Below are positions 1 to 38,387 of a stretch of 38,387 bases of DNA, piece after piece; the first letter of the stretch is position 1, and each line of letters begins with the position of its first letter. The notes beneath the pieces are model-generated. The model was not told where the DNA came from, made no database searches, and saw only the letters and a program-made list of their open reading frames with translations. Origin of the DNA: a virus; the IMG/VR virus record IMGVR_UViG_3300030060_001992, positions 1 to 38,387 of that record; one strand, written 5' to 3'. Made by a program: the position numbers and the translations under genes.

Positions 1-65
1 CCGTGTATAATGCCCTTATAGATGCAGGGCATCCAAAACTGGCTGACGCAATAAGGAGATTATGA
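1..65 (+). CDS. 3' end of a truncated upstream gene, unknown product
   Basis: The frame beginning at base 3 reads 20 residues (VYNALIDAGHPKLADAIRRL) to a TGA at 63-65. It looks like a natural C-terminus rather than random sequence, and its last bases carry the AAGGAG ribosome binding site of the next gene. The gene begins outside the window, so nothing can be said about its function. Its position directly before tail genes suggests another virion gene (inference). Confidence 0.6.
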   Translation, partial: VYNALIDAGHPKLADAIRRL

Positions 66-66
66 C

Positions 67-495
67 ATGGCGATCACGCAAGCAATGTGTACTTCTTTCA
101 AGCAAGAACTTCTTGAGGGAACACACAATTTTAAAAACTCAGGGGGTAGCACATTTAAGCTTGCCCTGTTTACTTCATCAGCAACATTAGGTGCTTCAAC
201 AACAGCGTATGCTACAACGAATGAAGCAACTGGTACAAACTACACTGCTGGCGGTGCTAACCTAACACGAGTAGATCCCTCAAGTAGTGGCACAACGGCT
301 CTTACCGACTTTGCTGATTTAACGTTTTCAACAGCAACAGTTACAGCAAACGGAGCATTGATTTATAATAGTAGTGCTTCAGACAAAGCTGTTATTGTAT
401 TAGCGTTTGGCGGCGATAAGACATCAACTGCTGGTGACTTTACTATTCAGTTCCCAACAGCGGACGCGAGTAACGCTATTATCCGTATCGCCTAA
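67..495 (+). CDS. Putative tail/virion structural protein (142 aa)
   Basis: This small Thr/Ser/Ala/Gly-rich protein is dominated by predicted beta-strand sequence, with no signal peptide or membrane segment. ATG 67 follows AGGAG at 54-58 with an 8-base gap, which fixes the start; the ATG at 62 is out of frame. Its composition and position at the head of the tail-fibre module fit a minor virion or tail protein of the kind seen in marine phages. That assignment rests on context and general resemblance; I see no diagnostic motif. Confidence 0.75.
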   Translation: MAITQAMCTSFKQELLEGTHNFKNSGGSTFKLALFTSSATLGASTTAYATTNEATGTNYTAGGANLTRVDPSSSGTTALTDFADLTFSTATVTANGALIYNSSASDKAVIVLAFGGDKTSTAGDFTIQFPTADASNAIIRIA

Positions 496-508
496 TCGGT
501 AAAATCCG

Positions 509-1591
509 ATGGCAATAATTGCGGGATGGGCTAGAGGTACATGGTCTCAAGGTACTTGGGGCGAACCTATTCCGGTTATTGTCACGGGAGAGGCAGGAAC
601 CAGTGCGGTCGGCACGGTTACTGTCCTTGCGGCAGCAGACGTTCCAGAGACAGGGCTGGCGGCTACAGGTTCCGTTGGCTCTGTTTCAGTTGTTGCTGAA
701 GCAATTATATCTCCAACTACGGTGGTGGCTACAGGTTCTGTAGGTTCCGTCACTGTTACTGGAATTGCTAATTTTAGTGTATCTGGATCGGCTGGTACGG
801 CAGCCGTTGGCTCTGTTGTAGTTTCAGCAGATGCAGATGTGCCAGAGACAGGACTTTCTGCAACAAGTGGTATTGGCTCTATAACGGTAGATGCTGGGGC
901 TGTTATAGCTGCAAGTGGCTCTGCGGGTACAGGTTCAGTTAATTCTGTCACGGCTCAAGGTAGTACGATTGCTCCTGCTACAGGACTTTCAGCTACCGCT
1001 TCGGTAGGCACGGTTGTAGCGGCGGCTGGGGCTGACGTTGATGTTACAGGACTTTCAGCTACTGGTGGATTAGATTCCGTTACGGTTACAGGTACAGGTA
1101 ATGTACCCGAAACAGGTCTTGCTGGTACGAGCGGTGTAGGATCTGTTACGATAGACGCCGCTGGTAATGTTGTCACGACAGGTGAAACGGCTACGAGTGC
1201 AGTAGGCACGGCTACAGTTGATGCTGCGGCGAATGTTGACGTTAGAACACCTTTTGATCAAATGTCAGGGGTGGTGGGAACCGTTATTGCTGGTATTTCT
1301 GTAGAGTTTGTAACAACGGGATTGGCAAGTGGCACAAATGTTGGTAATGTAACGGTACAAGCAAACGCAGATGCTATCGTAACTGGCGTTGAGGCAACAG
1401 GAGATGCAGGAAATGTTAGAGTATTTGATCAAGTTATTCCAGATCAAAAACCAAGCTTTCAGCCACCTGTGCCGGGTCTTCAGCCCGGCGATCCGTTATC
1501 AAGCCCCTCTTATAGGGAGCCTGAAGGAGTACCCGGTGGATTTGTTCCGGGGGATCGTTTACAAGCCCCAACATGGAAAGACGTAGCATAG
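509..1591 (+). CDS. Repeat-rich virion/tail protein (360 aa, ~12 repeats of ~22 residues)
   Basis: After an N-terminal segment with GWARGTW and WGEPIPV, residues ~25-305 are built from about a dozen tandem repeats of about 22 residues, consensus TGLxATxxVGSVTVxAxAxV. Each repeat alternates short beta-strands and turns, as expected for an elongated beta-solenoid or stacked beta-sandwich. The C-terminal ~45 residues are Pro/Gly-rich. The start lies in a small potential hairpin (ATCGG 495-499 with CCGAT 506-510) and has no clear Shine-Dalgarno sequence, so translation may be coupled to the gene that ends at 495. A fibre or decoration role is inferred from repeat architecture and neighbours. DNA-level repeats of 66 bp may permit copy-number change. 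Confidence 0.85.
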   Translation: MAIIAGWARGTWSQGTWGEPIPVIVTGEAGTSAVGTVTVLAAADVPETGLAATGSVGSVSVVAEAIISPTTVVATGSVGSVTVTGIANFSVSGSAGTAAVGSVVVSADADVPETGLSATSGIGSITVDAGAVIAASGSAGTGSVNSVTAQGSTIAPATGLSATASVGTVVAAAGADVDVTGLSATGGLDSVTVTGTGNVPETGLAGTSGVGSVTIDAAGNVVTTGETATSAVGTATVDAAANVDVRTPFDQMSGVVGTVIAGISVEFVTTGLASGTNVGNVTVQANADAIVTGVEATGDAGNVRVFDQVIPDQKPSFQPPVPGLQPGDPLSSPSYREPEGVPGGFVPGDRLQAPTWKDVA

Positions 1592-1600
1592 GAGAATTAT

Positions 1601-2203
1601 ATGGCTAGTACGTTTACAACAAACTTTGCGATTGAAAAGCCGGGAACTGGTGAACAATCTGGTACATGGGGTACTACCACAAACCACAACTTTGATATAT
1701 TTGATCGGTTGGCTGGATACAAAAGCGTTACCGTATCAGGCACAACACATACCTTAACTGTTAGACCCGGCTCTCCTTCTTCTGGATCGAGCAACGCATC
1801 AGACGGTATGTATCGTGTTATTGAGTTCAAAGATTCAGGGTCTGATTTGGGTGCAGATGTAACTGTAACAATAGCTCCAAATACAACTCAGGCGTTTTTT
1901 ATATTTAAAAACTCACTGACTTCGGATAGAAATATAGTTGTTACACAAGGTAGCGGAACAAACGTTACCGTTCCCGGCACAGGAAAAGTCAGCATTGTAT
2001 ACGGTGACGGTGGCGGATCAGGGGCAAATATGATAAGCTTGAGTGATACTCTGGCAATGTCAAATCCTGAGATTACAGGTGGTGTAGCGACAGGGTTGAC
2101 AGACTTGAGCATGGCAGATGCTACTGCACAGGGCAAGGCTCATACTGGTTTAAATGTAGACGCGGCGGGTACTGCTGCCGCATTAGCGATTGCGTTAGGA
2201 TAG
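1601..2203 (+). CDS. Putative tail fibre/virion protein (200 aa)
   Basis: A beta-rich, Gly/Ser/Thr-rich protein begins MASTFTTNFAIEKPGTGEQ and has a GTWGTTTNHNFD motif near residues 22-33, a type of N-terminus common in phage proteins that attach to the tail. AGGAGA sits just before the ATG. No catalytic motif or membrane segment is visible. It is followed after 4 bases by another small beta-rich gene, so the two are probably translated together. The structural role is inferred from composition and location. Confidence 0.75.
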   Translation: MASTFTTNFAIEKPGTGEQSGTWGTTTNHNFDIFDRLAGYKSVTVSGTTHTLTVRPGSPSSGSSNASDGMYRVIEFKDSGSDLGADVTVTIAPNTTQAFFIFKNSLTSDRNIVVTQGSGTNVTVPGTGKVSIVYGDGGGSGANMISLSDTLAMSNPEITGGVATGLTDLSMADATAQGKAHTGLNVDAAGTAAALAIALG

Positions 2204-2207
2204 TTAG

Positions 2208-2555
2208 ATGGCAACAAACAACTTCAAACGAAAGTTCTCAACAAACATAGGCACCACGGCTACGGCGGTTGGTGACTACTCTGTTTTATTGGATATTCAG
2301 ACTACAGCGATAGGTCTTTCTTTGGCTAACGTATCAGCCTCTCAGATAAATGCTACCGTCACGCTGAACACACAAGCAGGAGATACGGTTCATATTATTA
2401 AAAATGCACCAATACCAAGCGGTGGTGCGTTGATACCGATTGGTGGAGACATGAAAGTCGTTATGGAGCATAACGATCAGATAAAAGTTACTTCTGATAC
2501 AGCATCGTCAATTGATGCAATTTTGGATATACTTGAAATAGATTCATCAACGTAG
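2208..2555 (+). CDS. Small beta-rich virion-associated protein (115 aa), unknown
   Basis: The 115-residue product has a basic N-terminus (NNFKRKF) followed by alternating hydrophobic and Thr/Ser strands, and ends acidic (DAILDILEIDSST). It contains no Cys, signal peptide or membrane helix. It lies 4 bases after one structural gene and 9 bases before a fibre gene, and is translated in the same run. I do not recognise a family. A small tail-tip or fibre-accessory protein is the likeliest role from context. Confidence 0.65.
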   Translation: MATNNFKRKFSTNIGTTATAVGDYSVLLDIQTTAIGLSLANVSASQINATVTLNTQAGDTVHIIKNAPIPSGGALIPIGGDMKVVMEHNDQIKVTSDTASSIDAILDILEIDSST

Positions 2556-2564
2556 GAGCTATAG

Positions 2565-3527
2565 ATGCCATATTTAGGTAACGAACCAGCCGTAGCATAC
2601 ACAAGCACCACGAAAGATACTTTTAGTGGTGACGCTTCTACTACTGATTTTACAATGTCAAAATCCGCAAACGTAAATGCGGTTCGTGTGGTTGTAGAGA
2701 ACGTTGTTCAAAACCCGACTGTGGCGTACACATGTAGTGGCACTACATTGTCTTTTACTTCAGCACCGCCAACAGGCACAAACAACATCTACGTTGTGCA
2801 TCTAGGCCCACCCGCCGCAACCATTGCACCGCCTACGACTATTAATAATGCGACTACATTTACTGGTGGCGTTACGTTCAAGAACGGAAGTCCTGAAGAT
2901 ACAGACGGTGGTCGAGAGTCAATACTGACGTTTAAAGGTGTGCAGTCTGGTGAGGAAGAAAGCACATTGGCTCAAATACAAGCCGCACATGACGGAAGCT
3001 CGGATGACGAAAAAGGGTTAATTTCCTTTAAAACCAATGACGGAAATGACAGCACTTCTCCTACAGAGCGGTGGAGAATAACAAGTGACGGTCATTTTAA
3101 AGCAATGGTTAACGGTTACGGCATTGATTTTAGTGCTAGTGAGGGAAGCAATGCAGATGCAAATGGCTCTATTCTTGCTGATTATGAAGAAGGAACTTGG
3201 ACACCTACTTCTCCAACAGTAACATTAACAGGGGAGCTTGGACGTTACACAAAAATTGGTAGACAGGTTATTTTTGAATGTACTTTTACATTTCCAAGTA
3301 GTTCTAGTAGTGTTCAAGCACAGATAGATGGTCTTCCTTTTACTGCTGCTGGAACAAGTGTAGCACCGGGTTGTTTTACTAGATATGGCAATCATGGAAC
3401 ATTGTTTCATCAAACAATATCTGGATCTGGAACTAGAATTTACTTTTACGATTTAAGTGGAAGTTCAGTACCTATATCAAGTATTGACCCAAGCAGATTT
3501 GATTTAGTTGGTTTTTATTTTGTTTAA
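2565..3527 (+). CDS. Tail fibre protein with MPYLGNEP-type N-terminus (320 aa)
   Basis: The N-terminal ~85 residues (starting MPYLGNEP, with a Thr/Ser beta-sandwich) form the anchoring domain seen again at 5057-6814 as MPYIGNQP. In marine phages this domain joins diverse fibres to the tail. Residues ~100-200 contain an ERWRITSDG stretch typical of trimeric fibre shafts. The C-terminal ~120 residues form a separate beta-rich tip that probably contacts the host surface. GGAG 7 bases upstream supports the start. The gene ends just before a strong hairpin. No S74 chaperone is present, unlike the larger fibre downstream. Confidence 0.8.
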   Translation: MPYLGNEPAVAYTSTTKDTFSGDASTTDFTMSKSANVNAVRVVVENVVQNPTVAYTCSGTTLSFTSAPPTGTNNIYVVHLGPPAATIAPPTTINNATTFTGGVTFKNGSPEDTDGGRESILTFKGVQSGEEESTLAQIQAAHDGSSDDEKGLISFKTNDGNDSTSPTERWRITSDGHFKAMVNGYGIDFSASEGSNADANGSILADYEEGTWTPTSPTVTLTGELGRYTKIGRQVIFECTFTFPSSSSSVQAQIDGLPFTAAGTSVAPGCFTRYGNHGTLFHQTISGSGTRIYFYDLSGSSVPISSIDPSRFDLVGFYFV

Positions 3528-3530
3528 CAC

Positions 3531-3547
3531 CCCAGTTGGAAACTGGG
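3531..3547 (+). other. Perfect 7-bp RNA hairpin in a fibre intergenic gap
   Basis: CCCAGTT (3531-3537), loop GGA, AACTGGG (3541-3547) forms a compact, perfectly paired stem 4 bases after the fibre stop codon at 3527. There is no T-run, so it is unlikely to be an efficient intrinsic terminator. mRNA 3'-end protection, processing, or partial attenuation between fibre genes is possible. Confidence 0.6.
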
Positions 3548-3578
3548 TAGTCAGTCCATAGCCAAAAGGAGATAAAAA

Positions 3579-3830
3579 ATGGCATTAACAGAAGAAACAG
3601 TACAAGACAAAATTGAGGTAGTCGGCGACTTCAAGCATATCCAAGTGCGAACAGCTACTGTTATTAAAAAAGATGGTGTTGAAATTAGCCGTTCCTTTCA
3701 TCGTCATGTCGTTGCGCCAGATGCAGATACATCAAGCGAAAGCGATGATGTAAAAGCTATTGCTGCACAAGTGCATACAGATGAAATCAAGGCAGCTTAC
3801 GCCAAACACATAGAAGACAACGCACTATAA
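3579..3830 (+). CDS. Small conserved-looking phage protein (83 aa), unknown
   Basis: This is a charged soluble protein with a central VRTATVIKKDGVEISRSFHRH segment and a helical acidic C-terminal half rich in Asp/Glu/Ala. AAAAGGAG precedes the ATG. I have the impression that similar ~80-residue proteins sit beside tail fibres in marine phages, but I know of no function. No signal peptide or membrane segment is seen. It may be a fibre assembly factor, inferred only from position between fibre genes. Confidence 0.7.
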   Translation: MALTEETVQDKIEVVGDFKHIQVRTATVIKKDGVEISRSFHRHVVAPDADTSSESDDVKAIAAQVHTDEIKAAYAKHIEDNAL

Positions 3831-3840
3831 GGAGTAGAGT

Positions 3841-4884
3841 ATGAGTAAGGCACGAGAACTAGCTGAACTAGGTGCGGTTTACGATAGCGGTGCCTTGTCG
3901 AACAGGAATGTATTGTACAATGGCGCGATGCAGGTGGCACAGAGAGCAACTTCAGTTACAGGTATTGGCGGCAGTGATGGTTATCATGTTTGTGATAGAT
4001 GGGCCATAGGCTCTGGCACAACAGCAGGTCGTTTAACAATGACGCAAGAGGCAATTACAGACTTACCGGGTTTTTCTGTTTGTACAAAATTAGCTTGCAC
4101 AACGGCGGATACGTCTGTTGCTAGTGCCGAAACCCTTATACTTAGACAACTTCTTGCAGGAGAAGATTTATCACGGTTTGCAAAAGGTACTTCTAGTGCA
4201 AAAGAATTTACATTAAGTTTTTATGTAAAAGCAAATGCCGCCGCTACATACACTGTTGAACTTTTTGACAATGACAATTCAAGACAAATATCTAAAACTT
4301 TTTCTGTCACCACATCTTGGACAAGAGTAATTCTTACCTTTCCAGCGGATACAACTGGTGCTTTTGATAATGATATTAATATTAGTTTATATATGCAACT
4401 TTGGTTACATGCAGGAAGTCTTTTTACAAGCGGTACATTAAACTCAACATCTTGGGCATCTAATACTAATGCAAATAGAGTAAGTAGTAGTGGTACATCT
4501 TTTTTTGATAGCACAAGTCGTACTTTTTTTATTACTGGCGTCCAGTTAGAATCAGGCCCTGAAGCCACGCCCTTTGAGCATCGGTCTTATGGTGACGAGC
4601 TTGCACGGTGTCAGAGGTATTATCAAACAGACAAAGTGTATTTGCAGGCTTATCAGGTTGCGCCAAACGATTACACTACAATGTATCAATTTCCCGTTGT
4701 AATGCGAACAAATCCAACTTTGTCTTTTACAGCAACTGCGGATATTGACACAAATGTTAACACTGGAACGGCAGGACCAGTGCCAAATGCAGCTTATGGT
4801 AAGCAAGCCCGTTTTTATGTTGATCCCACTTCGACAGGTTATATTGAGTATAATAGAGCCTTTGAAGCAGATGCGGAGTTATAA
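3841..4884 (+). CDS. Tail fibre/adhesin, copy 1 of a duplicated module (347 aa)
   Basis: Residues ~20-260 (from NRNVLYNGAMQVAQRAT to ELARCQRYYQ) align closely with the product of 6814-7893, sharing blocks such as DLPGF, CTTADTS, KGTSSA, LSFYVK, NANRV, FEHR and RCQRY. This part looks like a jelly-roll, carbohydrate-binding-type domain. The last ~80 residues differ strongly from the paralogue but both end in SxGYI...DAEL, so the tip is variable and the terminus conserved. GGAG precedes the start. The gene is immediately followed by a small partner gene that is also duplicated. Host-surface binding is inferred. Confidence 0.8.
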   Translation: MSKARELAELGAVYDSGALSNRNVLYNGAMQVAQRATSVTGIGGSDGYHVCDRWAIGSGTTAGRLTMTQEAITDLPGFSVCTKLACTTADTSVASAETLILRQLLAGEDLSRFAKGTSSAKEFTLSFYVKANAAATYTVELFDNDNSRQISKTFSVTTSWTRVILTFPADTTGAFDNDINISLYMQLWLHAGSLFTSGTLNSTSWASNTNANRVSSSGTSFFDSTSRTFFITGVQLESGPEATPFEHRSYGDELARCQRYYQTDKVYLQAYQVAPNDYTTMYQFPVVMRTNPTLSFTATADIDTNVNTGTAGPVPNAAYGKQARFYVDPTSTGYIEYNRAFEADAEL

Positions 4885-4886
4885 AG

Positions 4887-5057
4887 ATGGATAGTTTTAA
4901 TATTACTTCTGCACAATATACAGATAACAATCAAGATAACATCCGTGCCACCATAGACGGACGAGAAATGTTCGTCCCCCTAGACCCTGCCAACCGCCAC
5001 TACGCCGCTATCCTCGAATGGGTAGCTGAAGGAAACACAATTGAGGAGGCTGATTAA
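4887..5057 (+). CDS. Small fibre-associated protein, copy 1 (56 aa)
   Basis: This short gene starts 2 bases after the fibre stop and ends overlapping the next start (TAATG at 5055-5059). Its C-terminal half, PLDPANRHYAAILEWVAEGN, matches the end of the 62-residue product of 7896-8084 (PANRHYAAILEW). That conservation between the two duplicated modules is good evidence that it is really translated. It has no cysteines and no membrane segment. A chaperone or assembly role for the preceding fibre is plausible from strict pairing, but unproven. Confidence 0.75.
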   Translation: MDSFNITSAQYTDNNQDNIRATIDGREMFVPLDPANRHYAAILEWVAEGNTIEEAD

Positions 5058-6814
5058 TGCCATATATAGGTAATCAACCGGGAACGGGTGTAAGAAGCCG
5101 TTTTATCTATACAGCGACTGCCTCCCAGACCACGTTCTCAGGGGCGGACAACAACGGCAAAACACTGAAATATGCAGATTCAGATTTCGTTGACGTATTT
5201 TTAAATGGCGTGTGTCTCGTGCCAGTAACGGACTATGCCGCGAGTACAAAAACCAGTGTGGTTTTAACCCAAGCTGCTTCGTTAAATGACACTTTAGAAG
5301 TGGTTGCGTATGACATAGCGACAATCTCGGACACAGTTTCAAAGGCTGATGGTGGGACGTTTGAAGATGGCGTTACTATTAGAACAGCCGATAATACCGC
5401 ACAGCTTACCTTAGAATCTACTGACGCTGATGCTAGTGTTGGCCCTTTGTTCAAAATGAAAAGAAGTTCGGGAAGTGCAGCCGACAATGATGCTATTGGA
5501 GAAGTAACCTTTAATTTTAACAATGATGCTGAACAAGAAACTATTGGCACACGAATGAGAAACTTTATTATTGATGCGTCAGACGGTACGGAAGACGCAG
5601 CGTTTGATATTTTTTCTATGAAAGGCGGTAGTTTACAAAGTATTATAAATTACGACTCTAATACTTTAGTGTTTAATGATAGCAGTCAAGACATAGACTT
5701 CCGTGTTGAGTCAGATAACACAGGGTCTGCTCTTTTTGTACAGGGTTCAGATGGTAATGTTGGGTTATCAACTACAAGTCCTGCTTATCAGTTAGACCTT
5801 CAAGGTGGTACAACTAATAACGAAAGACTTAGATTACTTCGTGGAACAGATGACGCTAACCAGTTTATAACGTTAGGTTGGAATAATATTAGTGTCCATC
5901 GTGCAACCACAGCACTTGCATCTGGGATGACTAGCCTTTCATTTAATCAAGTTGGAAGTGATGGCACAAGAACCGCTGCGATGATTGACACCGCAGGTCG
6001 TTTTCTAGTTGGTAAAACTTCCTCATCTGGATCAACAGTGGGTGGAACTTTAGAAAGTGGTAGTTTATCGGTCACGACAAGTGGAGGACAGTGTGGGCGT
6101 TTTAACCGCCTATCCTCAGATGGTGATGTACTACAGTTTCGTCAAGATAATGCTGACATTGGGAGTATAGGAGTAAACGGAGATAGAGTATACTTAGCTG
6201 TTTCTGGTCATGGAGTAGCTTTAGACGCAAGTGGAAATAGTTTTTTACCTACAACTGATAGTGGAGGAAACCAAGACAACTTTGTAGATATTGGTGCATC
6301 TTCTGCTCGTTTTGATGACATCTACGCCACAAACGGCACTATCCAAACCTCTGACGAAACTGAAAAGCAAGATATTGCATCACTAACTAGTGCAGAGATT
6401 ACAGCAGCCACAGCTATCAGCAAACTATTCAAGACATACAAATGGAAAGACAAGGTAGCAGCTAAAGGTGACAATGCTAGAACACATACTGGTGTGGTTG
6501 CTCAACAAGTTCAAACTGCAATGGCAGACGCAGGGCTAGACGCAAGCAAGTATGCTTTCTGGTGTTCTGATACTTGGTGGGAAAAAGATGTTGAGGTTGC
6601 TGCTGTTGAGGCAGACGAAGAGAACGACATAGAAGCTGCTGACGCATACACTCGCACTGACCATTATTATACAAAAGACGCAGCACCAGAAGGCGCAACA
6701 GAGCGCACACGAATGGGCATAAGATACCCAGAGTTACTAGCGTTTGTTAGCGCAGCAACAGAACAAAGACTGACTAGCATTGAGGCTAGGCTAACGGCAT
6801 TGGAGGCAGAATAA
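5057..6814 (+). CDS. Tail fibre/spike with C-terminal S74 intramolecular chaperone (585 aa)
   Basis: The N-terminus MPYIGNQPG begins the fibre anchoring domain (~1-110). A long beta-rich shaft with GNVGLSTTSP and similar repeats follows. The C-terminal ~154 residues form a Peptidase_S74 (endosialidase-type) chaperone: SDETEKQDI carries the expected Ser432 and Lys437 of the self-cleaving Ser-Lys dyad, and HTGVVAQQVQ and GIRYPELLAF follow. The end is a coiled coil (EQRLTSIEARLTALEAE). In this family the domain trimerises the fibre and then cuts itself off before the Ser. The ATG overlaps the preceding stop and the stop overlaps the next ATG, so translation is coupled through the fibre cluster. 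Confidence 0.9.
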   Translation: MPYIGNQPGTGVRSRFIYTATASQTTFSGADNNGKTLKYADSDFVDVFLNGVCLVPVTDYAASTKTSVVLTQAASLNDTLEVVAYDIATISDTVSKADGGTFEDGVTIRTADNTAQLTLESTDADASVGPLFKMKRSSGSAADNDAIGEVTFNFNNDAEQETIGTRMRNFIIDASDGTEDAAFDIFSMKGGSLQSIINYDSNTLVFNDSSQDIDFRVESDNTGSALFVQGSDGNVGLSTTSPAYQLDLQGGTTNNERLRLLRGTDDANQFITLGWNNISVHRATTALASGMTSLSFNQVGSDGTRTAAMIDTAGRFLVGKTSSSGSTVGGTLESGSLSVTTSGGQCGRFNRLSSDGDVLQFRQDNADIGSIGVNGDRVYLAVSGHGVALDASGNSFLPTTDSGGNQDNFVDIGASSARFDDIYATNGTIQTSDETEKQDIASLTSAEITAATAISKLFKTYKWKDKVAAKGDNARTHTGVVAQQVQTAMADAGLDASKYAFWCSDTWWEKDVEVAAVEADEENDIEAADAYTRTDHYYTKDAAPEGATERTRMGIRYPELLAFVSAATEQRLTSIEARLTALEAE

Positions 6815-7893
6815 TGGCAGTATCAAGAATCAACGAAGCTGGCCTCAACGTTAACCAGTATGGGAACAGGAACCTTATTATCAATGGTGCTGCTCAAGTC
6901 GCTCAAAGAGGGACATCAAGCACGGGTTTAGGTGGTGCTTCTGGGTATTTTACTGTTGATAGGTGGAGAATTGCTGGTAATGCGTCTAGTGGTAGACTTA
7001 CTATGTCTCAATCCGCAGTAACTGATTTGCCGGGCTTTGCAAACTGCGTTAAATTTGCCTGTACAACTGCTGATACCTCTTTAGGTTCTTCAGATTTTAC
7101 ATCTTTTAATTATAAAATAGAAGGTCAAGATTTACAGAGATTTAAAAAAGGAACCTCCAGTGCAGAAAAAATGACTTTGTCTTTCTATGTCAAAGGAAAT
7201 GCTGCGGCTACACATGTAGTTGAGTTATACGATGCTGATAATGCTAGACAAATATCTCAGGCTTTTTCAGTAACGGATAGTTGGAGTAGAGTTATTTTAG
7301 TCTATGATGGAGATACAACAGGGGCTTTTGATGACGATGCTAACCAAAGTCTAAATATAAATCTTTATTTAGCTGCTGGTACAGATTTCACCAGTGGTAC
7401 ATTATCTACATCATGGGGTTCTGTAACAAATGCAAATAGAGTAGTGGGTAACACTAACTTTTATGATAGCACTAGCAGAACGCTTGAATTTACAGGCCTT
7501 CAATTAGAAGTAGGCGACACCGCCACGGACTTTGAGCATCGAACCTTTGGGGATGAGTTGGTTAGGTGTCAGAGGTATTTTAATCGAATAGGAAAAGATG
7601 ACGGTAGTAACACACATTTGCTAGTCGGGGGTGTTGAGGCATCAAACACACTTATTATGTCAAGAGCCTGTCCTGTTAGTATGAGAGCGGTTCCCACTTG
7701 TACAATGGGAAGTGGGGTCAGGGGGTTTTCTTCTTCGGTAGGGGTAAGTACAATATCTAGTTTTTCTAGCCGTAACACTAGAGATATTATTTGTCTTAGT
7801 GTTGTTGTTAGTGGTTCTCATACTTTAGGACAAGCCGCAGTTTTATTCGATTCCACTTCCAATGGTTATATAGATTCAGATGCGGAGTTATAA
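6814..7893 (+). CDS. Tail fibre/adhesin, copy 2 of a duplicated module (359 aa)
   Basis: This is a paralogue of the product of 3841-4884. The N-terminal ~250 residues (NRNLIINGAAQVAQRGT through ELVRCQRYFN) align almost without gaps, whereas the C-terminal ~100 residues do not, until both end in a SxGYIxxDAEL-like terminus. This fits a conserved carbohydrate-binding-type body with exchanged receptor tips. The start overlaps the S74 fibre stop (TAATG). It is followed 2 bases later by the second copy of the small partner gene. Confidence 0.8.
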   Translation: MAVSRINEAGLNVNQYGNRNLIINGAAQVAQRGTSSTGLGGASGYFTVDRWRIAGNASSGRLTMSQSAVTDLPGFANCVKFACTTADTSLGSSDFTSFNYKIEGQDLQRFKKGTSSAEKMTLSFYVKGNAAATHVVELYDADNARQISQAFSVTDSWSRVILVYDGDTTGAFDDDANQSLNINLYLAAGTDFTSGTLSTSWGSVTNANRVVGNTNFYDSTSRTLEFTGLQLEVGDTATDFEHRTFGDELVRCQRYFNRIGKDDGSNTHLLVGGVEASNTLIMSRACPVSMRAVPTCTMGSGVRGFSSSVGVSTISSFSSRNTRDIICLSVVVSGSHTLGQAAVLFDSTSNGYIDSDAEL

Positions 7894-7895
7894 TT

Positions 7896-8084
7896 ATGAA
7901 TATTGATAGCGCACAGTATGTAGATTTATATATGGGTGATACCTTAATTGCTAAAAATCATTCTATAATTGCTACCATAGATGAACAAAAAATGGCTGTT
8001 CCTAAAGATCCAGCAAACCGCCACTATGCAGCCATCCTTGAGTGGGCAAAAGAAGACGGCAACGAGATTCAAGCAGCGGAGTAA
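7896..8084 (+). CDS. Small fibre-associated protein, copy 2 (62 aa)
   Basis: This is a paralogue of the 56-residue product of 4887-5057. The shared C-terminal block is PxDPANRHYAAILEW followed by a short Gly-Asn and an acidic end, while the N-terminal ~25 residues differ. It begins 2 bases after its fibre partner, exactly as in copy 1, so the fibre and small gene were duplicated as a unit. No catalytic or membrane features are seen. An assembly or accessory role is inferred from the pairing. Confidence 0.75.
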   Translation: MNIDSAQYVDLYMGDTLIAKNHSIIATIDEQKMAVPKDPANRHYAAILEWAKEDGNEIQAAE

Positions 8085-8090
8085 TGTTAC

Positions 8091-9956
8091 ATGCCATTAA
8101 GCAAGCTCCAGTTCAAGCCGGGAATCAACCGAGAGGGCACCAACTATTCTAACGAAGGGGGTTGGTTTGACGGAGATAAAATCCGTTTTAAGTCTGGCTA
8201 TGTGGAGCGTATTGGTGGGTGGCAAAAGGTAGCGACAACCACGTTTGAAGGTAGCTGTCGCAACATGCTCAACTTTGTTACGCTTGCTTCAGAAAACTTT
8301 CTTTTTATGGGTACGCACGAAAAAGCATACCTCGAAGATGGTGGCACCTACTACGACATAACACCTATAAGAACTACAATTACTTGTGGCGCAGATCCTA
8401 TTACTACAGGAACCGCAGGGTCAGGTATTATTACCGTAACAGCTAACTCGCATGGTTCTAAAGTAGGAGGATATGTTACCATTGCAGGTGCTACGGCTGT
8501 AGATGGTCTCACAACAGATCAGCTTAATCAGAACTTTGAAATATTAACTGTTCCAACTTCTAATACTTTTACAGTAGATACAGGCGGTTCAGCTTCCTCT
8601 GGCTCTACAGCGGGGGGCGGTGGATCTGTTACAGCAGCTATGGAAATAGATGTTGGTTTGAATACCACAGTTCTTGGTAATGGTTGGGGTGCAGGAACTT
8701 GGGGCCGATTTACCTGGAGTTCTGGTGCAGGATCTTTGGCTGGTCAAAACCTCAGACTGTGGATGTCTGATTCTTGGGGCGAAGATCTTGTAGCAAACAT
8801 TGTAGATGGAAGCCTGTATTACTGGGATGCAACAAACGGAAAATCAAATAGAATGGTTGAACTTGCTAGTGTTGTAGGTGCATCAAATGTCCCCACCACT
8901 GTTCGTAAAGTTATGGTTTCTGATGTTGACAGGCATGTATTGTGTTTTGGCTCAAATCCGCTTGGTAGTGCAACATTCGATCCTTTGTTAATTAGATGGT
9001 CTAGCCAAGAAAGTGTAACTGACTGGACACCGACAGCTACAAATACGGCTGGTGATATAAGATTATCTCAAGGTTCAGAAATTGTTACAGCTATTAGAAC
9101 AACACGCCAGATTCTTGTTTTTACAGAAAATAGCCTTCATAGTGTACAGTTTGTTGGCGCTCCATTTACTTTTGGAACCGCACTAATTGGTACAAATGTT
9201 CGGATTGCTGGTCCAAACACAGCAATTTCAGTAAACGATATTGTCCTTTGGATGGGACAAGAAAACTTTTATCTATATGATGGTCGTATACAAACAATTC
9301 CATGCTCAGTCAGAGAGTATGTTTTTAATGACATAAACAGAAATCAATCGTTTAAGTTTTTTGCGGGAAGTTTATCAAGTAATTCAGAAGTTTGGTGGTA
9401 TTACTGTTCAGAAAACAGCAACGAAATAGATCGCTATGTTATTTATAATTATTTAGAAAAAGTATGGTATTATGGAACGCTAACCCGAACAGCTTGGAAT
9501 GACAGAGGTGCTGGTAACAGATTATTTCCACAAGCTCCCGGTGTAGACGGCGCTCTATACAACCACGAAAATGGTTTAGATGATGGTAGTCAAAACCCAC
9601 CAGTAGCTATTAATGCTTTTGTTCAGTCTGCTGACTTTGACATTGGTGATGGTCAGCAGTTTATGCTTATGAACAGAGTCATACCAGATCTTAACTTTTC
9701 TGATTCAGTAGCTTCAGAGCCGCAAGTTACGTTTACTATGGGTGCTAGAAATTTTAATGGTAACGCAACACAAAGTACAGAAAACGGCAATGTTATAAGA
9801 TCATCTGTTGTTTCTGGTACAGACAATTATACCGAACAAGTTCAGATGCGCTTACGAGGCCGTCAAATGAGCCTAAAAGTTGAAAGCAACACAACTGGCG
9901 TAAAGTGGCGATTAGGCAATCCTAGACTTGATGTAAGACCGGATGGCAGGCGATGA
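8091..9956 (+). CDS. Large virion protein, tail nozzle/stabilisation candidate (621 aa)
   Basis: The protein begins MPLSKLQFKPGINREG with downstream EGGWFDGDKIRFKSG and IGGWQ motifs, an N-terminus I associate with a large structural protein of marine podoviruses. Repeated Trp-rich beta segments (WMGQENFYLYDG, VWWYYC, VWYYGT) suggest a beta-propeller-like fold, as in P22 gp10-type packaged-DNA stabilisation or tail-nozzle proteins. That comparison is structural intuition, not a sequence match. It lies between the fibre cluster and small genes leading to lysis, consistent with a tail tube or nozzle component. Its stop overlaps the next start. Confidence 0.75.
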   Translation: MPLSKLQFKPGINREGTNYSNEGGWFDGDKIRFKSGYVERIGGWQKVATTTFEGSCRNMLNFVTLASENFLFMGTHEKAYLEDGGTYYDITPIRTTITCGADPITTGTAGSGIITVTANSHGSKVGGYVTIAGATAVDGLTTDQLNQNFEILTVPTSNTFTVDTGGSASSGSTAGGGGSVTAAMEIDVGLNTTVLGNGWGAGTWGRFTWSSGAGSLAGQNLRLWMSDSWGEDLVANIVDGSLYYWDATNGKSNRMVELASVVGASNVPTTVRKVMVSDVDRHVLCFGSNPLGSATFDPLLIRWSSQESVTDWTPTATNTAGDIRLSQGSEIVTAIRTTRQILVFTENSLHSVQFVGAPFTFGTALIGTNVRIAGPNTAISVNDIVLWMGQENFYLYDGRIQTIPCSVREYVFNDINRNQSFKFFAGSLSSNSEVWWYYCSENSNEIDRYVIYNYLEKVWYYGTLTRTAWNDRGAGNRLFPQAPGVDGALYNHENGLDDGSQNPPVAINAFVQSADFDIGDGQQFMLMNRVIPDLNFSDSVASEPQVTFTMGARNFNGNATQSTENGNVIRSSVVSGTDNYTEQVQMRLRGRQMSLKVESNTTGVKWRLGNPRLDVRPDGRR

Positions 9957-10237
9957 GTACAAAGATTGTTAGATCTATCATCCCGATTGCGCCTCAACAG
10001 TACGAGTCAACGTATGTAAATCAATTGGCTAGAGCATTAGATAATGTTATTGAAGATCAAAGAAATCCACTTTTAAATATACCTAATATGCCAAATGTAA
10101 GTGTAGCTAGTGTTTTAGAAGAGGGTGATCTTTTTGAGGATAATGGCTTTGTAAAAATTAAAAAAGCGAGTGCAACGGCTGTAACAACAAACGTTGGGAC
10201 AACAGCATTAGGAACAGTAACGGTGGTTATATCATGA
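9953..10237 (+). CDS. Small hypothetical protein (94 aa)
   Basis: The start overlaps the upstream stop (ATGA at 9953-9956), so it is translationally coupled to the large virion protein. Its first ~45 residues (IPIAPQQYESTYVNQLARALDNVIED) look helical. The C-terminal half is acidic, then Thr/Val-rich strand. No signal, membrane or metal motif is seen. I do not recognise it. A minor structural or assembly protein is likely from context. Confidence 0.65.
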   Translation: MSTKIVRSIIPIAPQQYESTYVNQLARALDNVIEDQRNPLLNIPNMPNVSVASVLEEGDLFEDNGFVKIKKASATAVTTNVGTTALGTVTVVIS

Positions 10238-10461
10238 CAGACATAATTATTATGCCAGATGGTAGTAGATGGAAGCCCTCTACAAGCACAGATGTAGTAG
10301 AGTGCGCAAACTGTGATAACGCAGTAGATACTCCAGAGGAGATTGCTTCTTATCCAGATGGCAACTGCCCTGACTGTGGAGAGTCATGGACAGGTAGTGA
10401 AAAGCGTAGCACAACCATAACGGTGACTATGCCCGAACAAATATCCGGTGGATCAGGCTGA
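10234..10461 (+). CDS. Zinc-ribbon protein (75 aa)
   Basis: Two Cys pairs, CANC (residues ~24-27) and CPDC (~46-49), about 18 residues apart, make a classic treble-clef or zinc-ribbon knuckle, followed by a Trp and a Ser/Thr-rich tail. The ATG overlaps the previous stop (ATGA), and the gene's own TGA overlaps the next ATG. Such mini zinc ribbons are frequent in phages and may bind nucleic acid or stabilise a small fold. No specific role can be assigned. Confidence 0.7.
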   Translation: MTDIIIMPDGSRWKPSTSTDVVECANCDNAVDTPEEIASYPDGNCPDCGESWTGSEKRSTTITVTMPEQISGGSG

Positions 10462-10871
10462 TGGGAGATAAACTACCAAAGGTCAGCATTGCTGTCGTAG
10501 GTGTAGTAATAGCTCAAATTGGGGGCTTTATCTGGTGGACTGCACAGCAAGCTAGTACAATAGCTAATCTTGAAGAAACGGTAAATGTTTTGACGGTAGA
10601 AAACAATGCTACTGACAGGACAAACTTAATTAGAGATGTTGAGCAAAACAGAGAAAACCTAGATGAGATGATCGACATACTTGCAGAAATTTATGAAGAT
10701 ATAGAAGATGGCGATAATGAAATTTGGGAAGACATAGATCAAATTCATGAGGACGTAGGTGGGATGGCTTCGCACATGATGGCGATTGTTAAGTTACAAT
10801 CTAGAGTTAAGACTTTAGAAAACTCTTTAGAGTTTCTAGCAAGACGCCCAACAATGTCTGATGGGAGGTAA
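10461..10871 (+). CDS. Small membrane-anchored coiled-coil protein of the lysis region (136 aa)
   Basis: One N-terminal transmembrane helix (residues ~8-26, SIAVVGVVIAQIGGFIWWT) is followed by a long, strongly acidic coiled coil (~32-130) containing EDIEDGDNEIWEDIDQIHED. This topology, a membrane anchor plus periplasmic coiled coil, resembles i-spanin or holin-accessory proteins, and the holin and endolysin genes lie within 1.5-2 kb downstream. The start overlaps the preceding stop. The spanin-like role is inference only; no outer-membrane lipoprotein partner is obvious. Confidence 0.65.
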   Translation: MGDKLPKVSIAVVGVVIAQIGGFIWWTAQQASTIANLEETVNVLTVENNATDRTNLIRDVEQNRENLDEMIDILAEIYEDIEDGDNEIWEDIDQIHEDVGGMASHMMAIVKLQSRVKTLENSLEFLARRPTMSDGR

Positions 10872-10873
10872 AA

Positions 10874-11329
10874 ATCGATCCCATTACTTTATTAGCCGGA
10901 CTGAAAACCGGATTAGCCGCTGGCAAATCCGTGGCTTCTTTAAGCAAACAAATAGGGCAATTTTTTGATGCAACCGATAGTGCTAAGAAAAAACTGCAAC
11001 AAAAAGGCGTTAGCGGAAAGAATGTAAACGCTATTGCAATGGAGAGATTTGCAAAACTTAGACAGGCCGCTGAAGCTGAAGAGGAATTGAAAAAATACAT
11101 ATCAGAAACGTTAGGGCCGTCACATTGGCAAACTCTTTTGAAGATAAGAAGAGAAGTCTTGCAAGAAAAAAGAGAAGCCGAGGCTCAAGCCAGAAGAGAT
11201 CAGATAGCGCAGCAAGAGTTAATGATTACTATAGCAGGTATACTTGTCTTATTGATTTTTACGTTTGTTGGTGCGGCTGCTTATTTGCATTATATGAATT
11301 GGATTGATGTAAGGGATTATTTTCCATGA
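10874..11329 (+). CDS. Helical protein with C-terminal membrane helix; apparent ATC start (151 aa)
   Basis: The frame opens after a TGA at 10859 and has no ATG near its beginning. A strong GGGAGGT (10863-10869) sits 4 bases before ATC at 10874, giving the N-terminus xDPITLLAGLKTGLAAGKS, which matches the 'MDPxTLL' opening familiar in marine phage proteins. The alternative GTG at 10931 has no ribosome binding site and would delete that segment. The protein is mostly charged helix with one membrane helix near residues 118-140 (ITIAGILVLLIFTFVG). A lysis-associated or inner-membrane role is inferred from neighbours. It ends overlapping the next start (ATGA). Confidence 0.7.
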   Translation: MDPITLLAGLKTGLAAGKSVASLSKQIGQFFDATDSAKKKLQQKGVSGKNVNAIAMERFAKLRQAAEAEEELKKYISETLGPSHWQTLLKIRREVLQEKREAEAQARRDQIAQQELMITIAGILVLLIFTFVGAAAYLHYMNWIDVRDYFP

Positions 11330-11502
11330 TTTATGTTTTAATATTTTTACATTTTATAAACACAGATAACTTGCATTATTACCAAATAGGAACCTATTCG
11401 GACAAAGAACAATGTCTAGCACAGGCAGAAAAAGCAAAAATACTAGTAACACACAACTCAATGAAGGTGACTTGCCTCGAAGTGAACGCCCAACAATCAT
11501 AG
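11326..11502 (+). CDS. Short exported-looking cysteine protein (58 aa)
   Basis: This gene overlaps the previous stop as ATGA at 11326-11329, a strong sign of coupled translation. It reads MIYVLIFLHF then a polar segment with YSDKEQC and VTCLEV, that is, a hydrophobic N-terminus followed by two cysteines about 20 residues apart. The layout fits a small secreted or membrane-tethered protein with one disulphide. The 76-residue product at 29095-29325 has a similar plan. Function unknown. Confidence 0.6.
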   Translation: MIYVLIFLHFINTDNLHYYQIGTYSDKEQCLAQAEKAKILVTHNSMKVTCLEVNAQQS

Positions 11503-11621
11503 AAAGAGGCAAAAAGTTTGCAGGTTATGATAAAAATGGTAAGTTGATTATATTGGGGTATAATAGGCAAATAGTACAGGAGTATTCAGATGCCCAAAGC
11601 AAAATACGATTTAAACGATAA
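11412..11621 (+). CDS. Possible small basic protein overlapping its neighbours (69 aa), doubtful
   Basis: This frame overlaps the 58-residue gene by 91 bases and the next gene by 32 bases. No ribosome binding site precedes ATG 11412. The part after 11503 (AGYDKNGKLIILGYNR) would fill an otherwise empty 87-base gap, and a shorter product from an internal start could be real. It is basic and has no recognisable motif. I list it only because the gap is unusual for this compact region. Confidence 0.35.
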   Translation: MSSTGRKSKNTSNTQLNEGDLPRSERPTIIERGKKFAGYDKNGKLIILGYNRQIVQEYSDAQSKIRFKR

Positions 11622-11895
11622 TGGGAAAATAGATCCCGAAGAGCGCGAAATAATGCTTGAGGATCGCCGTAGGATTATGATTGACTCCGATGCGAAGAGA
11701 GATGCGCAACGTAGAATGGCTTGGTTTAGCTTGACGGGTATGCTTGTGTTCCCATTTGGTGTTATCTTTACTGAGTGGATGGAGCTGCCACAGGCTTCAG
11801 TAATGTTGGCAAGCATGAGTAATATTTACTATGTTTCCATTGCTGCTATAGTTGGAGCTTACTATGGTTTTACAAACATGGGTAAGAACACATGA
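11590..11895 (+). CDS. Small membrane protein with EF-hand-like N-terminus (101 aa), holin candidate
   Basis: Residues ~7-18 (DLNDNGKIDPEE) match a calcium-binding EF-hand loop (D-x-N-x-N-G-x-I-D-x-x-E). A charged helix and two membrane helices follow at ~44-62 and ~80-96. AGGAG precedes the ATG. The layout fits a small phage membrane protein beside a holin gene, possibly a holin, antiholin or pore regulator. Calcium binding is suggested only by the loop pattern. It overlaps the next gene by 4 bases. Confidence 0.65.
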   Translation: MPKAKYDLNDNGKIDPEEREIMLEDRRRIMIDSDAKRDAQRRMAWFSLTGMLVFPFGVIFTEWMELPQASVMLASMSNIYYVSIAAIVGAYYGFTNMGKNT

Positions 11896-12275
11896 TAGGA
11901 CAATTATTAGGACCAGTTGCAGGTTTAGCCAGTAGCTGGCTAGATGCAAAGACTACAAAACAAGCTGCGGAAGCAAAGCTGAAGCTTACAGAGGCCGAAG
12001 CCAAAGCAAAGATACTACTGTCAGAAAAGACTAGCGTTGCTGATTGGGAGCGCATCATGGCGGAGAATAGCAAGTCATCCTGGAAAGACGAATTTTTCGT
12101 TATTGTGTTGTCAATCCCATTAATTTTGGCATTTATACCCGGTGCCGAGGGCATCGTAGACAGGGGCTTTGAACAGCTTCATAAGGCACCAGACTGGTAT
12201 TTTTACAGTTTAGGTATTGCAATCAGCGCATCATTTGGTGTGAAAGGGTACAAACAGTTCACGAGGAGAAAGTGA
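11892..12275 (+). CDS. Holin, GTA-type 3TM family (127 aa)
   Basis: An N-terminal Ala/Lys/Glu helix (residues ~20-55) leads into WERIMAENSKSSWKDEFFVIVLSIPLILAFIP-type sequence (given here as WERIMAE, SSWKDE and PLILAFIP) and a second hydrophobic helix near 102-117. The pattern ADWERIMAE...SWKDE is what I know from the 3TM holin family PF11351 of gene-transfer agents and alphaproteobacterial phages. Holins permeabilise the inner membrane so endolysin can reach peptidoglycan. The gene sits between a small membrane protein and the nuclease/endolysin pair, with short overlaps on both sides. Confidence 0.8.
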   Translation: MIGQLLGPVAGLASSWLDAKTTKQAAEAKLKLTEAEAKAKILLSEKTSVADWERIMAENSKSSWKDEFFVIVLSIPLILAFIPGAEGIVDRGFEQLHKAPDWYFYSLGIAISASFGVKGYKQFTRRK

Positions 12276-12679
12276 TGTATACATACTTTGTGAAGTCTGT
12301 AGATAGAGTTGTTGATGGCGATACTATAGATATAAGTATAGATCTTGGATTCAGTCTTACAAAAAAAGAACGTGTCAGGCTTGCAGGTATAGATACACCA
12401 GAAAAGAGAACTAAAGATTTAGCAGAAAAAAAGATGGGATTTCAGGCTACAGAGTTTTTGGAAATGCACCTCATGGAAGCCACAAGGCTTACAGTTAAAA
12501 CTGAAAAAGACGGTAAGTATGGGCGTATGCTGGGTTGGTTGTACAAATCAGAAGAGGATGAGATGTCAATTAATCAGCTTATGATAGATAAAGGTTACGC
12601 TTGGGCTTATGATGGCGGCACTAAAGAAAAGAATTTAGAAGATCTTATGGCGAAAAGGGAGAGTAATGATGGCGTTTGA
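12275..12679 (+). CDS. Thermonuclease (SNase-like) family nuclease (134 aa)
   Basis: This is a single staphylococcal-nuclease domain: VDGDT near residue 15, RLAGIDTPE with Arg35, Asp40 and Glu43, and KYGRMLGW with Arg84, so all catalytic positions known for micrococcal nuclease are present. INQLMIDKGYAWAY is the usual C-terminal helix. ATG 12275 is preferred over GTG 12272 because GAGGAG lies at proper spacing. There is no clear signal peptide, although the enzyme class is often secreted. Its place between holin and endolysin suggests release at lysis or DNA degradation late in infection (inference). Confidence 0.85.
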   Translation: MYTYFVKSVDRVVDGDTIDISIDLGFSLTKKERVRLAGIDTPEKRTKDLAEKKMGFQATEFLEMHLMEATRLTVKTEKDGKYGRMLGWLYKSEEDEMSINQLMIDKGYAWAYDGGTKEKNLEDLMAKRESNDGV

Positions 12680-13280
12680 GGCATTAAAACTATTACAAGA
12701 GAAGTGTGGAGTAGATCCAGACGGTGCATTTGGACCCAATACAGCCAAGGCTATCGTATCTCACTTTGAGCTGTCTCCAGAGCGCGGCGCACATCTGTTG
12801 GGTCAGACTGTGCATGAAAGCGGTTCTTTTAAGTATACATCAGAGAATCTAAACTATTCTATAGATGCTTGTCTCAAGGTGTTTGGCAAGTATTTTAAAA
12901 CAGAGGAAGAAGCAGAACCGTATGCTAGAAACCCCAAAGCCCTTGCTGATAAGGTCTACGGACACCGTGGCGGCAACGAAGGCCAAGGCTATGCGTGGCG
13001 CGGTCGAGGATTTTTACAATTAACGCATAGAGATAATTATAGAATGTTTGCAAGCGATATGAGGCTACCAGAGGTTATGGACAACCCTGATCTCGTAGCA
13101 AATGATTATGCTATGGACTCAGCTTTGTGGTTCTTTAAACGCAATAATATATGGAAAATATGTGATGAAGGTGTAAATGATGACACAATTAAGCGTGTCA
13201 CTAGGGTGGTGAACGGAGGCTATAACGGGCTAGATCATCGTGTGAAGGAAACAAAAAAGATTTACGAGTGGATATCTTAG
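12669..13280 (+). CDS. Endolysin, glycoside hydrolase family 19 (chitinase-like) (203 aa)
   Basis: The GH19 signature is clear: QTVHESGSF with the catalytic Glu near residue 50, WRGRGFLQLTHRDNY near 115-128, and a C-terminal VNGGYNGLDHR motif. The first ~30 residues (CGVDPDGAFGPNTAKAI) resemble a short peptidoglycan-binding repeat. Phage GH19 enzymes cut peptidoglycan glycan strands. No signal peptide is seen, so export through the upstream holin is expected. Two adjacent ATGs exist; GGGAG fits the second slightly better. The gene overlaps the nuclease gene by 11 bases. Confidence 0.9.
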   Translation: MAFEALKLLQEKCGVDPDGAFGPNTAKAIVSHFELSPERGAHLLGQTVHESGSFKYTSENLNYSIDACLKVFGKYFKTEEEAEPYARNPKALADKVYGHRGGNEGQGYAWRGRGFLQLTHRDNYRMFASDMRLPEVMDNPDLVANDYAMDSALWFFKRNNIWKICDEGVNDDTIKRVTRVVNGGYNGLDHRVKETKKIYEWIS

Positions 13281-13322
13281 CATATTGGTGCTAGAATAAG
13301 ATATATTTTGTTGGAGAGGTAG

Positions 13323-14093
13323 ATGGCTTTATCAGATATAATTAAAATTGGCGCTTCACTTTTAGGTGGTGGCGGCAACCCAATTGCAAGTTTAGCCACT
13401 AATTTTCTTCTCAGCAAAGCTCTTGGGGCTGATACAAAAGATGCCGTAAAATATGCTGGTTTGGGTACTCTTCTTGGAGGAGGGCTAGGAACACCTGGTC
13501 TTTTTGGAGGAAAATCGGAACAAACTTCTATTTTACCAGCCGCTGTTTCCTCTGGCGCTGGAAATGCACAGGCTGCAAATGTAATAGCTCAAGCGGTAAA
13601 AGAACAAAAATCACCAGCAAATATAGCTCAAGGAATAGCAAGCATAGAACCTGCAAAGGGAACTTTAGGTATTGCTCCATTTTTAGCAAAAGCTGGAGTG
13701 ATTGATCCGCAAGGGGGTCTTGCAGGTATTTTAAATACTGTTCCTGGGGAGGCGGGAGCCTTTATGCTTGCTAGTTTATTAGCAGATCAATTTAGTTCTG
13801 ATGATGAAGATCCGGCAGAAAGACCCTTTGGCGCTGGTGAATATGTAAAGTTAAATATACCGAAAAAATTAGCTGATGGCGGTATGGTTGACGGGCAATA
13901 CTTTCCTCGAAGAAATGGTGGTATTATGCCATCCGAGGGTTCTGGTCAAAAAGATGATGTGCCTGCTATGCTTATGGCAGGTGAATTTGTATTAAATAAA
14001 AAAGCTGTAAAGGGTTTAGGTAATGGAGATCTCAATAAAGGTATTGAAAGAGCGTATGCCATGCAGAACCGACTTCAATCACAAGGAGCGTAA
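13323..14093 (+). CDS. Putative internal virion/ejection protein (256 aa)
   Basis: The Gly/Ala/Leu-rich N-terminal two thirds contain amphipathic and hydrophobic stretches (ASLLGGGGNPIASLA, LGTLLGGGLGTPGLFGG). The C-terminal region carries LADGGMV, MPSEGSGQKDDVPAMLM and GEFVLNKKAVKGLG. The GEFVLxKxAVxGLG-type ending is common at the ends of phage tape-measure and ejection proteins. GGAGAGG precedes the start. It is the first and smallest of four consecutive genes of increasing product size, the order seen for core proteins of T7-like podoviruses. The role is inferred. Confidence 0.7.
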   Translation: MALSDIIKIGASLLGGGGNPIASLATNFLLSKALGADTKDAVKYAGLGTLLGGGLGTPGLFGGKSEQTSILPAAVSSGAGNAQAANVIAQAVKEQKSPANIAQGIASIEPAKGTLGIAPFLAKAGVIDPQGGLAGILNTVPGEAGAFMLASLLADQFSSDDEDPAERPFGAGEYVKLNIPKKLADGGMVDGQYFPRRNGGIMPSEGSGQKDDVPAMLMAGEFVLNKKAVKGLGNGDLNKGIERAYAMQNRLQSQGA

Positions 14094-14095
14094 GA

Positions 14096-15070
14096 ATGGC
14101 TGATCCAGTAACAACGATAAATCGCCGTCCACCTTATATTGAATTAAGAGAGCAGGCTTTGCTTGATGCAATATTTGGTGAATACGATGACACTACAAAA
14201 GAGTTTACTGGCGGTCTCATTCAAGACCCAGATTATTTTAAAATACCTGAGTATAAACTGGCAGGTCAGTACGGTAGAGATCCAGTTACAGGTCAAATTG
14301 TAGATTTTGGTCTTGAAACTTTTGCTTCACAATATCTTCAACAAGACTCAGATGGCGATAAAATACCAGATTTTATGCAGCGTACAGATCCTTACTTTGG
14401 TCAAGCAAAATCTGGATTAGGCGCTGGTTTAGGGGCATTATCCCAAGCTAGAAATATTCTTTCTAGTCCATATTCAACAACCGCATTTATGAATCCCTTT
14501 CAGCAACAGGTTATAGATGAAGTAGAAGCGGATATTGATCGCCAAGGTTTGGTTGCTCAAAATCGTGCTGCTGATAAAGCTATACAAGCAGGAGCGTTTG
14601 GCGGATCTCGACAAGGCATACAAACAGCAGAAATAGAACGTAATATTCTCGATGCAAAGCGTAAAGCTACTGCTGATTTAAGAATGAAAAACTATGCACA
14701 GGCTCAGAAAGCCTCGCAAGAAGCAGGTAGATTAATTGGCGGTATAGGTCAGTCTTATGGAACATTAGGTACTCAGGCGGCTGATACGGGTCGTGTGTAC
14801 GGTGCGATGACACCTGCGGATCTAGCCTTCATGCAGGGTGTAGGAGAATCAGAGCGTGGATTTAGACAAACAGTACTTGATACAGAAAGACAGGAAGCAC
14901 AAAGGCCAACTGAGCAAGCTCTATTGCCATATAACTACGCATATGGCGCTCTGTCTGGCACACCTTCTGCGGGTCTTTATACTCAAGTACAGCAACCTAC
15001 TTATCAAACTAATCCAGTAATGGCTGGACTTGGAGCATATACCACCCTTCAAGGCATTAACAGGGCTTAG
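14096..15070 (+). CDS. Virion protein with AFGGSRQG motif (324 aa)
   Basis: The central part reads FMNPFQQQVIDEVEADIDRQG...AGAFGGSRQGI, a block I associate with a widespread marine-phage structural protein. A long helical, Gln/Ala-rich segment follows (~165-270), then a Tyr/Pro/Gly-rich tail (residues ~280-324). It starts 2 bases after the previous stop with AGGAG upstream. No membrane helix is seen. Position among the ejection-protein candidates suggests an internal or tail-tube component. Confidence 0.75.
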   Translation: MADPVTTINRRPPYIELREQALLDAIFGEYDDTTKEFTGGLIQDPDYFKIPEYKLAGQYGRDPVTGQIVDFGLETFASQYLQQDSDGDKIPDFMQRTDPYFGQAKSGLGAGLGALSQARNILSSPYSTTAFMNPFQQQVIDEVEADIDRQGLVAQNRAADKAIQAGAFGGSRQGIQTAEIERNILDAKRKATADLRMKNYAQAQKASQEAGRLIGGIGQSYGTLGTQAADTGRVYGAMTPADLAFMQGVGESERGFRQTVLDTERQEAQRPTEQALLPYNYAYGALSGTPSAGLYTQVQQPTYQTNPVMAGLGAYTTLQGINRA

Positions 15071-15087
15071 AAATAAGGCGAACAATT

Positions 15088-16929
15088 ATGGTAAGCGGAA
15101 AAAGACCACAATTTAACTTAATGGTAGATCCATATACAGAGCAAATGTTAAGATACGGAGTTGGTGGTGCTCCAATGACTAATCTTGAAGCAGTTAGAGC
15201 TAGAAAAACTCCTACTTTTAAAGATGATCCAAAAACATTAATGGATAATTTATTTAAGGGTGGTTTTTTTGGTTTAGGTGATGTTTTTGAAGCTGGTGGT
15301 CCAGGATTTGCTAGTATGCCCTACAAGCCTCCTAAAAATGTACAGGAAGCCACAAAACAAATTACGGGTAAAAATGATAATATATTTCAAGTTCCTGGTG
15401 AAGAATTAAATACCAAAAGTGCATTTGAAATAAACAAAGCACTATCCGAAAATTTTGTTCCAAAAAAGGATCGTTTAAATTACAAAAAACCTGAAACTTT
15501 AGACTCAGATTCTGCTTTAGCTCAAAATATACCAATAGAAGAAATAGAAAGATCTAAAAAAGCTGAAGAGTTCAGAGCTCAAGAAGCAAAGATAGCTGAA
15601 GCTCAAGGTATGCCACAAGAAAATCTTGTAGGTGAGGGTGGCGAAAAAGATGGCGAAAAAGCTATTGAAAAACTTTTTGAGCAATCTATGGAGGACTATA
15701 TTACAAATGCTAGAGGTGTTGGTCCCGAAAAAAGAACTAAGGACTTAGCGGAATACAAACGAGAGTTTGCTGAAGCCACAGGTATAGACATAAGCGGAAA
15801 AGTTGATAAGAGCGCCGCTCTCATGTCGCTTGGCCTTGCTCTTATGCAGAACAGAGCAGGTAAAGGTTTTAACGTAGGTCGTATGCTTAGTGAATTTGGT
15901 AAGGCAGGAGAAGCCGCCATGCCTGCGCTAGAAAAAGCCAAGACACAAGCTAGAAATGATGCGATAGCAGCAGGCAAGTATGCTTTACAAACTAGAGCGT
16001 CAGATCGAGCTACTGACGCCGCTAATCAAGAAAAGCTTATGGATAGACAACAATATTATGTTTACAGAAGTGGCGGAAAAGGCGCTCCATACGAAAATTT
16101 TGATGATGGTGATCTCGTACATTTAAATAAATTTGAACTTAATAAATTAATTCAAGATGGAAATTTTGATAAAGAATTTTCTTTTATAAAGGCAAAAGAT
16201 TATTTTGATATAATGAAGGCTGAATCCAAAGAAACTGATCTTGGAAACGCTTACGGAAAAGAAAAATCTGTTTCTCTATTGGGTGGGGAAACAGATGGTG
16301 TTGATTCAATATATGTTGTTAATGCACAATTACCTGACGGTAATTATAAAGGAAAGAAAAAGAATTTTGGTTATCTGCAAACAAATGAAAATGTAGTAAA
16401 GAAAAATTTCATAGAGGAACAAAACTCTATTTTAAGAGAAGAAGACAAGTTTAAAGGTTTAGTAGGGCAAATACAAACTGGTGTTTCTATTCCTAAACAG
16501 CTTGCAAGTAGTGTTATTCAATTTGGTAGAAACTTAGGTCTAGATATAGGTGATGGGCCAACAGCTATTGCTCAAGCTAGAAAAAAACTAGAGGCCATAC
16601 AATTACAAGAAGCAACAGAAATTCTGCAAGAGTCTGGGAAAACTTTGTCTGATACAGATAGGGAAAGAGTTAAAGCATTTGTAGGAGAAATAGATTTAGC
16701 AAATGCTGATGAGGCATTAATTATGCAATCTTTAGGTAGAGTATATGAATTAATATTAACTTCTAGACAGAGAAATTTAGATACTGCTGTAGATAATCTT
16801 TATTCAAATTTTGGAATAAAAATAGATTTTGGCACTGATAGTGATGACATTCCAAAGAATAAAGAAGAGCTCGATGCTATGAATAAAAAGTTTGGAACAA
16901 ATTATACAATGGATGATTATAAAAAATGA
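15088..16929 (+). CDS. Putative internal virion protein (613 aa)
   Basis: This large, highly charged protein is mainly helical: residues ~140-300 are Glu/Lys/Ala-rich, including ALMSLGLALMQNRAGKGFNVGRM, a short hydrophobic Gly patch near 245-265 (described here in fragments: LMSLGLALMQ, AGKGFNVG). The second half is mixed alpha/beta without catalytic motifs I recognise. Its size and place between 324- and 987-residue virion proteins match the middle member of a podovirus internal core set. The stop overlaps the next start by 4 bases. Confidence 0.65.
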   Translation: MVSGKRPQFNLMVDPYTEQMLRYGVGGAPMTNLEAVRARKTPTFKDDPKTLMDNLFKGGFFGLGDVFEAGGPGFASMPYKPPKNVQEATKQITGKNDNIFQVPGEELNTKSAFEINKALSENFVPKKDRLNYKKPETLDSDSALAQNIPIEEIERSKKAEEFRAQEAKIAEAQGMPQENLVGEGGEKDGEKAIEKLFEQSMEDYITNARGVGPEKRTKDLAEYKREFAEATGIDISGKVDKSAALMSLGLALMQNRAGKGFNVGRMLSEFGKAGEAAMPALEKAKTQARNDAIAAGKYALQTRASDRATDAANQEKLMDRQQYYVYRSGGKGAPYENFDDGDLVHLNKFELNKLIQDGNFDKEFSFIKAKDYFDIMKAESKETDLGNAYGKEKSVSLLGGETDGVDSIYVVNAQLPDGNYKGKKKNFGYLQTNENVVKKNFIEEQNSILREEDKFKGLVGQIQTGVSIPKQLASSVIQFGRNLGLDIGDGPTAIAQARKKLEAIQLQEATEILQESGKTLSDTDRERVKAFVGEIDLANADEALIMQSLGRVYELILTSRQRNLDTAVDNLYSNFGIKIDFGTDSDDIPKNKEELDAMNKKFGTNYTMDDYKK

Positions 16930-19889
16930 CACCTCAAGAACAGTTAAGAAAGTTTAGAGAGAGTCAATTATCTCCACAAGAATTGCTTAAAAAATTTCGT
17001 TCTGAATCAGGAGGAGGATCAAGAAGAAGATTAGGATCTTTTGATGACTTGGTTGCGGATGCAAAATCTGAAGATCAAGATTTCGACTACGAGACAGGCG
17101 CTAGGGGTGGATTAAGAACAAAATTATCCTTTATGGAGACTGCTGAAGAAAAAGAAAATTTTCTTCGTCAAAGAGTTGGAGATGAGGGTTTTACCAAAGA
17201 CTCAAAAGGCAACTTAGCGTTAACACCTGCTGGTCAAGCCAAGGAGGGCATGGAACCTATCGGTAAAAACCTTGTGATAGAGGATAAAGGTTTTACTCTT
17301 AGAGATTTTTCTGATGTAGCTGGTTTGGTTCCAGAAACCGTTGGTTCTATTGTTGGTGGTATACTTGGTGCTCCAGGTTTAGTTACAGGTGCGGCAGGAG
17401 CCGCCGCTGGAGCAGCAGCGGGTCAGACAGTTGAGGAAGCTATTGAAGGTCTCATGGGTCTGCAAAAACAAACAGGACAAGAAGTTCTTAAAGATGTGGC
17501 TACAGAAGCCGCTATAGCTGGCGCTGTAGATTTTGCTACAGTTGGGACATATAGAGCTCTTCGTGGTGCTGTTAATTTAGCTGGTAAAGGTGCAAATGCC
17601 GCCGCTAAAGCTACTGGACAAACACAAAATGAATTAAATCAAGAAGGTGCTGAAAGAGCTTTGCGCCTTTTAGATAAAGGGGCTCAACCAAGTTATGAAG
17701 CCGCAGGTATGAATGCGGCTGTATCTAGAATTTCTCAAATATCAGAAGCGATTGGTGGAGGAAAAAGAAGAGCTCTTAAAAATATTGGTTTTGCACTTAA
17801 AGAAAAAGCAGATCTTTTACAAAAGTATGGAGCCGTTGATTCTGAAGAGCTTGCATCAATTCTTGGAAAATCAACACCTGCAAAAGCAAAAGAACTTTCT
17901 AGTCAACTAAAAAACTCTCAACAAGCTCATATGAAAGCCATAGATGACAGTCTTAATTTGTTGACTCAGTCTACTCGTAAAGGTGAAGAGATTGATGATT
18001 TTGTTTTAAAAGCTATTACAGATAATTATGAAAGTTTCATAAAAGGTGCTGATGCAGAATGGAAAGCAATTGATGATACTTTAAGTAATATTAAAGGAAA
18101 GATAATCTTAAATGGGGAAGAAATTGAGGCTACAGGAGGTCAATTGCCCATTTTTGATATTCAAGCATTTAAAACAAGATATGATGATGTTATTCAAAAT
18201 GATTATGGAGGAGCAAAAGGCTTGCCTCCAGAAGAATTTACAAAAATTGGTAATGATATTAATGAATTGACACTTTCTGGTCCTAAAGATGGATTTACAT
18301 CTTTTAATGGCATGAAAAATCTTCGTAAAAATATTCAAGATACTTTGATGGACCCAAGGTTAAGCACGGGAGATACAACAGCCAGACGTTATTTAGCTGA
18401 TGTTCGTGATAAAATTGATGACATGATGTATGGAAGAGTAAAGATGAGCTTTGCTGGAACTGGTCCAGGCGGTGCGTCAATTATGAAAAGCGCTATGAAA
18501 AAGTTAGAGAATGCTCGAGCTTCATACAATAAAGAAATTGGCCTCTACCAAACTTTAGAAAGATTGAACATTTTAAGAAATGTGGGTGAAGCTGGTAGGG
18601 ATGTTAAGTTAGTAGTAGGTAGATATTTTGATGACATTGTAAAAACACCAAGGCGTGTAAATGCAGTTTTGGATGCAGCAAAAGAAGGTAGAGAAGAGGT
18701 ACGTCAAGCACTTGCTCAAAAATACATTGATGAAGCTTTGACTGCAGCTAAAAAAGATTTTGCTGACCCAGATAAGTTTAACGGTGTTTTGTTTAACAGC
18801 AAAATAAGTAGTTTAGGAAAATCTGGTAAAGCTATTTTTGGTGATGATTGGAATCAAGTTCAAAATATAGCAAGATCTTTAGCTTATGGTGGTATTAAAA
18901 GAATAGATGATGATATTTTAGAAAGAGTTGTTTCGCAAAATCCATCTGATGATATAGTTACCACTCTTAAAAGTATAAAAGATGCTCAAGTTGGCCTCGA
19001 AGAAGCCATGTCATCTAAAGTTCTCCGTGATTTAGCAGAGGGAAAATTAGACCCTCAAGATGCTGCAGTTTCAATAATGAGCCCAAAAACTACAACTTCA
19101 CAAATGAATAAGATTATGGAGTTTTTTAAAGACGATCCGGTAGCTCAAGAAACTATAAGAAAAACTATTATCAATGATATTCTTGGATCAGTTGACGAAG
19201 ATATTTTTGTAGATGCAAAAGCAGCATTTTCTTTAAAAAATTCTTTAAACGCTTATAAACCTAAAATGCTAGAAAAATTCTTAGGTAAACAAGCTGTTGC
19301 GGATTTAAATGAATTTGCTGATGATTTAATGATGCTTAGTGATACCGGAAGAAGAGGTGCTGGGTCATTAGCCGCAGATCAGATTAGAACAGGAGCGTTC
19401 ACAGCGCCAGTTAAAAATGCTGGTAAAATGGCTCGTTTTAAATTTTTAGATTATTTATTTAATCGTCCATCTACAATGCGCAGAGCTTTAGAATTAAAAA
19501 CGGGTAGAAAAACTCCTGAAGAAGCAGCGGCAAGTTTATCTCAGGCACTAAATGAAGCGGCTTCTCAAGTAGGATCTGGAAAAACTGTAGGTGAAAGAGT
19601 ATCAGGTGTAACTAAAGGATTAGGTGCTTTAAACAGAGGACAAGTTATAAACAGACAAATTGCAAGTCAACTACTTACAAGCCCTCAACAAGTTCGTGGA
19701 ACTCCGCCTGCAAACCAAACAAGTGTACCAGATGTTAGACCACCAATAACTATGGGTGACGTATCAATGAGAAGGTTTACTGAAGCTCCTGATTTATCAA
19801 ATATTCAAAATTTAAGAGAAAGAGCTAAGAAAAATCCTTACATTGCCGCTACATTACTTGGTGGTTTAGGAAGTGCAGGATTGCTTTAG
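16926..19889 (+). CDS. Largest internal virion/ejection protein candidate (987 aa)
   Basis: This is the longest protein in the window. It begins with two similar short motifs (EQLRKFRES and QELLKKFRSE), a doubled LRKFR-type helix. A long Gly/Ala hydrophobic segment at ~140-175 (GSIVGGILGAPGLV, GAAAGAAAG) could insert into or cross a membrane. The remaining ~800 residues are charged helices, with coiled-coil-like stretches. T7 gp16-type ejection proteins are similarly large and membrane-active, but I see no transglycosylase motif. The start overlaps the upstream stop, and the gene ends 4 bases into a convergent minus-strand gene. Confidence 0.65.
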   Translation: MTPQEQLRKFRESQLSPQELLKKFRSESGGGSRRRLGSFDDLVADAKSEDQDFDYETGARGGLRTKLSFMETAEEKENFLRQRVGDEGFTKDSKGNLALTPAGQAKEGMEPIGKNLVIEDKGFTLRDFSDVAGLVPETVGSIVGGILGAPGLVTGAAGAAAGAAAGQTVEEAIEGLMGLQKQTGQEVLKDVATEAAIAGAVDFATVGTYRALRGAVNLAGKGANAAAKATGQTQNELNQEGAERALRLLDKGAQPSYEAAGMNAAVSRISQISEAIGGGKRRALKNIGFALKEKADLLQKYGAVDSEELASILGKSTPAKAKELSSQLKNSQQAHMKAIDDSLNLLTQSTRKGEEIDDFVLKAITDNYESFIKGADAEWKAIDDTLSNIKGKIILNGEEIEATGGQLPIFDIQAFKTRYDDVIQNDYGGAKGLPPEEFTKIGNDINELTLSGPKDGFTSFNGMKNLRKNIQDTLMDPRLSTGDTTARRYLADVRDKIDDMMYGRVKMSFAGTGPGGASIMKSAMKKLENARASYNKEIGLYQTLERLNILRNVGEAGRDVKLVVGRYFDDIVKTPRRVNAVLDAAKEGREEVRQALAQKYIDEALTAAKKDFADPDKFNGVLFNSKISSLGKSGKAIFGDDWNQVQNIARSLAYGGIKRIDDDILERVVSQNPSDDIVTTLKSIKDAQVGLEEAMSSKVLRDLAEGKLDPQDAAVSIMSPKTTTSQMNKIMEFFKDDPVAQETIRKTIINDILGSVDEDIFVDAKAAFSLKNSLNAYKPKMLEKFLGKQAVADLNEFADDLMMLSDTGRRGAGSLAADQIRTGAFTAPVKNAGKMARFKFLDYLFNRPSTMRRALELKTGRKTPEEAAASLSQALNEAASQVGSGKTVGERVSGVTKGLGALNRGQVINRQIASQLLTSPQQVRGTPPANQTSVPDVRPPITMGDVSMRRFTEAPDLSNIQNLRERAKKNPYIAATLLGGLGSAGLL

Positions 19890-20092
19890 TCTTCTATAAC
19901 AGCGCTTAGTCCACCGGATACAGATCTTATCGGCTGATTTTTCGATGCAAATCCTTGTTTTTCGTAAGCATCATCAATAATTAGACCAACTTGCTCCTTT
20001 AAGCTTCTGCGTTCTTTTCTCGATATTTCAACTATCTTTTCGTAAGTATCTGTGCTAACACCTACTGACTTTAGATAAGAACTCTTAGACAT
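19886..20092 (-). CDS. Ribbon-helix-helix-like regulator (68 aa)
   Basis: The preferred start is the ATG at 20092, with GGGAG about 9 bases upstream; a longer frame reading has no support. The sequence SYLKSVGVSTDTYEKIVEIS followed by a Lys/Glu-rich helix fits the ribbon-helix-helix (Arc/CopG-like) fold. It is the only minus-strand gene between two long plus-strand runs and converges with the 987-residue gene. Such a lone, oppositely oriented DNA-binding protein may repress the adjacent plus-strand replication genes (inference). Confidence 0.7.
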   Translation of the reverse strand: MSKSSYLKSVGVSTDTYEKIVEISRKERRSLKEQVGLIIDDAYEKQGFASKNQPIRSVSGGLSAVIED

Positions 20093-20108
20093 TAGTATAA
20101 CTCCCAAA

Positions 20109-20483
20109 ATGTACCTAAAACCACGATATAATCCCAAACTAAAAAGGTCAAGATCGAAATACGGAAACAAAAAGACTACTATACATGGTATTACATTCGA
20201 TTCGAAGTGGGAATCAGAGCGTTATTTGTATTTAAAATCCCTCGAGAAAGCTGGCAGGATAAAAGATTTAGAGCTCCAACCACGCTATAACATCCTGGTA
20301 AACGATCAAAAGATCTGTGCGTATGTAGCCGATTTTAAATACAATAAAGAGAATGCAGACGGTATATGGGAACATATTGTTGAGGATGCAAAAGGTGTAG
20401 AAACACCTGAATTTAAACTAAAAAAGAAGCTTATGAAGGCTGTTTTTGATATTGAAATATATCTATCTAAAAAAAATTCTTGA
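20109..20483 (+). CDS. DUF1064 family nuclease-like protein (124 aa)
   Basis: A basic N-terminus is followed by KYGNKKTTIHGITFDSKWESERYLYL, then LQPRYNILVN, YVADFKY, VEDAKG and FKLKKKLM (given as separate blocks), the recognisable pattern of DUF1064 (PF06356). The E of WESER, D of ADF and K of DAK sit in the order of a PD-(D/E)XK nuclease, which is why the family is suspected to resolve branched DNA. ATG 20109 has no Shine-Dalgarno; a TATAAC at 20095-20100 raises the chance of leaderless translation. It opens the replication/recombination run. Confidence 0.8.
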   Translation: MYLKPRYNPKLKRSRSKYGNKKTTIHGITFDSKWESERYLYLKSLEKAGRIKDLELQPRYNILVNDQKICAYVADFKYNKENADGIWEHIVEDAKGVETPEFKLKKKLMKAVFDIEIYLSKKNS

Positions 20484-20541
20484 CTAACATAAAATATTTT
20501 GCGAAGTGTAAGGCTCTAGAAAATTTAAGTGGAGATTTGCC

Positions 20542-20937
20542 ATGAGCAATCAATTACTCGAGCGCAGAGAAGAACTGCGTACTATTATCGATGGGCATAA
20601 AAAAGAGCTCTTAGATATAAATGAAAAAATCCAAGATACTTGGCAACAAGAGGTTCGTGACGCCTTACGAACCGCTGGCAAAGATTTTGGTTCGACTACA
20701 ATCATGTCTGGAAATAAAAAGCTTAAAGCTAAAATTGGCAAGAAAGTTACTTGGGATCAAGAAAAGCTTTTTGACCAATTAAATAAAATGTCACCAGAAA
20801 ATGCAAAACACTATGGAAAGCTTGTTGTTTCTGTTGAGGAGCGAAAATACACAGCCGCTCCACCAGATATTAAAAATCAATTAGAAGATTGTAGAACGGT
20901 AGAAATGGGTAGTTTCTCAATAGAAGAGGATAAATAA
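20542..20937 (+). CDS. Helical protein upstream of the recombinase (131 aa), unknown
   Basis: An N-terminal coiled coil (residues ~3-40, LLERREELRTIIDGHKKEL) is followed by a mixed region with SGNKKLKAKIGKKVTWD and a C-terminal acidic tail. GTGGAGA precedes the ATG. The stop codon is immediately followed by the ATG of the Sak4-like gene, so the two are co-translated. Genes of this kind accompany phage recombinases, but I cannot name a family or activity. Confidence 0.7.
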   Translation: MSNQLLERREELRTIIDGHKKELLDINEKIQDTWQQEVRDALRTAGKDFGSTTIMSGNKKLKAKIGKKVTWDQEKLFDQLNKMSPENAKHYGKLVVSVEERKYTAAPPDIKNQLEDCRTVEMGSFSIEEDK

Positions 20938-21813
20938 ATGGGTCTACAAATTATATCAGCCGAACAGCGGCTTGCAGAAAAGCGCGGTCATAAGATCGTA
21001 GTATGCGGAGCAAGTGGTGTTGGTAAAACAACATTAGCAACAACACTTGATCCTAAATCAACATTATTCATGGATCTGGAGGCGGGGGACGCCGCAATCG
21101 AGGGCTTCCCGATTGACGTTATTCGTCCGCAAACATGGGCAGAATGTCGTGACTTTGCCTGTTATCTTGGTGGTGGTAATCCATCATTGCACGAAGATCA
21201 GTGCTATAGTCAGGCGCACTATGAAGGTGTTTGCCAGATTTATGGTGATCCAACCAAACATGTGAATAAATATCAAACGCTCTTTGTTGATTCAATTACA
21301 GTAGCTGGGCGTTTGTGTTTTCAGTGGTGTCAGCAACAGCCAGAGTCAAGATCTGACAGAACTGGTAAGCTAGATACTCGTGCGGCCTATGGTATGCACG
21401 GACGCGAAATGATGGCGTGGCTTACACATCTACAACACATTCGCGATAAGAACGTAATCTTTGTCGGTATCCTAGACGAATACACTGACGATTATGGGCG
21501 CAAGCAATATGCGCTTCAGATCGAAGGTTCCAAAACTGGCAAAGAATTACCAGGCATCGTAGATGAAATGATTACGATGGCGGTCTTGGGAGGGGATAAT
21601 GGACCGTATCGTGCTTTTATCTGCGATGCTTTAAATGAATGGGGTTATCCTGCAAAGGATCGCTCTGGAAGGCTCGAAACTTTGGAAGAGCCGCATCTCG
21701 GTAAACTTATTGAGAAAATGGGTATGGGTGGTAATACAGAGAGAAATTTAAGCTTTGTAAACCCTAATGAACAAACTTTAGCAGAAGGGACAGAAAATGC
21801 TGAATCTAAATAA
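20938..21813 (+). CDS. Sak4-like RecA-fold ATPase, putative single-strand annealing recombinase (291 aa)
   Basis: The Walker A motif GASGVGKT lies near residues 24-31, followed by LFMDLEAGD, a Walker B-like LFVDSIT near 114-120, and a conserved SKTGKELPGIVDEM near the C-terminal third. This is the AAA_24 (PF13479) pattern, which includes phage Sak4 annealing proteins. Cys/His-rich residues at ~80-100 (CYLGGGNPSLHEDQC) are an insertion specific to some members. It overlaps a DUF669-like ssDNA-binding gene by 17 bases, the usual partner of Sak4 proteins. Confidence 0.8.
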   Translation: MGLQIISAEQRLAEKRGHKIVVCGASGVGKTTLATTLDPKSTLFMDLEAGDAAIEGFPIDVIRPQTWAECRDFACYLGGGNPSLHEDQCYSQAHYEGVCQIYGDPTKHVNKYQTLFVDSITVAGRLCFQWCQQQPESRSDRTGKLDTRAAYGMHGREMMAWLTHLQHIRDKNVIFVGILDEYTDDYGRKQYALQIEGSKTGKELPGIVDEMITMAVLGGDNGPYRAFICDALNEWGYPAKDRSGRLETLEEPHLGKLIEKMGMGGNTERNLSFVNPNEQTLAEGTENAESK

Positions 21814-22402
21814 CGCGGCGGTGTCAGAGGCACCAACACAAACACGAACACTTATTCCAAATGGGACAGTATGTCGTGCAATCATTGCAGTTAAACTTGG
21901 AGACATGGAAATACCAGAGTTTGGCAACGGAATGTGGTTTAAAAAATCTCAAACATCTCAGGCAAAATGGATGGAACTTGAGTTTACAGTCGTTGGCGGA
22001 GAACATGACAAACGTAAGTTCTGGCATCGTATTTTTGTCGATGGTGATAAGATGGGTTCGAGCGGTATTCCATTAGCCAAAGAGATTGGTTTATCTACAC
22101 TTCGTTCAATTATCGAAAGTGCAAACAACATTGATCCATCTGACATGTCAGAGACTGCGATGCAAAGACGCAACATCAGTGGCGTTAATGACTTGAGCGG
22201 CATGGAGATTTGCGCTAAAGTCGGAATTGAAAAAGGCACAGGCGGCTATGAGGACAAGAATAAACTCATGGCAGCAGTGACACCGAACCAGAAAGATTTT
22301 ATCCCTTCTGGACAGGCACCGATGGCGCAAGCACCTGCGGCTCAACCGCAACAAACGGCGCAACCAACATCCGGTGCAGTTCCAAGCTGGGCTAACAGGT
22401 AA
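21797..22402 (+). CDS. DUF669-like ssDNA-binding protein (201 aa)
   Basis: The protein has a beta-rich core (KWMELEFTVVGGEHDKRKFW with FVDGD and LAKEIGLSTLR) and then a flexible Ala/Pro/Gln-rich tail ending PSWANR. This matches the DUF669 group of phage proteins that bind single-stranded DNA and act with Sak4 or Erf-type recombinases. The start lies inside the preceding gene, so the two are coupled. The low-complexity tail ending in a short conserved motif is typical of SSB-like interaction tails. Confidence 0.75.
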   Translation: MLNLNNAAVSEAPTQTRTLIPNGTVCRAIIAVKLGDMEIPEFGNGMWFKKSQTSQAKWMELEFTVVGGEHDKRKFWHRIFVDGDKMGSSGIPLAKEIGLSTLRSIIESANNIDPSDMSETAMQRRNISGVNDLSGMEICAKVGIEKGTGGYEDKNKLMAAVTPNQKDFIPSGQAPMAQAPAAQPQQTAQPTSGAVPSWANR

Positions 22403-22487
22403 TCTAGCGGCACAGGTTTATTCCACACCTGCTAGACCTCGCACAGGGGGGGCGAGGGTCCAAAACCCCCCACCATCTAGATAAGAA
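22403..22487 (+). other. Structured intergenic RNA between ssDNA-binding and helicase genes
   Basis: This 85-base gap is rich in paired segments. CTAG at 22404-22407 and 22432-22435, with CAGGT and ACCTG inside them, form one bulged stem. GACCTCGC (22435-22442) pairs with GCGAGG-G-TC (22452-22460). A run of seven G (from ~22446) faces a run of six C (~22466-22471). No T-run follows, so this is not a standard terminator. Control of helicase translation or mRNA processing is possible. Confidence 0.5.
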
Positions 22488-22499
22488 GTGGATTCGGAT

Positions 22500-24161
22500 A
22501 TGTTACTGCGCCCCTATCAAGAGGCCGCTATAACTGATGCTTGTAAAGCATTAGATAAGCACAAAAACACAATCGTTGTTGCGCCTACCGGAGCAGGCAA
22601 AACAATTATGCTGTCGGCGCTCGTAGGTCAAAGATACAAGAACGGTAAAAAAGTTCTTGTTATGCAACACAGAGATGAACTTGTAGATCAAAACAAATCC
22701 AAGTTTGAGCGTCTTAATCCATACATTACAACGAGCATTGTAAACGGCACAGTCAAAGATTGGAAAGGTGGCACTGTATTTTCTATGGTGCAAACAATAT
22801 CCAGGGATAACAATCTTAAAGATCGACCTGCTTTTGACATGGTTGTTATTGATGAAAGCCATCATGCGGCGGCTGATACATATTTAAAAGTTATTAAAGC
22901 AGTCAAAAAAGACAATCCAGATGCAGAGATTGTGGGTTTTACTGCTACGCCCAACAGAGGCGATGGAAAGGGATTGCGAAAAGTATTCAATAATTGTTCG
23001 CACCAGATAGATATTACAACACTTATTCGAGAGGGTTTTCTTGTACCGCCAAAGTCATACGTCATTGATTGCGGTGTAAACGATAGCCTTAGAAACGTGG
23101 CTATTAGCGGCAACGACTTCAACATGGAGCAAGTCGAGTCGATTATGAATCGCAAGGTCATCAATCAAAGAGTGGTTGAAGAGTATCTCAATCATGCAGA
23201 GGGCAGAAAGACTGTTGTATTCTGTAGCACAATCAAACACGCAGAGGATCTTTTAGAGGAGTTCTTAGAACAAGACATTAATGCAGAACTAGTCACAGGG
23301 GACACTCCAAAGGCAGATAGGGCTCAGATACTACATGATTTGGCTTATGGTAATGTTGAGGTCGTAGTTAACGTATCCGTGCTTACAGAGGGCTTTGACG
23401 CTCCACCAGTATCATGCATTATTCTAACGAGGCCATGCTCTCAGAAAGCTACAATGGTACAGATGATTGGTCGTGGTTTACGGACAATAGATCCAGAGGA
23501 ATTTCCTAATTTAGTTAAAAGAGACTGTATTGTTTTAGATTTTGGAACAAGTGTACTGACGCATGGATCATTAGAAGACTCAGTTAGCTTAGATGATAAA
23601 GAAAAAGGTGAAGCACCACTTAAACAATGCCCAGAGTGCGAAGCCGTTGTTCCTATGGGCTCAAAGATCTGTCCTATCTGTGAACACATCTTTGATAGTG
23701 GCGAGAAAGAGGAAAAAGAAGAACTTCACACGTTTGAAATGACAGAGTTTGATCTCATGCAGATGTCTCCATTTAGATGGATGGATATGTTTGGAGATCA
23801 AAGCCTGCGTATGGCTATGGGATTTGAAGGCTTTGTCGGAGTTGCAAATACATCTGATGTATCAGTTGCTTTTGGCAGAAACAAACAAGGCAAACTAAAG
23901 GTTCTTGCAGTTGGCGGTGGTGTACAATGCACGGCGGCTGCAGATGATTTTTTACGAGAGATTGAGGACGGCAATGCCGCCAAGAAAACAAAAAGATGGT
24001 TAGATCAACGATTAACGGACAAACAAAGATCGCACCTGGCTACTCAAGGGATAAATGTCGAACCCTTTGATTTCTCTTGGACGAAGTACAGAGCGGCTTG
24101 TATGCTTAGTTTTTTATGGAACAAGCGCACAATCGAGGCAACAGTGGAGAGGTATCTATGA
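22500..24161 (+). CDS. SF2 DEAD/DEAH-type helicase with zinc ribbon (553 aa)
   Basis: RPYQ Q-motif-like start, Walker A APTGAGKT (~28-35), Walker B DESH (~118), motif III FTATP (~147), and motif VI QMIGRGLR (~322) define an SF2 helicase of the type III restriction/UvsW-like group. A four-Cys zinc ribbon follows (CPEC and CPIC, ~377-398), with a ~150-residue C-terminal domain. Phage relatives unwind branched DNA during replication and recombination. An upstream GTG at 22488 could add four residues; neither start has a strong Shine-Dalgarno. It overlaps the next gene by 4 bases. Confidence 0.9.
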   Translation: MLLRPYQEAAITDACKALDKHKNTIVVAPTGAGKTIMLSALVGQRYKNGKKVLVMQHRDELVDQNKSKFERLNPYITTSIVNGTVKDWKGGTVFSMVQTISRDNNLKDRPAFDMVVIDESHHAAADTYLKVIKAVKKDNPDAEIVGFTATPNRGDGKGLRKVFNNCSHQIDITTLIREGFLVPPKSYVIDCGVNDSLRNVAISGNDFNMEQVESIMNRKVINQRVVEEYLNHAEGRKTVVFCSTIKHAEDLLEEFLEQDINAELVTGDTPKADRAQILHDLAYGNVEVVVNVSVLTEGFDAPPVSCIILTRPCSQKATMVQMIGRGLRTIDPEEFPNLVKRDCIVLDFGTSVLTHGSLEDSVSLDDKEKGEAPLKQCPECEAVVPMGSKICPICEHIFDSGEKEEKEELHTFEMTEFDLMQMSPFRWMDMFGDQSLRMAMGFEGFVGVANTSDVSVAFGRNKQGKLKVLAVGGGVQCTAAADDFLREIEDGNAAKKTKRWLDQRLTDKQRSHLATQGINVEPFDFSWTKYRAACMLSFLWNKRTIEATVERYL

Positions 24162-24307
24162 AAGACGTAAAGACTCGATGGGCAGTATATGATGATGGAC
24201 TTAAAATTTGGTATAACGGAAAGCTTATAGCTGAGATAGATCCAGATGAGTTTCCATATCTATTATCTGATTTAGCAGTTTATATGAAAAAGAAATTTAA
24301 AAAATGA
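24158..24307 (+). CDS. Small hypothetical protein (49 aa)
   Basis: ATG 24158 overlaps the helicase stop (ATGA) and follows GAGAGG, so it is preferred to the in-frame ATG at 24116 inside the helicase gene. The product is short, with aromatic residues (RWAVYDDGLKIWYNGK) and a basic end (MKKKFKK). It overlaps the next gene by 4 bases. No family recognised. It sits in the translationally coupled replication run. Confidence 0.65.
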   Translation: MKDVKTRWAVYDDGLKIWYNGKLIAEIDPDEFPYLLSDLAVYMKKKFKK

Positions 24308-24765
24308 GTGCAGGTTTAACACCCGTTCCAATTAGTCTTCGTGAAGCTCGTGAGTTTGTTGGAAACTTTCACCGTCACAACAAACCACCACAGGGCGGAA
24401 AGTTTGCCATAGGTGCTTCATTTGAAGATGAGTTAATTGGTGTTGCTATTGTAGGTAACCCAGTAGCTAGGCGCATGATGGATGGATTTACGGCGGAAGT
24501 AGTAAGGGTATGTGTGCAGGACGATGCACCAAAGAATGCCTGTTCTTTTTTATACGGAAGGTGTTGGCGGATCTGGCAACAAATGGGAGGTAAACGAATG
24601 ATAACGTATACTCTGCAATCGGAAGCTGGTTCGAGTCTTAAAGGTGCAGGATGGAAAATGGTTGGAGAGGTAAAACTTAATTCCAAAGGATGGCAGAACC
24701 GTCCGGGGAGAAAATGGCAACCAATATATGGGCAACTAAAATTTAAATGGGAAACAACAAAATGA
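24304..24765 (+). CDS. XF1762-family, GNAT-like protein (153 aa)
   Basis: PISLREAREFVGNFHRHNKPP at the N-terminus, followed by FAIGASFEDELIGVAIVG (in blocks), EVVRVCV, NACSFLYG and ITYTLQSEAGSSLKGAGWK, is the pattern I know as the XF1762 family. Its core strands and the ACSFLYGRCWR helix resemble a GNAT acetyltransferase fold. The substrate is unknown. Such genes are common among phage replication genes. Start and stop overlap neighbouring genes by 4 bases each. Confidence 0.8.
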   Translation: MSAGLTPVPISLREAREFVGNFHRHNKPPQGGKFAIGASFEDELIGVAIVGNPVARRMMDGFTAEVVRVCVQDDAPKNACSFLYGRCWRIWQQMGGKRMITYTLQSEAGSSLKGAGWKMVGEVKLNSKGWQNRPGRKWQPIYGQLKFKWETTK

Positions 24766-24980
24766 GTGATTTACCAAAACCAATAAATGAATTGTCATTT
24801 GTATTAGAAAAGTTTGGTTGGGATACCAAGTTTTCTGATCTTTCACTAGATCAGGTTCATGTATTAATATTTGCTTTGCAGGAAGCAGAAAAATTATCAG
24901 AGGAGATAGATATTGGAAAGCTCGAAGACAAATACTATAAGTCAACAGGCTCTTGGCCTTCTACAAGTATCCCCTTCTGA
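24762..24980 (+). CDS. Small acidic hypothetical protein (72 aa)
   Basis: ATG 24762 overlaps the preceding stop (ATGA), making it the preferred start. The protein is helical and acidic, with SLDQVHVLIFALQEAEKLSEE as its core helix. The 3' part overlaps the next gene by 68 bases in another frame, an unusually long overlap for this genome. Function unknown. It lies between a GNAT-like gene and a Cas4-like nuclease. Confidence 0.6.
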   Translation: MSDLPKPINELSFVLEKFGWDTKFSDLSLDQVHVLIFALQEAEKLSEEIDIGKLEDKYYKSTGSWPSTSIPF

Positions 24981-25689
24981 TCTCGTAGCAGAGGCAATAT
25001 CGCAAGCAGTAGACAAAGCTATAATAGAAAAGAATACTAAACGCGAAAGAAGAAGATACCTGGGTGCATCAAGCATAGGCGATGAGTGCAGTCGAAAAAT
25101 ACAGTATAGGTATTTAAACTACCCGACTGATGAAGGATCAGGCTTTAGTGCAAGAACACTAAGGATATTTGAGTTTGGTCATTACATAGAAGATTACGCT
25201 GCAATGTGGCTCAAAGATGCAGGATTTGATCTGCGAACAGAAGACAAGATGGGAAAGCAGTTTGGCTTTTCCATAGCTGGTGACGAAATTAAAGGACACA
25301 TTGATGGTGTGATCTGTGGTGGTGATGTGGATATGGGTTATCCATGTCTATGGGAAAACAAGTCAGCAAACGATCAGAAATGGAAAGGTTTTCAGCGCAT
25401 GGGGGTAGCCAAGGCAAATCCCGTTTATGCTACTCAGATCGCTTTATATCAAGCGTACATGGAACTCACGGATCATCCTGCGCTGTTCACAGTAGTCAAC
25501 AAAAACACATCTGAGATTTATTACGAGTTGGTGCCGTTCAATCGAGAGTTAGCACAGGCCGCAAGTGACAAGGCTGTAAATATCTTGACTGCGGCTAAAG
25601 CAGGTGACATTCTACCTCGCATAGCTCAAACAAAAGATTTTTATCTTTGTAAGTTTTGCGAGTTTAGGGAGACTTGTTGGAATAATTAA
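24913..25689 (+). CDS. Cas4/RecB-like PD-(D/E)XK nuclease with Fe-S cysteines (258 aa)
   Basis: The nuclease core is visible as GHYIEDYAA, KGHIDGVI (Asp near residue 135) and LWENKS (Glu-x-Lys near 152-154), plus QIALYQAYM (QxxxY). One Cys near residue 58 (DECSRKIQY) and three at the end (CKFCEFRETCW) are placed as in Cas4/AddB-type nucleases that bind a 4Fe-4S cluster. The start is TTG with AGGAGAT 5 bases upstream. The enzyme is expected to process DNA ends in phage replication or recombination. It overlaps the preceding gene by 68 bases. Confidence 0.8.
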   Translation: MESSKTNTISQQALGLLQVSPSDLVAEAISQAVDKAIIEKNTKRERRRYLGASSIGDECSRKIQYRYLNYPTDEGSGFSARTLRIFEFGHYIEDYAAMWLKDAGFDLRTEDKMGKQFGFSIAGDEIKGHIDGVICGGDVDMGYPCLWENKSANDQKWKGFQRMGVAKANPVYATQIALYQAYMELTDHPALFTVVNKNTSEIYYELVPFNRELAQAASDKAVNILTAAKAGDILPRIAQTKDFYLCKFCEFRETCWNN

Positions 25690-25696
25690 AAAATCA

Positions 25697-25728
25697 GGGG
25701 GTAGGCAAAAGGACTATGATCTACCCCC
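25697..25728 (+). other. Hairpin with perfect GGGGGTAG/CTACCCCC stem
   Basis: GGGGGTAG (25697-25704) and CTACCCCC (25721-25728) form a perfect 8-bp stem with a 16-base loop, between the nuclease stop and the primase-helicase start. No T-run follows on the plus strand. On the minus strand a T-rich tract does follow, but no minus-strand gene ends here. It could protect or regulate the primase-helicase mRNA. Confidence 0.55.
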
Positions 25729-25761
25729 CGAAGAGGTAAATAGGTATATAAGGACAATATA

Positions 25762-27945
25762 ATGTCATTAAGGGTAATTGGCAATACAAGATATGGTAAT
25801 GGACAGAGAGATTTAGTCGCAGATATAACGGATAGAGTTCCGTCTTATGTGCAAGTAGAGTCTCTTAAAAACGCTTATCCAAACGGAAAAGTTGTTCGTA
25901 ATGAATTTTATCTGGGATCTCTAAACGGAGAGCCCGGTCAGTCTTTAAAAATAAATATAGATCCATCGAGCCCAGATTTTATGCGCGGTATGGATTTTAA
26001 TACAGGCGATGGCATTGGGGGCATAACTAAAATCCTGATGGCAGCATACAATTGGAAAATAAAAGATGTAGCAGATCATTTCTCTACATGGTTGGAAAAG
26101 CCACAAACAGAACCACCCATGAATCCAATAAAGCCCAAACAAGAAGAGCCACAGACTCAACAAATCAAAACAAAACGAATTATTGATTATTCAACACCAT
26201 ATGATGCTGAGTATTTATACCTTTCAGAAGAGGGTGAGGTTATTGTTGCTGTCAGAAAATACATTGAACGGGATCAAACTGGAGAGATTGTTAAAGATAG
26301 TGATGGGAGTGCAAAGAAAGAATTTCGTCAGTTTCCTCGATTACCAGAAACAAGACCTCTTTATAACCTACCGCAAATCAAAGAAGCTGATCGGGTCATA
26401 TGGGTTGAAGGAGAGAAGTGTGCTGATGAACTAATCAAACTAGGTCATACAGCAACTTGCACTATTGGGGGCGCAGGAATGTTATCTCAGCGCACCAAAG
26501 ATAAGTTCGACTTCTCTCCACTGCACGGGAAAGAACTTATCATATGGCCTGACAATGATGAAGCAGGACAGAAACTAGCCAGGATTATACAAGAACTTGG
26601 AGTCAACGCAGGCGCAAAGGCCGTTACGATGCTTACGCCTCCACAGGGTAAGCCTAAAAAATGGGATGCGGCTGATGCGATTGAAGAGGGCTTTGACATA
26701 TCAAAGTTTCTCAACGCACCGAATCACAAAGTAAAAAAGACATTATCACTCAAGAATAGAAGTCTATTAATTGCAGAACAATTCTCTGGAGCTCCACCCG
26801 AACAGAAGTTTTTAATTGGAGATACCATACCGCTGGGAATACCATGTGTTTTTGCCGCTGCAGGAGATAGCGGTAAAGGTATGATGACGCTAGACTTGGC
26901 TATGAAAGTTGCATCCGGTCAATCTATGCAGAGATCTTTTGGTGGATTAGTCGCTCATCATGGATCAGCTATTATCTTATCGGCTGAAGACGATAGAGAT
27001 GAATTACATCGTAGAGTTAGCCGACTCGATGCTATGAACAATCGTTCAAACTACAAACATGACTTGTTAATTGTGCCTTTACCAAACGAAGGTGGTGTGT
27101 TTCCGATCATGATGAAGTCGGATAATACCTACGTTACATCACCAGAGTTTGAAAAGATATACGAAGAAATGCTTGATATTGATGACTTGGCTTTGGTTGT
27201 TATTGATCCTATGGCTTCATTTGTACACGCAGATGTAAACGCAGATCCTGCGGCTGGCGCGGCGTTCATGGGTTTGTTAGCTCAAATGGCTACAGAAACA
27301 GGGGCTACGATTATGGTCAATCACCACATGGCTAAAATTAGAGATAAAGATCCTGTTACAACTCCAGAAGAAGCTCGTAATCTTATTCGAGGTACGTCAG
27401 CTATCGTTGATGGAGTCAGGTCAGCTTTTGCTGTTTGGCAAGTCGATGAGGGTGTAGCCAGGACACGATGTAAAAATCTTGGCGTTACTTATACAAGAAA
27501 CGCTGTGTTTGATGGAGCCGTGGTTAAATCAAATGGCGTTGCTAATCGGGATATCAGACATTTTATTCGTAATTCGAACAACGGGCTGCTAGAAGATAGA
27601 AGTGAAGATATTAGAAGTATTATTGGTTCTGAGGTCGTTAGAAATAGAATTGAATATGTATTTGCTTTCATCAATCTTCAGGAGCAATCAGGTAATTATA
27701 TGACAAAAGATGGTAATATTGATGGCGTTTGGGCATCGATTCAAAACGCACCATCTACGGATATTAATGCTATTAATTTAAGAGATGATGGCAGAACTAC
27801 AATTAAAAACACTGTTACAGCTTTACTACAAGATGGCAGGCTAGGTGCTTATAGAAGATCAGACAAAGGTAAAAAACAATTTATCGGGGTTGTAGGTGGT
27901 GATTTGTATCATGAAGAACAAAATATAATTCATGGAGTTGAATGA
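25762..27945 (+). CDS. Primase-helicase with TOPRIM and RecA-fold (RepA/AAA_25-like) domains (727 aa)
   Basis: The N-terminal ~100 residues are an unassigned domain, followed by a Pro/Gln-rich linker (~115-140). A TOPRIM domain follows, with VEGEKCADEL (~215) and WPDNDEAGQ (~262) metal-binding motifs. The RecA-like helicase domain has an unusual P-loop GDSGKGM near 368-374, with Gly instead of Ser/Thr after the Lys, a Walker B VVIDPMASF (~480), and NHHMAK (~520). It supplies primer synthesis and unwinding at the phage replication fork. No DNA polymerase is in this window. The stop overlaps the next start. Confidence 0.85.
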   Translation: MSLRVIGNTRYGNGQRDLVADITDRVPSYVQVESLKNAYPNGKVVRNEFYLGSLNGEPGQSLKINIDPSSPDFMRGMDFNTGDGIGGITKILMAAYNWKIKDVADHFSTWLEKPQTEPPMNPIKPKQEEPQTQQIKTKRIIDYSTPYDAEYLYLSEEGEVIVAVRKYIERDQTGEIVKDSDGSAKKEFRQFPRLPETRPLYNLPQIKEADRVIWVEGEKCADELIKLGHTATCTIGGAGMLSQRTKDKFDFSPLHGKELIIWPDNDEAGQKLARIIQELGVNAGAKAVTMLTPPQGKPKKWDAADAIEEGFDISKFLNAPNHKVKKTLSLKNRSLLIAEQFSGAPPEQKFLIGDTIPLGIPCVFAAAGDSGKGMMTLDLAMKVASGQSMQRSFGGLVAHHGSAIILSAEDDRDELHRRVSRLDAMNNRSNYKHDLLIVPLPNEGGVFPIMMKSDNTYVTSPEFEKIYEEMLDIDDLALVVIDPMASFVHADVNADPAAGAAFMGLLAQMATETGATIMVNHHMAKIRDKDPVTTPEEARNLIRGTSAIVDGVRSAFAVWQVDEGVARTRCKNLGVTYTRNAVFDGAVVKSNGVANRDIRHFIRNSNNGLLEDRSEDIRSIIGSEVVRNRIEYVFAFINLQEQSGNYMTKDGNIDGVWASIQNAPSTDINAINLRDDGRTTIKNTVTALLQDGRLGAYRRSDKGKKQFIGVVGGDLYHEEQNIIHGVE

Positions 27946-28277
27946 TGAAAGCTCAAACAAAAGGCAAAATATACGAAAGTGAAGAAGATCGAATAAGATA
28001 CGAAGATCTATATAGTAAAGCTTGGTGCGCTCAAAACAGGATAGATGTATCAGAAAAACCTCACCTTCGAGGACAAATTAAAGTTAAAATTTGGTCTGAA
28101 AAAGAGGAAGATAAAAAAAATAAAAAAGAAAATTTACCTCCTCTTTCATCTAAAAATGCAAAAATGATTAATAGTTTTTTAAATAGAAAAATGGAAATAC
28201 CAAAAATTGCAGAATTTATGTTTTCAACCGAAACATTTGTTCGGAATATTATAAAAAAATATAAGCTGCCGAGATAA
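27942..28277 (+). CDS. Basic protein with C-terminal helix-turn-helix-like region (111 aa)
   Basis: The product is Lys/Glu-rich throughout. The C-terminal ~40 residues (KMINSFLNRKMEIPKIAEFM followed by a second Lys-rich helix) look like a resolvase-type helix-turn-helix, with the 'xIPxIAExMxxS' pattern. The first ATG overlaps the primase-helicase stop, and a second ATG follows directly. A DNA-binding role is inferred; the family is not recognised. Confidence 0.65.
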   Translation: MMKAQTKGKIYESEEDRIRYEDLYSKAWCAQNRIDVSEKPHLRGQIKVKIWSEKEEDKKNKKENLPPLSSKNAKMINSFLNRKMEIPKIAEFMFSTETFVRNIIKKYKLPR

Positions 28278-28279
28278 AT

Positions 28280-29098
28280 ATGAGTAATTTTTACAATCTT
28301 CCAGACGGTAATGTTGTAATAGCATTCAGTGGTGGAAGAACTTCTGGCTATATGTTGCATCAAATATTACAAGCGAATGGCAATTTGCCAGATAGATGTA
28401 AAGTTGTCTTTGCAAATACTGGTCGTGAAATGCCAGAAACATTAGATTTTGTTCATCAATGCAGTGAACATTGGAACGTGCCAATTACTTGGTTGGAATA
28501 TAGAAAAGAAATGCCTAAATTTATAACGGTCAATCATAATTCTGCTAGTCGTAACGGCGAACCATTTAAAGAAGCGTTACAACAACCTAAAATACTTCCA
28601 AACGTATTTAGAAGATTTTGCACTCAAGAGCTAAAAGTTCTTACAATTAAAAGATATTTAGTGAGCATAGGGTGGAAGTCTTGGTTTAATACTGTGGGTA
28701 TAAGGGCTGATGAAAAGCATAGAGTAAAAAAATCTAAAGAAAAAAGATGGGAAAACTGGTTTCCATTAAATGATGCTTTAGCAACAAAAAAAACTGTCAT
28801 GTCTTTTTGGAAATCACAACCTTTTGATTTAAAAATTATAGACGGCAGCGGAAATTGTGATGGATGTTTTCTTAAATCAGAAGCAACTTTAGCGGCTATG
28901 TTTCGTTTATATCCCGATAGAATGCAGTGGTGGGCAGATATAGAAGCTTGGAAATCAGAACAAATTGGAAGAAATGCACAGTTTCATGACAGTAGAACAT
29001 ATAAAGAAATAAATAGTTTTGTTCAACGCCAAGGAGACTGGATCTTTGATGATGAAGCATATTTATGTCAAGCTGATGACGGAGAATGTACTGGTTAA
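28280..29098 (+). CDS. PAPS-reductase-like PP-loop protein (272 aa)
   Basis: VIAFSGGRTSGYML near residues 12-25 is the PP-loop of the phosphoadenosine phosphosulfate reductase-like adenylyl-binding superfamily. VVFANTGREMPETLDFV is the following strand and helix. Later motifs are RRFCTQELK, VGIRADEKHR and a CxxC-type GNCDGCFLKSEAT. Phage members are common and their job is mostly unknown. Proposed uses include nucleotide or DNA modification, as related folds occur in DndC. It closes the plus-strand replication run, followed by a strong terminator. Confidence 0.8.
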   Translation: MSNFYNLPDGNVVIAFSGGRTSGYMLHQILQANGNLPDRCKVVFANTGREMPETLDFVHQCSEHWNVPITWLEYRKEMPKFITVNHNSASRNGEPFKEALQQPKILPNVFRRFCTQELKVLTIKRYLVSIGWKSWFNTVGIRADEKHRVKKSKEKRWENWFPLNDALATKKTVMSFWKSQPFDLKIIDGSGNCDGCFLKSEATLAAMFRLYPDRMQWWADIEAWKSEQIGRNAQFHDSRTYKEINSFVQRQGDWIFDDEAYLCQADDGECTG

Positions 29099-29325
29099 TT
29101 AGGCCGAACTAGCGGCCTAATTATTTTTGACACTTTATCTGTTGTGTAGCAACCCATCGAAATGTCATTCCCATACAGATCGTACAGATAGTCATACATA
29201 AAATCTGCACTTCTGTTTTCCATAGCTCTCGAACAATGCTTCTCGCTCTCGAACCATACGGCTGTTTCGATGTCGTGACCATGCAAAGTATATGCAATAA
29301 CAAGTGCCGTGAAGTATTCGATCAT
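29095..29325 (-). CDS. Short protein with hydrophobic N-terminus and two cysteines (76 aa)
   Basis: ATG 29325 overlaps the previous gene's stop (ATGA) and is preferred to the GTG at 29337. IEYFTALVIAYTL forms a hydrophobic N-terminal helix, followed by WFESEKHCSRAM and a second Cys near residue 60. The plan is like that of the 58-residue product of 11326-11502. It may be exported or membrane-tethered. It is the last gene of the minus-strand operon and its final codons contain the plus-strand terminator. Confidence 0.7.
   Translation of the reverse strand: MIEYFTALVIAYTLHGHDIETAVWFESEKHCSRAMENRSADFMYDYLYDLYGNDISMGCYTTDKVSKIIRPLVRPN
29097..29128 (+). terminator. Intrinsic terminator at the convergent junction
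   Basis: AATTAGGCCG (29097-29106), loop AACTAG, CGGCCTAATT (29113-29122) is a perfect 10-bp stem, followed by ATTTTTG with five T. It begins at the stop of the PAPS-reductase-like gene and ends plus-strand transcription. The same bases encode the C-terminus of the minus-strand gene that ends at 29095. Confidence 0.85.
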
Positions 29326-29546
29326 TTGTTTTTCCACACATCGTTAATCAAGATCTTATCCCTGTCACCACCGAACTCAATGATGAACTCGCTCTTAGCC
29401 AACTGACTAGCTTTTGCAGAGCTCTCAGCCTTAATAGGATAAGTCTTTCTAACAACGCCTTCTATCTCCACCAAGAACTCTCTTTTTTCGGGGTAGTGAT
29501 CGGGCTTCGGGAACACATGAATTGTGTTAAATCCATCATCATCCAT
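29322..29546 (-). CDS. Small hypothetical protein (74 aa)
   Basis: A short soluble protein starts MDDDGFNTIHVFPKPDHYPE and continues with a beta-hairpin-like EFLVEIEGVVRKTYPIKAES and a helix. GGAGAT lies 8 bases before the ATG. Its start overlaps the upstream stop and its stop overlaps the next start, so it is translated as part of the minus-strand run. The middle resembles small 'transit peptide-like' or TIR-less scaffold folds no better than chance, so function is left open. Confidence 0.7.
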   Translation of the reverse strand: MDDDGFNTIHVFPKPDHYPEKREFLVEIEGVVRKTYPIKAESSAKASQLAKSEFIIEFGGDRDKILINDVWKNK

Positions 29547-29880
29547 CTTTACTAATCTCCAAATCTTTCATCCAGTTTTGCAGAGTCTGATAATTTTTCA
29601 ACCCTAATAGTTTTGCGGCTGATCCGATGTTATCTGATTTATTAAGAGCTCTTCGAACATATTTATCTTTAGTTGTTCTAATAGCCCTCATAACATCAAA
29701 ATCATCTTTCGCTAACAAATCAAGGTAAGCTGGGTTATCCTTGCGCCATTTTTCATTGTAATCAAGATTGTGCTTGATCTCGTCCTTGAACTCTTTCAAG
29801 TCGGTCTCAGTCTTGATGTCATTAAGCCTTTCAAGTGTGTAGTGCATACACATAGTATCGTTTTCAATTGCCATTACCAT
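29539..29880 (-). CDS. Small protein with Fis/NtrC-type helix-turn-helix (113 aa)
   Basis: The C-terminal ~45 residues (RRALNKSDNIGSAAKLLGLK then YQTLQNWMKDL) match the Fis-type helix-turn-helix pattern ALxxxxxNxxxAAxLLGLxxxTLxxxxxxL. The N-terminal part is helical and acidic with CMHYTLERLND. GGAGATAG directly precedes ATG 29880. It is likely a DNA-binding regulator of the minus-strand operon or of the neighbouring control region (inference). Confidence 0.75.
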   Translation of the reverse strand: MVMAIENDTMCMHYTLERLNDIKTETDLKEFKDEIKHNLDYNEKWRKDNPAYLDLLAKDDFDVMRAIRTTKDKYVRRALNKSDNIGSAAKLLGLKNYQTLQNWMKDLEISKDG

Positions 29881-30038
29881 CTATCTCCAAATACTTTCTG
29901 AAACGCATCGTCCAGAACTTTGTTAATTTCAATCATGGCTTCGGGTTCAATACTCCCAACCTCTCCACCACACTTACAAATGTCGGGGACAAAATCATTA
30001 TCTGTCCATTCTTTACTGCACTTTTTACAGATCCACAT
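29874..30038 (-). CDS. Mini zinc-ribbon protein (54 aa)
   Basis: MWICKKC at the start and CKCGGE near residues 21-26 give a CxxC...CxC zinc knuckle, followed by a helical tail. AAGGAAT lies about 9 bases before the ATG, and the stop overlaps the start of the helix-turn-helix gene by 7 bases. It is the first gene downstream of a candidate promoter at 30071-30099. Plus-strand frames over the same region carry no ribosome binding site and are not credible. Confidence 0.65.
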   Translation of the reverse strand: MWICKKCSKEWTDNDFVPDICKCGGEVGSIEPEAMIEINKVLDDAFQKVFGDRW

Positions 30039-30070
30039 ATTAATATTCCTTTTTTCTAGATGTGATATAA

Positions 30071-30099
30071 TTAATAAAATATTTTATATACTCAATCAA
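30071..30099 (-). promoter_or_regulatory. Candidate sigma70-type promoter for 30038-29095
   Basis: On the minus strand TTGATT (30099-30094), a 17-base AT-rich spacer and TATTAA (30076-30071) resemble a sigma70 promoter about 33 bases before the zinc-ribbon ATG. It lies just downstream of a minus-strand terminator, as expected if the last four genes form their own unit. Confidence 0.5.
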
Positions 30100-30121
30100 C
30101 GATGAATATAATTTTTTTTAT

Positions 30122-30167
30122 AAAAAAAACCCCCAATGCCAAAAACAGAAATAAAAAGCATCGAGGG
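30122..30167 (-). terminator. Candidate minus-strand intrinsic terminator
   Basis: On the minus strand CCCTCGATGC (30167-30158) pairs with GCATTGGGGG (30139-30130), 8 of 10 positions, with an 18-base loop, followed by eight T (30129-30122). It would end transcription of the methyltransferase operon before the zinc-ribbon/HTH gene set. Confidence 0.55.
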
Positions 30168-30192
30168 TCTAGTTCAGTATTTTGAGTTTAAT

Positions 30193-30218
30193 AATAGGAA
30201 ACAGGCGATGTTCCTATT
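30193..30218. repeat. Inverted repeat, possible operator
   Basis: AATAGGAA (30193-30200) and TTCCTATT (30211-30218) are perfect inverted 8-mers around a 10-base spacer. Half-site centres are ~18 bp apart, fitting a dimeric repressor as well as an RNA hairpin. They lie in the otherwise gene-free stretch 30219-30302/30168, where I see nothing else but AT-rich DNA and a run of six G near 30246. Confidence 0.5.
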
Positions 30219-30302
30219 AAAAAATACATGACACAAGATAGCCTGGGGGGCAAGAAAAAATTTGCAACATATATAAAATTCAGTTACAAACAACTTACAC
30301 AG

Positions 30303-30377
30303 TTACCCCCCGTAATTGTTGAAACTTGGGGGCGCGGCTTTTTTTCCTTTTTGCAAATTAAATCCACCGCGCTCCAT
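30303..30377 (-). CDS. Candidate 24-residue microprotein
   Basis: A minus-strand frame from ATG 30377 has GCAGGA about 6 bases upstream and reads a Gly/Lys-rich peptide (MERGGFNLQKGKKAAPP then SFNNYGG). It follows another tiny gene in the operon direction by 28 bases. Short length makes chance occurrence quite possible; the only support is the ribosome binding site and position. Its 3' part overlaps C6/G5 runs that could pair. Confidence 0.3.
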   Translation of the reverse strand: MERGGFNLQKGKKAAPPSFNNYGG

Positions 30378-30405
30378 TTTTTCCTGCAGCCTTCGGGATC
30401 GGGGC

Positions 30406-30498
30406 TCAAAATACCCCAAAATGAACTCCAAAAATCCAACCACAGACCATAAAAATAATAATACCTGCAATCAAAAATTCTTCAAAAATTCGGTTCAT
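30406..30498 (-). CDS. Single-span membrane microprotein (30 aa)
   Basis: From ATG 30498 with AGGGAG about 6 bases upstream, the frame encodes MNRIFEEF followed by a continuous hydrophobic helix (LIAGIIIFMVCGWIFGVHF). It overlaps the preceding 60-residue gene by 17 bases. The strong ribosome binding site plus clean transmembrane pattern argue for a real gene. Such phage microproteins often modulate host membrane complexes or lysis. The specific role is unknown. Confidence 0.55.
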   Translation of the reverse strand: MNRIFEEFLIAGIIIFMVCGWIFGVHFGVF

Positions 30499-30664
30499 AA
30501 AGAACTCCCTCCTCTTCTTTTTGCTTGTAGTAATTTATCTCCTTAACCAAACCCTCAATCCTAGGATCATCAGGGTCTGCCCATTCGATGTCATCTCGCA
30601 TCTTCTCTAGTCTCTTTTTTAATACGCTTACTAATTCGACTTCAGCTATTCCCAGTACTTTCAT
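30482..30664 (-). CDS. Small coiled-coil protein (60 aa)
   Basis: The product is helical and charged: VSVLKKRLEKMRDDIEW and LVKEINYYKQKEEEG form a likely helical hairpin separated by ADPDDPRI. The ATG overlaps the stop of the upstream gene (ATGA). No motif for function. Part of the tightly packed minus-strand operon downstream of the methyltransferase. Confidence 0.7.
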   Translation of the reverse strand: MKVLGIAEVELVSVLKKRLEKMRDDIEWADPDDPRIEGLVKEINYYKQKEEEGVLYEPNF

Positions 30665-30873
30665 CCCCAGTCCTTTCTGTCTTCCTCATTGAGCCATCCT
30701 TCCATGTAGGATTCGATTTCACTCTCAGTCATGTTGCTCTCAGTCACAACACTCCTACCAATATTGTCCAACCAAATGTGTGGCTCTGGCTGCCGACCAT
30801 AATATCGATCAGCAGAGCCGCGATCTGCGGCTCTCCCTTCACGATCCATCACCCATGATTTCACTTTACCCAT
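30661..30873 (-). CDS. Small hypothetical protein (70 aa)
   Basis: GGAGGT lies 6 bases before the ATG, which is itself within the last codons of the methyltransferase frame. The sequence has a basic first half (MDREGRAADRGSADRYYGRQ) and an acidic helical second half (ESEIESYMEGWLNEEDRKDWG in parts). No recognised family. Direct overlap with the methyltransferase suggests co-translation and possibly a linked role. Confidence 0.65.
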   Translation of the reverse strand: MGKVKSWVMDREGRAADRGSADRYYGRQPEPHIWLDNIGRSVVTESNMTESEIESYMEGWLNEEDRKDWG

Positions 30874-32083
30874 TTTTTACCTCCATGTAACTTTCAATTA
30901 ACCCTTGCGCGACTTGCGCCGTGATGGCGTTTCCGTAGGCGCGGAGCCGTCCCACTCTGGCGGTAGCCCCATGAGCCAACGGGAATGTGCTGGGTTCAAC
31001 TGGCCTCCACTTTCCATCTCGGCAGAGGAGCCAGTCAGTATCTCGCCAGAAACCGTTAGTCTCATTGGCTCTGGTTTGGGCTTCACTTCTCCTTTCGCCT
31101 CCATTACAGCCTCTATCATGTCGGGTGATACTTGCTCCCTCAGATTGCATGGAAACGATCTGTTCTTTCTCGTTGTCTGATGCATCCTGATCATGGCCTC
31201 CTTGCTCCGTAATGGAAGACTGTCCATCGTGTTCGGTGTCGCCCATCCCGACATTTGACTCTGTTCGGGTAGATTGTGACCCCGACTTTTCCATTCCTTG
31301 ACCGACTCTGGCTTTGCCGCTCCCTTGTGATCCGCCGTTGTCGGGGTTGACCATCCGGCTAGTTGGGCTTGCGCCCCCGTGTTCCAACCGTGCTTCCCGT
31401 TCAGATGTGACGGAGCTATGTTCGTTCCGCCCGTCATCGATGTCGGGGTCGCCCATCCCGATAGTTGAGCCGCTACGTCCAGAGTGTCCGTGCTTATCTT
31501 GCCATTTCGAATCCGTCCGCCCTGATATCCGCCCTTGTGATCTCGGGTTGTCGGTGTCGGCCACGAACCAAAGTCTTTGCCTGATGTGCGGAGCGCCGAA
31601 GCCCGCAGAGCAGAGATCGAAAGCCCCGATGGCGTAGTCCGCTCCTTCCATGTCAGCTTGTACAAGGTCGATCCAACCGAGGCCGTCTTTTGACGCAACT
31701 TGTTCTCCAAAGACCGTTGAAGGTCGGCACTGTTCGATGAGGTGGAACCAGTGAGGCCAGAGGTGCCGCTCGTCAGTAACCCCTTTTCGGCTACCAGCGT
31801 TGCTGAAAGGCTGGCACGGACAAGATCCTGTCCAGACTGGTCGGTCATCTTCCCATCCGGCTGATCGGAGTGCGTAACTCCAGACACCAATTCCGGCGAA
31901 GAAGTGACATTGAGTAAATTCTTGAAGTTCATCTGGTCGGACATCTGATATGCTCCTTTCGTCCACTATACCATTTGCGATATGCCCAGACCGAATTAAC
32001 GATCTGAGCCATTCTGCGGCGTATGGGTCAATCTCATTATAGTATGCCCATTTCTGTCCGCCTATAGATTTATGCGTCACCAA
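30866..32083 (-). CDS. DNA cytosine-C5 methyltransferase (405 aa)
   Basis: [14 protein letters not shown] (SAM-binding motif I, ~59-72), GSCPCQPFS (motif IV with the catalytic Cys, ~86-94), FGEQVAS (motif VI, ~126), [13 protein letters not shown] (motif VIII, ~164-176) and [14 protein letters not shown] (motif X, ~380) give a complete enzyme. A low-complexity middle (~180-330, with repeats such as GMGDPD, MVNPD, GMGDTE) lies where the target-recognition region is expected. The start is TTG 32083 or GTG 32080, neither with a strong Shine-Dalgarno, overlapping the upstream stop. No cognate restriction nuclease is seen, so protection of phage DNA from host restriction is likely. Local GC is higher than in flanking genes. 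Confidence 0.9.
30898..31944 (-). CDS. Nested reading frame inside the methyltransferase gene (348 aa)
   Basis: This frame lies wholly within the methyltransferase gene on the same strand but shifted. Its ATG follows AAAGGAG (31953-31959) with an ideal 8-base gap. The protein is not random: [17 protein letters not shown], repeated [27 protein letters not shown] motifs, and [16 protein letters not shown] near the end. The GWPTPTxxD and LNPxxxxWLMGxPxxW patterns also occur, to my recollection, in the recognition part of other cytosine methyltransferases and in separately annotated phage proteins. A target-recognition-like partner translated from an internal start is therefore credible. A conserved-looking shadow of the host gene cannot be excluded without codon analysis. 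Confidence 0.55.
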
Positions 32084-32277
32084 GGTTGCACCATATTTCT
32101 TATTGTTCGGGCATCCTCTAAACGCTTTTTGTAAACATCAACTTCGGGAAGTTCCTTCACAACATCTGCCATGTGTTCAACCATGTGATCCATTGCAACC
32201 TGAAGCACGTTCATTTGACTTTCGGTCAAAGTCCAAGCCTTCTCATTTATGATGTGAATTTTATTAAGTTCACTCAT
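32077..32277 (-). CDS. Small helical protein (66 aa), paralogue-like to next gene
   Basis: ATG 32277 follows a near-perfect GGAGGTGATT and is preferred to the in-frame GTG 32283. The protein is mainly helix, with MNVLQVAMDHMVEHMADVVK as core. Its start MSEL is shared with the neighbouring 64-residue product (MSELEL), and both are all-helical, so a distant duplication is possible. Its stop overlaps the methyltransferase start region. Function unknown. Confidence 0.7.
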   Translation of the reverse strand: MSELNKIHIINEKAWTLTESQMNVLQVAMDHMVEHMADVVKELPEVDVYKKRLEDARTIRNMVQPW

Positions 32278-32464
32278 AATCACCTCCGTTTTCCATATGA
32301 GAATTTTGTAATTCTTTAATTGTCCTTTGTTTACGAAATTCTTTGTTTAATTTTGATTGTAAATCTTTGACGGATTCTTGAGTAAGAACCGCATAATCTA
32401 CAGCACACGCTAACCCCATTATGAGATAAACAATTTCATCTGAATTTAATTCCAGTTCACTCAT
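32270..32464 (-). CDS. Small helical protein (64 aa)
   Basis: ATG 32464 has GGAGG 7 bases upstream; an in-frame ATG at 32470 is too close to it. The product reads MSELELNSDEIVYLIMGLAC and then a charged helix with QSKLNKEFRKQR. It overlaps the next gene by 8 bases. No motif or family recognised. It is part of the translationally coupled minus-strand series. Confidence 0.7.
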   Translation of the reverse strand: MSELELNSDEIVYLIMGLACAVDYAVLTQESVKDLQSKLNKEFRKQRTIKELQNSHMENGGDYE

Positions 32465-32466
32465 AG

Positions 32467-32694
32467 TCATTCCTCCTCTTCCATACTGTCATAAGCACCG
32501 CCAATTGCTTCGATCAATTCTTGATCATCTATAGAGGCCAACCTATATAAAATGGCCTCCCTAAATTGTTGAGGGGTAGTGGTTTCACCCTCTGGATCTC
32601 TGCAACCCTTAATACTAAAAGCGATAGTAAAAGCGTTGTCATACGTTTTTTCATTATGCCAATGTTTTGGTAATTGGTATCCTACTCCCATCAT
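32467..32694 (-). CDS. Small acidic-tailed protein (75 aa)
   Basis: ATG 32694 lies 5 bases after GAGGAG and overlaps the stop of the upstream gene (ATGA), so it is favoured over a TTG at 32715. The protein has YQLPKHWHNEKTYDNAFTIAF-like mixed sequence in its first half and a helical end finishing DSMEEEE. No catalytic residues stand out. Function unknown. Confidence 0.7.
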   Translation of the reverse strand: MMGVGYQLPKHWHNEKTYDNAFTIAFSIKGCRDPEGETTTPQQFREAILYRLASIDDQELIEAIGGAYDSMEEEE

Positions 32695-33335
32695 TCGTCC
32701 TCCTCTGAACCCCAACCCTCTTGCTTTTTGACAAATTCTGCAAAGTAATTTTCATCAACTTCGTGATCTAAGCAAAACTCAACAAACTCAGGATCGTAAG
32801 TAAAATGGTCTCCGTCATCGGGACTTGGGTAAACGGAAAATGATTGCTTGTTATATTCCTTATAAATCTCCCCAAACCTTGGGTTCTCTTCAGGCTTCCA
32901 ACTTTTCTTCTCACCTTCCTTAAATTCACCTTCAAAAAATCCACCTTCGTCAATGTAATCGGCACAAACTTCTATGCCCATTTCATGCAATTTTTTCCAT
33001 ATAGGGATCGGTGGACTCCAAGCCGTCCAACATCTGAAAGAAAAATATTTCACAGGAATTGGATAGTGATCGTCATCTTGTAATTCTTCAACAATCTCAA
33101 CAGCGGTAATATCCCATTTAGTATCCCAGTTTTCATTACGCCAATCGTACCAATTCGGACGATCTAGGATTTTTAACAACTTGCGCTCTTCCTCGCCAAC
33201 CGCACCATGAAACATATTTTCTGGTTCTGGAATGACAGCACTCAAAAACTTTTCTTCCTTGACCGCCTCGTAAAGACGGTCAATTTCTTTTGGTTCTCCT
33301 CTCAGGAAAACATTCTGATAACAATGATTAGGCAT
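32691..33335 (-). CDS. Api92-like protein with ferredoxin-like fold (214 aa)
   Basis: MPNHCYQNVFLRGEPKEIDRL at the start, NWYDWRNENWDTKWD near residues 61-75 and FRCWTAWSPPIPIW near 99-113 form the pattern of Api92/YubB-type ferredoxin-like phage and plasmid proteins (DUF1281-related). The protein is strongly acidic. Relatives lie on plasmids and phages, often in early or anti-defence regions, but have no settled function. Stop overlaps the next start. Confidence 0.8.
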   Translation of the reverse strand: MPNHCYQNVFLRGEPKEIDRLYEAVKEEKFLSAVIPEPENMFHGAVGEEERKLLKILDRPNWYDWRNENWDTKWDITAVEIVEELQDDDHYPIPVKYFSFRCWTAWSPPIPIWKKLHEMGIEVCADYIDEGGFFEGEFKEGEKKSWKPEENPRFGEIYKEYNKQSFSVYPSPDDGDHFTYDPEFVEFCLDHEVDENYFAEFVKKQEGWGSEEDE

Positions 33336-33352
33336 TAATAAATCTCCCTTTT

Positions 33353-33637
33353 CTAATCGTTTTCAGACATCCAACAGATGCCCCATGAAACATCATAAAG
33401 CCCATGTTTGTTAGGCTTTTGATTTTTGAAGTCTTCCCAATATGACCTATCGTCATCATCATCCCAATCGGTCGGAAAAATATCTTTGATAATTTTCTTA
33501 AAATTTTCCTCATCAACCAACGGTTGTAACCAACCGTTCCAACGATTGTTTGGAAGATAGTAACCCTCATATATTGGAGTGTCCTCATCGTACAATCCAA
33601 ATTTGGTTTTGATAAAATCTTTCATTGGTCTACTCAT
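33353..33637 (-). CDS. Small acidic aromatic-rich protein (94 aa)
   Basis: The ATG overlaps the upstream stop (ATGA at 33634-33637). The product is rich in Trp, Tyr and Asp, with a DWDDDDDRSYWEDF cluster near residues 57-70 and a Trp-rich end (YDVSWGICWMSEND). Its acidity would suit a DNA-mimic or protein-binding inhibitor, but that is speculation. A competing frame at 33328-33600 lacks a ribosome binding site. Confidence 0.7.
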   Translation of the reverse strand: MSRPMKDFIKTKFGLYDEDTPIYEGYYLPNNRWNGWLQPLVDEENFKKIIKDIFPTDWDDDDDRSYWEDFKNQKPNKHGLYDVSWGICWMSEND

Positions 33638-34143
33638 CCGAAGTATCCTCTCCAGATTTTCATGGCCTCATCAAAAGACACATCATTTAATATTACCGCA
33701 TCAGGCCAATGACGCTTCAAACTATCAGACTCGTATCTGATGTCATAATCATAGAGACCCATCTTGCCGTCATCATCTTTTCGGTAAACAACCTTGTTCT
33801 TTTTTAAGGCTCTCTTCAGATCTTTCTTGTACAAGAAACTAGTTACTTGCTCATGGCACCAACCTTCAAAGCTTTCATCAAAACCTTCAGGTGCCCAATC
33901 ATATTTACCAACATCTCTGTTTGGTAATGACTTGAAATATTCATCAACCTTTTTCATGGTCTCATGGTATTCTTTAGGTTCGCCTTTGAATTTATTGTGT
34001 GAGTACTGATAATCACATCCGCCGTGACCATCATTTTTAACAAGTGCGAAAGGCTTACCATCCAAATAAACCGATCCTTGATAACAATAAGTTTCCTCAC
34101 TAGCGAACTCACTGTGCTTGATGTTTTTCATTTCTAAATTCAT
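33634..34143 (-). CDS. Conserved-looking phage protein (169 aa), unknown
   Basis: ATG 34143 follows AGGAG by about 6 bases and is preferred over an upstream in-frame start. The N-terminal MNLEMKNIKHSEFASEETYC and VYLDGKPFALVKNDGHGGCDY region looks like a small beta domain that I associate with phage/plasmid hypothetical proteins. The rest is charged and helical (DLKRALKKNKVVYRKDDDG). Two Cys in the beta domain may bind metal. No known function. Confidence 0.75.
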   Translation of the reverse strand: MNLEMKNIKHSEFASEETYCYQGSVYLDGKPFALVKNDGHGGCDYQYSHNKFKGEPKEYHETMKKVDEYFKSLPNRDVGKYDWAPEGFDESFEGWCHEQVTSFLYKKDLKRALKKNKVVYRKDDDGKMGLYDYDIRYESDSLKRHWPDAVILNDVSFDEAMKIWRGYFG

Positions 34144-34175
34144 TTTAGTCTCCTGTTTTTGATGAAGGGCGAGCA

Positions 34176-34367
34176 TTATTGCTCACCCGATAAAGTTAAT
34201 GAATTTGCTGTTTCAAGAGCTTCCGCCAAATCATTTAAGCCTTTAACTTTTGCTTCAGCAGTCAATTTAATTAACGCAAAGTGAGCATCTACTCTAAATT
34301 TTCCTAGTTGCTCTCTTTCAATTATTCTTAGTAATTTCTTTTCTATTGATCTAGTTTCTTTATCCAT
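34176..34367 (-). CDS. Small helical protein, first gene of the minus-strand operon (63 aa)
   Basis: AGGAGATTG precedes ATG 34367. The sequence is all-helical: KETRSIEKKLLRIIEREQLG then FALIKLTAEAKVKGLNDLAEA. It is the gene closest to the divergent control region, about 30 bases from a candidate promoter. No DNA-binding motif is clear. Its mRNA leader shares TCAAAAACAG with two other gene leaders in this region. Confidence 0.7.
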   Translation of the reverse strand: MDKETRSIEKKLLRIIEREQLGKFRVDAHFALIKLTAEAKVKGLNDLAEALETANSLTLSGEQ

Positions 34368-34396
34368 ATCAATCTCCTGTTTTTGACTAATGCTAG

Positions 34397-34426
34397 TCTA
34401 TACTAATGACAGCATAATACAAGCAA
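34397..34426 (-). promoter_or_regulatory. Candidate promoter of the minus-strand operon
   Basis: On the minus strand TTGCTT (34426-34421), an 18-base spacer and TATAGA (34402-34397) sit about 30 bases upstream of the first gene. The spacing is one base longer than ideal. It faces the repeat cluster starting at 34453, so binding there could control it. Confidence 0.55.
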
Positions 34427-34452
34427 AAACATAAAAAAATTTGTATACTTTT

Positions 34453-34654
34453 TACGTCAACATTTTTTACGTCAAAGTTGACGCCGTTGACGTTGACATG
34501 GCTTTGCCTGCAAAATCAATGGTTTAGGTTATTTACGTCAATTACGTCAAAAAAACGAGTTGACGCGAATAAATCAATAAAATTAATGACTTAATTTACG
34601 TCAACTACGTCACCCCCCTTATAGGGGGGGATATATATAATCCCCCCTGACGTA
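34453..34654. repeat. Cluster of TTACGTCAA/TTGACG motifs in the divergent control region
   Basis: TACGTCA(A) occurs at 34453, 34468, 34534, 34543, 34597 and 34606, and its reverse form TTGACG or a close variant at 34478, 34487, 34493 (TTGACA), 34560 and 34648 (TGACGTA). Three pairs are spaced exactly 9 bp apart, including a perfect tandem TTACGTCAATTACGTCAA at 34533-34550. Such directly repeated short sites suggest replication-origin iterons or a regulator's operators. The stretch 34368-34742 has no gene. Confidence 0.8.
34613..34647 (+). promoter_or_regulatory. Alternative C6/G7/C6 hairpins
   Basis: Six C (34613-34618), seven G (34624-34630) and six C (34642-34647) let the G run pair with either C run: loop of 5 bases upstream or 11 bases downstream. 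The two stems exclude each other, like an attenuator switch, but no T-run follows. It lies between the repeat cluster and the promoter of the small-terminase gene. Confidence 0.55.
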
Positions 34655-34672
34655 ATAAGATCTCCACAGCCC

Positions 34673-34700
34673 TTGATATTCATAGCTTTTTTAGTAGAAT
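34673..34700 (+). promoter_or_regulatory. Candidate promoter for the terminase small-subunit gene
   Basis: TTGATA (34673-34678), 16-base spacer, TAGAAT (34695-34700), about 43 bases before the ATG at 34743. The good -35 and -10 matches and its location after the operator-like cluster support it. Confidence 0.6.
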
Positions 34701-34742
34701 AAAAAGGGGTCACAAAAATCATTAATAAAGGTAAATAAGGTC

Positions 34743-35273
34743 ATGCCAAAGGTAGGAATAAAAGAAGATAAAGTTCACGGTAATAGAAGGCTCAATCCTA
34801 AACAACAAAAGTTCCTAGATAATTACCTACACGGAGATATGACACAAACGGCTGCCGCCAGAGAAGCCGGATATTCAAACGCAAATGTCAGAGCAGTTCA
34901 GCTTCTAAATAATCCAACCGTAAAAGAACGCATGGAAGAAATGCGCCAAGAACTTGAAAGTAAATATGGAGTGTCAGTCACAAAATCTGTCAGAGATATG
35001 CAATTGCTCAGAGATGAAGCATGGCAAGCCGGAAACTTTTCAGCCGCAATAAAAGCAGAAGAACTCAGATTAAAAGTAACCGGATTAATGGTCGCTCGTA
35101 GCCATGTAACGCACGAAAATATCGATAGCCTCACTCGCGATCAAATCGTAGAACAATTACAGGAATTTATGGATCGTGCTAAAAATCGTATGATTGACGT
35201 AACTCCAACAGATAATCCCAAAAACTTGGAACAAATCCCAGTAACTGAAAATAGTGAAAGTCTGGTCGAATAA
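34743..35273 (+). CDS. Terminase small subunit (176 aa)
   Basis: RRLNPKQQKFLDNYLHGDMTQTAAAREAGYS is the typical helix-turn-helix start of Terminase_2 (PF03592) small subunits, here in fragments: LNPKQQKFLDNYL, AAAREAGYS, LLNNPTVKERMEEM. Residues ~60-140 are the oligomerising helices and the C-terminal ~40 are acidic and flexible. The small subunit recognises the packaging site. The expected large subunit is not directly downstream; instead a repeat array and small early-type genes follow. The pac site is often in or beside this gene, so the repeats on either side deserve attention. Confidence 0.85.
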   Translation: MPKVGIKEDKVHGNRRLNPKQQKFLDNYLHGDMTQTAAAREAGYSNANVRAVQLLNNPTVKERMEEMRQELESKYGVSVTKSVRDMQLLRDEAWQAGNFSAAIKAEELRLKVTGLMVARSHVTHENIDSLTRDQIVEQLQEFMDRAKNRMIDVTPTDNPKNLEQIPVTENSESLVE

Positions 35274-35319
35274 CGGGATTTCTTGACGCCCCCTTGTACA
35301 CGCAGACCTTTCCGAAAAG

Positions 35320-35464
35320 TTCGGGTTGTTCGGGGTTCGGGATTCGGGAGTATTCGGGATCGGTCGGCAGGTGAGTTTATTCGGGGATATTACTAATATA
35401 CTATTCGGGGATATTCGGGATCATTCGGGGCTTTCGGGATTCGGGGACATTCGGGTTTTTCGGG
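35320..35464 (+). repeat. Array of 13 TTCGGG repeats
   Basis: TTCGGG occurs at 35320, 35329, 35336, 35343, 35353, 35380, 35404, 35414, 35424, 35433, 35440, 35450 and 35459, all in the same orientation, mostly 7-10 bp apart, with ATTC or GGG extensions. The strand asymmetry is strong (G/T-rich top strand). The array starts about 45 bases after the terminase small-subunit stop. The rest of 35274-35580 holds no gene that I can support; a short ATGCC/GGCAT inverted repeat lies near 35524-35548. Confidence 0.85.
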
Positions 35465-35580
35465 GTGTGGGTAAATTTTCAGATTTCACATTTTTATTTT
35501 AATACTTTGAGCTCTAATTTTCTATGCCTGGATAATTAAAAATGGGCATGGTCCAAAATTTTTTTAGCGCTTCCAGGAAT

Positions 35581-35640
35581 AAAAAAACCTGCAAAATAAA
35601 TTTGCGATAACATAAAAAAAATTGTATAAATAAGTATAGT
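35581..35640 (+). promoter_or_regulatory. Promoter block, copy A
   Basis: TTGCGA (35602-35607), 17-base spacer, TATAAA (35625-35630). The whole 60-bp line, from a run of A and ACCTGCAAA to TAAGTATAGT, recurs with about 85% identity at 36830-36887. A palindromic TTCCAGGAA sits just upstream at 35571, as TTCCTGGAA does before copy B. It drives the Gp88-like gene. Confidence 0.7.
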
Positions 35641-35665
35641 TTAATAATTAAGAATAGGTGAAAAA

Positions 35666-36394
35666 ATGAAATATAATTTTATTGGAAATTTAATAAGAGC
35701 CGGTGGAGACGCAAAAACAGTTAAAGGTAATGACAGCGGCTATCTAACCTCAATTATGTATTTAAAATCTTTTAAAACTTTAGGCGTTAATCTTTGCCCA
35801 ATGGCCGAAACAGCGAAATGTTTTGAACCATGTTTATATACTGCCGGTCGCGGTCAAATGAATAGCGTCCAAAAAGGCCGATTGCGCAAAACTGAATGGT
35901 TCATAAAAGATAGAGCCGGTTTTATGGAACAGTTAAAAAAAGATTTAACCCGTTTTTCTAACTATTGCGATAAACGCGAAATTTATCCGGCTATTAGATT
36001 AAACGGAACAAGTGATATTCGTTTTGAAAATATCACAATTGGAAATCAAACTTTAATGGAACATTTCCCGAATATACAATTTTATGATTATACAAAAATT
36101 GCTAACCGTCGAAATATTCCCGATAATTATCATTTAACTTTTAGCTATTCTGAAGCGAATCCAATTTATCAAAAACAAGTTAATATTGCTTTAGAAAAGA
36201 AAATGAACATTGCCGTTGTTTTTAGACATAAAGAAAATATGCCAAAAAAGTTTTTAGGTTTAAAAGTTATTAATGGGGATAAAAACGATTTACGTTTTCT
36301 TGATCCGAAAAATTCAATTGTCGGTTTATATGCTAAAGGAAAAGCAATAAAAGATTATTCGGGTTTTGTTATTGATAACCCTATAGCGGCGTAA
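35666..36394 (+). CDS. Gp88-like phage protein (242 aa)
   Basis: GGDAKTVKGNDSGYLTSIMYL, then VNLCPMAETAKCFEPCLYTAGRGQM and VQKGRLRKTEWF (given as separate blocks) match the mycobacteriophage gene product 88 family (PF17338-like). The three Cys in CPMAETAKCFEPC could bind metal or an Fe-S centre, as in radical-SAM-like enzymes, but the family's function is not known to me. A strand-rich C-terminal half with FRHKENMP and INGDKNDLRF follows. AGGTG precedes the start, and it has its own promoter block. Confidence 0.8.
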   Translation: MKYNFIGNLIRAGGDAKTVKGNDSGYLTSIMYLKSFKTLGVNLCPMAETAKCFEPCLYTAGRGQMNSVQKGRLRKTEWFIKDRAGFMEQLKKDLTRFSNYCDKREIYPAIRLNGTSDIRFENITIGNQTLMEHFPNIQFYDYTKIANRRNIPDNYHLTFSYSEANPIYQKQVNIALEKKMNIAVVFRHKENMPKKFLGLKVINGDKNDLRFLDPKNSIVGLYAKGKAIKDYSGFVIDNPIAA

Positions 36395-36406
36395 AGAGGT
36401 TTAAAA

Positions 36407-36685
36407 ATGTATTTTTGGGATTATGAATTAAATAATGATAGAGATTTTTATAGAGTAATTGATATTGAAAACGGCTATTGGCTAGAAACTATTACTAGTG
36501 AAGAATTAGAAAATACTTGCCCTAGTCGGTTTTCAATTTCAGCTTGGCATGGCAAAATAAATTTTGATATTCCTATAACTTGTTTTGACGTTAGTGAAAA
36601 TAAAGTAAATTATAATATAATTTTAAAACCTAATTATGATTATTCTAGCGACGGCTGGGTTTCAAAAAAAGAATATATAAAATAA
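36407..36685 (+). CDS. Hypothetical protein (92 aa)
   Basis: A soluble, acidic and aromatic-rich protein: MYFWDYELNNDRDFYRVIDI, a central ISAWHGKINFDI, and a Tyr/Asp-rich end. GAGGT lies 6 bases before the ATG. It begins 12 bases after the Gp88-like gene and ends just before the TTTCGGGG repeats and terminator, so the two genes form a unit. No family recognised. Confidence 0.7.
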   Translation: MYFWDYELNNDRDFYRVIDIENGYWLETITSEELENTCPSRFSISAWHGKINFDIPITCFDVSENKVNYNIILKPNYDYSSDGWVSKKEYIK

Positions 36686-36688
36686 CAA

Positions 36689-36737
36689 TTCGGGTTTCGG
36701 GGTTTCGGGGTTTCGGGGTTTCGAAACCCTTTTTTTT
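36689..36737 (+). terminator. TTTCGGGG tandem repeats running into an intrinsic terminator
   Basis: TTCGGG is followed by three tandem TTTCGGGG units, then GGGTTTCGAAACCC (36716-36729), a perfect palindrome with a TCGA loop, and eight T (36730-36737). The last part is a good intrinsic terminator for the Gp88-like unit. The preceding repeats echo the TTCGGG array at 35320-35464. Confidence 0.75.
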
Positions 36738-36829
36738 GTGTCCACGTTCCAATATATTTTTATATTCTTATTCCTGGAATAACATTTTTTTACCGCCAAG
36801 CTGCACAAACCTAGAGCCCTAAATTAATC

Positions 36830-36887
36830 AAAAAAACCTGCAAATTATTTGCTAAATCATAAAAAATTTTGTATAAATAAGTATAGT
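36830..36887 (+). promoter_or_regulatory. Promoter block, copy B
   Basis: TTGCTA (36849-36854), 17-base spacer, TATAAA (36872-36877), inside a 58-bp sequence matching copy A at 35581-35640, including ACCTGCAAA and TATAAATAAGTATAGT. It drives the four-gene cluster from 36912. The stretch 36738-36829 between terminator and promoter shows only TTCCTGGAA at 36771. Confidence 0.7.
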
Positions 36888-36911
36888 CAAAAACAGAAAA
36901 GGATATTTAAA

Positions 36912-37103
36912 ATGACTGTACTCGATGTAACTTTAACTCATGATCAATTCTTAAATCAGGCAAAAAAATTTAGACGCGCCGAAAAAAGAAAAGCTGATCA
37001 AATGAGAAAAGATTTAAATGCGTTAACTACTGAAATTATAAAAGCCGAAAAAATAGTAGATAGCATTAAAGTGTCATTAGCAAATTTGAGGGAAATGAAA
37101 TGA
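36912..37103 (+). CDS. Small coiled-coil protein (63 aa)
   Basis: ATG 36912 follows AAAGGA by 9 bases; a longer in-frame reading from 36849 would run through the promoter and is rejected. The product is almost wholly helical and Lys-rich (FRRAEKRKADQMRKDLNALT), ending with a leucine-zipper-like KVSLANLREMK. It overlaps the next gene by 4 bases. Function unknown. Confidence 0.7.
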   Translation: MTVLDVTLTHDQFLNQAKKFRRAEKRKADQMRKDLNALTTEIIKAEKIVDSIKVSLANLREMK

Positions 37104-37408
37104 ATAAACTTCCTAAACTTCCTGAATTTAAAAAATTGGATCAAATATTTACTGATTTGGAAAATATTAGAAAAGAGAGAGACATACAAAAAGCTAATCC
37201 AATACTAGAAAATAAAGATTTTAAAATAGCTTGTGCGTATCATAACTTTATAACCGAGTTAGTTTTTGATGATGAAAACCCTATGCTTTTACATAGAAGC
37301 AATCCTGAAAAATTTGATAAGCTTGCTAAGAAAGTAGCTGAATTAGTCAGGAATAAATATCATTATGATCAAATTATACAGTACTTAGAAAATACGGGTA
37401 AAATATAA
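37100..37408 (+). CDS. Helical hypothetical protein (102 aa)
   Basis: The start overlaps the preceding stop (ATGA). The protein has a Pro/Lys-rich opening (NKLPKLPEFKKLD), a coiled helix (LENIRKERDIQ), and a C-terminal helix with KLAKKVAELVRNKYHYDQII. No catalytic or metal motif. The stop is immediately followed by the next ATG. Unknown function within an early-type cluster. Confidence 0.7.
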   Translation: MNKLPKLPEFKKLDQIFTDLENIRKERDIQKANPILENKDFKIACAYHNFITELVFDDENPMLLHRSNPEKFDKLAKKVAELVRNKYHYDQIIQYLENTGKI

Positions 37409-37741
37409 ATGGTTAAAATACCAAATATTAAACCTGATTGGCAAACAGGCATCTACATCGGAAACGGTGTAGTTGCTAAACCTAAAACTTCAAAAACAGA
37501 AAGTAATAAAATGCAAAATAGACAAATAAATGAAATAGCTGCAGAAATTAAATCCGATTGGAAAAAGGTAAATTTCGGCGCTGTACCTTATCTTGATGCG
37601 ATGCAATCAATAAACAGTATTAATGAAAGTTACGGTTTAGATGATGCAAAATCTATCGTTACTTATTTTCTATCTAACGCCGGAACATGGCGCGGTGAAA
37701 CTGCTAAACGTATCAAAAAAGAATTAAAGGAAATGATCTAA
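37409..37741 (+). CDS. Conserved-looking phage protein (110 aa), unknown
   Basis: The C-terminal ~70 residues contain IKSDWKKVNFGAVPYLDAM and YFLSNAGTWRGETAKRIKKEL, a block I recall from many phage hypothetical proteins (W-R-G-E-T-A-K-R). The first ~35 residues are less regular and may belong to an alternative internal start near 37511. No function is known to me. It overlaps the next start (TAATG). Confidence 0.75.
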   Translation: MVKIPNIKPDWQTGIYIGNGVVAKPKTSKTESNKMQNRQINEIAAEIKSDWKKVNFGAVPYLDAMQSINSINESYGLDDAKSIVTYFLSNAGTWRGETAKRIKKELKEMI

Positions 37742-37950
37742 TGACTAATTCAAAAACATATTCTGTTTGTGATGCATACATTGAAGAATTTACCTATTAT
37801 GCTTTAGAAGCTCCTAATTCATTTATTAAACTATCAAAAGAATTGTTTATTGAAAATCATGGTAAACCTGAAGCTGAAGGTATAGATTGGAATTTTGTTC
37901 ACGGTTATTTTAAAGCGATAGCGAGAAAAGGTTGTTCAATTGCTTCTTAG
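37741..37950 (+). CDS. Small hypothetical protein (69 aa)
   Basis: ATG 37741 overlaps the preceding TAA. The product is mixed, with an aromatic helix (CDAYIEEFTYYALEAPNSF) and a C-terminal segment (WNFVHGYFKAIARKG). Its stop codon lies inside the first AGGTACCCT repeat. It is the last gene before an intrinsic terminator. No family recognised. Confidence 0.65.
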   Translation: MTNSKTYSVCDAYIEEFTYYALEAPNSFIKLSKELFIENHGKPEAEGIDWNFVHGYFKAIARKGCSIAS

Positions 37951-38118
37951 GTACCCTAACCAATTTCAAATAAATCCAATCGGGGGTTTGCAGGTTTTGC
38001 AAGCCCCCCTTTTTTTGTTTGTCGGGCAAAAAAAACCTTTACTAAGTTCTACACCAACATTTACCCCAGAAAAAGTTTTTAGGTACCCTAGGTACCCTGT
38101 GGGCTTTCAAGGTACCCT
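37948..38118. repeat. Four AGGTACCCT repeats
   Basis: AGGTACCCT occurs at 37949, 38081, 38090 and 38110, each with the palindromic GGTACC core; the two at 38081 and 38090 are directly tandem at 9-bp spacing. They surround a terminator and end 12 bases before the -35 of the promoter at 38131, so they may be operator sites. The rest of 37951-38178 has no gene I can support. Confidence 0.65.
37982..38017 (+). terminator. Intrinsic terminator after the 36912-37950 cluster
   Basis: GGGGGTTTGCA (37982-37992) pairs with TGCAAGCCCCC (one G-T wobble) across a short loop, followed by seven T. It ends the four-gene unit and separates it from the promoter at 38131. Confidence 0.8.
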
Positions 38119-38130
38119 AGAATGAGCATA

Positions 38131-38159
38131 TTGCTTAAATATTTTGTTTTTGATATGAT
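38131..38159 (+). promoter_or_regulatory. Candidate sigma70-type promoter
   Basis: TTGCTT (38131-38136), 17-base spacer, TATGAT (38154-38159), about 19 bases before the ATG at 38179. It is the best-formed promoter in the window by consensus match and follows the AGGTACCCT repeats. Confidence 0.65.
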
Positions 38160-38178
38160 TTAGTTGAGAGGTGATTTC

Positions 38179-38387
38179 ATGCTAAATTTTTTAGGTCTTG
38201 GTGGATTATTAAACTATAATACTTCCATACCTCATGGAGACCCTAGAATTTTGCCTCCACCTCCGCCATCCAACAACACAGGTTTAGATTCCTTAGCTGA
38301 ACAGCTTATAGCTTCTCAGAAAGAACGTAATGATGCTCGTACTAAATATGATTTAGATCAGGTGGGTAGTTTATATGGATCTGGCGG
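38179..38387 (+). CDS. 5' part of a gene running off the window, unknown
   Basis: From ATG 38179, with GAGAGGTG upstream, the frame stays open for 69 codons to the window end. It starts MLNFLGLGGLLNYN, has a five-Pro stretch near residues 26-30, and continues with a charged helix (LAEQLIASQKERNDARTKYD). A Pro-linker between a hydrophobic head and a helix is seen. It may be the first of a late (packaging or virion) transcription unit, since it has its own promoter, but this is inference. Confidence 0.65.
   Translation, partial: MLNFLGLGGLLNYNTSIPHGDPRILPPPPPSNNTGLDSLAEQLIASQKERNDARTKYDLDQVGSLYGSG

What the first reader, a model, noticed from the sequence alone, without database searches (positions are those of the whole stretch)
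30898..31944. A second 348-codon gene nested out of frame inside the cytosine methyltransferase gene
Seen: a fully open frame on the same strand, shifted relative to the methyltransferase, with AAAGGAG exactly 8 bases before its ATG. Its protein has organised repeats ([18 protein letters not shown]) and an LNPxxxRWLMGxPxEW ending. Known: those patterns occur, to my recollection, in the recognition regions of other cytosine methyltransferases. Inference: one DNA segment may encode the enzyme's variable region and a separate recognition-like partner. The methyltransferase's odd low-complexity middle may be the price of this dual coding.
Basis: partly seen in the sequence, partly recalled or inferred. 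Interest (0 to 1): 0.8.

Follow-up and report, generated by a model that had tools for sequence, protein, structure and literature searches.

The report
DNA methyltransferase split across reading frames
This phage stretch encodes two overlapping proteins in different reading frames, a DNA methyltransferase's catalytic part and, nested inside it, what looks like its missing sequence-recognition half built from exchangeable cassettes; the nested gene is conserved in hundreds of phages but seldom annotated as a gene of its own.

Summary
A 348-codon frame (30898-31944, minus) lies wholly inside the cytosine-5 methyltransferase gene (30866-32083), shifted +1, with AAAGGAG 8 bases before its ATG. 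It is not chance. In all 273 loci where both proteins could be placed, the nested frame overlaps the methyltransferase in the same +1 register. Its stop lies near the methyltransferase stop in 252 of 260 loci. Between motifs VIII and X the nested frame is the constrained one (amino-acid identity about 0.85 against 0.58 for the methyltransferase frame), so the enzyme's 'odd middle' is mostly a passenger. The nested protein belongs to phrog_1008. Mycobacterium and Arthrobacter phages carry that family as a partly overlapping second gene with motifs IX and X, and some carry it fused in frame with the catalytic domain. Best explanation: the two frames encode the two subunits of one C5-methyltransferase. 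The methyltransferase frame gives motifs I-VIII and X; the nested frame gives a target-recognition array and motif IX. The array has 1-6 cassettes (113 types, 121 combinations in 254 loci), shuffled between phages. Two-polypeptide C5-methyltransferases are known (M.AquI, M.EcoHK31I), so this is a new variant. Assembly, activity and specificity are inferred, not shown.

The parts
30866..32083 (-). Alpha: C5-cytosine methyltransferase frame, 405 aa, TTG start. Catalytic motifs (I, IV, VI, VIII) and motif X; lacks an ordered recognition region
   Evidence: Pfam PF00145 1.4e-10; phrog_363 1.1e-84; profile matches M.HhaI residues 3-172; AF2 confident for about 13-180 and 389-404, pLDDT<50 for most of 184-380
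30898..31944 (-). Beta: nested ORF in the +1 frame, 348 aa, ATG start. Proposed target-recognition array plus motif IX
   Evidence: phrog_31772 6e-38, phrog_1008 6e-31; 217 phage records; codon-position constraint
31953..31959 (-). Shine-Dalgarno-like AAAGGAG, 8 bases before the nested ATG
   Evidence: sequence; AGG codon 37/70 representatives vs 8% elsewhere, p=2.5e-22 uncorrected for phylogeny
31946..32044 (-). Methyltransferase residues 14-46, not overlapped by the nested gene; resemble motifs II-III placed before motif I (permuted order)
   Evidence: HMM alignment to M.HhaI has a gap where motifs II-III lie; AF2 strand 13-16, helix 20-31, strand 38-41 precede the motif I strand 58-62; assignment is inference
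31886..31909 (-). Methyltransferase motif I (CHFFAGIG)
   Evidence: sequence; alignment
31802..31828 (-). Methyltransferase motif IV (GSCPCQPFS, catalytic Cys)
   Evidence: invariant P89 C90 Q91 P92 S94
31697..31708 (-). Methyltransferase motif VI (GEQV)
   Evidence: invariant or nearly invariant
31565..31582 (-). Methyltransferase motif VIII (RQRLWF)
   Evidence: invariant R168, R170
31055..31534 (-). Methyltransferase 'low-complexity middle' (residues 184-343): relaxed frame over the cassette array
   Evidence: MT codon pos1/2/3 divergence .443/.286/.238; MT aa identity 0.58 vs nested 0.85
30923..30949 (-). Methyltransferase motif X (RLRAYGNAI)
   Evidence: nearly invariant G384 N385 A386; weak profile match to motif X of actinophage beta
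31585..31734 (-). Nested residues 71-120: conserved helix plus beta-hairpin ([16 protein letters not shown]...RASALRTSG)
   Evidence: AF2 pLDDT 80-90 here; nearly invariant T98 W99 K100 T104 P105
31456..31563 (-). Recognition cassette 1 ([36 protein letters not shown])
   Evidence: module clustering; close match in N15
31354..31455 (-). Recognition cassette 2 ([12 protein letters not shown]...QAQLAG)
31246..31353 (-). Recognition cassette 3 ([11 protein letters not shown]...QSQMSG)
31063..31245 (-). Recognition cassette 4 ([12 protein letters not shown]...PEPM)
   Evidence: shared at 88% nt identity by L018 and L036
30952..30999 (-). Motif IX-like [16 protein letters not shown] in the nested frame
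   Evidence: nearly invariant L316 P318 R322 W323 L324 M325 G326; equivalent segment in frame with motif X in actinophage beta and in single-chain enzymes

Best explanation
The locus encodes one C5-cytosine DNA methyltransferase as two polypeptides read from the same DNA in two frames. The 405-aa alpha chain carries cofactor binding and catalysis (motifs I, IV, VI, VIII, with II-III at its N-terminus) and motif X. The nested 348-aa beta chain is translated from its own ATG and ribosome-binding site, and carries a target-recognition array of four cassettes plus motif IX. The chains assemble into an active enzyme. Each cassette probably reads one short DNA target, so a multi-cassette beta chain would protect phage DNA at several sites against host restriction. 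Shown: two conserved frames, constraint on the nested frame, family identity with C-terminal halves of single-chain enzymes and with split second subunits, and cassette shuffling. Inferred: translation, assembly, activity, and recognition by the cassettes.
For: (a) Coding: codon-position divergence shows methyltransferase-like constraint in the non-overlapping ends, constraint on both frames at motifs IV-VIII and X, and nested-frame constraint in the middle, in four sets of loci. Module-region identity is 0.85 nested vs 0.58 MT in the window-like set and similar in two others. Stop avoidance holds in both directions. Start and Shine-Dalgarno codons are biased. (b) Identity: phrog_1008 matches the window protein, actinophage second genes (3e-96), the nested gene of Paenibacillus phage Tadhana (2e-74) and the C-terminal half of single-chain ShiLan gp70 (2e-61). 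Actinophage beta versus single-chain enzymes: probability 100%, E 2e-42, through motifs IX and X. In Romney, Priamo, Dylan and Lymara alpha stops after motif VIII and beta carries cassettes, IX and X. (c) The alpha model has no ordered recognition region, and the nested cassettes sit exactly between VIII and IX. (d) Cassettes: 113 types, 121 architectures in 254 loci, 26 of 36 common types at more than one position. (e) Split C5-methyltransferases are known: M.AquI and M.EcoHK31I (PMC3404938).
Against: No expression, interaction or methylation data. The AF2 model of the nested chain alone is poor (pLDDT 57, pTM 0.29) and finds no fold relative, so the recognition fold is not shown. The direct profile link from the nested family to actinophage beta covers the cassettes, not motif IX; the motif IX link rests on the shared phrog_1008 profile and on motif similarity. 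About a quarter of representatives lack the start at the aligned position, so initiation differs there.
Confidence: 0.8

Rival explanations
1. Chance open frame, or a frame kept open only as a by-product of methyltransferase conservation.
For: The nested N-terminal third overlaps strongly conserved catalytic motifs, so part of its conservation is forced by the other frame (MT pos3/pos1 ratio 3.4-4.5 there).
Against: In the middle the nested frame is the constrained one. 0 stops vs about 284 expected in 72 genes. Start and Shine-Dalgarno codon bias. The protein family is found in frame in single-chain enzymes.
Confidence: 0.01
2. The nested protein is real but is not a subunit: for example a regulator, an inhibitor, or a DNA-binding protein acting separately from the methyltransferase.
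For: No interaction data; no Pfam or PDB match.
Against: Actinophage orthologues carry motif X together with motif IX while their partner lacks it; fused versions exist; the family was never found without an overlapping methyltransferase.
Confidence: 0.12
3. The two frames are joined by programmed frameshifting into one chain (catalytic part, then shift +1 into the cassettes, possibly back for motif X).
For: Some representatives lack the start codon or Shine-Dalgarno at the aligned position. Single-frame fusions arise by indels (L069; ShiLan).
Against: In most, the ATG and Shine-Dalgarno are conserved beyond the amino-acid requirement. The first 120 nested codons, which a frameshift product would not use, avoid stops (0 vs 135 expected; ORFs were chosen as open). 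Motif X would need a second shift.
Confidence: 0.05
4. An out-of-frame homing endonuclease insertion, as in the ShiLan domain of a mycobacteriophage methylase.
For: A published precedent of a hidden out-of-frame gene in a phage methylase (PMC11855218).
Against: No HNH or other nuclease family match. The nested gene covers most of the methyltransferase rather than an insertion, and is always present in this family.
Confidence: 0.01

Closest known systems
M.EcoHK31I (two-polypeptide C5-methyltransferase)
   Same: The large chain has motifs I-VIII and X; motif IX is on a separate small chain (PMC3404938). To my recollection the small chain's gene overlaps the large one in another frame, but the primary paper is not held.
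   Different: Its recognition domain is described as lying in the large chain; here the array is in the nested chain and modular. Sequence homology could not be tested.
M.AquI alpha/beta
   Same: Catalytic motifs I-VIII on one chain; distal variable region with IX-X on the other (PMC3404938). This matches the actinophage forms.
   Different: In the window beta lies entirely within alpha and motif X is in alpha.
BsuMI modification subunits YdiO/YdiP
   Same: The nested ORF of Paenibacillus phage HB10c2 is annotated as YdiP-like.
   Different: To my knowledge two adjacent genes, not nested; not compared here.
Multispecific phage C5-methyltransferases (SPbeta, phi3T, rho11, SPR)
   Same: To my knowledge these have several exchangeable recognition domains between motifs VIII and IX.
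   Different: There the domains are in one chain and one frame; here they are in a separate, nested chain. Cassette homology not tested.
PHROG families phrog_363 (alpha) and phrog_1008/phrog_31772 (beta)
   Same: Both frames match these phage families.
   Different: All are labelled only 'DNA methyltransferase'; the overlap and division of labour are not described there.

Membership tests
C5-cytosine DNA methyltransferase (PF00145), alpha chain | Motifs I, IV (PCQ), VI, VIII and X | tested here: met
   Pfam 1.4e-10; invariant PCQPFS, GE[NQ]V, RxR, GNA[IV]; M.HhaI match 6.5e-20
C5-cytosine DNA methyltransferase (PF00145), alpha chain | Canonical motif order I-II-III-IV | tested here: not met
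   II-III-like segment lies before motif I; gap of 36 residues against M.HhaI. Relatives such as Tadhana have canonical order
C5-cytosine DNA methyltransferase (PF00145), alpha chain | Ordered target-recognition domain and motif IX between VIII and X in the same chain | tested here: not met
   Residues 184-380 mostly pLDDT<50 and the frame is relaxed
Two-polypeptide C5-methyltransferase (M.AquI / M.EcoHK31I type) | Conserved motifs divided between two separately encoded chains | tested here: met
   I-VIII and X in alpha, IX in beta; family links
Two-polypeptide C5-methyltransferase (M.AquI / M.EcoHK31I type) | Both chains needed for methylation | not testable with these tools
   needs co-expression and a methylation assay
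Multispecific C5-methyltransferase (SPbeta group) | Tandem exchangeable units in the variable region | tested here: met
   1-6 cassettes, 113 types, 121 architectures
Multispecific C5-methyltransferase (SPbeta group) | Recognition units in the same polypeptide as the catalytic motifs | tested here: not met
   cassettes are in the +1 frame; in frame only in ShiLan, Hamulus and Babsiella relatives
Multispecific C5-methyltransferase (SPbeta group) | Several DNA target sequences methylated | not testable with these tools
   needs methylome data
Out-of-frame HNH homing insertion (ShiLan domain) | HNH nuclease motif in the alternate frame | tested here: not met
   no Pfam or NCBIfam nuclease match

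The most novel reading that the evidence does not exclude
A widespread phage class of multispecific cytosine methyltransferases in which specificity cassettes are encoded and shuffled in a different reading frame from the catalytic chain. Every cassette swap must therefore also keep the catalytic frame open. This would be dual coding combined with modular recombination at scale.
Probability: 0.55. Interest if true: 0.82.

Novelty: new variant of a known kind. Interest (0 to 1): 0.7.

Why it matters
If right, many phage and prophage 'DNA cytosine methyltransferase' genes are annotated as half an enzyme. The half that decides which DNA sequence is modified sits unannotated in the other frame; the plasmid records matched by the nested protein list only the methyltransferase or other features there. 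Cloning only the annotated ORF still includes the nested gene, but codon-optimised synthesis would destroy it and give dead enzymes. The system is a strong natural case of long same-strand dual coding with constraint traded between frames along the gene. It also offers a cassette code for methylation specificity that can be read from sequence and tested.

Tried and rejected
Chance or by-product ORF: rejected. HNH homing insertion: rejected for lack of any nuclease match after reading PMC11855218. Standalone homologues of the nested protein: none found among 273 phage, viral and genome loci or in a 300-genome order search; even the weakest hit, L295, overlaps a methyltransferase in +1. PDB profile search with the nested family: no hit at E 1. 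AF2 of the nested chain: low confidence, fold search meaningless. Literature searches for an overlapping or nested methyltransferase gene in phages found only the ShiLan-domain paper and the split-enzyme background; subscription papers are not held, and the M.EcoHK31I paper could not be read.

Full report
What is there. On the minus strand, ORF 30866-32083 (405 aa, TTG start) is a C5-cytosine methyltransferase. ORF 30898-31944 (348 aa, ATG) lies wholly inside it, shifted +1. AAAGGAG stands 8 bases before the nested ATG. The window is an IMG/VR virus record of 38,387 bases. Pfam sees PF00145 in the outer frame and nothing above cut-off in the nested frame. PHROGs places the outer frame in phrog_363 (1e-84) and the nested frame in phrog_31772 (6e-38) and phrog_1008 (6e-31), both labelled 'DNA methyltransferase'.

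Both frames are conserved together. tblastn finds the nested protein in 217 phage records and the outer one in 402. IMG/VR gives 597 confirmed relatives of the nested protein. I collected 276 loci, including epsilon15, BcepC6B, N15, K1ind1, Klebsiella LASTA, Rhodobacter RcMrWorf and Paenibacillus Tadhana. In all 273 where both could be placed, the nested frame overlaps the methyltransferase at offset +1; none had the nested protein alone. Within a 300-genome order-level search, 8 genomes matched, and the nested match lies in the +1 frame of a methyltransferase in those inspected. The nested stop lies within 40 codons of the methyltransferase stop in 252 of 260 loci.

Is it selected? Nested codon position 2 coincides with methyltransferase (MT) position 3, so ordinary MT evolution should wreck the nested protein. 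In 1,585 pairs of window-like loci, divergence at MT positions 1/2/3 is .122/.081/.516 in the non-overlapping N-terminus.189/.041/.171 at residues 111-190.443/.286/.238 in the middle (191-340) and .192/.131/.179 at residues 341-394. The non-overlapping last codons return to a high third-position rate (.510). The pattern repeats in four sets, which share a few loci (middle p3/p1 0.43-0.68; non-overlap N-terminus 2.6-7.5). In the cassette region amino-acid identity is 0.85 for the nested frame and 0.58 for the MT frame in window-like pairs, with nested codon positions diverging .136/.092/.367, a normal coding profile for the nested frame (that alignment was made on nested proteins, while searches used MT alignments and agree). 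Synonymous shuffles of MT codons predict about 135 stops in the first 120 nested codons and 150 later over 72 representatives; 0 are seen. Conversely, shuffles of nested codons predict 370 stops in the MT frame over the middle; 0 are seen. ORFs were picked as open, so these zeros are partly by construction. Three of 77 representatives do have a short nested frame: L113 by a single stop, L069 and L091 by rearrangement or frameshift.

Translation start. The nested ATG is at the same place in 55 of 77 representatives. A Shine-Dalgarno core is present in 47 of the 59 with a start within 3 codons. The overlapping Arg codon is AGG in 37 of 70 against 8% elsewhere, and the overlapping Asp codon is GAT in 57 of 70 against 39% (p-values ignore relatedness). 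So initiation at the nested ATG is favoured by selection, in most but not all lineages.

What the nested protein is. In actinophages Romney, Priamo, Dylan and Lymara the catalytic gene stops after motif VIII, and a second gene in the +1 frame carries a linker, LLPTPxxxD cassettes, the segment RLNAAFSEWMMGW (motif IX-like) and IIGNGVVxQQA (motif X). In ShiLan gp70, Hamulus gp68 and Babsiella gp54 all of this is one chain in one frame. The second genes match the single-chain enzymes with probability 100% and E 2e-42 through IX and X. phrog_1008 covers the actinophage second genes (3e-96), the Tadhana nested gene (2e-74), the C-terminal half of ShiLan gp70 (2e-61) and the window nested protein. 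The window family aligns directly with the actinophage second genes over the cassettes (probability 95%, E 3e-8). Its ending [16 protein letters not shown] is the same motif IX-like segment, while motif X (RLRAYGNAI) stayed in the outer frame (weak profile match). The nested protein is therefore most simply the recognition half of the same enzyme.

Cassettes. The nested proteins contain 1-6 units of about 25-60 residues starting W-x-T-P. Among 774 units in 254 loci there are 113 types and 121 orders of types. 26 of 36 common types occur at more than one ordinal position and 24 have three or more neighbour contexts. Fourteen locus pairs with catalytic cores under 65% identical share a unit of 80% or more. 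N15 carries [21 protein letters not shown], nearly the window's first cassette. This is the behaviour expected of exchangeable recognition units. That each reads one DNA target is inference.

Structure. AF2 gives a confident catalytic core for the outer chain, a disordered stretch for most of 184-380 and a confident C-terminal helix; fold search returns M.HhaI and M.HaeIII. The nested chain alone is poorly predicted except residues 71-120, a helix and hairpin, and has no fold match, as would be expected of a subunit that needs its partner.

Known or new. M.AquI and M.EcoHK31I are natural two-polypeptide C5-methyltransferases; in M.EcoHK31I the large chain holds I-VIII and X and the small chain holds IX (PMC3404938), the same division as here. 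From memory the M.EcoHK31I chains also overlap in different frames; the paper could not be read, and if so the dual-frame principle has an old precedent. Some annotators already list both ORFs (K1ind1, K1ind2, Tadhana, PhiXhv-28), and one labels a nested ORF YdiP-like, but I found no paper that explains them. What appears new is the breadth, the mapped trade of constraint between frames, and the shuffled cassette array in the alternate frame. I file it as a new variant of a known kind. Confidence that the nested ORF is a real gene is about 0.97; that it is the enzyme's recognition subunit, about 0.8; that cassettes are separate specificities, about 0.55.

Noticed in passing
window 31946-32044 (-): The methyltransferase appears permuted: the motif II-III-like segment ([14 protein letters not shown]...VDERSI) precedes motif I, and the profile skips 36 residues of M.HhaI between I and IV. 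Tadhana and actinophage relatives have the canonical order.
   Followed up: partly
window 24304-24765 (+): A Mom-family protein (PF25680, 1.8e-7), another DNA-modification gene of anti-restriction type in the same phage.
   Followed up: no
L085:3056-3439 (Erythrobacter phage vB_EliS_R6L gp55): The ORF annotated 'cytosine-specific methyltransferase' has the register of the tblastn nested match, not of the catalytic frame; the catalytic frame is not annotated.
   Followed up: partly
L069:1283-2464: An indel joins the catalytic frame to the nested frame in the cassette region, giving a one-frame fusion that ends in motif IX without motif X; shows how fused forms may arise (or a sequencing error).
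   Followed up: partly
L279:1341-1844 (Mycobacterium phage Babsiella): The single-chain enzyme still has an overlapping +1 ORF with three further cassettes (annotated part: gp55), so cassettes sit in both frames of one gene.
   Followed up: no
window 3841-4884 and 6814-7893 (+): Two similar proteins (NGAxQVAQRxTSxTGxGG...) look like a duplicated structural or tail gene.
   Followed up: no
window 509-1591 (+): A 360-aa protein made of imperfect repeats (VPETGLxATGSVGSVTV...).
   Followed up: no
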